This document shows positions 1 to 50,560 of a stretch of 50,560 bases of DNA, one piece after another; positions within the stretch are counted from its first letter, which is position 1; each line of letters starts with the position of its first letter. The notes below the pieces were generated by a model. That model saw only the letters and a list, made by a program, of their open reading frames with translations. It was not told the DNA's origin and did no database searches. The translations under genes and the position numbers were made by a program. This DNA is from a virus: IMG/VR virus record IMGVR_UViG_3300022538_000825, positions 1 through 50,560 of that record; one strand, written 5' to 3'.

Positions 1-1
1 C

Positions 2-787
2 TATCCCCGTAACGATTATTACGGGGTACCTAATATCCTGCCCGCAGTGGGATCCGTCATTGGGCTTATAGGGATCCGGGACTACAATCTTGCCTTCTTC
101 CCCAACTACGGAGTGCCTGCCTATATGGTAGTCCTTACCGGGGATTGGGACGAGGGTACGGAGAAGATTATCAAAAAGCACCTGGATACAGAGATGAAGG
201 GTAGTGAGAAAGCTCATAAAACTATGGTACTCCAGGTTCCTACGGGAGGGTCGGCAACATTCGAACCTCTCTCGGTGGACATTAAAGAGGGCAGTTTCAG
301 GGTCTACCAGCAGGTGCTAAGAGAGGACATCCTGGCTGCTTACTCCATGCCTGCCTACCGCATAGGTATAAATATAGTAGGTAGCCTGGGGGGGACTAAC
401 ATAGGGGAGTCCACGGTGATATACAACCAGAGCGTGGTTGAGCCTCTGCAGGAGGATCTGGAGGATGTCTTGAATAATAGGATTATAGAGGAGGGTCTGG
501 ACTGCCACAGCTACAAATTCAAGTTCAACGACATGGACTTGAGGGACCGGGATGCCGAGGCCAAGAGGAACAACGAGGCGATCCAGCATGGGAAGATGAC
601 CCCCAACGAGGCGAGGAACCAGGAGGATTTGGGGGAGACTTACCCTGAGGGGGATAGGTTCTACATGAATGCCAGCCTGATCGAGGTAGGACAGGCTGAG
701 CTGGAGAAGAGGGATAAGGAGCAGATGAAGTTCATGGCCGAGCAGGAGAAGCTGAGCAAGAAAATTAAGAAGATAAAGGAGGGATAG
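2..787 (+). CDS. Phage portal protein, C-terminal part (5' end missing)
   Basis: This is the C-terminal 261 residues of the portal, the dodecameric ring at the capsid vertex through which DNA is packaged. The reading frame is open from base 2. The motif YYGVPNILPA near the window start, a typical portal wing/stem segment, lies before any ATG, so the true start is outside this end. The N-terminal part of the same gene lies at 50094-50560. The last 40 or so residues are a Lys/Glu-rich charged tail, as is common in portals. The gene is followed closely by a GTG-started small gene and the minor head protein, the usual portal-minor head order. The family call is firm; the exact join to the other half is not. 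Confidence 0.88.
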   Translation, partial: YPRNDYYGVPNILPAVGSVIGLIGIRDYNLAFFPNYGVPAYMVVLTGDWDEGTEKIIKKHLDTEMKGSEKAHKTMVLQVPTGGSATFEPLSVDIKEGSFRVYQQVLREDILAAYSMPAYRIGINIVGSLGGTNIGESTVIYNQSVVEPLQEDLEDVLNNRIIEEGLDCHSYKFKFNDMDLRDRDAEAKRNNEAIQHGKMTPNEARNQEDLGETYPEGDRFYMNASLIEVGQAELEKRDKEQMKFMAEQEKLSKKIKKIKEG

Positions 788-788
788 A

Positions 789-1022
789 GTGAGAAACAAG
801 TATGTCAAGGAAAGTAAGGTTGTTAAGGTAGGCTCCGGCGAAATAGTGCTGGAAGTAACCATCAACACAGAGCTTTTAGTTGAGGATCTTGCGGAGGGCT
901 TGACATCAATAATCGTAGAGATGATCAAAGAGTTCAGAGAATTTTTGGAAGTTGTGGTGACCTTTATAGATGCCCTGCCTAAAAGACTTCAGGATGAAAT
1001 TAGCAAAGGATTAAAGGGGTAG
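789..1022 (+). CDS. Small hypothetical protein between portal and minor head protein
   Basis: A 77-residue protein starting with GTG one base after the portal stop, with an AAGGAGGG ribosome site (about 775-783) inside the portal end. It has a short beta-rich N-terminus, an acidic helical middle and a helical C-terminus. It contains no cysteine and no clear membrane segment. Position and tight coupling suggest a head-operon accessory protein co-translated with the portal. I do not recognise the family. Confidence 0.6.
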   Translation: MRNKYVKESKVVKVGSGEIVLEVTINTELLVEDLAEGLTSIIVEMIKEFREFLEVVVTFIDALPKRLQDEISKGLKG

Positions 1023-1023
1023 A

Positions 1024-2970
1024 ATGGGATTAATGACAGAGCGAATTGATACGGCTATTTCCGAGTTCTTTGATAAGGTAGACCGCCGGGGCCGTAGAGC
1101 TGGCCGTCTACACCGGGCTATGGATAAGGGTGCTGAGTACCTGAGACCCAAGATCAACGAGTGGATGGGGATTATGAGGAGAAAGATCCTCAGTGATCTT
1201 ACTCATAAGTTTGCTAAGTTTACTAACCTTACTAACTTTGCCAAGGATACAGCCCTAGAGATAACCACTAAGCTGACTGACTGGGAGTGGATCCAGGATA
1301 ACGGCAGGAGGATACTGAAGCCCGCTCTCCTGACGGTTCTGGGAAAGGGAGCGGATGAGGCATTTATCATCGGGGGAATTGAGGCGCGGTTTGATGTCCT
1401 CAACCCCAGAAGCGTGGCCTGGGCTGAGAAGCACTGCGCAAAGCTGGTCAGGGAGGTAACGGATGAGACGAGGGTCGCGATCAGGGATGTTATCAGACGG
1501 GGAGTAAAAGAGGGCAAGTCGGTACCGCACATGGCCAAGGAGATCAGGCCGCTGGTGGGTCTGACCTCCAGGCAGTCAATGGCAGTGGCCAATTATGACG
1601 AATGGCTGATTATGAACCGCCCGGAGCTGTCAGCCTCAGAGGTGTCAAGGCGGGTGGACGTCTACGCCCGGAGGATGCACCGGAGGCGGGCTAATATGAT
1701 TAGCCACACGGAATCGGCCTTTGCCGTGGACGAGGGGACGCTACAGGGATATGAGGAGGCGGAGGTTGAAAAGGTGGAGATCCTGCTGGCGGTGGGTGCC
1801 TGCGATGACTGCGTGACTCTAGCCCGGAAGAGATACAAACCCAGCGAGGCACACGGGATACTGCCTGCCCATCCAGTCTGTTATGATGATAAAACTGAGG
1901 TATATACCGATGAAGGATGGAAATTTTTCAAAGATTTAAATAATAAAGAACAAATCCTAAGTTTAAATCCTGTTACCTTTCAATTAGAATGGTTACCATA
2001 TGTTCAAAAAATAGAATACCATTATAAAGGAAAATTGTTTTATCTTCATAATAAATGGTTTAGCTTAGTAGCAACACCCGACCATAGCCAATTATTTGGT
2101 CGAAGGATAGACCCTAATGATAGGAAAAAAGTTAGATGGGAGATTAAAACCTTAGAAGAAATAGTAGGGTATAAAGAATTTATGCTTCCAAGGACTGCCC
2201 GATGGATAGGAATTAGTCCCCAATTTTTAGATATTAATGGACTTAAGTTAGAGACTAAACTGTTTTGTAGATTTATGGGTTACTGGCTTTCAGAAGGATC
2301 AGTTACCCAAAGAGCAAAAGAAAAAGGTTGGAACTGGTATCAAATATCTATTGCTCAGAAACTCAAAGGGCTAAATAAAATTTATGAAGATATAAAGTTA
2401 TTACCAGTAAAACTTGCAAAGGGAAAAAATCATATTACTTGCAATGATAAACGATTAGGAAAGTATTTATTGCAATTCGGTCATTCAGATCAAAAATTTA
2501 TTCCTCAGGAGATCAAACAACTTTCTCCGGAATTCATTAAAGAGTTTCTATTTGCTTTTAATTTTGGAGATGGTTCTACTAGAAATACAAAATGGCATAG
2601 TAAGGAAAAAGATTTTGAAAGTCGGGAATATACATTTTCTACCTCAAGTCCAAAATTGGCAGGAGATTTAGGGGAACTTATTTTAAAAGCCGGTGGCTAT
2701 CCATCTTATAGAATTAAAAATAACGCAGGGAAAGAGGTTAAGTTTAAAAACGGTGTTTATAAAATTAAATGGGATCAATATATAATATCTTGGAATCACT
2801 CTAAAAATGCCTATTTTGGTGATAAAAGAAAAAGATGGCTTATAGATAGTATAGATTACGATGGAATGGTTTATGATGTAGAATTACCGAGAAATCACAT
2901 TCTCTGGGTTAAACATAATGGAAAAACCTGCTTTAGTGGAAATTGCCGTTGCTGCTGGAGTTCGCTATGA
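1024..2970 (+). CDS. Minor head protein (Mu gpF/SPP1 gp7-like) interrupted by an intein
   Basis: The precursor is 648 residues. The flanking exteins, 285 plus 8 residues, form a 293-residue phage head morphogenesis protein of the Mu F/SPP1 gp7 family, which sits with the portal inside the capsid. Family signs are the helical N-terminus, the region with HTESAFAVDEG near residues 227-237, and the C-terminal ACDDC followed by HPxCRC. The intein begins at Cys286 within LPAHPV/C and ends at Asn640, just before CRCC. Excision therefore restores HPVCRCCWSSL at the very C-terminus, the metal-binding-like end typical of this family. The extein is GC-richer than the inserted AT-rich segment. The start is ATG directly after the preceding stop. 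Confidence 0.9.
   Translation: MGLMTERIDTAISEFFDKVDRRGRRAGRLHRAMDKGAEYLRPKINEWMGIMRRKILSDLTHKFAKFTNLTNFAKDTALEITTKLTDWEWIQDNGRRILKPALLTVLGKGADEAFIIGGIEARFDVLNPRSVAWAEKHCAKLVREVTDETRVAIRDVIRRGVKEGKSVPHMAKEIRPLVGLTSRQSMAVANYDEWLIMNRPELSASEVSRRVDVYARRMHRRRANMISHTESAFAVDEGTLQGYEEAEVEKVEILLAVGACDDCVTLARKRYKPSEAHGILPAHPVCYDDKTEVYTDEGWKFFKDLNNKEQILSLNPVTFQLEWLPYVQKIEYHYKGKLFYLHNKWFSLVATPDHSQLFGRRIDPNDRKKVRWEIKTLEEIVGYKEFMLPRTARWIGISPQFLDINGLKLETKLFCRFMGYWLSEGSVTQRAKEKGWNWYQISIAQKLKGLNKIYEDIKLLPVKLAKGKNHITCNDKRLGKYLLQFGHSDQKFIPQEIKQLSPEFIKEFLFAFNFGDGSTRNTKWHSKEKDFESREYTFSTSSPKLAGDLGELILKAGGYPSYRIKNNAGKEVKFKNGVYKIKWDQYIISWNHSKNAYFGDKRKRWLIDSIDYDGMVYDVELPRNHILWVKHNGKTCFSGNCRCCWSSL
1879..2943 (+). mobile_element. 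Intein with LAGLIDADG homing endonuclease domain
   Basis: A 355-residue in-frame insertion in the minor head protein. It starts with Cys (block A: CYDDKTEVYTDEGW) and has a block B TxxH (VATPDHSQ). Two LAGLIDADG-like helices follow (FMGYWLSEGS near residue 417 and FAFNFGDGS near residue 510 of the precursor). It ends with block F/G (YDGMVYDVELPRNH, then SGN) followed by Cys+1. The penultimate residue is Gly rather than the usual His, which occurs in some active inteins. Base composition is clearly more AT-rich and codon use differs from the extein, which indicates recent acquisition. Splicing is inferred from intact blocks, not shown. Confidence 0.9.
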
Positions 2971-3026
2971 AATCAACAACTTATTTGAAATTGAAATCCG
3001 AGCTTATCAATAAAGGAGGATTAATT

Positions 3027-3236
3027 ATGCAAGTACAAGAAAATGATGGTGTTTATCGGAAACCGGAAAAACTAGGGGGGGATCTGGAAGATCGGACTCG
3101 AAGGATACAAGAAGTTTTAGAGGAGGAGAACGTAAGAAGAATTCTGATCTTCCCCGGCTATGATGAGAATGGCAGACCGACTGCGGAAATGAGAAGGGCC
3201 TGGGGAAGATGGAATAGAACCAAGCAAAGGAACTAA
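3027..3236 (+). CDS. Small hypothetical protein, head operon
   Basis: A 69-residue hydrophilic protein. The reading frame is open further upstream, into the end of the minor head gene, but the ATG at 3027 sits 6 bases after a strong AAAGGAGGA site (3012-3020), so I use that start. The sequence is Arg/Glu-rich with a short hydrophobic strand (RRILIFPGYDENGRPT) in the middle. I see no catalytic or metal motif. The stop is followed immediately by the next gene's TTG start, so the two are probably translationally coupled. Confidence 0.6.
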   Translation: MQVQENDGVYRKPEKLGGDLEDRTRRIQEVLEEENVRRILIFPGYDENGRPTAEMRRAWGRWNRTKQRN

Positions 3237-3237
3237 A

Positions 3238-3465
3238 TTGACTGCTAGAGCATACGAGAGAGGTTGGCCTATTATATTTCAAAATGGAGAATGGGTATAT
3301 GAGGACACGGGTAAGTCAGCAATGGATGACCGTCCTTGCCCTCGGTGCGGCAAGATGGTTGCACCCGAAGGTTATGATGCTTGTCTAGGATATATACCTG
3401 GTGCTACGGCAGCATGCTGCGGGCACGGCGTAAGTGAACCATATATTTCCCGAGAGAGTCTATGA
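3238..3465 (+). CDS. Small Cys-rich phage protein (CPxCG ... CLG ... CCGHG)
   Basis: A 75-residue protein with a TTG start one base after the previous stop. It has the pattern DRPCPRCGK, then DACLGYIPG, then AACCGHG. I know this pattern from small conserved proteins encoded near phage head genes. The four or five cysteines and His suggest zinc binding, but the biochemical role is unknown. It overlaps the start of the next gene by 4 bases (ATGA), so translation is coupled. Confidence 0.65.
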   Translation: MTARAYERGWPIIFQNGEWVYEDTGKSAMDDRPCPRCGKMVAPEGYDACLGYIPGATAACCGHGVSEPYISRESL

Positions 3466-3758
3466 ATAAATGCAAAAAATGCGGTAGATGTTGCGACCCC
3501 ATCCGATTAAGCAAGAGGATCATCCCTGATTTAATCCCTGACTCCGCACCGGAGGGGTGGCTTCAGAGGCACTGGCACCTGATCAAAAAAGAGGGCAAGA
3601 AGTACCTTTACTCCTGTGATCTTTACGATAAGAGGACGCATTTATGCACGATACATAAAGGCAAACCCAAAGTCTGCAGGAATTATCCTTATATGAGGGA
3701 GCATCCTGAGGACTTTGAGAAATACACTTTAAAAGGATGTGGTTACAGATGCGAATAG
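3462..3758 (+). CDS. YkgJ-type CxxCxxCC cluster protein
   Basis: A 98-residue protein starting CKKCGRCC, then a Cys/Tyr region (YSCDLYD), CTIHKGKPKVCRNYP, and a final CGYRC. This order of cysteines matches the YkgJ/UPF0153 zinc- or iron-chelating family (CxxCxxCC proteins). Members bind a metal cluster, but their roles are mostly unknown. It overlaps neighbours on both sides by a few bases in a tightly packed head-operon segment. Family confidence is good; function in the phage is unknown. Confidence 0.75.
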   Translation: MNKCKKCGRCCDPIRLSKRIIPDLIPDSAPEGWLQRHWHLIKKEGKKYLYSCDLYDKRTHLCTIHKGKPKVCRNYPYMREHPEDFEKYTLKGCGYRCE

Positions 3759-3874
3759 AGGAAATAACAGAAAATAAACTAAAAAAGGCCGAGAGGAACG
3801 AGCTTTATCATCTTAAGTTCAGGTTCCTGCAGATCTGGCGAAAGTTGGTGAAGAGCAATGTTATCAAAAAGTGA
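3749..3874 (+). CDS. Small helical hypothetical protein
   Basis: A 41-residue ORF starting with ATG inside the end of the previous gene and overlapping the next gene's start by 17 bases. Its sequence is one charged helix with the segment ELYHLKFRFLQIW. I recall similar short helical segments fused to or beside head-region proteins in other phages. Supported by tight packing and lack of any other gene here; no function is assigned. Confidence 0.45.
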   Translation: MRIEEITENKLKKAERNELYHLKFRFLQIWRKLVKSNVIKK

Positions 3875-5120
3875 GCTCCTGAGTAAATATGAGATTCTAA
3901 CGGCTGAAATGAAAAAGAGGGAGTTGAAGCTCGGAGAGAATACGCCTCTGGATGTGGCTCTGGGCGTGGCTCTGTTTAAACGGGCTATGCTAGGGATAGA
4001 CGTTACCCGCCTCAGTGACGTAGTGGTAGTCCCCGATTATATCACCATCGGGGGGGGATTCGTTAAGTCTCCCAGGGATGTAAAGGATCTTGACCTGGTT
4101 ATGCGCCAGGATGAGGGGGACAGGGATGAAGGGACGGAGCTTAAGATCTCCCGTCTAGTCAAGAAACAGACCGGGAAGGAATGCCGCTTTGTTTATAGCA
4201 AGAGTGGACCGCATAGCAATTATATCCCGGCGTTTGATCTAGTGCTGAGGGCTAAGGATACTACTAGGCGGGTTAAGGTTAAAGAGGGCTATGGGAAGGC
4301 GACGAAGGAGACGAAGATAATCTGGGTTATCCCGAAGGTCTACATCCCACGTATGGGGGGCTATGCCCACGAGCACAGCAAGAACGAGTTCTCACGGAAT
4401 ATTGTAAAGTGGAGAGCCGATGTCACCAATGAGGAGTACCTTGAGGAGTTCGGCACCCTGCTACATAAGGCCATTAAGGATAAGCTGGGCACCGCCTGGG
4501 AGGTCCTAACTTATCCAGGGGAGGTTGATTCCGGGAGGCCGGTTCATCAGCTAGTTAAATGGCTGGCTAAGAAGATGAAGATAATTTATAGATCAATACA
4601 GACTCAGAATCCCACAGATTTTAGCGGTAAAAGAGTCCTGATTATAGATGATATAGTAGCCTCGGGTGCGACAGCAAGGAAGGCAGTTAAAAGAGTCCGG
4701 GACGGGAATGCCAAAGTGATAGGATTTGCTGCTCTTGGCAGGTCAAAGCCGAAGATGAAGGAAAGATTCTGGCTGGAAAAAGCGGACAAAGAGGGCGCTG
4801 AGGAGATCCTGCCCGCACTAAAGGATTACGAGGATCTCCTGCACCATATCCACACTAAGGGGGACGGGGAAGAGGAGATCCACCACTGCCTCATTCTCGA
4901 CCATATAGCCAATATGTTTGAGCAGGCGCACCTGTGGATTAAGGACGGAAAGATCTATTTGAATGAAAAGGAGATTAAAGAGGGTGTGTTCCACGTAATA
5001 AAGGATCTGGAGCCTACCCAGGAAGTCGTCTGGTCGGACAAAGAGGCTGAGGAGAATAAGATAACGGCTAAGAAAATGAAGGTAGGGATGACTCTAAGCC
5101 AAAAGGCTAAGGAGTGGTGA
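3858..5120 (+). CDS. Nucleotidyltransferase-like / phosphoribosyltransferase fusion protein
   Basis: A 420-residue protein. Residues about 55-180 resemble a nucleotidyltransferase fold: a GGG loop, then SPRDVKDLDL, giving the G-x-S...DxD pattern. Residues about 230-320 are a type I phosphoribosyltransferase: VLIIDDIVASGAT at 260-272 is the PRPP-binding loop preceded by a hydrophobic strand. The last 100 residues are charged and helical with HH pairs. It sits in the head operon, followed one base later by an asparagine-synthase-like gene. The domains imply nucleotide or PRPP chemistry, but the substrate is unknown. Strong DNA-level continuity with neighbours argues against recent insertion. 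Confidence 0.75.
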   Translation: MLSKSELLSKYEILTAEMKKRELKLGENTPLDVALGVALFKRAMLGIDVTRLSDVVVVPDYITIGGGFVKSPRDVKDLDLVMRQDEGDRDEGTELKISRLVKKQTGKECRFVYSKSGPHSNYIPAFDLVLRAKDTTRRVKVKEGYGKATKETKIIWVIPKVYIPRMGGYAHEHSKNEFSRNIVKWRADVTNEEYLEEFGTLLHKAIKDKLGTAWEVLTYPGEVDSGRPVHQLVKWLAKKMKIIYRSIQTQNPTDFSGKRVLIIDDIVASGATARKAVKRVRDGNAKVIGFAALGRSKPKMKERFWLEKADKEGAEEILPALKDYEDLLHHIHTKGDGEEEIHHCLILDHIANMFEQAHLWIKDGKIYLNEKEIKEGVFHVIKDLEPTQEVVWSDKEAEENKITAKKMKVGMTLSQKAKEW

Positions 5121-5121
5121 A

Positions 5122-5835
5122 ATGATTACTTACCCGGAGTGCTGGTCTTCAATCGGACGGCCTATTGAGGTCGGGGAAATAGAGGAGGCGATTCTTCAAA
5201 CTCTGCTTGACATTCCCTGTCCTAATCTCTCCCTCTCGGGGGGCTTGGACTCCTCCCTAATGCTGTATTTTATGACTAAGGTTTTTGACAAGGTGTCTGC
5301 TTTTACCATTGGTTATCCAGAGACCCATCCCGATATTGAGTATTCTAGATTGGTTGCGAAGAAGTTTAAGAATGTAGCTCACGTGATCTATGTGCCAACT
5401 GCCCAGGATATAGCTGAGGAGACGAAGAAAAGGCCAGGGCCGGATGTCGGAGTTAGATTATTTTATAAATTCCTTGCCAAGGGGGGGATTTCCAGGATTA
5501 TTACCTGTGATGGTGTAGATGAGTATATGGCGGGTTATTATGATCATCAGCAACATCCTGACGAAGAGACTTATTACAAATATATCCGGCGCTTACAGGA
5601 TGAGCACCTGGAGCAACTCAATAAGAATTCGGGGCATATAAGAGTTTATCTTCCGTATCTGGATGAGGTTATCCTTTACCTATTAGCCCAGATACCTATT
5701 AGTGAGAAGGTGGACGGTGAGCATCGCAAGAAGATGATGGTTCAGATGGCCAAAGGTAAGATCCCTGATAAGGTTATAGAGAGATGGAAGTATGGCTTTA
5801 ACGATGTGTTAGGAATCAAGAAAGCGAGGTTTTAA
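5122..5835 (+). CDS. Asparagine-synthase-like PP-loop ATPase (no glutaminase domain)
   Basis: A 237-residue protein with the PP-loop SGGLDSS at residues 39-45, which binds ATP pyrophosphate. A later CDGVDEYMAGYY corresponds to the GDGxDELxxGY motif of asparagine synthase C-terminal domains. The N-terminal glutaminase domain and its catalytic Cys are absent, so ammonia or another nucleophile would be used, or the enzyme adenylates a different acid. The gene starts one base after the NTase-PRTase gene and 2 bases before the protease gene. It therefore belongs to the head operon and probably acts with its upstream neighbour. Substrate unknown. Confidence 0.8.
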   Translation: MITYPECWSSIGRPIEVGEIEEAILQTLLDIPCPNLSLSGGLDSSLMLYFMTKVFDKVSAFTIGYPETHPDIEYSRLVAKKFKNVAHVIYVPTAQDIAEETKKRPGPDVGVRLFYKFLAKGGISRIITCDGVDEYMAGYYDHQQHPDEETYYKYIRRLQDEHLEQLNKNSGHIRVYLPYLDEVILYLLAQIPISEKVDGEHRKKMMVQMAKGKIPDKVIERWKYGFNDVLGIKKARF

Positions 5836-5837
5836 AA

Positions 5838-6578
5838 ATGAAGATATGGCATAAAATAGAGGATGGAAAAGTTGTCCATGAAATATCTCAACTTGCCAAG
5901 AAAGTAGAGATCAGCAAACCCTATCCCAATGAACACGCCTGTAGATTACAAGACCCAAAAAAATATGATACCTGTAGGAGAGGTGAAAGGACTGCTCATA
6001 AACCTGAATCGGTAAATGGCAAAAAGTATAATGTTATTTATTGTAAAAAAGGTACTGGGCCAATGGAGCAACAGGCATTTCGGTATCCAAAAGACAAATG
6101 GACTGCTGAACAAGCAAAAGCACATTGTAAATTGAATGAAGGCACATTCGAGCCCGCTAGTGATAAGGTAGAAAAAGAGGAGGGAGCGGAGAAGAGCCAA
6201 ACGCTTACTTTTGGATTCAAGAAAATCGACAAAAAGGAGCACATAGTAGGGGGGATTGTCTATGAGCCAGATAAAAAGGATAGTCAGGGGGATGAGGCTA
6301 ATGCAAAGGAGATCTGGAAAGCCCTCAAAAACTACATGATTAAAGGGAAATCCATCAAGGTTATGCACAAGGGAAAGGCTAAAAGCGTACCCATAGTTGA
6401 GTGCTTCCAGGCTGAGGAGGACACCCATAAGGGGGGGACTGGTCCTGAGCATCTGATCAAGAAGGGTGCCTGGTGGCTGAGCGTGTATCTGGGCGGTGAG
6501 CCGGAGATCTGGAAGGATGTCCTGGCCGGTAAACTGAACGGGTTCAGCATGGCTGGGAGAGCAGAGGCTAGCACTTGA
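5838..6578 (+). CDS. XkdF-like prohead protease region
   Basis: A 246-residue protein. Residues about 25-110 form a Cys-containing domain (YPNEHACRLQDP, then a YCKK and AHCKL region) that I know from phage head proteins. Residues about 125-245 match the XkdF family of putative phage serine proteases (IVGGIVYEPDKKDSQGDEA, then KKGAWWLSVYLGG and LNGFSMAGRAE), which trims scaffold and capsid during maturation. The conserved segment that usually follows (EISxVDxPxxxxKFLIIK) is not here; it starts the next ORF at 6756. So the family protein seems split in two. The stop lies inside a consensus promoter. Confidence 0.75.
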   Translation: MKIWHKIEDGKVVHEISQLAKKVEISKPYPNEHACRLQDPKKYDTCRRGERTAHKPESVNGKKYNVIYCKKGTGPMEQQAFRYPKDKWTAEQAKAHCKLNEGTFEPASDKVEKEEGAEKSQTLTFGFKKIDKKEHIVGGIVYEPDKKDSQGDEANAKEIWKALKNYMIKGKSIKVMHKGKAKSVPIVECFQAEEDTHKGGTGPEHLIKKGAWWLSVYLGGEPEIWKDVLAGKLNGFSMAGRAEAST

Positions 6579-6602
6579 CATTTGACGGGAATGTTATATA
6601 AT
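6575..6602 (+). promoter_or_regulatory. Consensus sigma70 promoter, scaffold/capsid genes
   Basis: TTGACA at 6575-6580 and TATAAT at 6597-6602 with a 16-base spacer, both perfect consensus. The -35 box overlaps the stop codon of the protease gene. Transcription would start near 6609 and run into the hairpin at 6671-6720 before reaching the scaffold and capsid genes. Confidence 0.75.
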
Positions 6603-6608
6603 ATAACT

Positions 6609-6729
6609 GACAATTAGATAAGGCACATTCGTAAAAGTTAAGATTCGCTGGTTCCTTCGGGAAGCCATCGGAGCGGATGCTTAAGCTCTTTAGAATTGCA
6701 AAGGGTTTAGGCATCCGCTCTTTTTATTT
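6609..6729 (+). ncRNA. Possible short structured leader RNA upstream of scaffold/capsid
   Basis: The stretch between the consensus promoter and the intrinsic terminator would give a transcript of about 120 nt with no credible ORF. It contains a UUCC-UUCG-GGAA hairpin (CUUCGG-type tetraloop, about 6651-6662) followed by the very long terminator hairpin. It could be a stand-alone small RNA or a leader that controls read-through. This is inference from promoter, structure and terminator only. Confidence 0.35.
6671..6729 (+). terminator. Intrinsic terminator/attenuator with 21-bp stem
   Basis: Left arm 6671-6691 pairs with right arm 6700-6720 along all 21 positions (G-U pairs allowed), with the 8-nt loop AGAATTGC, followed by TTTTTATTT. 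It lies between the promoter at 6575 and the scaffold gene, so it would act as an attenuator unless read through. Confidence 0.85.
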
Positions 6730-6755
6730 GATGCAAAAACAGGAGGTGATTATGA

Positions 6756-7721
6756 ATGGGTAGAAAACTGAGGGAGATCGAGGTAGCGGAGATTAGTTTT
6801 GTCGATGCTCCTAGCACCCGCAAGAAGTTTCTTATCATCAAAGGAGATGATGGGGTGCAAAAACAGAAGGCCAAAATCCAGATAGAGAGTAATGGAACGG
6901 TTAAGGGCACCAAAATAACTGTGAATGGTGAGGAGGTTAAGGACCTGGTAGATTTTAGTTTCTCCTTTTATCAGCCAAGAAGTGGTGATACGGGGGAGCT
7001 AGGGAAGAATGTCTCCTGCACTTATTCAAAGGTAACTGAGACCGAGGATGGCTTTAAGCATACAGACCATTTCTATCTATCTAAATCACTGGAGGTGAAT
7101 AAAGGAATGAAAGAACTAAAGGAATTGCTGAAAGACTATTTAGGGGAGGATTTCTCCGAGGATGAGTTCGAGAAAGCTGCGAAGCTATCCGATAAAGCTA
7201 TGGACGCTTTAAAGGAAGCTCTGACTACCCTCAATAAGTATAAGGGAGATTTCCCAGATGAGCTTAAAAAGGCGGTGGGGGCTCTGGCCAAGTACGCCGG
7301 ATACGGGTACCCGACCAAGAAGTCCGAGGGGCCTTATAAGCTCGAAAAAGTGATAGAGGCGCTAGAGAAAGCCCACCTAGAGAAGTCGGGGGCTAAGCTC
7401 TCTAAGAGTACCAGAGAGCAGATCCAGAAGGCTATTGATGCTCTTAAGAAACTTCTTGAGCAAGATCTGAAGAAGGAGAATGGAGAGGGAGGAGACGAAG
7501 AGATCAAAAAGGAGCTGGGAGAGATCAAAAAGACCCTGGAGGGTCTAGCGAAAAAGGCTGAGGTTGTAAAGGATGAGGATGTCAAAACGTCGCTGGAGAC
7601 CATAACTAAGAGGCTGGAGGCCATTGAGAAGGCTAAGGGGATCAAAAAGTCGATTGATGGAGATGGCGGCGGTGGAGATAAGGGAAAATGGCCTTCTTTT
7701 GAAGGCTTGAATCAGGAATAG
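6756..7721 (+). CDS. Scaffold-like protein with protease-family C-terminal segment at its start
   Basis: A 321-residue protein. Residues 1-30 contain EVAEISFVDAPSTRKKFLII, the segment that normally closes the XkdF-type protease. The rest is Lys/Glu-rich and mostly predicted helix and coiled coil, especially residues about 110-310, ending in a Gly-rich tail. This fits an internal scaffolding protein, and it lies directly before the major capsid gene. An AGGAGGTGA site at 6741-6749 sets the ATG at 6756. The protein may itself be a target of the upstream protease. Function is inferred from composition and position. Confidence 0.65.
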   Translation: MGRKLREIEVAEISFVDAPSTRKKFLIIKGDDGVQKQKAKIQIESNGTVKGTKITVNGEEVKDLVDFSFSFYQPRSGDTGELGKNVSCTYSKVTETEDGFKHTDHFYLSKSLEVNKGMKELKELLKDYLGEDFSEDEFEKAAKLSDKAMDALKEALTTLNKYKGDFPDELKKAVGALAKYAGYGYPTKKSEGPYKLEKVIEALEKAHLEKSGAKLSKSTREQIQKAIDALKKLLEQDLKKENGEGGDEEIKKELGEIKKTLEGLAKKAEVVKDEDVKTSLETITKRLEAIEKAKGIKKSIDGDGGGGDKGKWPSFEGLNQE

Positions 7722-7780
7722 ACAGACTAAAACCTAACATTTTGATCTGTTTAAAATTAACAAAAGCGAGGTGAACATTA

Positions 7781-8869
7781 ATGCTAACTAACGAAAATTT
7801 ACTCTCGAAAAAGCGCTTTATGAAAATGAAAGCTCTACCGGATATTGAGCTGACAGCGCAGGAAGCAGACCAGTTTATTGACTACGTTATAGACCAGTCC
7901 TTCTGGAACAAAAACGCCCGGATAGTTAAGATGAATAAGAACGAAAAAAACATCCGCTATCTGGGGTACGGTACTGGGAGGTTCTTGAAGCCTGCTGATA
8001 AGTTTAGCGTAGCAGACTACAAGAAGGAGTTCTATAGCGGAAAGATAGCTCTGGTCTCTAAAAAGGTGAGAGGGGCAATAGAGATCTTTGATGATGACCT
8101 AGAGGACAACATTGAAGGTCAGGCTTTTGCGGATCATCTGATGAAGGTGATCGCGGCTAAGGTCGCCAACGAGTTGGATGAGGCTTTCTTTGTGTCCAAT
8201 GCGGATTACGCAGATACGGACATAAGGAGTCTCTGGGAGGGATTTAGGTATCTCCTTCTGGCTTACGCTCCAACTGGGGCTGACGACGCTCATCAATTAC
8301 CCCTGGCAGCCAAGAAGATGAATGCAGCAGCTACCGATGATTTTGAAGTCGCCGGTGGGATCGCCGAGAGATGGGAGAACCCTGCCAGTTCCGGGTTCTA
8401 TGACTGGGAATTCAAGTTCGGCCAGATGCTAGCAAAGCTCCCTTCTAAGTATAAGGTGAAGGGCCTGGCGAACCTGAGATACTTCTGCAATGACATAATT
8501 CTTGCGGATTACGTCAAAGCACTGGCAGCCCGGTCTACGGCTCTGGGAGATAAGGCGATTATTGGCGGCGAACCTCTTACGTACATGACCATCCCCATCA
8601 CGACCGTTCCACTTATGCCTGCAAACTTTGCAGTGTATAGTGATGGAAAGGAGATGTACGAGGACGAGGCTGGCGAAACCTACAAGTATGCTGATGTTGT
8701 CCTGACAAACAAGGATAACTTTATCATCGGCCTGCAGAGGGAGCTGAAGCTGGAGTCCCAGAGAGTCCCTGAGGATGAAGCCCAAAGAGTCTTTTACTCT
8801 ATGAGGGCTGATCTCAAGGTGGAAAATCCGGAAGCGGCTGTAATCATCTACAACCTGACTCACTCATAA
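7781..8869 (+). CDS. Major capsid protein (HK97-like fold)
   Basis: A 362-residue protein in the canonical place after protease and scaffold. Features typical of HK97-fold capsid proteins are an N-terminal helical arm, a central E-loop-like region (KNIRYLGYGTGRF, then KIALVSKKVRGAIEI), a DDDLEDNIEG helix, a long spine helix with VANELDEAF, and a C-terminal strand-rich part with DLKVENPEAAVIIYNL. The start is ATG after GCGAGGTGA. The gene is preceded by a 59-base gap with no feature I can name. Assembles into the icosahedral shell. Confidence 0.85.
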   Translation: MLTNENLLSKKRFMKMKALPDIELTAQEADQFIDYVIDQSFWNKNARIVKMNKNEKNIRYLGYGTGRFLKPADKFSVADYKKEFYSGKIALVSKKVRGAIEIFDDDLEDNIEGQAFADHLMKVIAAKVANELDEAFFVSNADYADTDIRSLWEGFRYLLLAYAPTGADDAHQLPLAAKKMNAAATDDFEVAGGIAERWENPASSGFYDWEFKFGQMLAKLPSKYKVKGLANLRYFCNDIILADYVKALAARSTALGDKAIIGGEPLTYMTIPITTVPLMPANFAVYSDGKEMYEDEAGETYKYADVVLTNKDNFIIGLQRELKLESQRVPEDEAQRVFYSMRADLKVENPEAAVIIYNLTHS

Positions 8870-8879
8870 GGAGAGCCAA

Positions 8880-9140
8880 ATGTGGAAGATAATCAACCGT
8901 GGAAGCGGTGTTGATTTATATGTTAGGGGCGTGAAGTGCTACCTGGCTCCTAACTCTGTCATCAAGACAGACAATGCTGAGCTGGTAGAGGCGGCGAGGA
9001 AAGTTCCCTATGTGCTAGTCGTTGAGGATTTTAGCGGCTTAAATATGGGGAAGCTGAGAATGCTCGCCTCCCAGAGGGGAATTAAGAGTTCTAGCAAATT
9101 TACCAAAAAGAAATTACTTGAAAAACTGCAAGCGAGGTGA
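8880..9140 (+). CDS. Small head protein with SAP/HeH-like C-terminus
   Basis: An 86-residue protein. The N-terminal half is beta-rich (VDLYVRGVKCYLAPNSVIK). The C-terminal half (LNMGKLRMLASQRGIKSSSK, then KKKLLEKL) resembles a SAP/HeH-type helix-extended-helix motif that often binds nucleic acid. Placed right after the capsid gene with a GGAGAGCC ribosome site, it could be a small head-fibre, decoration or DNA-end protein. Role inferred from position. Confidence 0.55.
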   Translation: MWKIINRGSGVDLYVRGVKCYLAPNSVIKTDNAELVEAARKVPYVLVVEDFSGLNMGKLRMLASQRGIKSSSKFTKKKLLEKLQAR

Positions 9141-9146
9141 AAATAA

Positions 9147-10025
9147 ATGAGTAGACAAGATCTTAGTGCTCTTGACAGGGATATAGGACAAGATTGGAGT
9201 CGGATTATCCAGGAGGCTTTTAAGCATGGTATAGACTGCGATATAATTCATGGTGGGCTCTTAGTAGGTAGACCCGAGCAGGGTTTATACGAACAAAGCG
9301 CTACCGCGAATTATCTAATAGGTACTCGTCGCATCTCTCCAGATGGCCGGGTATATCGCTATGCCAGAGCGACTAATATCGTTAAGGATTGTAAATACGG
9401 TTTGAAGTTCTGGGGTCAAATAGGTGATGGAATAACATATACCGCTCCGCTGCAAACTCAGGACATTGGCGATACAACCATTAAAGTTGATGGTGGTAAG
9501 GGTGCCGCTGGTGTCGCTGCGGATGAGCTGGTTGGTGGTTATGTTATGATCCATACCCACGGCGACCTTTATCAGCACTTTAGAGGCATTATCGGCAATA
9601 CCCTGGCTGATGCAAATGGATACGTTACGATTACCCTTGATGCGCCGCTGAAAGTGGCTCTTACTGTTAGCCACGGTGTAGAAGTATTTCCGAATCCGTA
9701 TGTCAGCGTGCGAACGGCCTCTGCAGGATTAGCGGGAGGTATCCCTAATAAATATTCATCTGTGGCCGGGATGCCAAATGTAAAGACCCTGGTAGCCAAT
9801 CAGTATCTCTGGATTCAGACGTGGGGTGCAATTTGGATAAATCCGCATGGTAGTTCTTGTAAAGGGGCAGCATCCGATTGTCGAAGATTAGTCTTTGATA
9901 GAGAAGGTTCGATATCTTCGCAAGGTGAAACAGTTGCCGGAGCTGTTTATACAGAACAGATTGCTGGTTTTGTTATCAATAGGGGAGATGGTCCGCCTTT
10001 GGTCATGTTGCAGATCAGTCCATAG
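9147..10025 (+). CDS. Probable head decoration/accessory structural protein
   Basis: A 292-residue protein rich in Gly, Thr, Val and Ile, with predicted beta structure and no catalytic motif. The N-terminus contains RRISPDGRVYRYARA, a segment I associate with structural proteins encoded directly downstream of capsid genes in environmental phages. The middle has TAPLQTQDIGDTTIKV and a Gly-rich repeat-like region. It starts with ATG after GCGAGGTGAAAATAA. A head decoration or second capsid protein is the best guess; a domain search would be needed to choose. Confidence 0.5.
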   Translation: MSRQDLSALDRDIGQDWSRIIQEAFKHGIDCDIIHGGLLVGRPEQGLYEQSATANYLIGTRRISPDGRVYRYARATNIVKDCKYGLKFWGQIGDGITYTAPLQTQDIGDTTIKVDGGKGAAGVAADELVGGYVMIHTHGDLYQHFRGIIGNTLADANGYVTITLDAPLKVALTVSHGVEVFPNPYVSVRTASAGLAGGIPNKYSSVAGMPNVKTLVANQYLWIQTWGAIWINPHGSSCKGAASDCRRLVFDREGSISSQGETVAGAVYTEQIAGFVINRGDGPPLVMLQISP

Positions 10026-10026
10026 G

Positions 10027-10110
10027 ATGGGAAAGATAACAGGCTTTGGGGGGCTTGAGCCTAATCAAGCCCCGTATGGATATGAAAAATTCTGTGAAGA
10101 TGGAGAATAA
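10027..10110 (+). CDS. Possible 27-residue peptide
   Basis: A very short ORF (MGKITGFGGLEPNQAPYGYE, ending FCEDGE) that starts one base after the decoration gene stop. It has only a weak ribosome site. A perfect hairpin lies inside it. It may be a genuine small gene or only spacer before the connector gene. Confidence 0.3.
   Translation: MGKITGFGGLEPNQAPYGYEKFCEDGE
10050..10073 (+). other. Perfect 9-bp hairpin without U-tract
   Basis: GGGGCTTGA (10050-10058) pairs with TCAAGCCCC (10065-10073) around a 6-nt loop. No T-run follows, so it is not a classical terminator. It could mark an mRNA processing or stabilising site between capsid and connector genes. Confidence 0.5.
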
Positions 10111-10112
10111 CT

Positions 10113-10937
10113 TTGCCAAAGAAACCTCATACAGCTATAGGTAAATACGTTCACGAAGATGACGTTGACAACTGGCCTGGGAATTACGGGGATCCTGAGC
10201 AACAGGCTGTCATTGACCGCATCGAGGAACAGGTGGAACGGCTCACTAAGGACTGCTTTTACCCTAAAGCCTTCGATGTGAGAATTGACGGTAATGGCTA
10301 CAATAGGATTTTCCCTTCTTTCTACCAGGATCTCCTCTGGATTTCCAATGTGTACGTGAATGACATTGAGATAGGATCCAGTGAGTGGGAGTATGATAAG
10401 GATTCAGTCTACTCCAGCATACTAGCCCAGGAGTATCAGGTCCTCTTAGAGGACAGCCACCTATTCCCAGCAGGCAAGGGGAATGTGAGGCTCAAGGGGA
10501 CGGTTGGCTGGCCTGAGAGACTGGATATAGACGGTGTAAGTGGGACTTTCGTAGTAGGTGAGACCATCACCGGGGGAGCCAGTACCGCAACTGCCATCAT
10601 CAAAGAAGTGACCTCAATCTACCTCAAAATAGTGGAAAGAAGCTCCACTAACTTTAATAGTGATGAGCAGATTATCGGAGGTACCTCTGAGGCCACCGCC
10701 AATGTCAATAACACTGACGGCGCAGTAAATGACCCGCCCCTAGCCATCAAACAAGCCTGTGTAATTCTCTGCCGGTACGAGAACGATCCGACCCTCTATA
10801 CAAAATACTACAAAGGGACAGAGAAAATGGGGGATTACTCCTACTCAACCGCTGAAAAACCACTGGCAGGGGTCAGGGAGGCGGACGTCTTGATACGACC
10901 CTATGTTAGAAAAAAGCCCATGATCGGAGTTGTCTAG
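10113..10937 (+). CDS. Head-tail connector (gp6-like adaptor) with inserted beta-domain
   Basis: A 274-residue protein with a TTG start. The N-terminal 130 residues (PEQQAVIDRIEEQVERLTKDCFYPK, split as helices, then KGTVGWPE) and the C-terminal 65 residues (PLAIKQACVILC onward) are the two halves of an HK97 gp6/SPP1 gp15-like adaptor. This adaptor binds the portal and starts the neck. Between them, residues about 137-205 form an inserted domain: SGTFVVGETITGGASTATA, then ERSSTNFNSDEQIIGG. The same domain type is inserted in the next protein. The host fold is therefore intact but interrupted. Confidence 0.65.
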   Translation: MPKKPHTAIGKYVHEDDVDNWPGNYGDPEQQAVIDRIEEQVERLTKDCFYPKAFDVRIDGNGYNRIFPSFYQDLLWISNVYVNDIEIGSSEWEYDKDSVYSSILAQEYQVLLEDSHLFPAGKGNVRLKGTVGWPERLDIDGVSGTFVVGETITGGASTATAIIKEVTSIYLKIVERSSTNFNSDEQIIGGTSEATANVNNTDGAVNDPPLAIKQACVILCRYENDPTLYTKYYKGTEKMGDYSYSTAEKPLAGVREADVLIRPYVRKKPMIGVV

Positions 10938-11464
10938 TGCAGCACTTATTCAACAATCGTGTTAGTTTTCGAAGAGGCTACGAGATCCCCAACGGTTTTC
11001 CTCCTTACCCTAAAGTGTGGGCCGACATAGAGAGGCTGAATTTAAGCACTATCGTCGGGACTTTTACGGTAAAGGAGACCATCACCGGGGATAAGAGCGG
11101 AGCGACCGCAAAAGTGGGTCTAGTGGGCGCGGACTATCTTGAGATCTACGAGAGGAGTAGCACCGATTTCCAGGCTGGTGAGACCATTGAGGGGGGATCA
11201 TCGGGGGCTACCGCCAAGATTACTAGCATTAAGAGCCTAGCGAGCGTTCCCTGCAGACTGCAGCCCTACTCTGGAAGAGAATTATTTACTGCAGGAAAAA
11301 CGACTGTCTTTGCTTCCCACAGACTTTTTATGGCTATGCCCGTGGTGGCTATAACTGAGGCTGATAAGGTTAGATTCGGATCCCGGGATTTTGAGATCTC
11401 ACTGATCAAGGATTGGGATGAGGCAGGTAGATATTACCGACTCGATTTATTAGAAGTTAAATGA
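10937..11464 (+). CDS. Head-tail stopper/joining protein with inserted beta-domain
   Basis: A 175-residue protein with a GTG start that overlaps the previous stop by one base. Residues 1-34 plus 102-175 read as a short phage head closure/stopper protein (KVWADIE, then VPCRLQPYSGRE, FASHRLFM, RFGSRDFEI, and a C-terminal strand). Residues about 36-101 are an insertion: GTFTVKETITGDKSGATA, then ERSSTDFQAGETIEGG. This closely resembles the insertion in the upstream adaptor. The protein would plug the neck after packaging. Confidence 0.65.
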   Translation: MQHLFNNRVSFRRGYEIPNGFPPYPKVWADIERLNLSTIVGTFTVKETITGDKSGATAKVGLVGADYLEIYERSSTDFQAGETIEGGSSGATAKITSIKSLASVPCRLQPYSGRELFTAGKTTVFASHRLFMAMPVVAITEADKVRFGSRDFEISLIKDWDEAGRYYRLDLLEVK

Positions 11465-11632
11465 ATGTACATCAAACTAAGGAAAGACTGTCTGGGCTAC
11501 TGGCGGGGAAGCGTGATCGAGGTGGAGGACGAGGAGGCGGTGTTGCTGATCCAGAGGAAGATCGCATCCTACTCCTCATCCAAGAATTACATGACAAAAA
11601 GAGATCTGGATTTTGCATTAAAGAGAAGATGA
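11465..11632 (+). CDS. Small hypothetical protein in neck operon
   Basis: A 55-residue protein (MYIKLRKDCLGYWRGSVIEV, then EEAVLLIQRKIASY). I prefer this frame over the longer overlapping frame starting at 11461, because it has a natural globular sequence, while the other is Gly/Arg-rich low complexity. It starts 1 base after the stopper stop. Similar small proteins (start strand, then Glu/Ile-rich helix) sit between connector genes in many phages. Role unknown. Confidence 0.6.
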   Translation: MYIKLRKDCLGYWRGSVIEVEDEEAVLLIQRKIASYSSSKNYMTKRDLDFALKRR

Positions 11633-11653
11633 GCGGAAAAGGGGGTACTGAAA

Positions 11654-11872
11654 ATGGCTCCAAAGAATTCTAGTTTTGAGAGGATCACTAGGGAAAGAGT
11701 GGATAATTTTATCAAGATGTTCAATGACTTCAAAAGCAATGATTTTAAAGGTCTAGTTAAAAAAGTGGAGAAGATGGGACATCGGCCTACTTGGGCAGTT
11801 TCAACTATTATCTGGGTTCTTTCTTCGCTAACTGTGGGCTTGTTGGTACGGGCTTTCATCTTAGGGGGGTAA
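11654..11872 (+). CDS. Small protein with C-terminal membrane segment
   Basis: A 72-residue protein with a charged helical N-terminal part and one hydrophobic segment near the C-terminus (about residues 45-70, AVSTIIWVLSSLTVGLLV). A membrane helix within a neck operon is unusual. It could serve a tail or infection step at the inner membrane, but no family is recognised. The ribosome site upstream is weak, so translation may be coupled. Confidence 0.5.
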   Translation: MAPKNSSFERITRERVDNFIKMFNDFKSNDFKGLVKKVEKMGHRPTWAVSTIIWVLSSLTVGLLVRAFILGG

Positions 11873-11873
11873 A

Positions 11874-12224
11874 ATGTCTGTAAGGTGGTATGGAGATCGG
11901 CTTAAAAAGGAAGTAGAGGCCAAATGTGAGAAGAATATGGATAAAGCCTGTCGGTTTTTGGAGAGCGAAATAAAGAAGGATCTTAGCGGTAAGAGCCCCT
12001 CGGCACCAGGGGATCCCCCAGGGGTAGTGACAGGGACACTTCGCAGAAGCATTACATACGAGGTGGAAAGGGATGCTAAGGGCGTCACAGGCAGGGTCGG
12101 CACAAATTTGATTTATAGTTTGCCACTTGAATTTGGTTGCAGTCGTTTTAGCGCTAGGCCCTTTCTACGTCCAGGATTAGAAAAAAATAAAAAAGAAATA
12201 GCGAAAATCCTGACGAGCAAATAA
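11874..12224 (+). CDS. HK97 gp10-like neck/tail completion protein
   Basis: A 116-residue protein with the hallmark order VTGTLRRSI, then GRVGTNLIYSLPLEFG, then ARPFLRPGLE. This is the HK97 gp10 family, which caps or joins the tail to the neck in siphoviruses. The N-terminal helix is Lys/Glu-rich and has two Cys. It begins one base after the previous stop and ends one base before the glycosyltransferase gene. High confidence from three motifs in the right order. Confidence 0.85.
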   Translation: MSVRWYGDRLKKEVEAKCEKNMDKACRFLESEIKKDLSGKSPSAPGDPPGVVTGTLRRSITYEVERDAKGVTGRVGTNLIYSLPLEFGCSRFSARPFLRPGLEKNKKEIAKILTSK

Positions 12225-13754
12225 ATGGAAAAAGTATCGATCCTTATTCCCACGCGCCAGCGCTACAAGAAGCTGGCGAAGTGCCTGAGCGTGCTCTTTG
12301 AAAACACAGCCTACCCTAATTATGAGGTAGTGGTTATAACCGATAGGGATGACCCTAGATCCACAGAGCTTGTCAAAAAATTCGATGGTGTCAAGGTTCT
12401 CATCAAGGAAAAGCGAGAGATGTATGTCGGGAAAATTAACGAGGGCTATCATAAGACGGACTCCCCCTTGGTAGTCTTCCTTGCTGACGACGTGGAGGTC
12501 AATCCCAACTGGCTGACCGAGGCGGTGTCAACCTTCAATGAGTCATTCCCCGACGGGATGGGGCTGGTCTCCTTCCAGGATGAGTTCGACGACAGGCTCG
12601 CCCCCCACGGGCTGATCTCCAGGAAATATGTTGAGGAATTCTTAAATGGGAATATCTTCTATCCTGGGTATGTCCATTACTGGTGCGATACGGAATTGAC
12701 CGTTAGGAGCAAGCGATGGGGTCGATTCGTCCATTGTCCCAAAGCAATTACGAAACATCATCGGGCAAGGAGAAAATTGAAAGGAAAAGTTTGGAAGGAC
12801 GACCATATACGACAAGAGGCTCGTAGCACCATGAAATCTGGGCAGAAGATTTCAACCCAGCGGTGCTGCTATGGATATCCAGATATAATGCCAAACTTAG
12901 GGAAGTTTAAATTGCCAGATAAAGTTAAGCTGCATTTCACGCCAACAGAAGAGCTCTATTTTTACGTGGGTTTTGGGGTTGACACTAGAAAAAAGTTTGA
13001 CTGGGAAACTGACGGTAAGACGGCAGAATATTTACTTAACCTTTGTCCTATGAATTTTGAACCTGTGGATCTAGATATTTCTTCTTTTGCTAAAGAGGCT
13101 GGTTTGGTTATACACAAACCAATAGAACTATCCGATATAACAGTTGTGACCATTGACGGGTATCCTGGAATGCTGGGGAAATATCTTCTGCCTTGTTTGC
13201 CTAGAGAGGTTGAGTTCATAAGGCTGGAGAATTCTAACAACCGAAATTGGGCTTGCGGGGCAAAAGCTCTGAATTGTGGGATAGAGAAAGCACATAACGA
13301 TATAATCATGTGCGTTCATCCCGATGTAGTTCTAGGTAAGAACTGGTTTCAGGATTTCATTCTCCAGGAGTGCAGGCTTAAGGATTGGGGAATTTTGGGA
13401 ATTGTGGGAACAGTTTATGAGGATGGAAACTGGGGCACGGCTTGGGGCCTCTCTCGACCTTTTTCTTGTCCAGCCCAGACGCTTGATGAGTGCTGCCTGA
13501 TAATTGATAGACGGCAGGGATTGAGATTTGATGAGAAAATGCTGGGTGATACCTGGCACTGTTATGGAATTGATTATTGTCTTCAGTGTCTCGATAAAGG
13601 ATTAGGTGTTTATATTTTGGCAGGAAATGCCAAACATGTTGACGATGGCACTTCTATCCATTTAATTCCTAGCTGGATGAAGGATCGGAAAGGGATAATG
13701 GAGCGAGTAAAGAAGAAATGGGGGCATAAATTTCCCTCCATACACTATACGTAG
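12225..13754 (+). CDS. Two-domain glycosyltransferase (GT2-like)
   Basis: A 509-residue protein with two GT-A type modules. Module 1, residues 1-210, begins VSILIPTRQRYKKL and has FLADDVEVNPNW (metal-binding DD). Module 2, residues about 310-509, has VVTIDGYPGML, then IIMCVHPDVVLGKNW (HPDV, DxD-like) and a late GIDYCLQCL region. The linker carries a His/Arg-rich part. Soluble, no membrane helix. Placed between neck and tail-terminator genes with only 1-base spacing upstream, it is part of the structural operon. It likely glycosylates a virion protein, DNA or host polysaccharide; the acceptor is unknown. Confidence 0.8.
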   Translation: MEKVSILIPTRQRYKKLAKCLSVLFENTAYPNYEVVVITDRDDPRSTELVKKFDGVKVLIKEKREMYVGKINEGYHKTDSPLVVFLADDVEVNPNWLTEAVSTFNESFPDGMGLVSFQDEFDDRLAPHGLISRKYVEEFLNGNIFYPGYVHYWCDTELTVRSKRWGRFVHCPKAITKHHRARRKLKGKVWKDDHIRQEARSTMKSGQKISTQRCCYGYPDIMPNLGKFKLPDKVKLHFTPTEELYFYVGFGVDTRKKFDWETDGKTAEYLLNLCPMNFEPVDLDISSFAKEAGLVIHKPIELSDITVVTIDGYPGMLGKYLLPCLPREVEFIRLENSNNRNWACGAKALNCGIEKAHNDIIMCVHPDVVLGKNWFQDFILQECRLKDWGILGIVGTVYEDGNWGTAWGLSRPFSCPAQTLDECCLIIDRRQGLRFDEKMLGDTWHCYGIDYCLQCLDKGLGVYILAGNAKHVDDGTSIHLIPSWMKDRKGIMERVKKKWGHKFPSIHYT

Positions 13755-13766
13755 GGAGTCAACATC

Positions 13767-14198
13767 TTGAAGTTAAACTTAGGTTGTGGGCCCAAAAGGA
13801 TATTGGGCTATGTCGGTGTCGACAAGGATGAGGAGATAAGACCTGATGTGGTAGCTGAGTTCGAGGAAGGTCTTCCTTTCAGGACTAATAGCGTGGATCA
13901 AATATACACTTCACATCTTCTGGAGCATATCACAAACTTCAATCCTCTAATGGAGGAAATTTTCAGGGTTTGTAAGCCTGATGCCAGAGTAGAAATCCAT
14001 GCTCCTTATGGACTGTCCGAGGAAGGAATAGCAGATTCCACACATATTAGACTTCTTTGTCTGCATACATTTGACTATTTCGATAGGTCCTCGTGGTATT
14101 CTGAGATCTATAATTACAACTGTAATCTTAAGGTGGAAGAGGCAGAAAGAATCGGTGATGGGATACATCTTGAGTTGAAGGCTATCAAAAATGCTTGA
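13767..14198 (+). CDS. SAM-dependent methyltransferase (type 11 like)
   Basis: A 143-residue protein with a TTG start. It has the SAM-binding motif MKLNLGCGPKRILGYVGVD, an acidic residue after the second strand (VGVDKDEE), then DQIYTSHLLEHI (post-motif) and EEIFRVCKPDARVEIHAPY. The length is short, near the minimum Rossmann core, so the substrate lid is small. It follows the glycosyltransferase by 12 bases and overlaps the tail-terminator start. The pair looks like a virion or glycan modification cassette. The methyl acceptor is unknown. Confidence 0.75.
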   Translation: MKLNLGCGPKRILGYVGVDKDEEIRPDVVAEFEEGLPFRTNSVDQIYTSHLLEHITNFNPLMEEIFRVCKPDARVEIHAPYGLSEEGIADSTHIRLLCLHTFDYFDRSSWYSEIYNYNCNLKVEEAERIGDGIHLELKAIKNA

Positions 14199-14628
14199 TA
14201 TAAATGCCCTGAAAGTTGGAATTTACAATAAACTTAATACTACTGACGATGAACCCAGTGCGGTAGCAAATCTTGTAACAGGAATTTTTCATAAAATAGC
14301 CCCCCAGGGGACATCATTCCCTTATATTCTCTATTGGATTGTAACCGGCAGTAACAAGGACACTTTTACGAGCTGGAGGGATTCGGTGCTGGCTCAGATA
14401 GACATATACTGTCAGAACAAAGACAAAAGTGGCGTCCCTGTATCAGGAGGCCATCATTGCGGGGTCATATCGGAGGCAGTTACCAGTTTAATGGATGAAG
14501 CTGTATTAGGTGAGGGGATATATTTTTGCCAGAGGCAAGGCCCCCCTCGGGATTTATACGAAGAAGATACGGGCACATTTCATCAGGTTTTAGAATATCG
14601 GATTGAATTACAAAAGTCCAAATCTTAA
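14191..14628 (+). CDS. Tail terminator-like protein
   Basis: A 145-residue protein in the canonical place, after the neck proteins and before the tail tube. The sequence MLDINALKVGIYNKLN, then FPYILYWIVTG, then VLAQIDIYCQNKD, then FHQVLEYRIELQK resembles the DUF3168/HK97 gp11-like tail terminators that form the ring stopping tube growth. It overlaps the methyltransferase gene by 8 bases. It is followed by a terminator hairpin. Moderate confidence: family resemblance plus position. Confidence 0.65.
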   Translation: MLDINALKVGIYNKLNTTDDEPSAVANLVTGIFHKIAPQGTSFPYILYWIVTGSNKDTFTSWRDSVLAQIDIYCQNKDKSGVPVSGGHHCGVISEAVTSLMDEAVLGEGIYFCQRQGPPRDLYEEDTGTFHQVLEYRIELQKSKS

Positions 14629-14652
14629 TTTCTGACAAAATAGAAATATAAA

Positions 14653-14716
14653 CTCGGTCTAGCTAACCGAGATATGCCCTCTAACCGTGGCCACGGAGCG
14701 GTTGGAGGGCTTTTTT
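14653..14716 (+). terminator. Double hairpin and intrinsic terminator before tail-tube gene
   Basis: A 6-bp hairpin (CTCGGT 14653-14658 with ACCGAG 14666-14671) is followed by a 12-bp stem, GCCCTCTAACCG at 14676-14687 with CGGTTGGAGGGC at 14699-14710, then TTTTTT at 14711-14716. This should end most transcription just before the tail-tube gene. As at 6671, a strong terminator lies directly before a highly expressed structural gene. Confidence 0.85.
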
Positions 14717-14741
14717 ATTAAGTATATGGAGGTGAACAATA

Positions 14742-15164
14742 ATGGCCGAGACGAAAGCAATTGCGGGGTATCTAGGAAAGGTCTATGTGGGGATTGCCTC
14801 CTCTCCTCTAAATGAGGTTGCAGAGATAGGGAACTGGACTGGGAATATAGCAGTGGATTTAATAGAGACCCCCAAGTTTCAGGCGGACAAAACTAGGATA
14901 GCCGGAAAGAGGGACTTCAGCGGTTCATTCGATGGATCTTGGTATCTCCAGGATACCAATGGCCAGAAGGTCCTTCAGGATGCCGTGCTTGGTGGAACGG
15001 TGGTCTATTTAAAACTTGAGGCGAAGGATGGCAACACTTACTCTTGTTGGGCTTTGATTTCTGGGGAAACATTAGGCGCTCCTCATGATGGAGGGCAGCC
15101 CATCAGCTTTGACTTTGCCTCCACCGGTAAGGTGGCACTGACTGTTGCATCCACAAGCGCGTAG
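14742..15164 (+). CDS. Major tail (tube) protein
   Basis: A 140-residue protein starting with ATG after TATGGAGGTGAACAATA. The N-terminus (KAIAGYLGKVYVGIASSPL), central GKRDFSGSFDGSW and C-terminal SFDFASTGKVALT match small siphoviral tail-tube proteins of the TP901-1/lambda gpV type: a beta-barrel whose hexamer rings stack on the tape measure. No sheath gene is present, so the tail is non-contractile. Preceded by a strong terminator, implying its own control. Confidence 0.8.
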   Translation: MAETKAIAGYLGKVYVGIASSPLNEVAEIGNWTGNIAVDLIETPKFQADKTRIAGKRDFSGSFDGSWYLQDTNGQKVLQDAVLGGTVVYLKLEAKDGNTYSCWALISGETLGAPHDGGQPISFDFASTGKVALTVASTSA

Positions 15165-15278
15165 TAAGATTTTCAGGGCTGGTGTAATAAGGCTAGAAAC
15201 TCCTTGAGCCGTGCGGCCCTAAAGAGGAGCAAAAAACGTCATAAGTGGGTTGATTATGACAGAGATTAGGAGAGTGAT
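15165..15278 (+). other. Intergenic segment between tail tube and chaperone
   Basis: About 114 bases without an ORF. It holds a possible AGGGC/GCCCT outer pair with an inner GGCT/AGCC pair (about 15177-15225), but no T-run. It may be a structured mRNA linker; I see no promoter or terminator consensus. Confidence 0.3.
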
Positions 15279-15713
15279 ATGACTGCATTACCAGATATGG
15301 CGGGGACGCCCCGCACAGTAAAAATAAAGGGCAAAGAGTACAAAGTTTCTCCCCTAGACATTGACGACTTGGCTGAATTTGAGCTTGTTATCAGGGAAGT
15401 GAGAAACAAAGCCCTGCTCAGATCGCTTGAGGGGTCTGATCTGGAGGATAGCCTGCTCGCGGAGGCTATCGGATCTGCGGCCGCAAAGCCAGTTACTCTT
15501 AAGGATATTGATAAGAACATGGGCTCGATGATAGGGGTGAGGTTCCTCCTCTGGTGTGCCCTGAAGAAGAATCACCCCGAGGTGAAACTGGAGACGATGG
15601 GTCTATTGATAGACCTCGACAACTTCGAGGAGGCGGCAGGGATAGTCTCAGAGCTAGGCGGAAAGGCAACGAAAAAAGCAAAAAACATGAAGAGGGGGCC
15701 GACCAAGAAGTAG
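15279..15713 (+). CDS. Tail assembly chaperone, upstream frame (gpG-like)
   Basis: A 144-residue protein between tail tube and tape measure, the position of lambda gpG/gpGT chaperones. They coat the tape measure during tail assembly. The N-terminal half is beta-rich (TVKIKGKEYKVSPLDIDDLA), the rest helical. Near its 3' end lies A AAA AAC at 15680-15686 in the zero frame. A -1 slip there joins this protein to the second frame (15686-15964). The standard product ends with a Lys-rich tail (KKAKNMKRGPTKK). Confidence 0.8.
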   Translation: MTALPDMAGTPRTVKIKGKEYKVSPLDIDDLAEFELVIREVRNKALLRSLEGSDLEDSLLAEAIGSAAAKPVTLKDIDKNMGSMIGVRFLLWCALKKNHPEVKLETMGLLIDLDNFEEAAGIVSELGGKATKKAKNMKRGPTKK

Positions 15714-15736
15714 ATTGGAAGCTTGACTTCCCCCTC
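15680..15736 (+). promoter_or_regulatory. Programmed -1 frameshift signal in tail chaperone
   Basis: Slippery heptamer A AAA AAC at 15680-15686 (zero-frame codons AAA AAC), a 5-nt spacer, then a GC-rich stem GAGGGGG (15692-15698) with CCCCCTC (15730-15736). The zero-frame stop at 15711-15713 lies in the loop. Moving back one base enters the frame of the chaperone's second domain. Confidence 0.85.
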
Positions 15737-15964
15737 ATAACTCGGTTCTATGGAATCGCCCCCTGGAACATAGGGAAGCTTACTCTTTTCCAGTGGCAGG
15801 ATTATCTAGAGCAGATGGTGCCGATATATGAACTCTTTCATCCAGAGCCAAAATCTGGAAAAGGAAAAGCAACAGAAGAAAGTAAAGATCAGCGAATCAA
15901 AAGACTTAGAGCTATGGCTACAGTTCGAAAACAAAAACTATTAAGGAAGGGGATTAAGACTTGA
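15686..15964 (+). CDS. Tail assembly chaperone, -1 frame extension (gpT-like)
   Basis: About 92 residues reached by -1 frameshifting from the upstream chaperone frame. The read-through begins HEEGADQEVDWKLDFPLITR, then YGIAPWNIGKLTLFQWQDYL, a domain pattern typical of the T part of gpGT. An ATG further upstream in this frame (15554) gives only an Arg-rich out-of-frame leader, so independent translation is unlikely. It ends overlapping the tape measure start by 4 bases. The fusion would be about 228 residues. Confidence 0.8.
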   Translation, partial: HEEGADQEVDWKLDFPLITRFYGIAPWNIGKLTLFQWQDYLEQMVPIYELFHPEPKSGKGKATEESKDQRIKRLRAMATVRKQKLLRKGIKT

Positions 15965-18900
15965 AAATTGCTGAAGCCTATATTGAGGTTGATACCAGAC
16001 AGGCGAAATTCGCCAAAGATTTAAAGACTATGGAGTCCTCGGTTAAAACCTCGACGGATCGTATGCAACAGAAATTTAAGGCCCTAGCTCCCACCTTTAG
16101 AAAAGTCGGTATGGGTATGACTGTGGCAGGAGGAGCTATTACAGCAGCATTGGGTTTAGCAGTAAAATCATCAATTGATTTTAATAAAGAGATGGCTAAT
16201 ATAGCCACCCTGATCCCGGGTGCTACCAAGCGAGTAATCGAACTCAAGGGCGCAATCAGGACAATGGCTGTGACTGTGGGAAAGGATACGGCGGATTTGG
16301 CGCAGGGTGCTTATCAGGTCATATCCGCCTTTGGTGATACCGCTGATACGGTAGCTATTCTTAAGATAGCAGCCAAAGCAGCCACGGCTGGTGTAGCTGA
16401 TACTACATCGGCAATCAATCTTCTATCCGCTGTTACTAAGGGATATGGTGATACTTCAAAAGAAGCAGTTCAAAAAGCCAGTGATTTGGCCTTTATGACG
16501 GTCAAATTAGGGCAAACTAATTTTCCTCAACTTGAAGCTAGTATTGGACGTGTGATTCCTCTGACCGCTGAATTGGGAGTAAGCGAGGAAGAATTGTTTG
16601 CGGTAATGGCTACTGGAACGGGAGTTACAGGTAAGGCTGCCGAGGTGTCAACGCAATTAAGAGGAATAATGCAGTCTTTGATGTCACCGACTGCTGATAT
16701 GACCAAACTTTTTGAAAAGAAGGGATATGTAAGCGGAAAGGCTATGCTTGCCGATTTAGGCTTAGCAGGGTCTCTCGAACTTGTCAAAAATATGGCTGAT
16801 GCTTCAAATATGCCACTACAGAAATACATTTCCTCGATAGAAGGCCAGACATTAGCACTGGCCTTGACTGGAACGCAAGCCGATACCTATACTCAAAAGC
16901 TCAAAGCTATGATGGATGTCACAGACCAGACTGATATAGCCTTCAAGGAGCAGACAGAAGGTGTTAATAAAGCCGGATTCGCCTTCAATCAGGCAAAGAT
17001 ACGAATAAGCGTTTTGGCTTCGGAGATAGGTGATAGGCTCTTGCCAATGGTAACTCCCTTGATTGAGCGGATTACTGAGATTGTGAAGCGAATGTCAGAC
17101 TGGGCAAAAGAACATCCAGTGCTTGCGGGAGTAATAGTCAAAACTACAGCGGTAATAGGAGGTCTGCTTTTAGTTCTTGGTCCGTTGCTTATAATGTTAC
17201 CTAGTTTGCCGCCTCTTATCACGGCAATTGGAGTTGCCTTCCATGTTGCCACTGGCCCTATAGGATGGGTCACGGCTGCAATAATAGCAGCTACTGCGGC
17301 CTTTATCTACTTTTACAAGACTAATGAGCAATTTAGAGGAGCTATACAAAAAACAGGAGCCTATCTTGAGTTCTTCGGCAGGGTGGTTGCAGAAGTTTTT
17401 AAGGCGGTTGGTGCGAATATTGGTACCTTCCTTGGCTGGCTCAGCGTTGAATTTCCTAATGTTTTTAGAGATATTGTTTCTGCCGTGGGGACGATTCTCA
17501 AGAATTTAGGGGCTAATATAGCAAATTGGGTTAAGTACCTTGGGGCTAAACTCAATCCTAAGAACTGGCTGAAGAAGATTGAGCCGCCTGACTGGACTCC
17601 TCTTCTTGAAGGATTCGAGGCTACGGTTACAGAAATTCCAAACCTTATAGGAATTAATCTGGACAAAGCCAAAGGAATTCTGAAGGAAAAGCTTACGGCA
17701 GTTGATGCCGAGCTCGTGAAGGTTACCGATGCTGCTAATGAAATGGGGAATACAATTGTCGGTGCGAGCATAACTGCTGGTGGAGCTTTGGAGGATCTCA
17801 AGGGGAAAACTAAGGAACTTAGTGAGGAGGAAAAGAAGAGACTTGAAGAGATTGCGGAAGCAGAAAGAGCATTAACTCAAGAGATTTTCGAACTGACTCA
17901 CACGAGAATGGAAATTGACCAGAAGGCTTTTGACGAGAGAATGGAACGATTAAGGGAACTGGGAGTTAGCGAGGAGCTGATTCAGAAACTTATTGCGGCT
18001 CGTAGAGCTAAGATTCAAGAAGAAATCACCAAAAAAGAGCTAGAGGAAGCTGAGAAGAGGAAAAAGGAAGCTGAAAAAGAAGCGGAGAAAAAGAAGAAGC
18101 TGGCAGAAGATGCAGCTAAGGAACGTATAAGGTTAGAGAAAGAGGTTACCGGTAAAGTATTCAGTTTTACTCATACAAGAAAGGAAATAGAACAGAAAGC
18201 CTTTGATGACTATATAAAAAGACTGAAGGAAAGTAATGTTAGCGATGAACTTATTAAGAAGTTAATAGCTGCTCGTCATGCTAAGCTTGAAGAGGAGAAA
18301 ACCAAGAAGGAAAAAGAAGAAGCTGAGGAGAGAGAAAAAATAGCTAAGGATGAGGCGGAAAAGAAAGCGGAAGAACACAAGAAAGCATTGGAAAAAAGAG
18401 AGGCTGCTGAGTTAGCATTTCGTGAAGAAATGGCAAGGTTAATGAAAGACGAAACCGCTCTTTTAAAAATTGAAATTGATAAGAGAATTAAAAAATATAG
18501 AGAAGAAGGTTGGACTGAAAAAGAGATACAAGAATGGGTTGCAGCGTTCAGAAAACAAAAAGAAGAAGAGGGAACTCGAAAACTAAGAGATGAGCTGGAA
18601 AAAAGGTTTGAGAATTGGAATGAATTTTTTAATGGAGTAAAGGGTCTCAGATTAAGAAATTTGGATGAGTTTGTGGCGTGGTGGAAAAATCTGAGTGATG
18701 AAGAGAAGAAAAACTTGAAAGAATCGTATGATAGATGGAATATGTGGAAGACAGACATTGAAAAGATATGGGATGGTTTTGTTTCTAGTATAAAGTCTGC
18801 TTTTGTCGATGCAGTTGTCAGCATTATAGCTGGCATGCAATCTGTAGCGTCTGCCCTAAATAGCCTCGCCGATGCCGTGTATAGCACCGTGATAAAAGCC

Positions 18901-20283
18901 TTCATCGAATGGGCGATAGAAGCTGCTAAAGCTGGAAACAAGGTAGCTTTGGCTGTAGCAGGAGTTGTTACAGTTGTCAAAGTTCTGGGGATTAGAATAA
19001 GGGAGACGACTAGGCATTTCGAGACCGCTTGGGGCAGGATTGGAAGAAATTTTGCGCATACTACAATGGAAATGGGAGAGAACATAAGAGGCTTCACAGA
19101 CATGCTAGAAACAGAATTTAATCGAGCAGGCCTGGCCATATCAAAAACAATCGAGGATGCCCAGTATAAATTAGAGGGACTGTACCAGTCCCAGATTGAC
19201 CTGCAAAAAAGCACCAGGGAGCAGCTGATCGCAGAGCTCGATAATTATTATGATTATCGAATGCTGAGAGAATTGAGCCTTGATGAGCTATTGAATCTCT
19301 CTGCTGAGACTAGAGGAAAAATTGAGAGAGGGGAAATTTCCAAGACTGAAGAATCGGAAGCAGAAAAAGCAGCGAGGGATAAAGACAGAGCAGTTTCTCG
19401 ATTAGAGATGATAGAGGAAGGCTACAGAAGAGAAAGTGAACTTCTCAGAAGAAAAATAGCTCTTACCGAAATTGAGATTAAATTCCTTGAATTAAAGATA
19501 GAAAGAGAAGAACACGGGCATAGCGCAAGAGCTAGACAACTAGAGGCGGAACTCGACCAGATGTTGGAAAACTATAAGGAAAGTGTGGAAGCTTATGAGG
19601 ATGCCGAAAGAAGAAAGCAAGCAGCAACCGATGAGACCAGGGAAACGGTAGAAGAAGCCAACGAGGAGATGAGGGATTCCACAGAAGTAGCAGCCGAGGC
19701 GATGGAGGATGCCATGAGGGGCACAGCGGAGGCCATAGAAGATGCGGCGGAGGATATGGCAGGTGCGATAGAGGAAGCAACAAGAGGTATGGTTAGTGCG
19801 ATAAATACGATGACTGATGAGATAGTTCAGGCCATAAGGGACATGGCCCAGGATATAATCAATGCCATAAACGATATGGTGGATAAAATCAACGCCAAGC
19901 TCAAAGAGATCCCCGAGGACATTGAATTTGATATTTGGGGCATACTCCACATGCCCTCAATCCCTTTGATTGGCACTCAGTATTTCGACATCTTCGGAAG
20001 TTACCACGCTCCCTCAATCCCTACTGCTCAAATAGGGATCCCCTACATTCCCCGAACTATGCCCGTTATTGTTCATAAAAAAGAGGCGATCCTTAATCCT
20101 CGGCAGGCGAGGGAGTGGAGAGCGGGTGGAAAGGCTGGGGGAGGAGGAAATGTAACCTTCCAACGAGGGGCAGTAGTAATGAGGGTGCAGAACCTGAACA
20201 CCAAAGCGGATGTCGAGGAATTAGTAGGTTTGGTTGAAGATACCATGACCAAGACCATAGAGAAAAAGATAAGGGGCATCTAA
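15961..20283 (+). CDS. Tail tape measure protein
   Basis: A 1440-residue protein, TTG start, the largest in the window. It sets tail length and is injected with DNA. Residues about 40-350 match the TP901 tape-measure core (an alanine/glycine-rich helical region with TVGKDTADLAQGAYQVIS). Hydrophobic segments lie near residues 395-450 and 975-1000. A long coiled coil spans about 600-900, with a duplicated unit (THTR, then QKAFD, then ELIxKLIAAR) at about 650 and 740. Residues about 1210-1310 carry degenerate 11-residue helical repeats (AIEDA/MxxAI). The C-terminus is Gly-rich. At about 1.5 angstrom per residue this predicts a tail near 200 nm. Confidence 0.92.
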   Translation: MKIAEAYIEVDTRQAKFAKDLKTMESSVKTSTDRMQQKFKALAPTFRKVGMGMTVAGGAITAALGLAVKSSIDFNKEMANIATLIPGATKRVIELKGAIRTMAVTVGKDTADLAQGAYQVISAFGDTADTVAILKIAAKAATAGVADTTSAINLLSAVTKGYGDTSKEAVQKASDLAFMTVKLGQTNFPQLEASIGRVIPLTAELGVSEEELFAVMATGTGVTGKAAEVSTQLRGIMQSLMSPTADMTKLFEKKGYVSGKAMLADLGLAGSLELVKNMADASNMPLQKYISSIEGQTLALALTGTQADTYTQKLKAMMDVTDQTDIAFKEQTEGVNKAGFAFNQAKIRISVLASEIGDRLLPMVTPLIERITEIVKRMSDWAKEHPVLAGVIVKTTAVIGGLLLVLGPLLIMLPSLPPLITAIGVAFHVATGPIGWVTAAIIAATAAFIYFYKTNEQFRGAIQKTGAYLEFFGRVVAEVFKAVGANIGTFLGWLSVEFPNVFRDIVSAVGTILKNLGANIANWVKYLGAKLNPKNWLKKIEPPDWTPLLEGFEATVTEIPNLIGINLDKAKGILKEKLTAVDAELVKVTDAANEMGNTIVGASITAGGALEDLKGKTKELSEEEKKRLEEIAEAERALTQEIFELTHTRMEIDQKAFDERMERLRELGVSEELIQKLIAARRAKIQEEITKKELEEAEKRKKEAEKEAEKKKKLAEDAAKERIRLEKEVTGKVFSFTHTRKEIEQKAFDDYIKRLKESNVSDELIKKLIAARHAKLEEEKTKKEKEEAEEREKIAKDEAEKKAEEHKKALEKREAAELAFREEMARLMKDETALLKIEIDKRIKKYREEGWTEKEIQEWVAAFRKQKEEEGTRKLRDELEKRFENWNEFFNGVKGLRLRNLDEFVAWWKNLSDEEKKNLKESYDRWNMWKTDIEKIWDGFVSSIKSAFVDAVVSIIAGMQSVASALNSLADAVYSTVIKAFIEWAIEAAKAGNKVALAVAGVVTVVKVLGIRIRETTRHFETAWGRIGRNFAHTTMEMGENIRGFTDMLETEFNRAGLAISKTIEDAQYKLEGLYQSQIDLQKSTREQLIAELDNYYDYRMLRELSLDELLNLSAETRGKIERGEISKTEESEAEKAARDKDRAVSRLEMIEEGYRRESELLRRKIALTEIEIKFLELKIEREEHGHSARARQLEAELDQMLENYKESVEAYEDAERRKQAATDETRETVEEANEEMRDSTEVAAEAMEDAMRGTAEAIEDAAEDMAGAIEEATRGMVSAINTMTDEIVQAIRDMAQDIINAINDMVDKINAKLKEIPEDIEFDIWGILHMPSIPLIGTQYFDIFGSYHAPSIPTAQIGIPYIPRTMPVIVHKKEAILNPRQAREWRAGGKAGGGGNVTFQRGAVVMRVQNLNTKADVEELVGLVEDTMTKTIEKKIRGI

Positions 20284-21053
20284 TGTCGGTAATCCTAAAA
20301 GACACTGGAAACACAACTATATATACCTTTCCTTCGGGGATAGAGCTCATTGATGAACCTTATACTGCACGCATGGACACAGAGGAGAGGGTGAGTGCTC
20401 ACGGTGGGGTAATCGCTGGCGACCAAAAAATAACCTCCCGGGCGCTGATAGTCCACGGCATTTTTAAAAAGGTGAGCCAGGCCCTGATGGAGACCGAGCG
20501 TAAATTGATGACGAAAGCCTGTTATACGAAAAATTTGAGGCTCTACGGGACTCAAAATGCCAATGAATTTTATAATATAGAATGCAGGAATTTTGATATG
20601 GGTTATCTCGGGATGCTTACTGTGGTTGAGGTAGAAATTGAATTTATTTGTGTTGACCCCCTTCGATACTACAAGGACGAGACCACAGACCCGCACACGG
20701 TGGACGAGTCGCCGGAAAGCTTCACGGTCAACAACGCAGGGGATATAGAATGTAGTCCTATAATCACGTTCACAGTAGGGGCGGGGGCTAGTATCACGAA
20801 AATCAAGATAGAGAACTCTACTGATAGCAGTAAATACTTTGAATACGAGCCGGCCAGTGCATTAACTGTCGGTAAAGTAGTAGAAATAGACTGTAAAAAT
20901 GCAACCTGCACTCTGGATACGGCTGACGACATAGCTCATTTTTCAGGGACGTTCTTTGAGTTGAAGAGTGGTAATAACTCAATTGTTGTAACTTTGACGG
21001 GTACACCAGGGACTAATGTTTGCGAGTTTAAATTTAGGAAGAGATACTTATAA
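20283..21053 (+). CDS. Distal tail protein (Dit-like)
   Basis: A 256-residue protein directly after the tape measure, its ATG overlapping the TAA of that gene. The N-terminal 130 residues (RALIVHGIFKKVSQALMETE, then NFDMGYLGMLTVVEVEIEFI) match the Dit belt domain, which forms the ring joining tube to tip. The C-terminal half is beta-rich with Thr/Asn/Asp, like the galectin or CBM-like extension of Dit proteins. The 3' end is followed by a strong ribosome site for the next gene. Confidence 0.75.
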   Translation: MSVILKDTGNTTIYTFPSGIELIDEPYTARMDTEERVSAHGGVIAGDQKITSRALIVHGIFKKVSQALMETERKLMTKACYTKNLRLYGTQNANEFYNIECRNFDMGYLGMLTVVEVEIEFICVDPLRYYKDETTDPHTVDESPESFTVNNAGDIECSPIITFTVGAGASITKIKIENSTDSSKYFEYEPASALTVGKVVEIDCKNATCTLDTADDIAHFSGTFFELKSGNNSIVVTLTGTPGTNVCEFKFRKRYL

Positions 21054-21066
21054 AGGAGGTTTTAAG

Positions 21067-21363
21067 ATGGGAAGTAAAGCGGGTTATAAGATGCAAATAC
21101 TGGGCATCCATTACGACAAGGAAGGCAATATAAAGCGGATAGATGTCCAGGGAATGAGTTTGGAAGAGGTAGCTGGAGAATTAATGGAAAGAAAAAAGAG
21201 GCAAGAAGAGAGATTGACACTTTTGAGTTCTATCACCCAAGCTCAGAGGAAGTGTTATGAGAAGATTGAAGGAGAAAAAATCAACTGGGATAGTTTAACC
21301 CTAGAAGCAATAAAGATTATCATCAACGAACTAAAAGATTTGAAAGAAGAGGGAGGTAAGTAA
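21067..21363 (+). CDS. Small hypothetical tail-region protein
   Basis: A 98-residue protein. The frame is open upstream to 21016, but the ATG at 21067 lies 8 bases after AAAGGAGG, so I start there. The N-terminus is a short beta hairpin (YKMQILGIHYDKEGNIKRID). The remainder is two charged helices. No motif recognised. Encoded between the distal tail protein and a beta-rich protein, so probably a tail-tip or assembly accessory. Confidence 0.55.
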   Translation: MGSKAGYKMQILGIHYDKEGNIKRIDVQGMSLEEVAGELMERKKRQEERLTLLSSITQAQRKCYEKIEGEKINWDSLTLEAIKIIINELKDLKEEGGK

Positions 21364-21364
21364 A

Positions 21365-21772
21365 ATGGCAGTAACAAGTAGTTGTCTATTAAATGACTTT
21401 TTGGAGAAGGTAGTCAAGGCAATCGGTAATATTAGTTCACCTGACCCTGCAAACTGGCTAGGGATGGGCGTGGGGGATGACGATACCCCCGCTGTTGCAA
21501 CCCAGCACGTGCTAGTAGGAAACGCTATCTACGTGACCGTGACCCCCACATACGAGGCGAGTTATAAGGTGGTCTTCAACCACTCGTTCACCTATGCCGA
21601 GATTAACGGCACCCTGACCGCCGACACCATCAAGGAATATTGCGTTACTAAGAACAACACCGAATACGCAAGCGGCGACCTTATGTGCCGGGTTGTGATT
21701 GACGATGTGGTTTTGGGTGAGGGGGAACAGTATGACCTAACGTTTAAATTAGAAACAGAAGAGTCAGCTTAA
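21365..21772 (+). CDS. Hypothetical beta-rich tail-tip protein
   Basis: A 135-residue protein starting one base after the previous stop. It is rich in Thr, Val and Asp with a strand pattern typical of tail-tip beta-sandwich proteins (YKVVFNHSFTYAEINGTLTA, then MCRVVIDDVVLGEGEQYDL). It has three Cys and no catalytic motif. Position and composition suggest a structural tail component; family not recognised. Confidence 0.5.
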   Translation: MAVTSSCLLNDFLEKVVKAIGNISSPDPANWLGMGVGDDDTPAVATQHVLVGNAIYVTVTPTYEASYKVVFNHSFTYAEINGTLTADTIKEYCVTKNNTEYASGDLMCRVVIDDVVLGEGEQYDLTFKLETEESA

Positions 21773-21826
21773 AAGCAAAAAAAGATGCTTTAGAAAGAAG
21801 TTTATTTTAATGTCTAAGGAGGAATT

Positions 21827-22726
21827 ATGCCAGTAACTCTCGATTTGATGGAATATCCAACTCATAAGCTAGCTCAGGAGGCTTATGTGAGTAATGACCC
21901 AGATGTTGTAGACCAAAATTTTGAAACTGGAGGGGATGCTATTCATGGAATAGGAGATGACAGCGGAATTGATTATTGGAAGAGCGTACAATTTATCACG
22001 TCTGGTGATATAATTTGCTCAGCCGCATCAATTTATTTAGAGGGTGTAATTGGTGCTCCCGCTGGCGACATGACTTTTCGTATTGAGACAGAGGTTGGAG
22101 GAGAACCCTCTGGAACTCTTGCTCATGCCAATGCCACCGGGACAATAGCCAATGCAAGCATCTCTCAACCAGCTTGGAATAAATGTTCCTTTGCTCCCTT
22201 TACTCTTCCAGCAGGTACATATTGGTTAGTTTGTTATATTCCCGATCAGGCAAATGACAACTATTGGGAATGGACAAGAGATAACGACGGAACGGGGAAA
22301 AACGGCACAAGTACTGACCATGCTACTAATTGGATAATCTATACAAATCTATATATACCCTATTTTAGAATATATGCCCTGCATACTCAATGCTACTCCG
22401 AATCCACCATCATAGTGGAAGGGACTTACTCACTAAAGGGAATAGCCAAAGCAACCGATAGCTTAAACGACACCCTCACCCGCACAGTAGACCCGACGAT
22501 AGATTTGTCGGGCCAAAATGCCATTGAATTTTGGATTCGTTCCGCAAGAACGGGGCAAAATATTAAGATTGGGATTCACGACAGCGGAGGGGTTACGACA
22601 GAAATTACGCCCAATATACTAGCGGCTAACACCTGGCAGAAAGTGGTCTGGAATATATCGGGGGTGGCTAACGCAGATAAAGACGCTATTGACCAGATTA
22701 TTATAACAATAGTAAATGCTGATTAA
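21827..22726 (+). CDS. Tail-tip protein with beta-sandwich (CBM-like) domains, possibly truncated
   Basis: A 299-residue protein with two beta-sandwich parts. Residues about 30-190 hold FRIETEVGGEPSGTLAHANA and a Trp-rich region. Residues about 205-299 hold IDLSGQNAIEFWIRSARTGQ and WQKVVWNISGVANADKDAID, a carbohydrate-binding-module-like jelly roll. In such domains the last strand usually reads N-T-F-Y-x-D-D-I; here that strand begins the next ORF in another frame. So a frameshift may have split the gene. The ribosome site is AAGGAGGAATT. Confidence 0.55.
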   Translation: MPVTLDLMEYPTHKLAQEAYVSNDPDVVDQNFETGGDAIHGIGDDSGIDYWKSVQFITSGDIICSAASIYLEGVIGAPAGDMTFRIETEVGGEPSGTLAHANATGTIANASISQPAWNKCSFAPFTLPAGTYWLVCYIPDQANDNYWEWTRDNDGTGKNGTSTDHATNWIIYTNLYIPYFRIYALHTQCYSESTIIVEGTYSLKGIAKATDSLNDTLTRTVDPTIDLSGQNAIEFWIRSARTGQNIKIGIHDSGGVTTEITPNILAANTWQKVVWNISGVANADKDAIDQIIITIVNAD

Positions 22727-22737
22727 AGGGGGAAGTA

Positions 22738-23772
22738 GTGCCAGATAATACATTTTATCTTGATGATATATTTGCAGGGGTGGGCGTAGCGTCTGAAAAA
22801 AAACTTGGTTTAGTGCCCATCCACAGCTCCACGACTTATGACTCACATGCTCTAAAACTTGGTTTAGTTCAGTCCTCAGTATTGGGTCCCTTCGGGCTAG
22901 TACATGAACTAAAACTTGGCTTTGTCCCATCCCATACCTCAGACCTCTACGGCGCGCAAACATTAAAACTAGGCTTAATACCATCTCATAGTTCTGTAGT
23001 CTATGGGACTTTATTAAAAAAGCTAGGCTTTGCTCTCTCTTATGGTCTGACTAATATATTCTATCTAGATGATATATTTGGAGCACTAGGCGTAGCGTCT
23101 GAAAAAAAACTCGGCCTTGTTCCCCTTCATATATCAGAGCTTCGTAGTACAGAATTGATAAAACTGGGCTTTGTTCAATCATCAGTGCTGGGTCCTTTAG
23201 GGTTATTATGTGAGTTAAAACTCGGCTTTGTGCCATCCCACAGCTCCACAACTTTCGGGTCTCACGCATTAAAACTTGGTTTCACGCCTTCGCACACCTC
23301 GATTATATACGGCATTCTTCTAAAGAAAATTGGCTTCATTCCCATACACGAGGCGAAGGTCTACAAATTCATCGTGGAGTTGAAGTTCTACGACAGGGAC
23401 GACAATCTCGTGAGAATCATCTCCTCCAAGACCCAGAACTTCCCTCTGATCAACCCGGGCTTGGAGTTCGAGTTTCTGCAGGACGGGGGATGCGGGTTCT
23501 TTGGCTTTACTACATCCGAGGATTTGAGCCTTGACTACAACTACAAGTGCGAGATTTACCTCTATGAGGAGAAATGGTTTACGGGCTATATTACGAAACT
23601 GCCGAAAATAGGGACTAAGGCAACTTACGAGTACCGGGGATGGGGGTTCTGGGAACAAGCAAATTGGCAGACTATCAAGGAGACTTATATAGGGGATGAG
23701 CTTTCTGTGGTTACAGAAGACATTCTCGATAATTACATTATCGGAAAGACTGACATAAAGAAGGCGGCATAA
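22738..23772 (+). CDS. Repeat-rich tail protein fused to hub N-terminal region
   Basis: A 344-residue protein with a GTG start after GGGGGAAGTA. Residues about 5-205 consist of KLG(F/L)xPSHSSxxYG repeats about 19 residues long, arranged in two copies of a 102-residue unit, each opening with FYLDDIF. Residues about 210-344 (KFIVELKFYDRDDNLVRIIS, then YEYRGWGFWEQANW and LSVVTEDILDNYI) resemble the N-terminal part of siphoviral tail hub proteins. The protein stops at a single TAA. The continuation of the hub starts in the same frame at 23773. Confidence 0.6.
   Translation: MPDNTFYLDDIFAGVGVASEKKLGLVPIHSSTTYDSHALKLGLVQSSVLGPFGLVHELKLGFVPSHTSDLYGAQTLKLGLIPSHSSVVYGTLLKKLGFALSYGLTNIFYLDDIFGALGVASEKKLGLVPLHISELRSTELIKLGFVQSSVLGPLGLLCELKLGFVPSHSSTTFGSHALKLGFTPSHTSIIYGILLKKIGFIPIHEAKVYKFIVELKFYDRDDNLVRIISSKTQNFPLINPGLEFEFLQDGGCGFFGFTTSEDLSLDYNYKCEIYLYEEKWFTGYITKLPKIGTKATYEYRGWGFWEQANWQTIKETYIGDELSVVTEDILDNYIIGKTDIKKAA
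22753..23352 (+). repeat. Tandem duplication of a 306-base unit built from 19-codon repeats
   Basis: Unit A starts at 22753 and unit B at 23059, exactly 306 bases apart. Both begin with the codons for FYLDDIF and contain GTAGCGTCTGAAAAAAAACT. Each unit holds five KLG-type repeats, and unit B is followed by one more, degenerate copy. The two units differ by many synonymous changes, so the duplication is not recent or has been shuffled. Confidence 0.85.
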
Positions 23773-25683
23773 ATGAGTTCATCAAAAATCATACCAACCG
23801 ATCCTCCTTATTCGTGTGTTCAATTAGAGTGGAATCGCAAAAAGGCGAAGTCTGTATTTAACGACCTGAAAACGATAGCGACTGATTATGAGATCGGAGT
23901 TGATGAAGAGCAGGAGTTTTATTATAGGCCGATCTCCAATGAGATAGTTAAAAGATACTGGATCGGGAAGGGAGTGAGATTCTTCCAACCTGACGAGGAA
24001 TTGGACGAAATTATCAACGAGTATGATGTCCTTGTGGGTGAGATGACGAGCGGGGATAACTATCTTCTCACAGTGAAGGATTCAGGCATGGGGAGCTCCC
24101 AGGAGAAGTACGGAATCCGCAGGGACAACTTACAATTGCCTGAGTGCATCCCAGGCTTCGGGAGCGATCTTGCTTTCGCAATAACCCCCACGACATACCC
24201 GGTCGCAGGAACGCCCGTAAACATGACCGATGGCAACTCCACGACGGAATGGGACAGCGGGGCTAACCAGGGGGTGGGGCATTACATCCAAGTGGACTTA
24301 GGAGCAGTGAAAAATTATCTCGGAAAAGTGAGGGTGGATTCCGCAAACTCTGCAAAGGAAAAAAACTATTCATATGCCGACAGGTTCAAAATCCTAATCT
24401 CTTCCACAGGGGACTTTACTGGAGAAGAGATAGAAGTATTTGCCGCAGTGGAGGACTTCGGGACTGCGGATGTGATGATTACTTTCGTGCCGACGATAGG
24501 CAGGTATGTAAGGGTGGAGTTGACGGCGGGGAAGGAATATCACTGGCGAGTGAACAGGTTTGAGGTTTACGAGTGGCAGGTGGGAGACATTACCCGCTGG
24601 GCAACCTCCAAACTGAACAAGGTAAAAGACCCGATCAGACGGGGAGTCCTTGAATTAGACACCATTAGCGAGAAGATTCTCCCACGGGGCAAGATCAGGC
24701 TCACCAGCCAGGACGGTGGTTCGTATTTCGACTATCCCATAAAAGCTACGAGATACCGCCTGAGCCCGGATATGAAGTTGGGAGTTAGCTTCGAGCTGGG
24801 TGAGATGGCAAAATCCTTTGCCGACGAGCTATTAAAACAGCGAAGGATGCTGCAGGAGTTCGCCATCGCCGGACTCTCAAGGGATGCCGACCTCTCAAGC
24901 GGGGCCGGAATCCAGCAGGGGGGGATAAAGCATACCCACATCGGGAGGGATGCCATAGAGACCCCCATGCTGAGGGCAAACAGCATTTGGGCCGAGCATT
25001 ACCACGAGCTTCGCAATACCTACGTCTTCTCGGATCAGGACTCGCTCGATGCTACATATCCCCTAGAAATGCTCTTTGAGATTGTCTCGGAGATGACGGC
25101 CATAGTGAACGTTAAGCTCTCATTCAAGATAAGGAACTTCAGGGCTTATGCAAAGGGAGTGCCGTCGGGAGGGGGGCATACTACGCCGAGCGGCGGGGGG
25201 AAGACCAGCGGTTCAAAATCTCACAGCCATCCTGGGTCAACTGCTAGTGGAGGTACTCATAGCCACACAGTAGGTTTTATAAATACGGATACGGGTGGGC
25301 CTGAACCAGACGGCGTCCATACGCATGACTATTGGAAAACAACGGATACGACCTATGGTGCTGGTGATCATTCTCATAATCTTAATATCAGCGGTAGTGG
25401 CTCTCATACGCACTATTGTCCATCCCATACTCATACGGTCAGTAATCACACCCATAGCCTAACTTTCGGGATTTATGAAAAAGCAGAGTCACCCACGATC
25501 AATGTATATGTGGACAACGGAGCTGGATACGGCGGTTCGATAGGACAATATGCAAGCAATCAAACAGACATAGATATTACCGCCCACGTTAGCGGAGTAG
25601 GGATCAAACAAATAAAATTCACGAGTAACAAATTAACAAGAATCGCAGCCCATGTTTTAGTAAAGGCAGATTTAACAGCTTAA
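23773..25683 (+). CDS. Tail hub/receptor-binding protein with discoidin-like and HxH needle regions
   Basis: A 636-residue protein. Residues 1-140 (VQLEWNRKKAKSVFNDLKTI, then DYEIGVDEEQEFYYRPIS) continue a tail hub fold. Residues about 145-270 read as an F5/8 type C (discoidin-like) sandwich (VNMTDGNSTTEWDSG, then IQVDLGAVKNYLGKVRV). Residues about 270-370 are again hub-like, followed by a helical stalk. Residues about 475-565 are Gly/Ser-rich with seven HxH motifs (HSH, HTH), the pattern of trimeric fibre needles that bind iron along the axis. The C-terminus is a short beta domain. Probably the receptor-binding tip. Confidence 0.65.
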   Translation: MSSSKIIPTDPPYSCVQLEWNRKKAKSVFNDLKTIATDYEIGVDEEQEFYYRPISNEIVKRYWIGKGVRFFQPDEELDEIINEYDVLVGEMTSGDNYLLTVKDSGMGSSQEKYGIRRDNLQLPECIPGFGSDLAFAITPTTYPVAGTPVNMTDGNSTTEWDSGANQGVGHYIQVDLGAVKNYLGKVRVDSANSAKEKNYSYADRFKILISSTGDFTGEEIEVFAAVEDFGTADVMITFVPTIGRYVRVELTAGKEYHWRVNRFEVYEWQVGDITRWATSKLNKVKDPIRRGVLELDTISEKILPRGKIRLTSQDGGSYFDYPIKATRYRLSPDMKLGVSFELGEMAKSFADELLKQRRMLQEFAIAGLSRDADLSSGAGIQQGGIKHTHIGRDAIETPMLRANSIWAEHYHELRNTYVFSDQDSLDATYPLEMLFEIVSEMTAIVNVKLSFKIRNFRAYAKGVPSGGGHTTPSGGGKTSGSKSHSHPGSTASGGTHSHTVGFINTDTGGPEPDGVHTHDYWKTTDTTYGAGDHSHNLNISGSGSHTHYCPSHTHTVSNHTHSLTFGIYEKAESPTINVYVDNGAGYGGSIGQYASNQTDIDITAHVSGVGIKQIKFTSNKLTRIAAHVLVKADLTA

Positions 25684-25699
25684 AAAAAAGGAGAATAAC

Positions 25700-26275
25700 A
25701 TGGTAAAAAAGATTTTGGTTTTGGTAACAGCATTAGGGATATTTTTAAGTGTGCCTATTTTTGCCCAAGAGACAAAAGAGAATGCAATTCATTTTGAACT
25801 CAGGGTAAAGTTAGGTCTATTCGTGCCAAGTGATTCAGATGCAAGGGATATTTTTAGAGGCATATCCAGTTTTGGAATTGAGTGCTCCTATCTATTTCCC
25901 AGAAAGCCTTACGGTATCTCAGGTGGATTCGAATATTCCTCTAAATCTAGGGCTATATTACCCTTGATGGACGCAACTTGGAAGGTAATGCCTGTTACTA
26001 TCAATCTCCTCTATTTTCCTAATCCAGAGAAAAAAGCCTACTTTGGCATCGGGTTGGGAGTTTATACAGCGAAGATAGTGGGGCGAACGTGGGGGGTAAA
26101 TAGAACCATAGGCTATCCGGCTTTTGGCCCTCATATCATAGCAGGCTACAATTTTAAGGACCATTTCTTTGTTGAGGGTAGGATAAGCTCTGTTGATGTT
26201 GGGCATAAAGATTGGAAGAAAGATATTGGAGGAATTTCCCTTTGGGGTGGATACCGCATAAAAGATAATAAATAG
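25700..26275 (+). CDS. Outer-membrane beta-barrel protein with signal peptide
   Basis: A 191-residue protein starting after AAAGGAGAATAAC. Residues 1-23 are a clean signal peptide (MVKKILVLVTALGIFLSVP, then IFA/QE as likely cleavage site). The mature part has alternating hydrophobic and aromatic strands (YGISGGFEYSSKS, AYFGIGLGVYTAKIV, FGPHIIAGYNFKDHFFVEGR, ISLWGGYRI), the pattern of an 8-stranded OmpA/OmpW-like barrel. It is probably an accessory (moron) gene that changes the lysogen's outer membrane, for example to exclude other phages. It also implies a diderm host. Confidence 0.7.
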   Translation: MVKKILVLVTALGIFLSVPIFAQETKENAIHFELRVKLGLFVPSDSDARDIFRGISSFGIECSYLFPRKPYGISGGFEYSSKSRAILPLMDATWKVMPVTINLLYFPNPEKKAYFGIGLGVYTAKIVGRTWGVNRTIGYPAFGPHIIAGYNFKDHFFVEGRISSVDVGHKDWKKDIGGISLWGGYRIKDNK

Positions 26276-26299
26276 TTATTTGATTTGCTCTTTCTCAAT

Positions 26300-26839
26300 T
26301 TACTTGAAAGTCAGCACGAGACCAAAACTGACAGCTTTCGGGAGAATTGAAAACGAAATTCCCCTTTCATTGTGATAATATCTGTAAATGTCCAACGCAG
26401 TCAAAGTGACCAAAATCGTATGCAACGTCCCTACACTAACTCTGGATGATCGGCTCATTAACCGAAAATCGCCACCGTCTTCCAAACAATAAAGAAGGTC
26501 GAAGCAGACCGAACCCCAGAATATCCCTTGCCAAATGTCCCCCTCTGGCCTCTTTTGAAGATAATATTCTCGTAAGAGAAGAGTACTCATGAACCCCGCT
26601 GAAGCTGTCTTGAACAGACCCTCATTGTCCCCTTCGTATATTGCTACTGGCCACCCATTTTTATCGGGCTCAAAGGTGAATTCACCCGTAGTATTTCCGA
26701 CTATCCAGTGGGCTGCCTCGTGGATTAGAAGACTTGTTGCACAGCCAAGAGAGAAGTCAACTATTTTGCTCTTTCCCGAAACGATGTTAGGGCTTAAGAA
26801 AATTAGCGATATTAAGATACAGATAACAATTCTTATCAT
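26300..26839 (-). CDS. Membrane protein with HEAAH zinc-protease-like motif
   Basis: A 179-residue protein on the strand opposite to the late genes. The N-terminus is a signal/anchor helix (IVICILISLIFLSPNIV). LLIHEAAHWIVG at about residues 37-48 contains HExxH, the zinc ligand and catalytic motif of metallopeptidases. Further hydrophobic stretches follow (residues about 80-120 and 135-175). A third ligand is not evident. The gene has its own promoter (26847-26875). A convergent accessory gene in the late region is typical of morons. Protease activity is only suggested. Confidence 0.55.
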   Translation of the reverse strand: MIRIVICILISLIFLSPNIVSGKSKIVDFSLGCATSLLIHEAAHWIVGNTTGEFTFEPDKNGWPVAIYEGDNEGLFKTASAGFMSTLLLREYYLQKRPEGDIWQGIFWGSVCFDLLYCLEDGGDFRLMSRSSRVSVGTLHTILVTLTALDIYRYYHNERGISFSILPKAVSFGLVLTFK

Positions 26840-26846
26840 AGTCTAA

Positions 26847-26875
26847 AATTTAGCATAAAAATAGGGAAAAGTCAA
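26847..26875 (-). promoter_or_regulatory. Minus-strand promoter for the HEAAH membrane protein
   Basis: On the minus strand TTGACT (26870-26875), a 17-base spacer and TAAATT (26847-26852) preceded by TGC (extended -10 like). It lies 8 bases upstream of the start codon region and would give a nearly leaderless mRNA. Confidence 0.5.
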
Positions 26876-26885
26876 GGAGGCATAA

Positions 26886-27095
26886 ATGACAACAAACCTA
26901 AAGGAGATCAAACAAATCTGCCATGAGATCTGGGATCTGACAGTAGAGTTTCGGGAAGCAGTATTTATTGCTGAAAGGTGGTCAGAAAAATTAAGCTTAA
27001 CAAGCGGACAAAAGAAAATCCATAAAGATGAATTTCTCAAGATGGGAAAAAAGTTGGAAGAGAAAGTCAAAGAACTTCAAAAGAAGATAAATTAA
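26886..27095 (+). CDS. Small helical hypothetical protein
   Basis: A 69-residue all-helical, charged protein starting after AAGGAGGCATAA. It contains one Cys near the N-terminus and a Lys/Glu-rich coiled coil at the C-terminus. It sits at the start of the lysis region operon. No family recognised. Confidence 0.5.
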   Translation: MTTNLKEIKQICHEIWDLTVEFREAVFIAERWSEKLSLTSGQKKIHKDEFLKMGKKLEEKVKELQKKIN

Positions 27096-27257
27096 ATGCG
27101 ACAAAAACAATTATTAGAACAGATACTAACTGAACTTCGCAACATACATTATCACGTTGAAAGAATAGAAGTTTTTTATCAGATGGCCCACAACATCAAG
27201 GAGAACGACAAAGGAGTGTGGGTTGAGGATAAAAAAGAGGAGGTACAGAAAAAATGA
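27096..27257 (+). CDS. Small hypothetical protein
   Basis: A 53-residue protein starting directly after the previous stop (TAAATG) and ending 4 bases into the papain-like gene (ATGA overlap). The sequence is a helical heptad-like N-terminus (QLLEQILTELRNIHYHVERI) and a charged tail. Its tight coupling to neighbours supports it as real. Function unknown. Confidence 0.5.
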   Translation: MRQKQLLEQILTELRNIHYHVERIEVFYQMAHNIKENDKGVWVEDKKEEVQKK

Positions 27258-27988
27258 ATGAACATCGTTTAGGTTATAGACCTGAACCGCCAGATGAGAG
27301 AGATTTATTTGTGCCGATACCAGATTACGATTTACCTAAAAAGGTCGATTGGACGGAACAGCTTACTCAGATTAGAGACCAGGGGAATGAGGGTTCTTGC
27401 GTGGGCTTTGCTGTAACTGCCCTCAAGGAATTTCAGGAATGGAAACAATACGGTAGATCATTCGACTTATCTGAACGGTGGATTTATGAGTGGGCTAAAG
27501 AGCATGACGAATGGCCTGGCATAGACTATGAAGGCACGAGCATTCGGGGAGCCATGAAAGCCTTGTATCAACATGGCATCTGCGAAGAAAAATTCTGGCC
27601 ATACGTCCCCGGAGAAAAGGGGGAGCCAGATATAAAAGCAGCCGAAGATGCCTATGAATATCGCATTGAAAAATATCGCAGCTTGGTAATTCCCAGGAAA
27701 GACATTCGATTGATTAAGCGGGGGCTGCACGAGACTGGGCCAGTAGCAGTGGGCATGGCAGTTTACTCGACCTGGTTCTCTGTAGGAGAAGATGGCATTA
27801 TCAAAAAACCTTGCTGCTTCGCTAGGATTCTCGGCTACCACGCAGTGCTGGTCGTAGCATATGATAATAAGTTCGTCAAGATTAAGAATAGCTGGGGCGA
27901 ATACTGGGGAGCTGAAGGTTTCGGTTACATTGAGTTAGACTATTTTATGAAAATTCTTCATACGGCGTGGGCCGCGTATGATATGTAG
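27254..27988 (+). CDS. Papain-like (C1 family) cysteine peptidase
   Basis: A 244-residue protein without signal peptide. Catalytic residues are visible in order: oxyanion Gln43 and Cys49 in RDQGNEGSCVGFA, His196 in LGYHAVLVV, and Asn212 in IKNSWGEYWG. The N-terminal 30 residues (RLGYRPEPPDERDLF) match the pre-catalytic segment of bacterial C1A peptidases that lack a propeptide. It is encoded between a small helical gene and a membrane protein in the lysis region. Possible roles are virion-protein processing, host attack or an injected effector. The family is clear; the role is not. Confidence 0.85.
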   Translation: MNEHRLGYRPEPPDERDLFVPIPDYDLPKKVDWTEQLTQIRDQGNEGSCVGFAVTALKEFQEWKQYGRSFDLSERWIYEWAKEHDEWPGIDYEGTSIRGAMKALYQHGICEEKFWPYVPGEKGEPDIKAAEDAYEYRIEKYRSLVIPRKDIRLIKRGLHETGPVAVGMAVYSTWFSVGEDGIIKKPCCFARILGYHAVLVVAYDNKFVKIKNSWGEYWGAEGFGYIELDYFMKILHTAWAAYDM

Positions 27989-28002
27989 GAGGTGAGAAAC
28001 AG

Positions 28003-28260
28003 ATGGATAACACAATGTTATGGATAATACTGATTGTGGCGGGTGTCGTGGTGTCCTATATAGGAGGGAAAAAAGCTGAACTGCGTGCTTTCTGTAAAGA
28101 ACTAGGTGAAGGCTTCCTGGCTCTTGATGAATTCTTGAGTAAAGAAGAGCCGACCAAGGAAGATGCAGAGAAACTGAGAAAGGAATGGCTAGAAGTAATC
28201 GAGGCGGGTGGAGCGTTGTTTGGGAAAATTATCAAAATGGTAATGAGGAAAAGGTTATGA
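28003..28260 (+). CDS. Small membrane protein, holin-like by position
   Basis: An 85-residue protein with one N-terminal transmembrane helix (LWIILIVAGVVVSYIGG) and a charged, helical cytoplasmic domain. It starts after GGAGGTGAGAAACAG and overlaps the next gene by 4 bases. It lies two genes upstream of the lysin, where holins or lysis accessory proteins usually sit. A single helix plus cytoplasmic domain fits a class III-type holin or a phage membrane protein similar to XkdX-region genes. Not proven. Confidence 0.5.
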   Translation: MDNTMLWIILIVAGVVVSYIGGKKAELRAFCKELGEGFLALDEFLSKEEPTKEDAEKLRKEWLEVIEAGGALFGKIIKMVMRKRL

Positions 28261-28709
28261 AAAGATATGTGGTAGGCATTCTGATATTGGTAATGCTTGT
28301 TGGTCAGTCAATAGTCCTAGCGAATGAAAAACGACTTCAAACGGAGCCAATAAAATCAGAGCCAGTTAATGTTATTCACTATCTTGATGAGGGAGTTGAC
28401 TATGTGGCGGAGATTCTCGCTCGATTAGCGAAAACGGGAAAACCAGTACTGATGTTCAACAGAAAACATGGAAATGGAAGGATCGGAGCAGAAGTGACTC
28501 TCTTTGAGAACATTCCAAAACAAAACTTCAATGTGGTTGGGGGAGCTGTGTTTGGTAATGAAGAACCAGCAAGATGGTTCATAGGAGTTGAGTACGAGCT
28601 AACTCTTGTCGGTGGAATGTGGGAGATGTTCAGGAGATTCCGACCTGCTTTTTATCTTTGCGAAGGAGAATTCTATTGGGGCTTCTCATTTGAATTTAGA
28701 CCAGAATAA
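28257..28709 (+). CDS. Secreted hypothetical protein with signal peptide
   Basis: A 150-residue protein. The frame is open further upstream, but the ATG at 28257 overlapping the previous stop gives a typical signal peptide (MKRYVVGILILVMLVGQSI, then VLA/NE). The mature part ends with strands rich in aromatic residues (FIGVEYELTLVGGMW, FYWGFSFEFRPE), again suggesting an outer-membrane or periplasmic location. It may form part of a lysis or envelope-modifying set. It is not recognisable as a spanin by eye. Confidence 0.55.
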   Translation: MKRYVVGILILVMLVGQSIVLANEKRLQTEPIKSEPVNVIHYLDEGVDYVAEILARLAKTGKPVLMFNRKHGNGRIGAEVTLFENIPKQNFNVVGGAVFGNEEPARWFIGVEYELTLVGGMWEMFRRFRPAFYLCEGEFYWGFSFEFRPE

Positions 28710-28713
28710 TTAG

Positions 28714-28780
28714 GCGGGGCGGCTTTTCCTCTGTGAGGCTTTCCTCCTTTTAATCTCACAGACGGTTTTCCCCGCCCCGC
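28714..28780 (+). other. Large two-part hairpin just upstream of the lysin start
   Basis: An outer 9-bp GC stem (GCGGGGCGG 28714-28722 with CCGCCCCGC 28772-28780) encloses an inner 8-bp stem (TCTGTGAG 28730-28737 with CTCACAGA 28755-28762). No T-run follows. It ends 6 bases before the first lysin ATG and leaves that start without a Shine-Dalgarno site. It could control lysin translation or act as a weak terminator. Confidence 0.6.
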
Positions 28781-28786
28781 ATCGCA

Positions 28787-29290
28787 ATGATACTAAAAAC
28801 CAGCATTATCATAGCAACGTTAGGGGGTCTTATCATGGCTACTGCAATCCCCTTGCCCGCAGGCAAGGATGATCCGGATGTGATTTATGTTGCGCAGACA
28901 GTATTCGGCGAAGCCAGGGGGGAACCGTGGAATGCCAAGCTTGGCGTAGTCCATGTGATTGTCAACCGCAAGAAAGCCCATCGGTATTACTTCGGCTATA
29001 CCATCCCCAACGTAGTGCGCAAGCCCTGGCAGTTCACCTGCTGGCGCAGGAAAAATGTCAATTACAAAAAGATACACAGTCCCTTGAAGTATGAGAGTGT
29101 CGACATCTGGCTGGAGTGCTACATAGCCGCCTACCTTGTTTTGAGGAGACAGGTCCAGGATAACACCGGCGGGGCTCTCTATTACATAGATGAGAGCATT
29201 ATCCATAATCCCCCGAGTTGGGTAGCCAAGCTGAGGCTGTCTGCTCAGCATGGAAAGTTATATTTCTTTAGGGAGAAAAAATCAGCTTGA
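28787..29290 (+). CDS. SleB-like cell wall hydrolase (endolysin)
   Basis: A 167-residue protein. The catalytic region VAQTVFGEARGEPWNAKLG, then VVHVIVNR and VRKPWQFTCW, is the SleB/hydrolase_2 (lytic transglycosylase-like) signature, with Glu42 the likely catalytic acid. The N-terminus from 28787 has a hydrophobic segment (LKTSIIIATLGGLIMATA) that could act as signal-arrest-release or signal peptide. A second in-frame ATG at 28835 has a better Shine-Dalgarno site (TAGGGGGT) and would give a soluble form. The gene is at the end of the late operon, convergent with the integrase. Confidence 0.8.
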   Translation: MILKTSIIIATLGGLIMATAIPLPAGKDDPDVIYVAQTVFGEARGEPWNAKLGVVHVIVNRKKAHRYYFGYTIPNVVRKPWQFTCWRRKNVNYKKIHSPLKYESVDIWLECYIAAYLVLRRQVQDNTGGALYYIDESIIHNPPSWVAKLRLSAQHGKLYFFREKKSA

Positions 29291-29414
29291 CTTTAAGTAG
29301 ATTGCAGACATATCAGCTATTTGCAGTTTTTGTTCACTGCCATAAAAATCCAAGAGTAGTATCCCCTACCCCAAGGCAAGAACTCACCGATTTGCGGTAT
29401 CCCTGTGCGTATTT
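29291..29414. other. Convergent gap between lysin and integrase; candidate attP region
   Basis: About 124 bases between the ends of the lysin and integrase genes. It contains a small CTGTG/CACAG hairpin (about 29402-29419) and several short A/T runs, but no obvious terminator. Attachment sites often flank integrase genes, so attP could lie here or at 30432-30729. No core could be identified without a host junction. Confidence 0.25.
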
Positions 29415-30431
29415 TCACAGCCTTAACTTCTCAAGCGCCTGCTGAAGGTGATTTGGCGAGAGGTGGGAGTATATCATCGTGGTCGAAATATCCTTATGCC
29501 CTAATAGCTTACTCACCGTCGCCAGGTCCACCCCCGCCATCACTAGATGTGAGGCAAAAGTATGTCTAAGAGAATGAAGCGTCGCATTCTCAATCCCTGC
29601 CTTCCGGCAGGCTAGTTTGAAGGCCGTCCATGTGCTTTGTTGCCTCACCTGCGAGCCTGTTTTGGTGGTAAATATAAAGTCTTCTCGTTTCGGGAGAGAC
29701 TTGACTATAGATATAATGGTATTATTCATCGGGATCTTCCTCTCCCCTCCCTTTGGGCTCCAGTCCTCCTTTATCCTTATGTGAATCACCCTCTCGTTCC
29801 AGTCTATATCATTCCACTCGAGAGAGCGGAGCTCCCCCCACCTCAGTCCTGTGTTTAAGAGAAATCTTATTATATTGTTTAAGCTGGGATTAGCTTTGGT
29901 CAATAATCTCGCTATTTCCTCTTGAGTGAGAAACCGGGGGGCTTTCCTCTGGGGCTTCCTGATTTTTTTGATCTCCTGGGTGGGATTGGACTGGATGTAC
30001 TTCATCTCCACCGCGTATCTAAAGAAGTGGTGCAGGCAGGTGAGCTCATAGTTGACCGTCTGGGGCTTGACGAAGCCCAAGCGGTGGAGTTTGTATTGCT
30101 CGATGAGGGGAGGGGTGATCTGGGAGAGTTTTACTAGGGGGTCCTCCAGCATGTCCAGGAAGTCGGACAGATGGTTGATGATCTGGACATAGCGTAAGGC
30201 CGTGGAGGGCTTGACATGGACTCTGACATGGGAGAGGAACTGGGGGATGTAGTCGGCTATCCTTTTGTCGGAGACGAAGAAGCCAGCCCGCCTTTTGGCA
30301 ATTTTGACTTCGATGTCGGAGAGGGCGAGCTGGGCGATTTGCTTGGATTTTCCGATTGCCTTTACAATCCGCTTCCCGTCCAGCATATAGTCAATATACC
30401 AAGTTCTTCCCCTCTTGCGAATTACACCCAT
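29415..30431 (-). CDS. int: Tyrosine recombinase integrase
   Basis: A 338-residue protein. The N-terminus has an AP2-like arm-binding segment (RKRGRTWYIDYMLDGKR). Residues about 60-150 are the SAM-like core-binding domain. The catalytic residues are visible: Arg197 (TGLRWGE), Lys in the beta hairpin near 227, His286/Arg289 (HSLRH), His312 (LGHKD) and Tyr321 (MIYSH). It mediates site-specific integration into the host chromosome. It is the first gene of the minus-strand lysogeny cluster. All key residues are present, so it should be active. Confidence 0.93.
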   Translation of the reverse strand: MGVIRKRGRTWYIDYMLDGKRIVKAIGKSKQIAQLALSDIEVKIAKRRAGFFVSDKRIADYIPQFLSHVRVHVKPSTALRYVQIINHLSDFLDMLEDPLVKLSQITPPLIEQYKLHRLGFVKPQTVNYELTCLHHFFRYAVEMKYIQSNPTQEIKKIRKPQRKAPRFLTQEEIARLLTKANPSLNNIIRFLLNTGLRWGELRSLEWNDIDWNERVIHIRIKEDWSPKGGERKIPMNNTIISIVKSLPKREDFIFTTKTGSQVRQQSTWTAFKLACRKAGIENATLHSLRHTFASHLVMAGVDLATVSKLLGHKDISTTMIYSHLSPNHLQQALEKLRL

Positions 30432-30729
30432 TGTGACAGAATAGTGACATCAATAATCCGATTCTTGTTTATGCTGATGGAGTCTATGTTTCCCAATTGC
30501 TATGGCGGTGCGAGGAAACTAATGATAATGTTTGCTCGGATACCTAAGAAGCCTACAATATTGCTCCTATTCTGCATTTGCCTTATTTTTGTGAGTTACG
30601 AGTTTACCCTATTTTAGACGAAAATTGTCAAAAATCTGGTTACAGATGTTACAATTCCGTTACAAATTTATACTACTTAATGGTTAAGATTTGACAAAAA
30701 TGTGGTAAGAATTTCACAATTTCATTCCT
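30432..30729. other. AT-rich gap upstream of integrase with short repeats
   Basis: Nearly 300 bases without a credible gene. It contains runs of GTTACA (GTTACAG, GTTACAA twice, about 30639-30667), the motif TACTTAAT (about 30674 and 30731) and GACAAAAATGTGGTAAGAAT at 30693-30712. The last has a near copy at 31679-31698. These may be integrase/Xis arm sites or operators, and attP could lie here. Confidence 0.35.
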
Positions 30730-30984
30730 CTACTTAATGAGCTTTAAACGGCGCATATCTTCTTCTGTCCATCCTATGTCTTGAAGTAATTCCTTTAGTA
30801 GCTTAGGCCCATAACGCTTTCTGGAGTGATAGTGTATTGTAACGTGTCTTCCGTCTGGAAACCGATATACATACTCATTTCCTTTTATTTCATCTGGTTT
30901 ACCTAATTCCTTATTTAGAGCTGAGATTAGGTCTTTGGGGCCTTTGTTTTTGAGTTGACTCCAGACATGAGGAGAGAATTTCAT
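30730..30984 (-). CDS. HicA-like toxin (mRNA interferase)
   Basis: An 84-residue protein. The core ELGKPDEIKGNEYVYRFPDG, then RHVTIHYHS, then LLQDIGWTEEDMRRL matches the dsRBD-like HicA/YcfA fold. The His in VTIHYHS is in the usual catalytic position. The N-terminal 20 residues are longer than in minimal HicA. It follows its antitoxin with a 4-base overlap. A HicBA pair in a prophage usually stabilises it or acts in defence. Confidence 0.65.
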   Translation of the reverse strand: MKFSPHVWSQLKNKGPKDLISALNKELGKPDEIKGNEYVYRFPDGRHVTIHYHSRKRYGPKLLKELLQDIGWTEEDMRRLKLIK

Positions 30985-31277
30985 GAAAGTGTTAATACTA
31001 GATCTTTGGCATGACGCTTGTTATGGTTTTTAAGAAGAGGAAGCCGCTCCTTGATAGTCTTGTATTGCTTGATGCCAACTGGGATTGGGTCACCATGCTT
31101 AATTAGTGAGCGCAGGTAAGCAATAGCTGCATCTTTTGCATTACTAAGGGCTTCTTCTTGGGTGTCTCCACAAGTATGCAGACCCTTGAGAGCAGGACAA
31201 TAAGCATGAAATCCAGGTTCGTCAGACTCAATGAATATTTGGACTTCAAATTCAATGCTTGATTTATTGCTCTTCAT
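30981..31277 (-). CDS. HicB-like antitoxin
   Basis: A 98-residue protein. The frame is open to 31313, but the ATG at 31277 follows GGAGGTAAAGAAT and is chosen. The N-terminal region (FEVQIFIESDEPGFHAYCPA, then LKGLHTCGDTQEEALSNAKD) is the partially degraded RNase H-like HicB fold. The C-terminal tail is Lys-rich and short, with no clear RHH or HTH DNA-binding domain. It precedes the HicA-like gene and has its own promoter at 31300-31327. Confidence 0.7.
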   Translation of the reverse strand: MKSNKSSIEFEVQIFIESDEPGFHAYCPALKGLHTCGDTQEEALSNAKDAAIAYLRSLIKHGDPIPVGIKQYKTIKERLPLLKNHNKRHAKDLVLTLS

Positions 31278-31299
31278 ATTCTTTACCTCCTTACCCCCT

Positions 31300-31327
31300 A
31301 ATTTACATACCAAGTAAAATTTGTCAA
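31300..31327 (-). promoter_or_regulatory. Minus-strand promoter for the HicBA-like pair
   Basis: On the minus strand TTGACA (31322-31327), 16-base spacer, TAAATT (31300-31305), about 22 bases before the antitoxin ATG, with the GGAGG site between. It would drive the toxin-antitoxin pair and possibly the integrase. Confidence 0.6.
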
Positions 31328-31387
31328 TAGCTTTTTTTACCAGAGAAATGCTGCGCAGTTTGAGAAGATGAAAGAGAAATAATTTGA

Positions 31388-31633
31388 CTACGTCCTTTCA
31401 TATTCCCTCAGTCCCTTGTCGGTAATCACAAACCGGTCACTAGAAGCCATTCCAGGATAAGCTCCTTTTAACAAACTTTCTTTAACTAGATGTTTACAAG
31501 CAGAAATGACTTTCTGTTTATCCTCTTTCCATTCATCAGCTAATTCACATGCATCTATTCCAAGTGTTTTTCCCATTTTTTTAGCATCATGGGCAACCTT
31601 TAAAACGCGATTCCTGATTTTTTTGTCTATCAT
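31388..31633 (-). CDS. Small winged-helix DNA-binding protein
   Basis: An 81-residue protein with a helix-turn-helix plus wing pattern: NRVLKVAHDAKKMGKTLG, then ELADEWKEDKQKVISACKHL, then LLKGAYP and DRFVITDKGLREYE. The ending VITDKGLREYE is typical of winged-helix regulators. It starts after CCGAGGAGGATCGGTG. Probably a regulator of the lysogeny cluster. The target is unknown. Confidence 0.55.
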   Translation of the reverse strand: MIDKKIRNRVLKVAHDAKKMGKTLGIDACELADEWKEDKQKVISACKHLVKESLLKGAYPGMASSDRFVITDKGLREYERT

Positions 31634-31716
31634 TCACCGATCCTCCTCGGCTTTTTTGTAAATGATTAATACTTAATTGGCAAAAATATGGTAAAAATGT
31701 ATTAACTCTTTCTTAA

Positions 31717-32121
31717 TTAAAATCTGTAATGAAGATACACATAAGGTTTATTTTGGTATATTGACAATTGAATTCCATATTTTTGGGCTAATTTCTGATT
31801 ATATTTCTCAACCGCTAAGTAAGCATCAATACATTCCCAAACTCTAAATCCGATGAGAGGCACGGCCCCTATTATGCTATTTGATTGAAGAGCTATAAAG
31901 AAAGCTGCTATATCAAGACCTAAAAATATTGCCCCTCGGGGCCACCAAGCTTGTGCATAAGCATGTCCTAATGATGGTAAAAGCCAAGCTGCTACTACTC
32001 CGAGCATAGGTTCTTTTTCCTTTGGCTCATAATCTAAAAGATCAATCTCCTGTCCAAAACTAGCAGAACCTAAAACCATAGAAAAAATACAGAGACTAAG
32101 AAAAATTAGCACACACTTCAT
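31717..32121 (-). CDS. Secreted/membrane protein (DUF5683-like)
   Basis: A 134-residue protein with an N-terminal signal peptide (CVLIFLSLCIFSMVLGSA, then SFG/QE). Two hydrophobic segments follow (AAWLLPSLGHAYAQAWWPRG, then LGLDIAAFFIALQSN). The PSLGHAYAQAWW..RG pattern resembles DUF5683-type envelope proteins found in diderm bacteria. It would be expressed in the lysogen along with the repressor operon. No enzymatic motif. Confidence 0.5.
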   Translation of the reverse strand: MKCVLIFLSLCIFSMVLGSASFGQEIDLLDYEPKEKEPMLGVVAAWLLPSLGHAYAQAWWPRGAIFLGLDIAAFFIALQSNSIIGAVPLIGFRVWECIDAYLAVEKYNQKLAQKYGIQLSIYQNKPYVYLHYRF

Positions 32122-32163
32122 TTTACTTACCTCCTCCCAATAATCTCCTTTATCTCTCTAAAG

Positions 32164-32423
32164 TTATTTTTCCATAACAGAAATATAGCAACAGCGACAA
32201 TAACCATATGCTTCATTATGACAATTCTTAATCGGCAAAGGAGGCTTTTTGAGAGCTTTTTTAATGGTATTTTCTTGCCTTTCCATTCTTGACAGGCATC
32301 GCATGCATCATCAGCAGGAAGGACTTCCACTGCTACTACCCCGGATTTCTTATATCTCTTTAAGGTTTGCTTTCCGCTCTTACTAAGTTCTTTTAGAATT
32401 TTCTTTCTGTTTTTAGGCTTTAT
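32164..32423 (-). pseudogene. Frameshifted Cys-rich domain gene (resembles minor head C-terminal domain)
   Basis: Read on the minus strand from 32423, the frame gives VVAVEVLPADDACDACQEW, then KGKKIPL. With one extra A at the poly-T run 32257-32262 (plus strand), it continues KKPPLPIKNCHNEAYGYCRC, then CYISVMEK and a stop at 32164. This is a coherent Cys-rich domain (CxxC, then C...YGYCRCC) like the C-terminal part of minor head proteins. The uncorrected frame instead runs into a hydrophobic tail. A good ribosome site (AGAAGGAGA) precedes the ATA at 32421-32423 rather than an ATG. Either a broken gene, a recoded gene or a sequencing error. Confidence 0.5.
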
Positions 32424-32426
32424 ATC

Positions 32427-33122
32427 TTATCTCCTTCTTATAATCTCTTTGACTCTTCCAATGATCTTTGGCTCATCTTCCTTTCTCCAGATTATTACCG
32501 GATAAGCTGAATTTTCTGCTGTTAAGACAATCTGGTCGGGCTGGATTGTTATACGCCTAACTTCTTTCTCCCCTTTCTTATTTTTAACAATAACGACATC
32601 CCCATTTCCTGCCTTGTCATTCGGATATACAAGCAAAAGGTCGCCAGCTATAATATAGGGAGACATACAATCTCCCTCAGCCCTTAAGAAGAAAGCATTG
32701 GGGTCGTCAATTTTGAACTCAAAATAGTCTTCGGCTATTCCGGGAGGATAATCTTGGTCTGTGTAATCTTTAGGATGTCCGGCGGGAATTTCGGAGAGGA
32801 TAGGAATGGGGCGGGAAAGCGAGGATTCAGCTTTTATACCTAAGCCCTTTCTTTTATTATCTAAACGTCCTTGTTCATACTTAAATCTTTCAATTTCGAG
32901 AAGTTTTATAAGTTTTTTTGCATCTAATTTTAAGACAGAAGCAATCTTTTCAATGACATAGACAGTGGAAGGTCTTCCTTCGTCTCTTTCTATCCGACTC
33001 AAATACGATTGCTGGATTGATGCTTTTTGGGCTACTTCTCCCTGGGAAAGACCTAATTCAAGGCGGGCATTTTTGACAATTTTCCCTATTGTTTCTTTTT
33101 GTTTATCCATCTTTTTGTTCAT
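32427..33122 (-). CDS. XRE-S24 family repressor with altered protease active site
   Basis: A 231-residue protein. Residues about 10-65 are an XRE helix-turn-helix (LGLSQGEVAQKASIQQSYLS). Residues about 105-230 are an S24/LexA-like domain. A114-G115 (EIPAGHP) fits the usual Ala-Gly cleavage site. The catalytic Ser of the G-D-S-M motif is Cys152 here (GDCMSPYIIAGD). The general-base Lys of VKR is Arg189 (EVRRI). Self-cleavage in the normal Ser-Lys way is therefore doubtful. It is the likely lysogeny repressor, transcribed leftward from 33155-33182 and facing rightward promoters. Confidence 0.85.
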   Translation of the reverse strand: MNKKMDKQKETIGKIVKNARLELGLSQGEVAQKASIQQSYLSRIERDEGRPSTVYVIEKIASVLKLDAKKLIKLLEIERFKYEQGRLDNKRKGLGIKAESSLSRPIPILSEIPAGHPKDYTDQDYPPGIAEDYFEFKIDDPNAFFLRAEGDCMSPYIIAGDLLLVYPNDKAGNGDVVIVKNKKGEKEVRRITIQPDQIVLTAENSAYPVIIWRKEDEPKIIGRVKEIIRRR

Positions 33123-33154
33123 GTTCGTGTTGGTATTTGTTGTTCGTCAAGTCT

Positions 33155-33182
33155 ATTATAAATGATTATTTTAGTAAGTCAA
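33155..33182 (-). promoter_or_regulatory. Leftward promoter for the repressor (PRM-like)
   Basis: Minus-strand TTGACT (33177-33182), 16-base spacer, TATAAT (33155-33160). It faces the rightward promoter at 33193 with only about 10 bases between the -35 boxes. One operator around GTCAACCCTGGGTACTTGAC could control both. Confidence 0.7.
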
Positions 33183-33192
33183 CCCTGGGTAC

Positions 33193-33220
33193 TTGACAAA
33201 GTTTTAAAATGTGTTATAAT
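33193..33220 (+). promoter_or_regulatory. Rightward early promoter 1 (PR-like)
   Basis: TTGACA (33193-33198), 16-base spacer, TATAAT (33215-33220), perfect consensus. The downstream 70 bases hold only a 25-codon ORF without ribosome site, before the second promoter. Confidence 0.75.
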
Positions 33221-33289
33221 ATATAATGATGATTGGGATTAGCCTTCTAAACGGAATTGAGACAATTAAGACAATCCACACTGGGGGGG

Positions 33290-33317
33290 TTGACAAATTT
33301 TGAAAATGTGTTATAAT
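33290..33317 (+). promoter_or_regulatory. Rightward early promoter 2
   Basis: TTGACA (33290-33295), 16-base spacer, TATAAT (33312-33317). The core resembles promoter 1: both share AATGTGTTATAATATA. This suggests duplication of a promoter/operator unit. It directly precedes the RHH gene. Confidence 0.75.
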
Positions 33318-33336
33318 ATAATAGAGGTGACAAAAG

Positions 33337-33504
33337 ATGGCTAAAACCATAGAAAAGACAATGAAGGGAATTAATATCAAGACTGAAAATGCTGAGTATG
33401 TAGAGAAATTGGCTAAGAAAGAAAATCGAAATTTCTCTAATATGCTCGATACTATTATTGAGCGGTATAGACAAGTCTCTCAGAACGTTACTGGACAGGG
33501 ATAA
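33337..33504 (+). CDS. Ribbon-helix-helix-like small regulator (Cro-like position)
   Basis: A 55-residue protein starting after AGAGGTGACAAAAG. The pattern MKGINIKTENAEYVEKLAKK, then NRNFSNMLDTIIERYR is an RHH/Arc-CopG type DNA-binding fold: a beta strand, two helices with N-F-S-N-M. It is the first gene of the rightward early operon and faces the repressor, so it probably has the Cro-like role. Confidence 0.65.
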   Translation: MAKTIEKTMKGINIKTENAEYVEKLAKKENRNFSNMLDTIIERYRQVSQNVTGQG

Positions 33505-33539
33505 TTTTTTGGCTATAATTATGATAACAGTTTATCATA
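33492..33539 (+). promoter_or_regulatory. Promoter with overlapping inverted repeat (operator)
   Basis: TGGACA (33492-33497), 16-base spacer, TATAAT (33514-33519). Right at the expected start point lies the inverted repeat TATGATAA (33520-33527) and TTATCATA (33532-33539) with a 4-base centre. Likely an operator controlling the excisionase-like gene and the replication operon. Confidence 0.6.
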
Positions 33540-33552
33540 TCAGGAGCGATCC

Positions 33553-33759
33553 TTGAACTCTCTCCTCACCATCCAGGAACTTTCCCAAATCCTCAAAATC
33601 AGCAAAAAAACCATTTACGGCTGGGTTCACGATAATTACGTTCCGTATATGAAGCTCGGCGGCGCTGTGCGTTTTAGGGAGAGGGACATCGAGACCTGGC
33701 TCGCCCGCAGGAGCAGGGCGGGGAGAAAAACAAGGAGGATAGACGTAGATGTTTTATAA
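33553..33759 (+). CDS. Excisionase-like (MerR-type) DNA-binding protein
   Basis: A 68-residue protein with a TTG start after CAGGAGCGATC. The pattern SLLTIQELSQILKISKKTIY, then GWVHDNYVPYMKLGGAVRFR, then DIETWLARR is the helix-turn-helix type 17/excisionase family that binds DNA and often directs excision. Such proteins act with tyrosine integrases. Located opposite the integrase side of the switch. High confidence for the family. Confidence 0.8.
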   Translation: MNSLLTIQELSQILKISKKTIYGWVHDNYVPYMKLGGAVRFRERDIETWLARRSRAGRKTRRIDVDVL

Positions 33760-34084
33760 ACAGGCATGGAAGGAATTGAAAGATTACGTAAAAAACAAGA
33801 AATGGTTTCCAACAGTACCGTATCTACATCAAAAAGACTATTATGTTCACGTGACCCTATTAGCAAAAATGAAACAACTAGAAAAAAGATGGAAAATCAT
33901 CCTTGTTAAAAAGAGGAATATGGAGGGGAAGAGATACAGACACCCCCGACTCGGTATAGTCGAAGTCATAAGGCAACCGGGCTATGTAAAAGGTGCTCCT
34001 CGAAATGTGTTAATTCGCTTAAAACACGGACACGAAACTACAGTACCCCAAAGAAGTTTGAGGAAAATAAAGGAGGAGATATAG
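33749..34084 (+). CDS. Basic hypothetical protein
   Basis: A 111-residue, strongly basic protein overlapping the excisionase gene by 11 bases. The C-terminal half (RYRHPRLGIVEVIRQPGYVK, then NVLIRLKHGHETTVPQRSLR) resembles a small SH3/KOW-like nucleic-acid binding barrel. The N-terminal half is helical. An early-operon position suggests DNA or RNA handling. No firm family. Confidence 0.5.
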   Translation: MFYKQAWKELKDYVKNKKWFPTVPYLHQKDYYVHVTLLAKMKQLEKRWKIILVKKRNMEGKRYRHPRLGIVEVIRQPGYVKGAPRNVLIRLKHGHETTVPQRSLRKIKEEI

Positions 34085-34086
34085 GT

Positions 34087-34389
34087 ATGAAAAACAACAA
34101 GATCCAGCGATTCACCACTGAGGATCTTCACCTAGCGGCCTATCTCATGTGCTCTGGCAATGTCAAACTTGAGAAAGTGGAGAGGACTGACCATGAGGAG
34201 ACCCTCCAATTTGTATTCATAGGGAATGATGAGAGGATCGATGAGCTTCTCCTGCTGTTCTACAACCGCAAGGGCAAGGTGGAGCCCCAGCGATACAACG
34301 AAGAGACGGGGAGGCTACGGGATCTCATAAAGCTGGAACTGAGCAAGGAGGCGGTGAAGATCACCAAGGAGGACTGTAAAGTTCGATGA
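34087..34389 (+). CDS. DUF5659-like protein
   Basis: A 100-residue protein after AAAGGAGGAGATATAGGT. The start RFTTEDLHLAAYLMCSGNVK, followed by FVFIGNDERIDELLLLFYN, matches the DUF5659 family of short phage and bacterial proteins (F-T-T-x-D-L-x-L-A-A-x-L). Function unknown. The family is typical of replication-side phage operons. Confidence 0.65.
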   Translation: MKNNKIQRFTTEDLHLAAYLMCSGNVKLEKVERTDHEETLQFVFIGNDERIDELLLLFYNRKGKVEPQRYNEETGRLRDLIKLELSKEAVKITKEDCKVR

Positions 34390-34565
34390 ATAAGTTGAAA
34401 GTCAACCGTATTGAGGACATCCAGGGACTTATAAAGAAAGCGGGGGGAAAATTCGGGAAAGCTGGGGGATTTGCTTTCGCCAAATGGCCGGATGGTTCAT
34501 TGAGACTCATTATAAAAGGGGGTAATTATGAAAAAACGCAAAAAGGGACGGGAGAAAAAAATTAG
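34386..34565 (+). CDS. Small basic hypothetical protein
   Basis: A 59-residue ORF starting with ATGA overlap of the previous stop. Gly/Lys-rich with one hydrophobic strand (GGFAFAKWPDGSLRLIIKGG). It overlaps the next small gene. Likely coupled translation; function unknown. Confidence 0.45.
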   Translation: MNKLKVNRIEDIQGLIKKAGGKFGKAGGFAFAKWPDGSLRLIIKGGNYEKTQKGTGEKN

Positions 34566-34680
34566 AAGGTCTCCTGGGAAGCTAAACTTCTACCGCCACT
34601 TTAGGGACGGCACGGTAAATCAGGTTGATCAGTTCTTCCCGCCGATAAGGCTAGGGACGGGACTGGAGGTCAAACGATGA
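34528..34680 (+). CDS. Small basic hypothetical protein
   Basis: A 50-residue, very basic ORF with a good ribosome site (AAAGGGGGTAATT). It begins KKRKKGREKKIRRSPGK and has an aromatic centre (LNFYRHFRDG). It overlaps both neighbours. Could bind nucleic acid; function unknown. Confidence 0.45.
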   Translation: MKKRKKGREKKIRRSPGKLNFYRHFRDGTVNQVDQFFPPIRLGTGLEVKR

Positions 34681-34856
34681 GTCAGGCAGTGCTAAAGTGG
34701 TTCAGGCCGGAGGTATCTAAGTGGCTTAGACGCAATGATTTATCACCCACAATCAGTAATGTTAGAAAGGCCATACTAGCCATAAGAAAGGAGGGAGAGA
34801 GGTTAAAATGCTTAAATTACCAACGAGGGGCAAAAATAGAGAAGATAATATCCTAG
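34677..34856 (+). CDS. Small hypothetical protein
   Basis: A 59-residue ORF, helical, starting with ATGA overlap of the previous stop and overlapping the Toprim gene by 49 bases. It contains KWFRPEVSKWLRRNDLSPTI. The ribosome site for the Toprim gene lies inside it. Function unknown. Confidence 0.4.
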   Translation: MSQAVLKWFRPEVSKWLRRNDLSPTISNVRKAILAIRKEGERLKCLNYQRGAKIEKIIS

Positions 34857-35842
34857 CTTTCGCTGATGAGCTAACCAGGATACAGAGCCAAATAGACTTC
34901 AAGATCTCAGCAAGAGGCTGGTGCTATCAACTTGAGCAGTTTGGTCTCATCACCAAAGCTGAGTTTAGTAAGGTTGAGCGGCTGATAAACAAAGAATGCA
35001 GACAGAAAGGCTATTTACCCATTGACTTTGTGGCAGAGGAAGAGTCCCGTAAATTCTCAGGCGTTGAGACACCAGTCGAACTATCCCCATCAGAGTTTAT
35101 AAAGAGTTTCCTAAACGATGTCTTGATTGCTGAGAGATACTATACCCCTGACTGGTGGGAGGGAGAGGATTACTATATCCAGATGGTGGTTGAGAAGGTA
35201 GACCTCAAAAGCCTGTTCATTCCAGTCTGCGAGGAGTGTCATATCCCGATAGCAACCTCAAAGGGGTGGAGCTCCATGCTCCAGAGAGCAGAATATGCTA
35301 GAAGATTTAAGGAAGCCGAAGATAAAGGGTTAAGATGTGTATTGCTTTACTGCGGAGACCATGACCCTGATGGCTTGCGAATATCTGAATTTCTCAGGTC
35401 AAATTTAGATGATCTTAAAAACACTGTCTGGGGAGATGGCGTAGAGGGTTATGACCCAACTGACCTAACCATAAGCCGCTTCGGTCTCAATTATGACTTT
35501 ATTATCGCCAATAACCTGAGTTGGATTAACAACCTCATTACTGGCTCAGGTAAGAATCTAGCATCCCCTTCACACCCCAACCATTATATGAGCTATGTAC
35601 AGGATTATCTTGCTCAAATTGGTGAGAGGAAATGCGAAGCTAATGCCCTGGTTACGGCTCCGGTGCAAGGCAGACTGCTTTGCAGACAGGAAATAGAGCG
35701 TTATCTCGGTCGAGATGCCACGCAAAGATTTAAGAGTAGGTGGCTAGCTATCTCTAAAGAAATAAGCAAACTCAGAGAAGATACGGGTGTCAAAGCCTCA
35801 GTTAAGGAGGCTATCAGGATTATCAATAATAATGAGAGTTAA
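34808..35842 (+). CDS. Toprim-domain protein (TopoVI-A/Spo11-like Toprim fold)
   Basis: A 344-residue protein after GGAGGGAGAGAGG. Residues about 125-200 hold MVVEKVDLKSLF (conserved Glu) and LYCGDHDPDGLRI (DxD), the Glu and DxD motifs of a Toprim metal-binding domain. A conserved SKGWSSM lies between them. The N-terminal 110 residues are helical, possibly a winged helix. The C-terminal 100 residues are Glu/Lys-rich. The arrangement resembles the Toprim domain of topoisomerase VI subunit A, but no catalytic Tyr domain is obvious. Likely a nuclease or DNA-processing enzyme of the early operon. Confidence 0.65.
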   Translation: MLKLPTRGKNREDNILAFADELTRIQSQIDFKISARGWCYQLEQFGLITKAEFSKVERLINKECRQKGYLPIDFVAEEESRKFSGVETPVELSPSEFIKSFLNDVLIAERYYTPDWWEGEDYYIQMVVEKVDLKSLFIPVCEECHIPIATSKGWSSMLQRAEYARRFKEAEDKGLRCVLLYCGDHDPDGLRISEFLRSNLDDLKNTVWGDGVEGYDPTDLTISRFGLNYDFIIANNLSWINNLITGSGKNLASPSHPNHYMSYVQDYLAQIGERKCEANALVTAPVQGRLLCRQEIERYLGRDATQRFKSRWLAISKEISKLREDTGVKASVKEAIRIINNNES

Positions 35843-35862
35843 AATAAGAAAGGAGGGAAAGG

Positions 35863-36042
35863 GTGAGGAAAAACCTGCGTAGTAAAGATCTATTCGACGA
35901 GGGGATCCCCGCCGAGAACCCCGGGGAATACTGTCTCTACTGTGGCATACCCCTAGAGACAAACAGAGAGAAACGGGAGGGGTTCTGCGGGGATCATCTT
36001 AATTATGGAGGAAAAAATGGGAAAAATACTCGACTTAAATAA
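35863..36042 (+). CDS. Small zinc-ribbon-like protein
   Basis: A 59-residue protein with GTG start after AAGGAGGGAAAGG. It has one CLYCG and a later CGDH, so up to three Cys and one His as metal ligands. Overlaps the next zinc-ribbon gene. Function unknown. Confidence 0.5.
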   Translation: MRKNLRSKDLFDEGIPAENPGEYCLYCGIPLETNREKREGFCGDHLNYGGKNGKNTRLK

Positions 36043-36169
36043 GCTCTGCAAAAAGGGGGTTTGGGGATTATGCTTTAAGTGCCGGGCAAAGCTGAAAGGC
36101 GAGGAGAGGAAGTACGGATTCTGCGGAAAATGCTTTAAAGAAATAGGAGTAAAAGATGTTACTGGTTGA
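36017..36169 (+). CDS. Small zinc-ribbon protein
   Basis: A 50-residue protein starting after ATGGAGGAAAAA. It has CFKCR and CGKCF, two CxxC knuckles about 18 residues apart, a typical small zinc ribbon. Overlaps the nuclease gene by 14 bases. Possible accessory of the nuclease; function unknown. Confidence 0.55.
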   Translation: MGKILDLNKLCKKGVWGLCFKCRAKLKGEERKYGFCGKCFKEIGVKDVTG

Positions 36170-36890
36170 TCTTACTAAGAATAAGGTGGCGGTGATAGAA
36201 GAGAAAGGGGGACGACCGAAGAAGGAGGGGAAAGTGGGGAATAAGGTTAAAGCGCATATAAGGTATAAGAATAGAAAAGGGGGATCCATTCCTGGAACTA
36301 CGACCATAACGGGGCTACTTGCTAAGCCCGCTCTCATAAAATGGGCTAATAATCTGGGCTTGCAGGGAATAGATTCCACTAAATACCGTGATAAGATGGC
36401 TGATATTGGAATATTGGCTCACTATCTAATTATGTGCCATTTAAAGGAAATCCCTGAAAAAGTGAAGCTGGAAGCGATGACTGAATATAGCAAGGACGAT
36501 ATTGATAAGGCTGAGAATTGCGTTCTGTCTTATTTTGAATGGGAAAAAGGACATAAGATTGAACCAATAATAGTAGAGACCCCTCTAATATCAGAGTCTT
36601 TTCAATTTGGGGGAACGGTAGATTGCTTCTGTAAACTGGATGGTGAACCTATTTTACTGGATTTCAAGACTGGTAAAGGAATCTGGCCAGAGATGTTCTA
36701 CCAGTTGGGGGCTTATTTTGAGCTTCTGAAGGAGAATGGATATGCAGTCGGGGGGGCTAGGATCCTCCGAATAGGTAGATCAGAAGATGAGGGTTTTGAG
36801 GAAAGAGGAATTGCTGTAGTGGAGTTGGATCACAATTGGGAAATATTCGAGACCCTCAGGAAACTATACAGATTGACAAAGGGAAAATGA
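36156..36890 (+). CDS. PD-(D/E)XK nuclease (RecB/Cas4-like)
   Basis: A 244-residue protein. Motifs in order: GILAHYLI (His89), VETP (Glu141), FGGTVDCF (Asp156), LLDFKTGK (Asp169, Lys171) and a Gln at about 183 (FYQLGAYF). This is the RecB/Cas4/AddB-type exonuclease layout of the PD-(D/E)XK superfamily. The conserved Cys cluster of Cas4 is not obvious. Encoded between a zinc-ribbon protein and an OB-fold protein, as in phage recombination/replication operons. Probably an exonuclease for recombination or packaging ends. Confidence 0.8.
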   Translation: MLLVDLTKNKVAVIEEKGGRPKKEGKVGNKVKAHIRYKNRKGGSIPGTTTITGLLAKPALIKWANNLGLQGIDSTKYRDKMADIGILAHYLIMCHLKEIPEKVKLEAMTEYSKDDIDKAENCVLSYFEWEKGHKIEPIIVETPLISESFQFGGTVDCFCKLDGEPILLDFKTGKGIWPEMFYQLGAYFELLKENGYAVGGARILRIGRSEDEGFEERGIAVVELDHNWEIFETLRKLYRLTKGK

Positions 36891-37012
36891 AGAAAAAAAA
36901 CTTACCATTGGGTTGGGTCAACGAACAAAGGAGATCCATCCAAAAATTAAAGAAAGGAGGGAACCATGAGCGACAACAGCATAACCATCAAAAAGCTGTT
37001 AGATCTGGATGA
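36887..37012 (+). CDS. Possible small basic ORF
   Basis: A 41-residue Lys/Arg/His-rich ORF starting at the ATGA overlap with the nuclease stop. Its second half overlaps the OB-fold gene in another frame. The first part (KKKNLPLGWVNEQRRSIQKL) looks natural; the rest looks like out-of-frame sequence. Weak. Confidence 0.3.
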   Translation: MKKKNLPLGWVNEQRRSIQKLKKGGNHERQQHNHQKAVRSG

Positions 37013-37832
37013 GAGCATCTTCACCAAGATGTCCGACATCACTGTGGATGCTGTTATCAAGGAGGCCAAATCTGTATATGAGCGGAAAGTAAAGACAGGC
37101 AAGAGGAAAGGTGAGACTTTCTGGAGCCAGAAGGTGGTGATTGACGACGGGACGGGTAGCATAGTCCTTGATCTCATAACCAATAAGGCCGAGGATGCAG
37201 TCCCCAGGACAGCGGTAGGGAAAAAGATCAGAGTCCAGGATGCCAAAGCCGACATCTACAAGGACGAGCGCAGACTGGCCAGGGGAAAGGTATCATTTAT
37301 GAATGGGCAACGTGCTCCCTCCGGGAGCGTGGAGACCTCAGCAGACGGCTATTACATAATCATTGGACCCAACGGAAAAGTGCTCAGGGCTCCTGCAGTA
37401 GAAGAGAGGGAGCAAAGACTGATTGCTGGGCAGGCCGTGGCCAAAAGCCTGATTGAGGCTGGCCGGAAGTGGAATAAGGCGACCCAGAATGAGTTTGATG
37501 GATGGCTGGGAAAGATATACGGGAGCGAACCCAAAGACGGGTTAGAGTCCAAACCTCAGGAAAAGAAGAAATCGGAGGCCACAAAACAGGATGAATTCGA
37601 CAAGCTGAATGATCCGGACTTCGACCGTAACAAGCTGATCCGACGGCTCAGCAAGCGGTTTGCGGAGCTGTTTGTGAGTAAAAAGACGAAGGGACTCGGT
37701 TTGGAGGAGTGGCTCACTAAGAACTATGAGGTCAAAGCCTTTGCCGAACTCTCGGATGATTACCTGGTGAAGATAGACTCCGTATTCGACGATATGTTTG
37801 AGGAATTGGCGGAGGAGCTGGGTGGAAAATGA
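36966..37832 (+). CDS. OB-fold ssDNA-binding-like protein
   Basis: A 288-residue protein after AAAGGAGGGAACC. Residues about 20-110 read as an OB fold: KVVIDDGTGSIVLDLI, then GKKIRVQDAKADIYKDERRL. Residues about 110-200 are Gly/Glu/Lys-rich, and the C-terminal 85 residues form a charged helical domain. It follows a PD-(D/E)XK nuclease and precedes replication genes, so it probably acts as an SSB or recombination mediator. No canonical acidic SSB tail DDDIPF is seen. Confidence 0.6.
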   Translation: MSDNSITIKKLLDLDESIFTKMSDITVDAVIKEAKSVYERKVKTGKRKGETFWSQKVVIDDGTGSIVLDLITNKAEDAVPRTAVGKKIRVQDAKADIYKDERRLARGKVSFMNGQRAPSGSVETSADGYYIIIGPNGKVLRAPAVEEREQRLIAGQAVAKSLIEAGRKWNKATQNEFDGWLGKIYGSEPKDGLESKPQEKKKSEATKQDEFDKLNDPDFDRNKLIRRLSKRFAELFVSKKTKGLGLEEWLTKNYEVKAFAELSDDYLVKIDSVFDDMFEELAEELGGK

Positions 37833-37975
37833 TATATACAGCCAGAAAGAACGGCCAGATCAGGAGATTCTCGGATGCCGACGGGAAGCCAATACTGCTC
37901 TATTACAGACGTAGGGGCTGGCGGATAGCAGCCGAGCTGGGTAAGCTAAAAGAGAGGCCCCATCCGGGGCTTTAG
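37829..37975 (+). CDS. Small hypothetical protein
   Basis: A 48-residue, Arg-rich ORF starting with a 4-base overlap (ATGA) of the previous stop. Sequence MIYTARKNGQIRRFSDADGK, then YYRRRGWRIAAEL. It looks globular and real. Function unknown. Confidence 0.45.
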   Translation: MIYTARKNGQIRRFSDADGKPILLYYRRRGWRIAAELGKLKERPHPGL

Positions 37976-38222
37976 ATGTTTGACAATGTACCCTGTGTGC
38001 TTCCCTGTAAGCACCGAGGCACCTGAGCCATTCAGGGATGGTTTCCACGAAACCCTCAGGCAAGCATCTGTTAAAATTTTAATGCCCCTGAGCAGGCGGG
38101 CAGGCGCTATCACGACAGCACACTATACCGCAACGATAGCAACGCCCCCTGATAATGACACGCTCCAGTCCCAGCAGGTGGGGAATAATCTGGAGGCAGG
38201 GCGAGCAAGGAAGGAGATAACA
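37976..38222 (+). other. Intergenic segment with possible RNA structure
   Basis: About 250 bases without a clear start. The frame is open from 37980 to the gene at 38223, but the encoded sequence is unusual (Pro/Thr/Ser/Arg-rich) and there is no ribosome site. It contains CCTGAG and CTCAGG stretches that could pair, and a -35-like TTGACA (37980) without a good -10. The 3' end (GCAGGGCGAGCAAGGAAGG) is similar to a segment at about 38480. Confidence 0.3.
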
Positions 38223-38393
38223 ATGATAGTCAAAGTAGAAGCAGACGTAATTGCGGAGATTCGGAATGCCTTACAAATTATAACGGGGAATGCGGAGCTA
38301 ATCATATCAATGTACGGTTACTCTGCTAACAAACCAGGCGAAATCAAAAAACAGGTCAAAAAGATTGATAGCCTTTTACCTAGTAAAATTTGA
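38223..38393 (+). CDS. Small helical protein with HisKA-like helix
   Basis: A 56-residue protein starting with ATG after AAGGAAGGAGATAAC. The segment AEIRNALQIITGNAELIISM resembles the dimerisation helix of histidine kinases but without the catalytic His. The rest is Lys-rich. The longer frame upstream has no ribosome site. Function unknown. Confidence 0.5.
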   Translation: MIVKVEADVIAEIRNALQIITGNAELIISMYGYSANKPGEIKKQVKKIDSLLPSKI

Positions 38394-38405
38394 AGGATAA
38401 TTATA

Positions 38406-38489
38406 GCCCGCTCTGTGCCTGCGAAGCCCAAAAGTTACCGGAATCACAAAATGGCTGAGTGGTCGGCGGCGGACTCCGGCAGGGCGGGC
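38406..38489 (+). other. Structured segment (GC stem, tRNA-Ser-like stretch)
   Basis: GCCCGCTCTG (38406-38415) pairs with CAGGGCGGGC (38480-38489) over 10 positions, with one G-U pair. Inside lies TGGCTGAGTGGTCGGCGGCG (38453-38472), which resembles the D-arm region of tRNA-Ser. No complete cloverleaf is found. The stem ends next to the AAGGAAGGAGG ribosome site of the next gene. Confidence 0.4.
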
Positions 38490-38506
38490 AAGGAAGGAGG
38501 AAATAG

Positions 38507-38644
38507 ATGAACAACAATCAAGTTACTGAAGCAATCATTGACTGGATTGATAATTATATTTATAACCTCACGCACATAGTCTTATATCCACCTACGGTAA
38601 AGGCGGATTGGGAAGATGCTGAGGTGAGAAAGGAGGAATATTAG
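38507..38644 (+). CDS. Small hypothetical protein
   Basis: A 45-residue ORF after AAGGAAGGAGGAAATAG. Aromatic and hydrophobic (WIDNYIYNLTHIVLYPP). No known motif. It follows the structured segment and precedes another small gene. Confidence 0.45.
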   Translation: MNNNQVTEAIIDWIDNYIYNLTHIVLYPPTVKADWEDAEVRKEEY

Positions 38645-38663
38645 AAAGGAAGGAGGTTGAGTG

Positions 38664-38900
38664 ATGTCAAAAGCATTAAAGGAAGCACAGGAGAAAGCAC
38701 ACAAGCAGTATGTGGAAATGGTTAAGAGTCATATACTAGACTTCCTAGTGGCACATCCAGTTTATAGATTGAGCGAGCTGTGGGAGCAGAGAAGAATATC
38801 CCCCTTGTCAGAGATGAGTTTAATGGAGTTGACAGAGTTTCTTAATAAGCACGGAATGACAATAACAAAGACGACAGATTATATTATTTCTAAAAGATAG
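38664..38900 (+). CDS. Small helical protein
   Basis: A 78-residue protein. The frame allows a GTG at 38661, but the ATG at 38664 has the better distance to AAGGAGG. All-helical (KALKEAQEKAHKQYVEMVKS, then LSELWEQRRISPLSEM). The end resembles a winged-helix wing (TITKTTDYIIS). A small DNA-binding protein is possible. Confidence 0.5.
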   Translation: MSKALKEAQEKAHKQYVEMVKSHILDFLVAHPVYRLSELWEQRRISPLSEMSLMELTEFLNKHGMTITKTTDYIISKR

Positions 38901-38912
38901 GACAGCAGAGAG

Positions 38913-39080
38913 ATGGAGAAGAATATGGCTAAACAGACCTATTCCATCCCGGAATTAAAGGGCATCCTCGGGCAACTTGAGGCATGCGGACTCAAGGAAG
39001 TTAGCCACCTGCAACTCAAGCGGATTTTGAGGGAGCTGGATAACCATAGCGGAGAAAGGATAAGAGAATTAAATGGGTAG
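38913..39080 (+). CDS. Small helical hypothetical protein
   Basis: A 55-residue ORF overlapping the replisome organiser by 8 bases. A second ATG at 38925 has a better ribosome site (GGAGAAG) and may be the true start. The sequence is helical (SIPELKGILGQLEACGLKEV). Function unknown. Confidence 0.45.
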   Translation: MEKNMAKQTYSIPELKGILGQLEACGLKEVSHLQLKRILRELDNHSGERIRELNG

Positions 39081-39831
39081 AAGAACCTGGATTAAGATAT
39101 ACAGCGAAAAATGGCTGAGAGGATCTATTAGGAAGGAAAAGCCGGAGGTTAGAGGCATCTGGGTAGATATTCTTACACTGGCGGCTGATTCAGCCTACGG
39201 AGATGAGGGGGTGATCAGCCTAGCCCCCGGGTGCGGCTTAACCGATAAACAAATTCATAGTATGCTCAATATTACACCGGAAATGTGGACAAAAATAAAA
39301 AAAAGACTCATAAAAACAGACAGAATTATCGTCAACGGTACTAATGAAATGAGGGTAATAAACTGGAAAAAATATCAGTCAGAATACTCTAGGCAAAGAC
39401 CATACCGTCAGAAGGTTACAACAAAAGTTACAAGCGAAAGTGCGGGCAAAAGTGCGCCCCAAAGTAACAGAGAGAAAGAGAAAGAGAAAGAGAATAATAC
39501 TTCTAGTCCGAAATTGAAATTTACGGACAAGGATATGAAATTAGTTAAAGAGCTAGAGACTTTAATTAAGGAGGTTGATCCTAAGCATAAGTTTGCTGGA
39601 GGGCGGCGCAGGGAGAAATGGGCAAACACCTTCAGGCTTATGCGGAGACAGGATCATCGAACAATAGAGGATATTCGAGTGGTAATGAAATCCGCTTTTA
39701 GTGACTCTTTCTGGTCTACAGTGATCCAAAGTGCTGACGGGTTTAGGGAGCACTACAACCAGCTAAGAGCGAAAATGCTAGGAGGAAAAAGCAATGGCAA
39801 AAAAGCAGAACGATCAGCCCCTTATCATTGA
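39073..39831 (+). CDS. Phage replisome organiser/replication initiator (DnaD-like)
   Basis: A 252-residue protein. The N-terminus (WIKIYSEKWLRGSIRKEKPE, then VDILTLAADSAYGDEG, then LTDKQIHSMLNI) is the phage replisome-organiser winged-helix domain that binds the origin. A low-complexity linker (REKEKEKEKENNT) follows. The C-terminus (IEDIRVVMKSAFSDSFWSTV) matches the helicase-loading domain of such initiators. It overlaps the DnaB gene. The linker DNA (39465-39495, purine repeats) and the inverted repeat at 39506-39528 may be part of the origin. Confidence 0.75.
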   Translation: MGRRTWIKIYSEKWLRGSIRKEKPEVRGIWVDILTLAADSAYGDEGVISLAPGCGLTDKQIHSMLNITPEMWTKIKKRLIKTDRIIVNGTNEMRVINWKKYQSEYSRQRPYRQKVTTKVTSESAGKSAPQSNREKEKEKENNTSSPKLKFTDKDMKLVKELETLIKEVDPKHKFAGGRRREKWANTFRLMRRQDHRTIEDIRVVMKSAFSDSFWSTVIQSADGFREHYNQLRAKMLGGKSNGKKAERSAPYH

Positions 39832-41125
39832 TCGTGTTCCCCCTCAGGACCTTGTTGCGGAGCAGTGCGTATTGGGGTGTATTCTTATAAATAATACCCT
39901 TGATAAGATAAGGGCGATCCTGCCGGATCCGGATATGTTCTACTCTGAGACCCACCGGCATATTTATACGGTAATGCTGAAGATGGCTGATGAGCAGGTA
40001 ACTGTGGATATGGTGCTGTTGGGTGGTAGGATGGGTACAGAGTGTGGAGGTAAGGCGTACCTGGCTGAGCTGATTGAGCTAGTACCTACCCCTCTGATTG
40101 CCCAGGACTACGCTAAGGTTGTGAGGGAGAAACACTACCAGCGGCAGTTGATAAGGGCTTACTATAAAGCGGGGGAGGGCGCTTACGGGGAGAAGCCCTT
40201 GGTTGAGATTCTGTCGGAGGGCAGGGAGATCATCGAGGAGACGATAGGGGGAGCCCTGGGGACGCTGGCGAGGGAGAGACAGACCGATTTCTCTGATAGT
40301 ATAAAAGGGACTTACGATGATATAGAGAATAGGATAGGTAAGGAGCTGGAGTTTCCTACCGGCCTTTTGAACCTGGATGAGAAGATCGGGGGATTATGCG
40401 CTCCTAAGCTGATCACGGTGGGAGCGAGGACTTCTATGGGAAAAACGGCTTTTGCCCTGACTGTTTGCCGGTATGGGCTGAAAGAAAGACAAAAGGAGAT
40501 TATCTACGTCTCCCTGGAGATGGGGGCACCTGAGCTGATCAGAAGGCTCTTGACTGGAGAAACCGGGGTAGATCTGTCAAGATTTGCGATAAGGAATTTG
40601 AGCCTGGATAATCTGGAAAAAATCAACGTGGCCTCGAGGGAAATCGCGAACTGGAAGCTGACTATTTTAGACAGTCTGGAGGATATAGCGCAGATCGAGG
40701 CGCTGTCCAGAGAGATCCCCTGCGATCTGATAGTTGTAGATTATATCCAGCTAGTGGCGGCCAGAGAAGAGGAGACTAGGGCTTTGGAGCTGGGGAGGCT
40801 GACTTACGCCCTGAAAAGACTGGCGAAGAAAAGGAATATCCCTATATTGGTTGTCTCACAGTTGAGCCGGAAGGCGGAGGGGAGGCGACCGATTTTGGGA
40901 GACCTCCGGGAGTCCGGGGGGATTGAGGAGAATTCGGATCAGGTCTTACTTCTATATCGGCCTGGTGTGGAGAACCCTAAAGAGGACCCTCAGGATACGA
41001 AACTTTACATAGCTAAGAATAGGGATGGGATGATAGGTAAGGTTGACTTATATTTTAACCTAGAAAAATTGAGATTTTTTGAGGGCATTTCGGATCTCCT
41101 TGAGATAGAGGAGAAGGAGGAATAA
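39794..41125 (+). CDS. dnaB: Replicative DNA helicase (DnaB family)
   Basis: A 443-residue protein overlapping the initiator by 38 bases. The N-terminal domain (PPQDLVAEQCVLGCILINNT) and the RecA core are both present: Walker A GARTSMGKTA near residue 210, IIYVSLEM, LIVVDYIQL (Walker B) and VSQLSRKAEGRRP. The C-terminal region has ENSDQVLLLYRP. It loads on and unwinds phage DNA. Length is normal for the family. Confidence 0.93.
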   Translation: MAKKQNDQPLIIDRVPPQDLVAEQCVLGCILINNTLDKIRAILPDPDMFYSETHRHIYTVMLKMADEQVTVDMVLLGGRMGTECGGKAYLAELIELVPTPLIAQDYAKVVREKHYQRQLIRAYYKAGEGAYGEKPLVEILSEGREIIEETIGGALGTLARERQTDFSDSIKGTYDDIENRIGKELEFPTGLLNLDEKIGGLCAPKLITVGARTSMGKTAFALTVCRYGLKERQKEIIYVSLEMGAPELIRRLLTGETGVDLSRFAIRNLSLDNLEKINVASREIANWKLTILDSLEDIAQIEALSREIPCDLIVVDYIQLVAAREEETRALELGRLTYALKRLAKKRNIPILVVSQLSRKAEGRRPILGDLRESGGIEENSDQVLLLYRPGVENPKEDPQDTKLYIAKNRDGMIGKVDLYFNLEKLRFFEGISDLLEIEEKEE

Positions 41126-41476
41126 GTGGCTTGGAAAGTTGTGCCAAGATATGCAGGACTAGGAGCGACACAAAAGACAGTCACAGTGTTTAGAGATAGT
41201 AAGGGTTGGAGGCTATTTTTGCCCAAAAGTATCAGGATCAAATTTGGTGAACCAGAATTCGTAGATCTTTATGCTGATGGCTATAAACTCCAACTGAAGA
41301 TTCCTCAGAAAAAGGAAAGCTATACACGGCACTTGACTAATGGTTCTGTGAGGTTGCCTTTGGTAAAATTGGGTATAAAGATGGAAGGAGGGATAATAAG
41401 GGTTGATGTTTTGCCAGAGATAAAGGAGGATGAGTTAATTATTGATCTCGAGCAATATAAAGAGAAAGATTTCTAA
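41126..41476 (+). CDS. Hypothetical protein, AbrB/SpoVT-like resemblance
   Basis: A 116-residue protein with GTG start immediately after the DnaB stop. The segment GWRLFLPKSIRIKFGEPEFV, then LYADGYKLQLKI, resembles the swapped-hairpin AbrB fold. The C-terminus has EDELIIDLEQY. Only a weak fold resemblance. Confidence 0.45.
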   Translation: MAWKVVPRYAGLGATQKTVTVFRDSKGWRLFLPKSIRIKFGEPEFVDLYADGYKLQLKIPQKKESYTRHLTNGSVRLPLVKLGIKMEGGIIRVDVLPEIKEDELIIDLEQYKEKDF

Positions 41477-41503
41477 GGAAGAAAGAAAAAAGGAGACATT
41501 GGT

Positions 41504-42277
41504 ATGAATAAGACAAAGATTGAGTGGGTGAGGAATAAAGATGGTACTCAGGGATATACCTGGAACCCCGTTACGGGCTGTCTAGGACCGGATGGTACTC
41601 CTGAAAATCCGAAACGGTGTACCTACTGCTACGCTCACAAACTCGCCAAGGGGAGGCTGAAATCCCAATATCTCGGCATCCCTCCCTATCCTGATGATTT
41701 AACTCCTGCTCTTTTTGTCCCTAAGACTAACAAATCTGACCCCTTTGTTCCGCGTTTCTGGAGGCACCGTCTGAGAGAACCGTTCTGGCACAGAAAGCCC
41801 TGCAACATATTTGTCTGCTCAATGGGAGAGCTTTTCAGCGAGTATTATCCGGCTTCCTGGCTGGGAAATATCTTGCACACCTTTTACGGATGTCCTCAAC
41901 ACACATTCTTGATCCTTACAAAGAATCCCCCCCGATATGAAAGGATCTGTCTACCGAAAAATGTATGGCTTGGTGTGAGTATCAATAGACGCGAGGACTG
42001 GCATAGACTCTCAACGATAACGCCTTACGGTGTCTATCGCAGGTTTATCTCTTTTGAGCCTCTCTTAGACTATGTTCAGACTTCTAGCTCTTTGGGTGTT
42101 GAGTGGGTTATTGTCGGGGCTCAGACTAATCCTTATAGACCCCCTAAAAAATACTGGGTAGAGGATATTATCTATGAAGCACATAGACAGAGGATCCCGG
42201 TTTTCTTAAAGGATAATCTTAAGCCTCTTATGGGCAATAATCTAAGACAGGAGTTTCCAGGATGGATAGAAAAATAA
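41504..42277 (+). CDS. Gp37/Gp68-family protein (DUF5131)
   Basis: A 257-residue protein after AAAGGAGACATTGGT. The start IEWVRNKDGTQGYTWNPVTG, then RCTYCYAHKLAKG, and the later FVCSMGELFSEYYP and WVIVGAQTNPYRPPK match the phage Gp37Gp68 (DUF5131) family. It has a radical-SAM-like CxxCY motif. The enzymatic activity of the family is unknown. It overlaps a RusA-like gene, then a radical SAM gene. The combination suggests modification chemistry rather than replication. Confidence 0.8.
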   Translation: MNKTKIEWVRNKDGTQGYTWNPVTGCLGPDGTPENPKRCTYCYAHKLAKGRLKSQYLGIPPYPDDLTPALFVPKTNKSDPFVPRFWRHRLREPFWHRKPCNIFVCSMGELFSEYYPASWLGNILHTFYGCPQHTFLILTKNPPRYERICLPKNVWLGVSINRREDWHRLSTITPYGVYRRFISFEPLLDYVQTSSSLGVEWVIVGAQTNPYRPPKKYWVEDIIYEAHRQRIPVFLKDNLKPLMGNNLRQEFPGWIEK

Positions 42278-42654
42278 AACTCGTGATCCCCCAGATACCA
42301 GAGTCGTACAATGTCATAAAAAACTGGCATTGGACCGGGAAGGATGAGTATAATAGGATTTGGTATTGGCAGGTTAAATCCGTATGGCTATTCTATCTTG
42401 GGGAACATTTGGCGATTCCCCCTTTGCCTTTCAAAAAAGCCAAATTGGATTTCTATATCTATTTCCCTTTCAAACACAGGAGGGATAAGCTGAATTATGC
42501 TTTGGGATTAAAGCCCGTGTTAGACCAGATAGCGGCTGAGGGGATAATTGTCGATGATAACTGGGAGAGAATAGAGGACCAGTATTATTCACGCATAGAT
42601 AAAATCAACCCGAGAACGGAAGTTATGATTGAGGAATTAAATGAGGATCCTTAG
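42262..42654 (+). CDS. RusA-like Holliday junction resolvase
   Basis: A 130-residue protein. The acidic residues lie in the RusA order: RRDKLN (Asp75) and LKPVLDQIAAEGIIVDDN (Asp88, Asp98, Asp99), followed by a conserved ending TEVMIEE. It would resolve branched DNA in replication or recombination. It overlaps both neighbours by 14-16 bases, so is translated in the same operon. Confidence 0.75.
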   Translation: MDRKIKLVIPQIPESYNVIKNWHWTGKDEYNRIWYWQVKSVWLFYLGEHLAIPPLPFKKAKLDFYIYFPFKHRRDKLNYALGLKPVLDQIAAEGIIVDDNWERIEDQYYSRIDKINPRTEVMIEELNEDP

Positions 42655-43534
42655 AGTATTTCCCAAAAGGACAAGTTTTACCCCCAAAGATGATTTAGTG
42701 GCTATTGGCTATCCAGAGCTGTGGAGACCCGAAGTGGACGAGGTGCATATCTCTTGCCTGTTTACGTGGGATAAGATTTGTTGCGCACAGTTAAAAAGGG
42801 AGTGGTCGGCATATTATCCAGTGGTAAAGATTGGTGGTCCAGCCTATGAATTTGCTGAAAATGGGTTTATACCTAGGAGGTATGTTAGGAAAGGGATCAT
42901 ATTTACCTCAAGGGGATGTAATTTTACCTGTCCTTGGTGCTTGGTTCCTATGATAGAAGGGAAATTTAGAGCATTAAAGATGATCACTCCGGGCAATGTA
43001 ATCCAGGACAACAACATTCTCCTGGCTAACGCAGGCCATTTAGCGAAAGTGTTCTCAATGCTCAAAACCCAGCGGGCAGTACGGTTTCTAGGGGGGCTGG
43101 ATGTTAGGATATTAAAGCACTGGCACATCGAGGAACTGAGAGGTCTCCGGATCAAGGAGCTATGGTTGGCCTTGGACAGTTGGCATATTCAAAGGCAATT
43201 CGAGAAAATAGTTGGGGAGCTGAAAAGGGCAGGTTTTACTCGCCACCAGATAAGATGTTATGTTCTGGCCGGATTCAATGAGCCGATTCAGGAGGCCGAG
43301 GATAGGTTGCGGTTCGCCTATGAGTGCGGGGCTTTGCCCTTCGTGCAGCTATACCAGCCCCCTTTAGCATTTAAAAGAATGGGTAGAATGACTGCAACTA
43401 AACAGGTCTACATAGACGGCAAGCCTTACTTTCTTTGCCGATATGCGACGCAAACCATAGTCTCATCCGGGGCTAAAGTCGTGCCTATCCGGGGAGTAGG
43501 AGTTATTCGGTTTTTTCCCATGGGGTTAAACTGA
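42641..43534 (+). CDS. Radical SAM enzyme
   Basis: A 297-residue protein with the [4Fe-4S] motif CNFTCPWC (Cys93, Cys97, Cys100) preceded by TSRG. Further radical SAM features are the GG-containing VRFLGGLDVRI and the GFNEP region. The N-terminal 80 residues may form a small substrate domain. No maturation Cys cluster is visible at the C-terminus, although CRYA is present. Phage radical SAM enzymes may modify tRNA, DNA or proteins; the substrate here is unknown. Last gene before the promoter/terminator region. Confidence 0.85.
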   Translation: MRILRVFPKRTSFTPKDDLVAIGYPELWRPEVDEVHISCLFTWDKICCAQLKREWSAYYPVVKIGGPAYEFAENGFIPRRYVRKGIIFTSRGCNFTCPWCLVPMIEGKFRALKMITPGNVIQDNNILLANAGHLAKVFSMLKTQRAVRFLGGLDVRILKHWHIEELRGLRIKELWLALDSWHIQRQFEKIVGELKRAGFTRHQIRCYVLAGFNEPIQEAEDRLRFAYECGALPFVQLYQPPLAFKRMGRMTATKQVYIDGKPYFLCRYATQTIVSSGAKVVPIRGVGVIRFFPMGLN

Positions 43535-43558
43535 TAAAGCAAATCATCAAATTAAGGA

Positions 43559-43586
43559 TTGACATTTGATTTCTTTTTGCTATTAT
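43559..43586 (+). promoter_or_regulatory. Promoter placed directly before the tRNA-like element
   Basis: TTGACA (43559-43564), 16-base spacer, TATTAT (43581-43586). The expected start point near 43593 is the first base of the tRNA-like acceptor stem, so the transcript would need no 5' processing. Confidence 0.7.
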
Positions 43587-43592
43587 TACAGT

Positions 43593-43673
43593 GGCTCTGT
43601 GGCGGAAATAACAGACGCGGCCGAGAGAGAATGGCAACCTCTCCACTTGCAGGTGGGAATCCTGCCAGAGCCA
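43593..43673 (+). ncRNA. tRNA-Leu-like RNA with degenerate anticodon and T arms
   Basis: GGCTCTG (43593-43599) pairs perfectly with CAGAGCC (43666-43672), followed by A. T8 G9 and a leucine-type D arm (GCG/CGC stem, loop GAAATAACAGA) follow, then a T stem GCAGG/CCTGC. The anticodon arm is poor: loop AGAGAGAA with a 4-bp stem, GAG in the expected place but A instead of the invariant U33. The T loop is TGGGAAT rather than TTCRANN. The variable part (CTCTC) is complementary to the anticodon loop. Probably a tRNA-like molecule rather than a working tRNA. Confidence 0.45.
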
Positions 43674-43674
43674 C

Positions 43675-43703
43675 TTGACATTTTAGAGTTTAGGGGATAT
43701 GAA
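43675..43703 (+). promoter_or_regulatory. Possible second promoter downstream of tRNA-like element
   Basis: TTGACA (43675-43680), 17-base spacer, TATGAA (43698-43703). The -10 box is weaker than at the neighbouring promoters. It shares the TTGACATTT start with the promoters at 6575, 43559 and 43798. Confidence 0.45.
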
Positions 43704-43792
43704 TGTTTTGGAAAATTATTAAGATAATTAACGACGGAATTGGGCAAGGCATTCAAGCCTTTTGGAATCGATTTTTAGAGGATTTTAGTTAG
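43703..43792 (+). CDS. Possible 29-residue amphipathic peptide
   Basis: ORF MFWKIIKIINDGIGQGIQAF plus 9 residues, with a GGGG ribosome-site-like stretch upstream. It could be expressed from the promoter at 43559. Amphipathic and aromatic, like small membrane-active peptides. Weakly supported. Confidence 0.3.
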   Translation: MFWKIIKIINDGIGQGIQAFWNRFLEDFS

Positions 43793-43797
43793 AGGGG

Positions 43798-43825
43798 TTG
43801 ACATTTCAGATTTATTTTGTATAGT
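43798..43825 (+). promoter_or_regulatory. Promoter upstream of a terminator
   Basis: TTGACA (43798-43803), 16-base spacer, TATAGT (43820-43825). The transcript would be only about 80 nt long before meeting the terminator at 43866-43916. Confidence 0.65.
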
Positions 43826-43865
43826 GTAATTGATTAACATACGACAAACATAGACTAACAACAAG

Positions 43866-43916
43866 ACGAACAGGGAAAATCTTAAAAAGGAGATTTTTTT
43901 CTGTTCGTTTTTTATT
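43866..43916 (+). terminator. Strong intrinsic terminator
   Basis: ACGAACAG (43866-43873) pairs with CTGTTCGT (43901-43908), extended by GGAAAATCT with AGATTTTTTT across an 8-nt loop, then TTTTT. It follows a promoter within 50 bases, the same design as at 6575-6729. Confidence 0.85.
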
Positions 43917-43926
43917 AAATAGTTAA

Positions 43927-43990
43927 GGGCCGCCCCAAGAAAATGCCTGCCACGGCGACTCTCTTGTTTGGGATAGGCAGCCCGTTTTAA
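43927..43990 (+). other. Second structured segment, possible terminator
   Basis: GGGCCGCC (43927-43934) pairs with GGCAGCCC (43976-43983) with one mismatch, followed by GTTTTAATT. Inside, TGCCT could instead pair with AGGCA, so two structures compete. Might be a weak terminator or a small regulatory RNA before the next operon. Confidence 0.45.
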
Positions 43991-44026
43991 TTATAGTCAT
44001 TCCGGGAGGATGTCAAGGGGGGAATT

Positions 44027-44182
44027 ATGGATGCAGCAGGTTTTAGGCGGTTTGAGGAGGGGGCTGCTGATTTTGCTCGTCTAAGTAAAAAACTTGTGGA
44101 TGAACTCCAAAAAGTAGGCATACGAAGGAAGGAAGCTGTAATGTTGACGGCTGCCTTTATTTCTACCGTCAAGATGAATTAA
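44027..44182 (+). CDS. Small helical hypothetical protein
   Basis: A 51-residue protein after AAGGGGGGAATT. All helical (DAAGFRRFEEGAADFARLSK, then ELQKVGIRRKEAVMLTAAF). It resembles short helical early-gene proteins that precede phage packaging operons; function unknown. First gene after the terminator region. Confidence 0.5.
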   Translation: MDAAGFRRFEEGAADFARLSKKLVDELQKVGIRRKEAVMLTAAFISTVKMN

Positions 44183-44228
44183 AGGCTGAAAATTAGCGGG
44201 TAGGACGCAATCCAAGGGGGGCTAACTG

Positions 44229-44507
44229 ATGCCCAATAAGAAGCGCTCCAAGCACCACGCTATTGCTAATGCACAGAAAAGAACTAAACGCAATAAGCAA
44301 AAATACTATAATCGACATATCCTTCCAATGGTCCTGGCTAAACAGGTGCGAAAGGAAGATAAGAGGAGAAGGAAGGCCCTCTCTGACAGGCTCAAGAAAG
44401 ACCTGAAGAAGATAGAAATTATCTCTAAGACGGGTCTGAAAGTCGTCAAAAAGACAGGAGTTGCTGTTAAGAAAGGTGGCAAAGCTCAAAAGAAGGAGGG
44501 ACAATGA
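44229..44507 (+). CDS. Highly basic small protein
   Basis: A 92-residue protein, about one third Lys and Arg, with no hydrophobic core. The N-terminus reads PNKKRSKHHAIANAQKRTKR and the end is Lys/Gly-rich. Likely binds nucleic acid, like small phage histone-like or antiterminator-type proteins, but no family is recognised. Overlaps the HNH gene start by 4 bases. Confidence 0.55.
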   Translation: MPNKKRSKHHAIANAQKRTKRNKQKYYNRHILPMVLAKQVRKEDKRRRKALSDRLKKDLKKIEIISKTGLKVVKKTGVAVKKGGKAQKKEGQ

Positions 44508-44791
44508 ACTGGAGGACTAGGAGAAGAAAGGACAGGCGGGCCCAAGAGGCGTATTTCGAGGATCATCAATACTGTGAGGTCTGTCTGGCTGAGGGGAGAG
44601 GCAGGTACCCAGCCGATGATGTACATGAGATCCTGTACAGGTCACAGGGGGGAGAATGCGTCCCGGATAATGAGATCTCTACCTGTAGATCTGACCATGA
44701 TAGGATGCACTTTAAGACTGAGCCGTACCTGAGAAAAGAGGATCTGTTGAGGATAAAGGAGAGGGAGAATGTCGGAGTGGTATACGTTTAA
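44504..44791 (+). CDS. HNH endonuclease-like protein
   Basis: A 95-residue protein. CEVCLAEGRG at about residues 24-33, VHEILYRSQGG (the first His), DNEISTC and HDRMHF give the C..C, HxI..RSxGG, N and H..H order of HNH nucleases. Small phage HNH proteins often help terminase cut DNA during packaging. It lies about 3.7 kb upstream of the terminase. The second CxxC knuckle seems incomplete (a single CRSDH), so activity is not certain. Confidence 0.7.
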   Translation: MNWRTRRRKDRRAQEAYFEDHQYCEVCLAEGRGRYPADDVHEILYRSQGGECVPDNEISTCRSDHDRMHFKTEPYLRKEDLLRIKERENVGVVYV

Positions 44792-44957
44792 GTGTCGTAT
44801 GCCGAAGGCGGCGCTAGATGTTTTGGAGGCGGAATTGGAGAGGGTTAAATTATTGGCTGACATAAGCGGGGATCTACCCGACGAGGTGCAGGACGGGCTT
44901 GCACTTGAGTTAATCGTGGCAAACTCGGCGGGGACGCCGGATAAGTCGGTGGTGTAA
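44769..44957 (+). CDS. Small hypothetical protein
   Basis: A 62-residue protein overlapping the HNH gene by 23 bases. The sequence (YTFKCRMPKAALDVLEAELE, then DGLALELIVANS) looks like a conserved acidic helical phage protein. Function unknown. Confidence 0.5.
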   Translation: MSEWYTFKCRMPKAALDVLEAELERVKLLADISGDLPDEVQDGLALELIVANSAGTPDKSVV

Positions 44958-45116
44958 ATGAGAGAAGAGCAAGTGCTAGTATTAGACAAATGCCCTAAGT
45001 GTTTTTCTCCCTGGGCAGAAGAGGATCCGGATTGTACGGATGCAAATAGCTTACGTTGCCTGATATGCGGATATAGATGGACGAGAGGACAAATACGATG
45101 CCAGGCTTCGTTATAG
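44958..45116 (+). CDS. Small zinc-ribbon protein
   Basis: A 52-residue protein with CPKC (residues about 12-15) and CLICGYRW (about 34-41), two Cys pairs of a zinc ribbon like those in transcription factors. It starts directly after the previous stop. Possibly a regulator of late transcription. Function unknown. Confidence 0.55.
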   Translation: MREEQVLVLDKCPKCFSPWAEEDPDCTDANSLRCLICGYRWTRGQIRCQASL

Positions 45117-45181
45117 GTCTTATTGTAGGCTTTATAGTTGCGTTTGTAGTGTTCGACGTTTTTCAGGTATATTTCTGGTAG
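45098..45181 (+). CDS. Possible single-pass membrane peptide
   Basis: A 27-residue ORF made almost entirely of hydrophobic residues (FVIGLIVGFIVAFVVFDVF). Overlaps the zinc-ribbon gene. Typical of phage membrane peptides; weakly supported by coding evidence alone. Confidence 0.4.
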   Translation: MPGFVIGLIVGFIVAFVVFDVFQVYFW

Positions 45182-45191
45182 GAGGTTAGGA

Positions 45192-45398
45192 GTGTCCAAG
45201 AAAAGGAGAAAAGGTGGGGGGACAGCTCAGAAGGCGAAGAGAAGAAGAAAGCAGTGGTACGCCCAGTCACATGGTGCTCCTTATAAGGGACAAGCAACAG
45301 GTACTTCAGTGGTGCAACGTCCTCTTCCTCCTGATGAGGAAATGATGATGGATTTAACTGCAACACTGGCTATGCTTATGCTAAGAAAGAGACGATGA
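45192..45398 (+). CDS. Small basic hypothetical protein
   Basis: A 68-residue protein with GTG start after GGAGGTTAGGA. The N-terminus is very basic (KKRRKGGGTAQKAKRRRKQW). The C-terminus is hydrophobic and Met-rich (EEMMMDLTATLAMLMLRKRR). Function unknown. It overlaps the next gene by 4 bases. Confidence 0.5.
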   Translation: MSKKRRKGGGTAQKAKRRRKQWYAQSHGAPYKGQATGTSVVQRPLPPDEEMMMDLTATLAMLMLRKRR

Positions 45399-45649
45399 AA
45401 CGAAAGAGATTACCCTGGGCCTGGTTCAGGCATGGCTTGATTTCAATTATGTGGAGTAGCCAGCTCGTATTTGGGGCTCATCGCAACCGGCATACACTTA
45501 TGTTTGTGTGGGGTTCGAGAATCAAGTACGGGATTACTATTTTTCCTAAAGATATTTGGATCCACGTATGGTTGCCGAAGTGGTGTCAGGGTAGGGGGTA
45601 CTATATTAGCATCGGATTGTGGCTATTTTCTATCCATAGGGGGTATTGA
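45395..45649 (+). CDS. Aromatic-rich hypothetical protein
   Basis: An 84-residue protein rich in Trp, Tyr, Phe, Ile and His, overlapping the previous gene by 4 bases. It ends in the TGATG that starts the ParB-PAPS fusion. It has strand-like segments (RIKYGITIFPKDIWIHVWLP). No family recognised. Confidence 0.45.
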   Translation: MKRKRLPWAWFRHGLISIMWSSQLVFGAHRNRHTLMFVWGSRIKYGITIFPKDIWIHVWLPKWCQGRGYYISIGLWLFSIHRGY

Positions 45650-46881
45650 TGGAGATAAAGACGGTTAAAATAGACGAGTTAAAGGTATTTGAGGGAAATC
45701 CTAAGAAGCATCCAGAAGAACAAATAAACAAGATAGTTCGCTCTTTCTCAGAATATGGTTGGACTAATCCTATCCTTGCGACAAAGGATAATATGATTGT
45801 CGCTGGTCACGCTAGGGTAGAGGCGGCCAAGAAAGCAGGAATAAGAGAGGTACCGGTAATATATCTTCCATTTGAGGGGAAGAAAGCCTTAGCCTATGCA
45901 ATTGCAGATAATAAACTGGCTGAAAGGGAATGGGATTTTGGCAAGATGGCTGACTTATTAACGGAACTTGATGACGGTCAATTTAATCTAGAGCTCACAG
46001 GTTTCGATATAGAGGAAGTAGAGAAGATTATGAATTGGACGCCAGCTCAGTTTAGACCAGGGGCAGGCTATGCAAAGGTAGATCCTGAGAAGATTAAAGA
46101 CTTAACACTATCGGATACAGAAAAGGATAAATTTCATAATTACGACACTTTTCTAGTTCAATATTCAGGGGGACGGGACTCTACTGTGGCCCTATGGTGG
46201 GCTAAGAAGAACTTCCCAGAGAGAAGAATTGTAGCTGTTTACTCTGATCCGGGCGTGGAATTCCCAGGGATGGGAGCTGCGGTGGAAGATGTAACGCAGT
46301 TTTTGGGGGTGGAGCTGGAAGCGGTAAAGCCAAAAACGGAGTGGTGGATCTGGATTAAGGCCAATGGATGGCCGTCCATGATTTATAGACCCTGTCAGGC
46401 TGTGTTTGTTTTCACGCCGATAAGTGAAGTGATACGGAAATTTAACTCCAAAAAGACACTATTGGTTGACGGAAGCCGTGCGAAACAGGTGATAAGAGGA
46501 AGCAAAAAAGGGAAAGACACCAAACTTCCAAGTCTGCAATATAGTAAGGAGACAAAAGATTTCAAGGCGTATCACCCTACGTATGCTCTATCAGATAAGG
46601 ATGTATGGAATATAGTCCAGAGTGAGAAAATTCCCATTTGGAGAGGTTATGAAATGGGGTTTGTACGCTCGGCTTGCTGGTGTTGTCCTTTTCAGTGTGG
46701 AGTGCAGGCTTATATGCTCCAGAAACATTATCCCGGTCTGGCCGATGAGATACGTTATTGGGAGAAGCGGTTGGGAAGTGGGTTTTGTGTACGAGGAAAG
46801 AAAGTAGATAAATTTGATGATAAGCTCAGAATGGGAAGGAAGAAGCTAAAGGTTGATGACTTTGATGCCATTCGATATTAG
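45649..46881 (+). CDS. ParB/Srx-like domain fused to PAPS-reductase-like ATP pyrophosphatase
   Basis: A 410-residue protein (ATG at 45649; a TTG one codon earlier is also in frame). Residues 1-90 form a ParB N-terminal-like domain (PILATKDNMIVAGHARVEAA, then EVPVIYL). Residues about 80-132 form a module shared with the methyltransferase fusion at 47306 (EWDFGKMADLLTELDDG, then ELTGFDIEEVEKIMNW). Residues about 160-400 form a PAPS-reductase-like PP-loop ATP pyrophosphatase (SGGRDST at 173-179) with a Cys cluster SACWCCPFQC (Cys343, 345, 346, 350). The pair IbrB/IbrA has the same two families, here fused. Chemistry probably involves sulfur or nucleotide activation on a nucleic acid target. Confidence 0.8.
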   Translation: MEIKTVKIDELKVFEGNPKKHPEEQINKIVRSFSEYGWTNPILATKDNMIVAGHARVEAAKKAGIREVPVIYLPFEGKKALAYAIADNKLAEREWDFGKMADLLTELDDGQFNLELTGFDIEEVEKIMNWTPAQFRPGAGYAKVDPEKIKDLTLSDTEKDKFHNYDTFLVQYSGGRDSTVALWWAKKNFPERRIVAVYSDPGVEFPGMGAAVEDVTQFLGVELEAVKPKTEWWIWIKANGWPSMIYRPCQAVFVFTPISEVIRKFNSKKTLLVDGSRAKQVIRGSKKGKDTKLPSLQYSKETKDFKAYHPTYALSDKDVWNIVQSEKIPIWRGYEMGFVRSACWCCPFQCGVQAYMLQKHYPGLADEIRYWEKRLGSGFCVRGKKVDKFDDKLRMGRKKLKVDDFDAIRY

Positions 46882-47229
46882 AAGTTCCCCTGTGAATCCT
46901 GTTCTATCGCAGGAAGGTGAGTTTTTACATAGAAAGGCTTTTTGACAGTTGTGTTCTAGGGCTATTTCTAAAGTCTTTTTAGCCCCCAGGATAAAACGAG
47001 ATGATACATTGCACCCTGTAACGTCATAAAGAGTAGAATTCTGCTTGTTTTGTAGAGGAGCAGCGGGGCGAGGAACAGGAAGACCTCCTAGTTGTTCAGG
47101 ACAGACAAAGATTAAGTTGCATTTCTTAGAATACCGAGCAATTTTCGCAGGACTGGGGACAGACCTACCGTGATAGCGGCAAGGCTCTCCAGTAAAGCAC
47201 AGGGAGAATAAGACGCTTTCTTTGTTCAT
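46846..47229 (-). CDS. DUF523/TudS-like protein (thiouracil desulfidase family)
   Basis: A 127-residue protein on the opposite strand to its neighbours. SLCFTGEPCRYHGRS (Cys11), FVCPEQLGGLPVPRPAAP (Cys43), TGCNVSSRFILGAKKTLEIA and NSPSCDRTG (Cys107) are the hallmarks of DUF523. One characterised group in this family is the [4Fe-4S] 2-thiouracil desulfidase TudS, which releases sulfur from thiouracil. The three Cys fit the cluster ligands. It has its own promoter and ribosome site (GGAGG) and overlaps the end of the ParB-PAPS gene by 36 bases, so it behaves like a moron. Substrate not known. Confidence 0.75.
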   Translation of the reverse strand: MNKESVLFSLCFTGEPCRYHGRSVPSPAKIARYSKKCNLIFVCPEQLGGLPVPRPAAPLQNKQNSTLYDVTGCNVSSRFILGAKKTLEIALEHNCQKAFLCKNSPSCDRTGFTGELLISNGIKVINL

Positions 47230-47247
47230 ATTTTACCTCCATTATAC

Positions 47248-47276
47248 ATTATAGCACAGAAATGCCATAAAGTCAA
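47248..47276 (-). promoter_or_regulatory. Minus-strand promoter for the DUF523 gene
   Basis: Minus-strand TTGACT (47271-47276), 17-base spacer, TATAAT (47248-47253), then GGAGG and the ATG at 47229. Near-perfect consensus, so the gene could be transcribed in the lysogen. Confidence 0.75.
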
Positions 47277-47305
47277 GTGGGGTGGGGAGTTGAGGAGATG
47301 GACTC

Positions 47306-48496
47306 TTGGAAATAAAAAGAATGAAATTGGTTGATATAAAGCTTGCTCGTTATAATCCCCGGAAAGATCTCAAGCCAGGCGATCCTGAATATGAGAAGAT
47401 AAAAAGGAGTATTGACGAATTTGACTGTGTAGAGCCGCTGGTGTGGAATAGGAGAAGCAAGAGACTTATCGGGGGTCACCAAAGGTTGAAAATCCTTAAG
47501 GAGAAGGGAATAAAAGAGTTCGAGGTATCGGTGGTTGATTTAGAGGAGCAAAAAGAGAAGGCTCTTAATGTTGCTTTGAATAAGATAGAGGGAGAGTGGG
47601 ACTTTACCAAGCTGGCGGACCTGATGACGGAGCTGGACGACGGAGAGTTTGACCTGGAGTTGACGGGGTTTGATCTTAAGGAGATTGAGGAGATAATGAA
47701 CTGGACTCCCAAAGAGGAAAAGCCTTTTGATGCGGCGGCTGAAGCCGAAAAGATAAAAGAGCCGAAGAGCAGACGAGGGGAGATTTACCAGCTAGGCAGG
47801 CATAGATTGATGTGCGGGGATGCGACTAACAAGGAAGATGTGGAGAGGCTGATGGGTGGGGAGAAGGGGGATTTATTACTGACTGACCCCCCCTATAATG
47901 TTGGAAAAGACTATAAAAATGAAAACTTGTCAGAACCCGAAATGGTAAATTTTTTCAATGGGTGGATGAAAATGGCGGTTAATAGTCTAAAAGACAAAGC
48001 GGCAGTTTACGTTTTTGCCGCTAATAGAACTCTTCCGATTATATTATCTTGTTTTTATCAGAATTTCTATTATTCGAGGACAATTTGCTGGTATAAACCT
48101 GATGCAATGGGAGTTTATTCGGCTGATTATTTTTTTCAATGGGAGCCGATTTTATATGGCGGGAAGAATGGTTCGCCCCATGTAGAAAAAAGAGGTAAAT
48201 TTTCCCGTGACCATTGGGAAGTTCCTGTTTTTGAAATAAAGGGCAAGAATACTCCTGAAACGGCTGTGCATCCCACAAGGAAGCCATTGGATGTTATTAT
48301 TGAGCCGATTAATGTTAATTCGATTAAAGACAATATAGTTATTGACCTGTTTGGCGGCTCAGGCACAACTCTAATAGCCTGCGAGCAAATCAACCGCATC
48401 TGCTATATGATGGAAATAGACCCTATTTACTGTGACGTAATCATCAACCGCTGGGAGAAACATACAGGGGAAAAAGCGGAGTTAATAAAGCAATGA
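47306..48496 (+). CDS. ParB/Srx-like domain fused to DNA methyltransferase (N4/N6, beta class)
   Basis: A 396-residue protein with TTG start after TTGAGGAGATGGACTC. Residues 1-90 are a ParB N-terminal-like domain (RSKRLIGGHQRLKILKE). Residues about 86-135 are the module shared with the upstream fusion (EWDFTKLADLMTELDDG, then ELTGFDLKEIEEIMNW). The methyltransferase has DPPY at 194-197 and later DLFGGSGTT at 347-355. This order marks a beta-class N4-cytosine or N6-adenine enzyme. It may protect phage DNA from restriction. Located just before the terminase genes. Confidence 0.85.
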   Translation: MEIKRMKLVDIKLARYNPRKDLKPGDPEYEKIKRSIDEFDCVEPLVWNRRSKRLIGGHQRLKILKEKGIKEFEVSVVDLEEQKEKALNVALNKIEGEWDFTKLADLMTELDDGEFDLELTGFDLKEIEEIMNWTPKEEKPFDAAAEAEKIKEPKSRRGEIYQLGRHRLMCGDATNKEDVERLMGGEKGDLLLTDPPYNVGKDYKNENLSEPEMVNFFNGWMKMAVNSLKDKAAVYVFAANRTLPIILSCFYQNFYYSRTICWYKPDAMGVYSADYFFQWEPILYGGKNGSPHVEKRGKFSRDHWEVPVFEIKGKNTPETAVHPTRKPLDVIIEPINVNSIKDNIVIDLFGGSGTTLIACEQINRICYMMEIDPIYCDVIINRWEKHTGEKAELIKQ

Positions 48497-48906
48497 AGCT
48501 AAATATTCGCCAGATCAAATTCATTGACAATCTTTTCCTGGGTATGAGCTTAGTTAAGGCTTATAGGGAGGCAGGCTATAAGGGAAGAGGTCAATCGGAT
48601 TATAGCGATAGCTCCCGGTTGCTTAGAAAAGCTAATGTTTTAGCAGAATTGAAAGCCCGCATTGAGACTCACAGGGAAACTGTAAGTGCTCGGCTAATGA
48701 CGATTACAGACGGAGCTACTAATGCTTATATCAGGATCCTCAAGTTAAAGGCTGGGAATAATCCTGCCTTAATTGAAATTCAAAGGAAAGTGGCCCAAGA
48801 CTTATTCGACCGGGCGGGCCTGAAGCCGGTGGAGAGAGTGGCACTAGGGGGCGATAAGGAGCTGGAGCCGCTCAGAGTTATAATTGAAAAGGGAAAAGAT
48901 GGGTGA
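48493..48906 (+). CDS. terS: Terminase small subunit
   Basis: A 137-residue protein overlapping the methyltransferase by 4 bases. The start NIRQIKFIDNLFLGMSLVKA, then YREAGYKG, is a terminase_2-type small-subunit DNA-binding motif (Rq..FI..yl.g.s..kAy..AGY). The rest is a helical oligomerisation region with a flexible Lys/Glu-rich end. It recognises the packaging site and activates the large subunit. Confidence 0.85.
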   Translation: MKLNIRQIKFIDNLFLGMSLVKAYREAGYKGRGQSDYSDSSRLLRKANVLAELKARIETHRETVSARLMTITDGATNAYIRILKLKAGNNPALIEIQRKVAQDLFDRAGLKPVERVALGGDKELEPLRVIIEKGKDG

Positions 48907-50087
48907 ATGGGAAAGTAGTCCTTCATAAATACCAGGGTAAAGCCATGCTATCACCCGCCCGCTTCATCGGCTTAATAGCCGGGTCAGGCGGCGGTAAAAC
49001 GTTCTTTGGCCCTATCTGGCTACTCAGGGAGGTCCGCAATCATCCGCAAGACTCGTTCTTTGTCATAGCCCCGACGTTCCCCCTGTTCAACAGGACGACC
49101 CTTCCGGAGTTCAGGAGGCGGTTCGACTTCGAGCCCGGGATCAAGGGGACTTATAAGGAGCAAAAAAAGGAGTACCGGCTGGGGAGCGGGGGTATTATCT
49201 ACTTTGGCTCTGCTGATAGACCGGATAGCCTAGAGGGAGGCCAGGTCAGGGCCGCTTGGGTTGATGAGGCTGGCCAGATTAAACGTGCCTCCTGGGAGGC
49301 TATCCAGCGCAGGCTGGGCTTCTATATGGGTCGCGCCCTGCTTACGACAACCCCTTACTCGCTCAACTGGCTCAAGACAGATTTCTATGACCACTGGAAG
49401 AAAAGGGATCCGGATTATGATGTGATCCAGTTTAAGTCCATTGATAGCCCTTATTACCCTAAGGATGAGTACAAGCGGGCTAAGAGGACTCTGGACAGCC
49501 GTATATTTGAGATGCGCTATGACGCGCTCTTTCGTAAGATGGCTGGGCTGGTATATGCTGAGTTCACGCAGAGGAACATAAAAGAGCCGGTAGGGATCAA
49601 ATTCAAGCGGGTGATCGCGGGGGTTGATTGGGGATTTTACCCTGATCCGGCGGCGATAATCCTCCACGGGGAGGATGCCCGGGGGAGGGTCTGGGTATTC
49701 TACGAATACTACCAGCTACGGAAGACCCCGGATGAGGTCTGCGCCGTCGCCAAGAAGCTGAACAAGGACTACAAAGTGGAGGTCTTCTGGTGCGGCCAGG
49801 ATGAGCCAGGAAGTATAGAGATGTTTCGCAGGGCTGGACTGAATGCCAAAGCCAATGAAGTGATGTCCGTCGCTGAGGGCCAGGGGGCTGTGACTGATCT
49901 TATAAAGAATGACGCATTACTTGTATCAAAGCGCTGTCCCAACTGGCTGGACGAGGTGGAGACGCATTATTATCCGGAGGGGAAGGTCAAGCCGGAGGGC
50001 CCCGACCACGCCCTGAGCGCCTCCAGATACGCTATTGTCAATATGAAACAAATAACTGAAAAAAGTAAAGTTTATATAGTGGGGTGA
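48903..50087 (+). CDS. terL: Terminase large subunit
   Basis: A 394-residue protein with a GTG start overlapping terS by 4 bases. Walker A GSGGGKT at 27-33; Walker B with Asp121/Glu122 (AAWVDEAGQ); coupling motif TTTPYSLNW. The RNase H-like nuclease has Asp242 (AGVDWGF), Asp300 (GQDEPGS) and Asp368 (DHALSASRY). The ATP motor packages DNA and the nuclease cuts it. All key residues are present, so it should be functional. Length is slightly short for the family. Confidence 0.93.
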   Translation: MNGKVVLHKYQGKAMLSPARFIGLIAGSGGGKTFFGPIWLLREVRNHPQDSFFVIAPTFPLFNRTTLPEFRRRFDFEPGIKGTYKEQKKEYRLGSGGIIYFGSADRPDSLEGGQVRAAWVDEAGQIKRASWEAIQRRLGFYMGRALLTTTPYSLNWLKTDFYDHWKKRDPDYDVIQFKSIDSPYYPKDEYKRAKRTLDSRIFEMRYDALFRKMAGLVYAEFTQRNIKEPVGIKFKRVIAGVDWGFYPDPAAIILHGEDARGRVWVFYEYYQLRKTPDEVCAVAKKLNKDYKVEVFWCGQDEPGSIEMFRRAGLNAKANEVMSVAEGQGAVTDLIKNDALLVSKRCPNWLDEVETHYYPEGKVKPEGPDHALSASRYAIVNMKQITEKSKVYIVG

Positions 50088-50093
50088 TAGAGT

Positions 50094-50560
50094 ATGGCTG
50101 GAAAAAAGGAAATTAAAAAAAGTAGGGTTTTTGTGACCACGGATCAGGGCGCGATTTTGCCTTTTTCCGACCTCCAAAAACATGAGATGAAGAAGTCCTC
50201 CAAGCAGATCAAGGAGGAAAAAGTCTGGTTGACAGAATCAGGCTTAGCCAGCCGTCCGTTCTCTCCTGAGTCCTTCCTTACCCTTTATGAATCCAACGCG
50301 ATATTCTGGGCTACTGTCAAGCAGATCGCTACAGACGTGGCTGGGCTGGGCTGGAAACTGGTACTAAAGGAAGGACAAAAAGAGAACGAATCGGAGAAAA
50401 AGGTACTGGATATCTTCTTCAACAAGCCCAATCCAACCCTATCTCTGAGGAAGATCTGCGAGCGGGTTATTATTGACTGGGGAGCTATAGGATACTGTGG
50501 ACTGGAGGTAACCAGGAGCGGGGATAATAAGGTTGACGGACTCTACCATGTGCCTGCTTA
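50094..50560 (+). CDS. Phage portal protein, N-terminal part (3' end cut by window)
   Basis: The first 155 codons of the portal, starting with ATG at 50094, 6 bases after the terL stop (the GTGATAG region). Typical portal features are FSPESFLTLYESNAIFWATV, then QIATDVAGLGWKL, and IIDWGAIGYCGLEVTRSG, then GLYHVPA at the very end. The rest of the gene is at 2-787. If base 50560 is joined to base 1 the frame continues without a stop, but a stretch of about 60-100 residues normally found between GLYHVPA and YYGVPNIL would be missing. Confidence 0.85.
   Translation, partial: MAGKKEIKKSRVFVTTDQGAILPFSDLQKHEMKKSSKQIKEEKVWLTESGLASRPFSPESFLTLYESNAIFWATVKQIATDVAGLGWKLVLKEGQKENESEKKVLDIFFNKPNPTLSLRKICERVIIDWGAIGYCGLEVTRSGDNKVDGLYHVPA

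Follow-up and report, generated by a model that had tools for sequence, protein, structure and literature searches.

A viral ParB-PAPS-reductase-like fusion protein encoded beside a TudS-type desulfidase: a candidate nucleic-acid thiolation module

Phage "PAPS reductases" have repeatedly been reported as auxiliary sulfate-metabolism genes. PP-loop enzymes that resemble PAPS reductases (PAPSRs) also operate in DNA phosphorothioation (i.e., SspD, BrxP of type 4 BREX, and DndC). PAPS-reductase-like proteins accompanied by ParB-like proteins, in the manner of IbrA/IbrB, are found in glacial phages (PMC4490671), the Asgard virus HeimV2 (PMC8813620), and Psychrobacter phage Y8A (PMC10434257). Sulfur chemistry on RNA is represented by the tRNA thiolase TtuA, whose [4Fe-4S] cluster is coordinated by three cysteines and is able to take up an additional sulfide; the desulfidase TudS, whose substrates are thio-bases and nucleotides, has a [4Fe-5S] intermediate in common with it (PMC8584467). 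The preferred substrate of standalone TudS is free 4-thio-UMP, and no activity was seen with a synthetic mini-tRNA (PMC10611767); the enzyme may therefore serve nucleotide salvage rather than act as an eraser.

We analyzed 50,560 nucleotides of viral DNA (i.e., the window; IMG/VR record IMGVR_UViG_3300022538_000825), which represent the nearly complete genome of a temperate phage. In comparison with a relative, ~168 bp are absent at the window junction, and the window is not an exactly closed circle. It contains no tRNA or Rfam matches, and the terminase matches of this virus are remote. Directly upstream of the terminase genes lie two genes that an initial annotation, made from the sequence alone, described as ParB fusions, one to a PAPS-reductase-like enzyme (i.e., ParB-PAPSR, the first fusion) and one to a DNA methyltransferase (i.e., the second fusion). 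Between them, on the opposite strand, is a gene of the TudS/DUF523 family, which that annotation had overlooked (Table 1).

Table 1. Features of the ParB-PAPSR/TudS locus and its surroundings, with positions in the window
Feature	Position	Strand	Basis or remark
ParB/Srx - PAPS-reductase-like fusion (ParB-PAPSR, first fusion), 411 aa	45646..46881	+	ORF list, Pfam, PHROG
ParB extension (linker) of first fusion, aa 94-132	45925..46041	+	
PP-loop SGGRDST of first fusion, aa 174-180	46165..46185	+	
Cys250 of first fusion, invariant	46393..46395	+	Alignment
CWCC of first fusion, aa 344-347	46675..46686	+	C344, C347 invariant (CxxC); C346 variable
TudS/DUF523 (PF04463) 2-thiouracil desulfidase-like protein, 127 aa	46846..47229	-	Pfam
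Candidate sigma-70-like tudS promoter	47248..47276	-	Consensus match
ParB - N6/N4 DNA methyltransferase fusion (second fusion), 396 aa, TTG start	47306..48496	+	Pfam, PHROG_498
ParB extension of second fusion	47591..47707	+	
Beta-class N6/N4 methyltransferase domain, DPPY ... FGGSGTT	47870..48442	+	Pfam
Terminase small subunit (context)	48493..48906	+	Pfam, PHROG
Terminase large subunit (context)	48903..50087	+	Pfam, PHROG

The domain composition of the first fusion was confirmed by Pfam (ParB_N, 4.7e-7; PAPS_reduct, 5e-17), which detected these two domains only (i.e., neither the HTH and C-terminal dimerization domains of canonical ParB proteins nor the RNA-binding domains THUMP, PUA, and DUF1722). 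Its listed start codon is TTG; translation could alternatively begin with the ATG at position 45649. Foldseek searches with an AF2 model (mean pLDDT, 85) matched the N-terminal part to ParB/Noc CTPases and the C-terminal part to APS/PAPS reductases; the thiolases NcsA and TtuA were also matched (3e-5). The ParB-CTPase P-motif GxxR is present (G54, 28/28; R57, 24/28). Both motifs noted initially (i.e., SGGRDST and CWCCPFQC) occur in the protein. The PP-loop pattern SGG-x-DS is found in all 30 family representatives; within the presumed CWCCPFQC cluster, C344 and C347 are invariant in the family, together with the upstream C250, whereas the remaining cysteines are not. In the alignment, C250 occupies the position of the latter cysteine in the CC pair that APS reductases have. 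Three of the four cluster cysteines of these enzymes are kept (C250, C344, and C347), and the first Cys of the pair is lost. The ECGxH cysteine motif, present in 5/5 reference APS reductases, was found in 0/30 ParB-PAPSR representatives. Unfused SspD-like phage PAPSRs have the same three-cysteine pattern, which is thus nonspecific on its own and cannot separate base thiolation from phosphorothioation.

The tudS gene is arranged tail-to-tail with that of the first fusion and overlaps it by 36 bp. Its product exhibited a PF04463 score of 86.1 bits (2.9e-24; curated cut-off, 34.7) and no other Pfam domain (i.e., no RudS-type DUF1722), and a profile of the family was matched to the crystal structure of TudS (6z92; 8e-29). 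Of the cluster and catalytic residues (roles according to PMC10611767), C11, C43, E45, and S104 are conserved in 28/28 sequences and C107 in 27/28, while S106 is Ser in 21/28 and Ala in 6. Outside the overlap, a dN/dS of 0.14 indicates purifying selection on tudS. A GGAGGT Shine-Dalgarno sequence lies ahead of its ATG, and the predicted promoter reads TTGACT-17-TATAAT, with TG before the -10 element.

We determined how often the two genes are associated from clusters retrieved with the PAPSR sequence alone, because a TudS-first search gives a biased sample. In 30 of the 39 nonredundant clusters (90% identity), representing ~30 diverse viruses, a TudS gene lies ≤300 bp from the PAPSR gene; the pairs are mostly tail-to-tail, and many overlap. 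At the level of whole records, PF04463 was present in 11/16 ParB-PAPSR records (the other five are fragments or of unknown completeness) versus 0/21 viral records with unfused PAPSRs, a specificity control gathered by single-protein scans (Fisher p, 5e-6). The PAPSR and TudS distances correlate (Mantel r, 0.33; p, 1e-4; 27 pairs), and this positive but modest value indicates that co-inheritance is real without being strict.

The cultured archaeal virus Blf4 (Methanoculleus virus Blf4/L4768; MZ171369, NC_074642) encodes ParB-PAPSR and TudS in tandem. Its ParB-PAPSR is 34% identical to that of the window and is directly followed by TudS, but on the same strand, and the methylases, encoded elsewhere in the genome, carry no relative of the fusion's ParB domain. 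The two Blf4 proteins are annotated as "DNA modification methylase" (ParB-PAPSR) and "hypothetical protein" (TudS), and the P-motif Arg is absent from the former. The "phage" TudS records besides Blf4 are mostly unannotated or host-contig-like; one that we inspected is a bacterial chromosome segment.

The second fusion is likewise real (N6_N4_Mtase, 1.7e-28; DPPY and FGGSGTT present). Its ParB_N match in Pfam (0.005) is below the cut-off, and the ParB part was confirmed by PHROG_498/620, with PHROG_498 covering residues 1 to 393 (1.8e-123). It is an ordinary phage ParB-N6/N4 methyltransferase (PHROG_498; PNAS 2025, PMC12704722), except that the ParB extensions of this protein and the neighboring PAPSR fusion are more alike than the ParB cores are. 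The near-identity claimed for this linker holds; it is similar above chance (29/39 aa identical between the fusions versus 29/90 in the ParB cores; 81/117 identical in DNA). A recent whole-gene duplication is ruled out by the identities of the ParB cores (32%) and the linker DNA (69%). The idea that the linker is a private targeting module shared by the two proteins had to be abandoned; since it is present in standalone phage ParBs and ParB-methylases of Pasteurella, Enterococcus, Vibrio, Verrucomicrobia, and halophilic archaeal viruses, it is a generic feature that extends phage ParB domains. A pairing of the ParB domains themselves was observed. Where a genome encodes another ParB protein, either standalone or fused to a methylase, this protein was best matched by the ParB-PAPSR of the same genome in 5/7 cases; in the window, the own ParB-PAPSR ranked second. 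ParB-PAPSR and ParB-methylase also occur together in records L037, L074/L075, and L118, where the ParB part of the methylase best matches the ParB-PAPSR of the same genome (56 to 77% identity). That the two enzymes act together, as first suggested from the linker, is plausible from this co-occurrence and pairing.

With TudS present, a thio-nucleobase becomes a likelier product than a phosphorothioate in the backbone. We tentatively favor the reading that the pair constitutes a PP-loop Fe-S sulfur insertase and a desulfidase for viral nucleic-acid thiolation, most likely of a nucleobase in viral DNA; here, we infer each of three things, the thiolation reaction, the base as its target, and DNA as its target. 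The TudS association, the kept PP-loop and cluster cysteines, the absent ECGxH, and the NcsA/TtuA fold matches argue for thiolation, and the ParB-methylase partners (the window, L037, L074/L075, and L118) and TAGT glycosyltransferases (L034 and L037) suggest a DNA context. The PP-loop would activate the target with ATP, and a [4Fe-4S] cluster held by the three invariant cysteines, with one iron free, would deliver sulfide, with a nucleobase carbonyl in viral DNA as the likeliest acceptor, analogously to TtuA/NcsA on tRNA. The ParB domain may be an NTP-dependent module that brings the PAPSR half to DNA and works with the second ParB protein (methylase-fused or standalone) where the virus has one. 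TudS would perform the reverse chemistry, taking sulfur off thio-bases, and could thereby clear stray thio-nucleotides from degraded modified nucleic acid or erase the mark. No phage-encoded cysteine desulfurase was noticed; the sulfur would therefore need to come from the host. More specifically, it is conceivable, if rather doubtful, that a ParB-targeted PP-loop Fe-S thiolase writes a thio-nucleobase (pyrimidine C=S) into viral DNA, with the desulfidase as eraser or pool sanitizer and with a ParB-paired methylase in some of the viruses. No naturally occurring thio-base in DNA is known to us.

DNA phosphorothioation is an unlikely alternative, in which the PAPSR half would be an SspD/BrxP/DndC-like enzyme targeted by ParB in place of DndD/E or SspB/C, and TudS would only recycle sulfur or detoxify by-products. 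The closest defense profiles, which speak against the thiolation reading, are those of the phosphorothioation enzymes BrxP (67.8 bits; 1.4e-19; 26/30 ParB-PAPSR members) and SspD (42.0 bits; 2.3e-11; 29/30 members), each over ~200 residues in the PADLOC defense library, where they have no curated cut-off; unfused SspD-like PAPSRs also overlap ParB-containing genes in L155-L159. DndC follows at a distance. The Dnd type had been named initially as a nearest idea, but 15.8 bits against the TIGR03183 equivalog (cut-off, 290.4) rules out DndC membership and leaves BrxP and SspD nearer. No DndD/DndE, SspB/SspC, or BREX partner was matched by PADLOC among the window proteins scanned. TudS acts on nucleobase C=S, and we know of no action of it on phosphorothioates or DNA; it is also missing from all of the unfused-PAPSR records. 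Quite unlikely, too, is a module whose thiolation substrate in the infected cell is tRNA/RNA of the host or virus, or free nucleotides, and whose activity TudS counteracts or balances. The substrates of known PP-loop [4Fe-4S] thiolases and of TudS/RudS are indeed tRNA or products of its degradation (PMC8584467, PMC11417400), and the NcsA and TtuA matches agree with this, but the ParB domain is of a kind that is also found fused to DNA methylases of phages, the terminase adjoins, the neighbors are DNA-modification genes, and Pfam found no RNA-binding domain in the fusion.

IbrA carries a DUF3440 domain, which is not among the Pfam matches of the first fusion. An IbrA/IbrB-like regulator, whereby ParB-PAPSR alters transcription or prophage expression with sulfur chemistry secondary or absent, is improbable because it leaves the TudS partner, the conserved PP-loop, and the cluster cysteines unexplained, although phage IbrA (PAPSR-like) and IbrB (ParB-like) are reported to co-activate genes of prophages (PMC4490671; PMC8813620). 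We regard as distinctly improbable a counter-defense role, in which host nucleic acid is the substrate and its sulfur mark is taken off or imitated by TudS or ParB-PAPSR, so that the virus evades host restriction. Prophage-encoded ParB fusions have been proposed to be anti-defense proteins (PMC12704722), and a candidate promoter of its own suits tudS expression in a lysogen. However, the substrates known for TudS do not include DNA or phosphorothioates, and its exclusive tie to ParB-PAPSR would be left unexplained. Auxiliary sulfate assimilation by a viral CysH, a frequent annotation of phage PAPS reductases, has hardly any probability; the Pfam name PAPS_reduct and the fold matches to APS/PAPS reductases recall it, but we rejected it on the absence of ECGxH (30/30), the loss of the first CC cysteine, and the equivalog score (14.6 bits; cut-off, 154), and the protein is fused to ParB.

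The ParB-PAPSRs form a large, diverse viral PAPSR subgroup tied to a thio-base desulfidase; this tie suggests sulfur chemistry on nucleic acid and replaces a bare family name with a concrete hypothesis. Should the pair act on a base in DNA, thiolation would add a new class to the known DNA base modifications, with the writer and eraser genes adjacent. Because cultured Blf4 (host, Methanoculleus bourgensis) has the pair, a new kind of sulfur mark can be tested for.

Like SspD, BrxP, and DndC, the first fusion is a PP-loop PAPSR-like protein, but it has a fused ParB domain and a TudS neighbor. It resembles the phage IbrA/IbrB systems in bringing together a ParB-like and a PAPS-reductase-like protein; unlike them, it unites the two in one chain, lacks DUF3440, and is paired with TudS. 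With the tRNA thiolases TtuA, NcsA, and TtcA, it has the PP-loop fold in common by Foldseek fold match only, and it differs in having ParB and no tRNA-binding domains. The viral TudS shares PF04463, the three cluster cysteines, and the catalytic Glu and Ser with TudS (6Z92/6Z96) and RudS; it differs from them in being standalone without DUF1722, in usually having SPSCD at the last cluster cysteine, and in its tie to ParB-PAPSR.

The window represents a temperate siphovirus with an integrase, a CI-like repressor, DnaB/DnaD, and tail genes. Its genome is nearly complete, because the portal gene is split over both ends (50560/1) and approximately 168 bp are absent at the junction compared with the close relative L015. 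Terminase genes are located directly downstream of two ParB fusions, and both open reading frames (45649-48496), together with every motif quoted in the initial annotation, were found in the window. The first (ParB-PAPSR) carries ParB_N and PAPS_reduct domains. The second (ParB-methylase) combines ParB with a beta-class N6/N4 methyltransferase, and its match to a common phage family (PHROG_498) spans the whole protein. The initial annotation lacked the minus-strand gene between them, which encodes a TudS-like protein.

Features of the window and of related viral records
Record	Position	Strand	Feature
Window	1024-2970	+	Head-morphogenesis gene; second half matches RNR and thymidylate synthase profiles and, weakly, LAGLIDADG_3
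Window	3858-5835	+	Phosphoribosyltransferase-like protein and asparagine-synthase/QueC-like PP-loop protein
Window	27254-27988	+	Papain-family cysteine protease, downstream of tail genes
Window	41504-43534	+	DUF5131 protein (also candidate defence models PDC-M41B/M30B) and radical-SAM-like protein
Window	45646-46881	+	ParB-PAPSR, 411 aa
Window	46846-47229	minus	TudS, PF04463 (2-thiouracil desulfurase family, formerly DUF523), 127 aa; 86.1 bits (cut-off, 34.7)
Window	47306-48496	+	ParB-methylase, 396 aa
Blf4 (MZ171369)	L003:1242-2942		ParB-PAPSR and TudS genes, misannotated as "DNA modification methylase" and "hypothetical protein"
Phage NatCom_991	L004:5986-8042		PAPSR gene and ParB-methylase, ~57 bp apart
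Related contig	L006:3479-5416		Clear LAGLIDADG match
Viral record L029	L029:3563-7568		Standalone ParB, ABC-ATPase-like (weak GNAT match), formyltransferase-like, ParB-PAPSR, TudS

The viral TudS family profile matched crystallized TudS (6z92) at 8e-29. The key TudS residues (three cluster cysteines, Glu45, Ser101, and Ser103; PMC10611767) correspond in the window to C11, C43, C107, E45, S104, and S106, which are nearly invariant across 28 viral TudS proteins, S106 less so. Outside the overlap, tudS shows purifying selection (dN/dS, 0.14). The gene is preceded by a GGAGGT ribosome-binding site and, just upstream, by a putative sigma-70-like promoter (11/12 consensus match; TG extension); promoter-like sites of similar quality precede tudS in L058, L020, L034, L072, and L023 and not in most others.

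Scans of IMG/VR yielded 42 PAPSR clusters (90% identity), including 39 found by PAPSR sequence, 30 of which had TudS no more than 300 bp away. Across the full set of clusters, 24 arrangements were tail-to-tail, 8 tandem, and 1 divergent, and 20 were overlapping (open reading frame starts were set mechanically, so tandem overlaps are upper limits). Whole records contained PF04463 in 11 of 16 ParB-PAPSR cases versus 0 of 21 unfused-PAPSR cases (P = 5e-6, with a few near-duplicates among the controls). The genes for ParB-PAPSR and TudS are adjacent in the cultured virus Blf4, and Akkermansia prophages also have the pair; the window, L074/L075, and L118 encode ParB-methylase in addition. L034 and L037 encode TAGT glycosyltransferases, which form a DNA-modification family, near ParB-PAPSR. 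In L155 to L159, which carry no TudS, an unfused SspD-like PAPSR gene overlaps an upstream ParB-containing frame; thus, fusion is not the only arrangement in which PAPSR and ParB proteins are associated. The gene row of L029, a viral relative of the Akkermansia prophages, is possibly a larger modification cassette.

The PP-loop (SGG-x-DS), C250, C344, and C347 are invariant in 30 ParB-PAPSR representatives, while C346 varies and none has an ECGxH motif. Aligned with five APS reductases (a weak profile alignment with motifs in register), C250 corresponds to the second cysteine of CC and C344/C347 to CxxC; therefore, three of four cluster ligands are kept. In TtuA and TudS, three cysteines hold a [4Fe-4S] cluster, leaving one iron free for sulfur (PMC8584467). 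The three-cysteine site supports sulfur-transfer chemistry; it does not choose the acceptor, since unfused phage PAPSRs share the pattern. An AlphaFold model (mean pLDDT, 85) resembles APS/PAPS reductases and, more weakly, the tRNA thiolases NcsA and TtuA, and its N-terminal part resembles ParB/Noc.

We favor a mechanism in which the PAPSR half would activate a nucleobase carbonyl with ATP and then insert sulfide, ParB would be the NTP-dependent DNA-loading part, and TudS may catalyze the reverse reaction, with either stray thio-nucleotides or the mark itself as its substrate. The strongest rival is phosphorothioation, because the nearest profiles of the PAPSR half are the phosphorothioation enzymes SspD and BrxP; TudS favors a base over the backbone as the sulfur acceptor. 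The neighboring genes and ParB favor DNA over RNA as the target.

The initial annotation regarded the linker shared by both fusions as a targeting module. Its near-identity holds (29/39 residues, versus 29/90 for the ParB cores), but it is not private to these enzymes: the same extension is found among unrelated phages and in one halophilic archaeal virus, in ParB-methylases and in standalone ParBs, and is thus a generic feature of this ParB subtype. The unusual feature is instead own-genome pairing. When ParB domains were compared, the best ParB-PAPSR match of the second ParB protein came from its own genome in five of seven genomes (L118, 56% identity; L074, 77%; L037, 60%; L034, 66%; L009, 72%; chance, ~1e-6 with about 30 alternatives); in the other two, the window and L138, the own-genome match ranked second. 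ParB subtype varies among genomes; L074 lacks the window's linker, and its match covers the whole domain. Recent duplication or gene conversion between neighbors could account for the pairing, as could selection for ParB domains that dimerize or share a site.

Elsewhere in the window, the second half of the head-morphogenesis gene probably encodes an intein, and the genes for the phosphoribosyltransferase-like protein and the asparagine-synthase/QueC-like PP-loop protein lie inside the head-gene operon. The DUF5131 and radical-SAM-like genes are ~2 to 4 kb upstream of the ParB-PAPSR/TudS module; radical-SAM proteins also occur near ParB-PAPSR in L016 and L035.

Among the matches listed, DUF523 was absent from open-access papers on phage PAPS reductase or 2-thiouracil desulfurase, so the TudS link appears unreported in that literature, which excludes most subscription papers. 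Phage ParB-methylase fusions are already known as common from a ParB-fusion survey, the main text of which does not mention PAPS reductase (PMC12704722). Phage ParB and PAPSR are likewise known as separate genes, in IbrA/IbrB-like pairs, whereas the window joins them in one chain.
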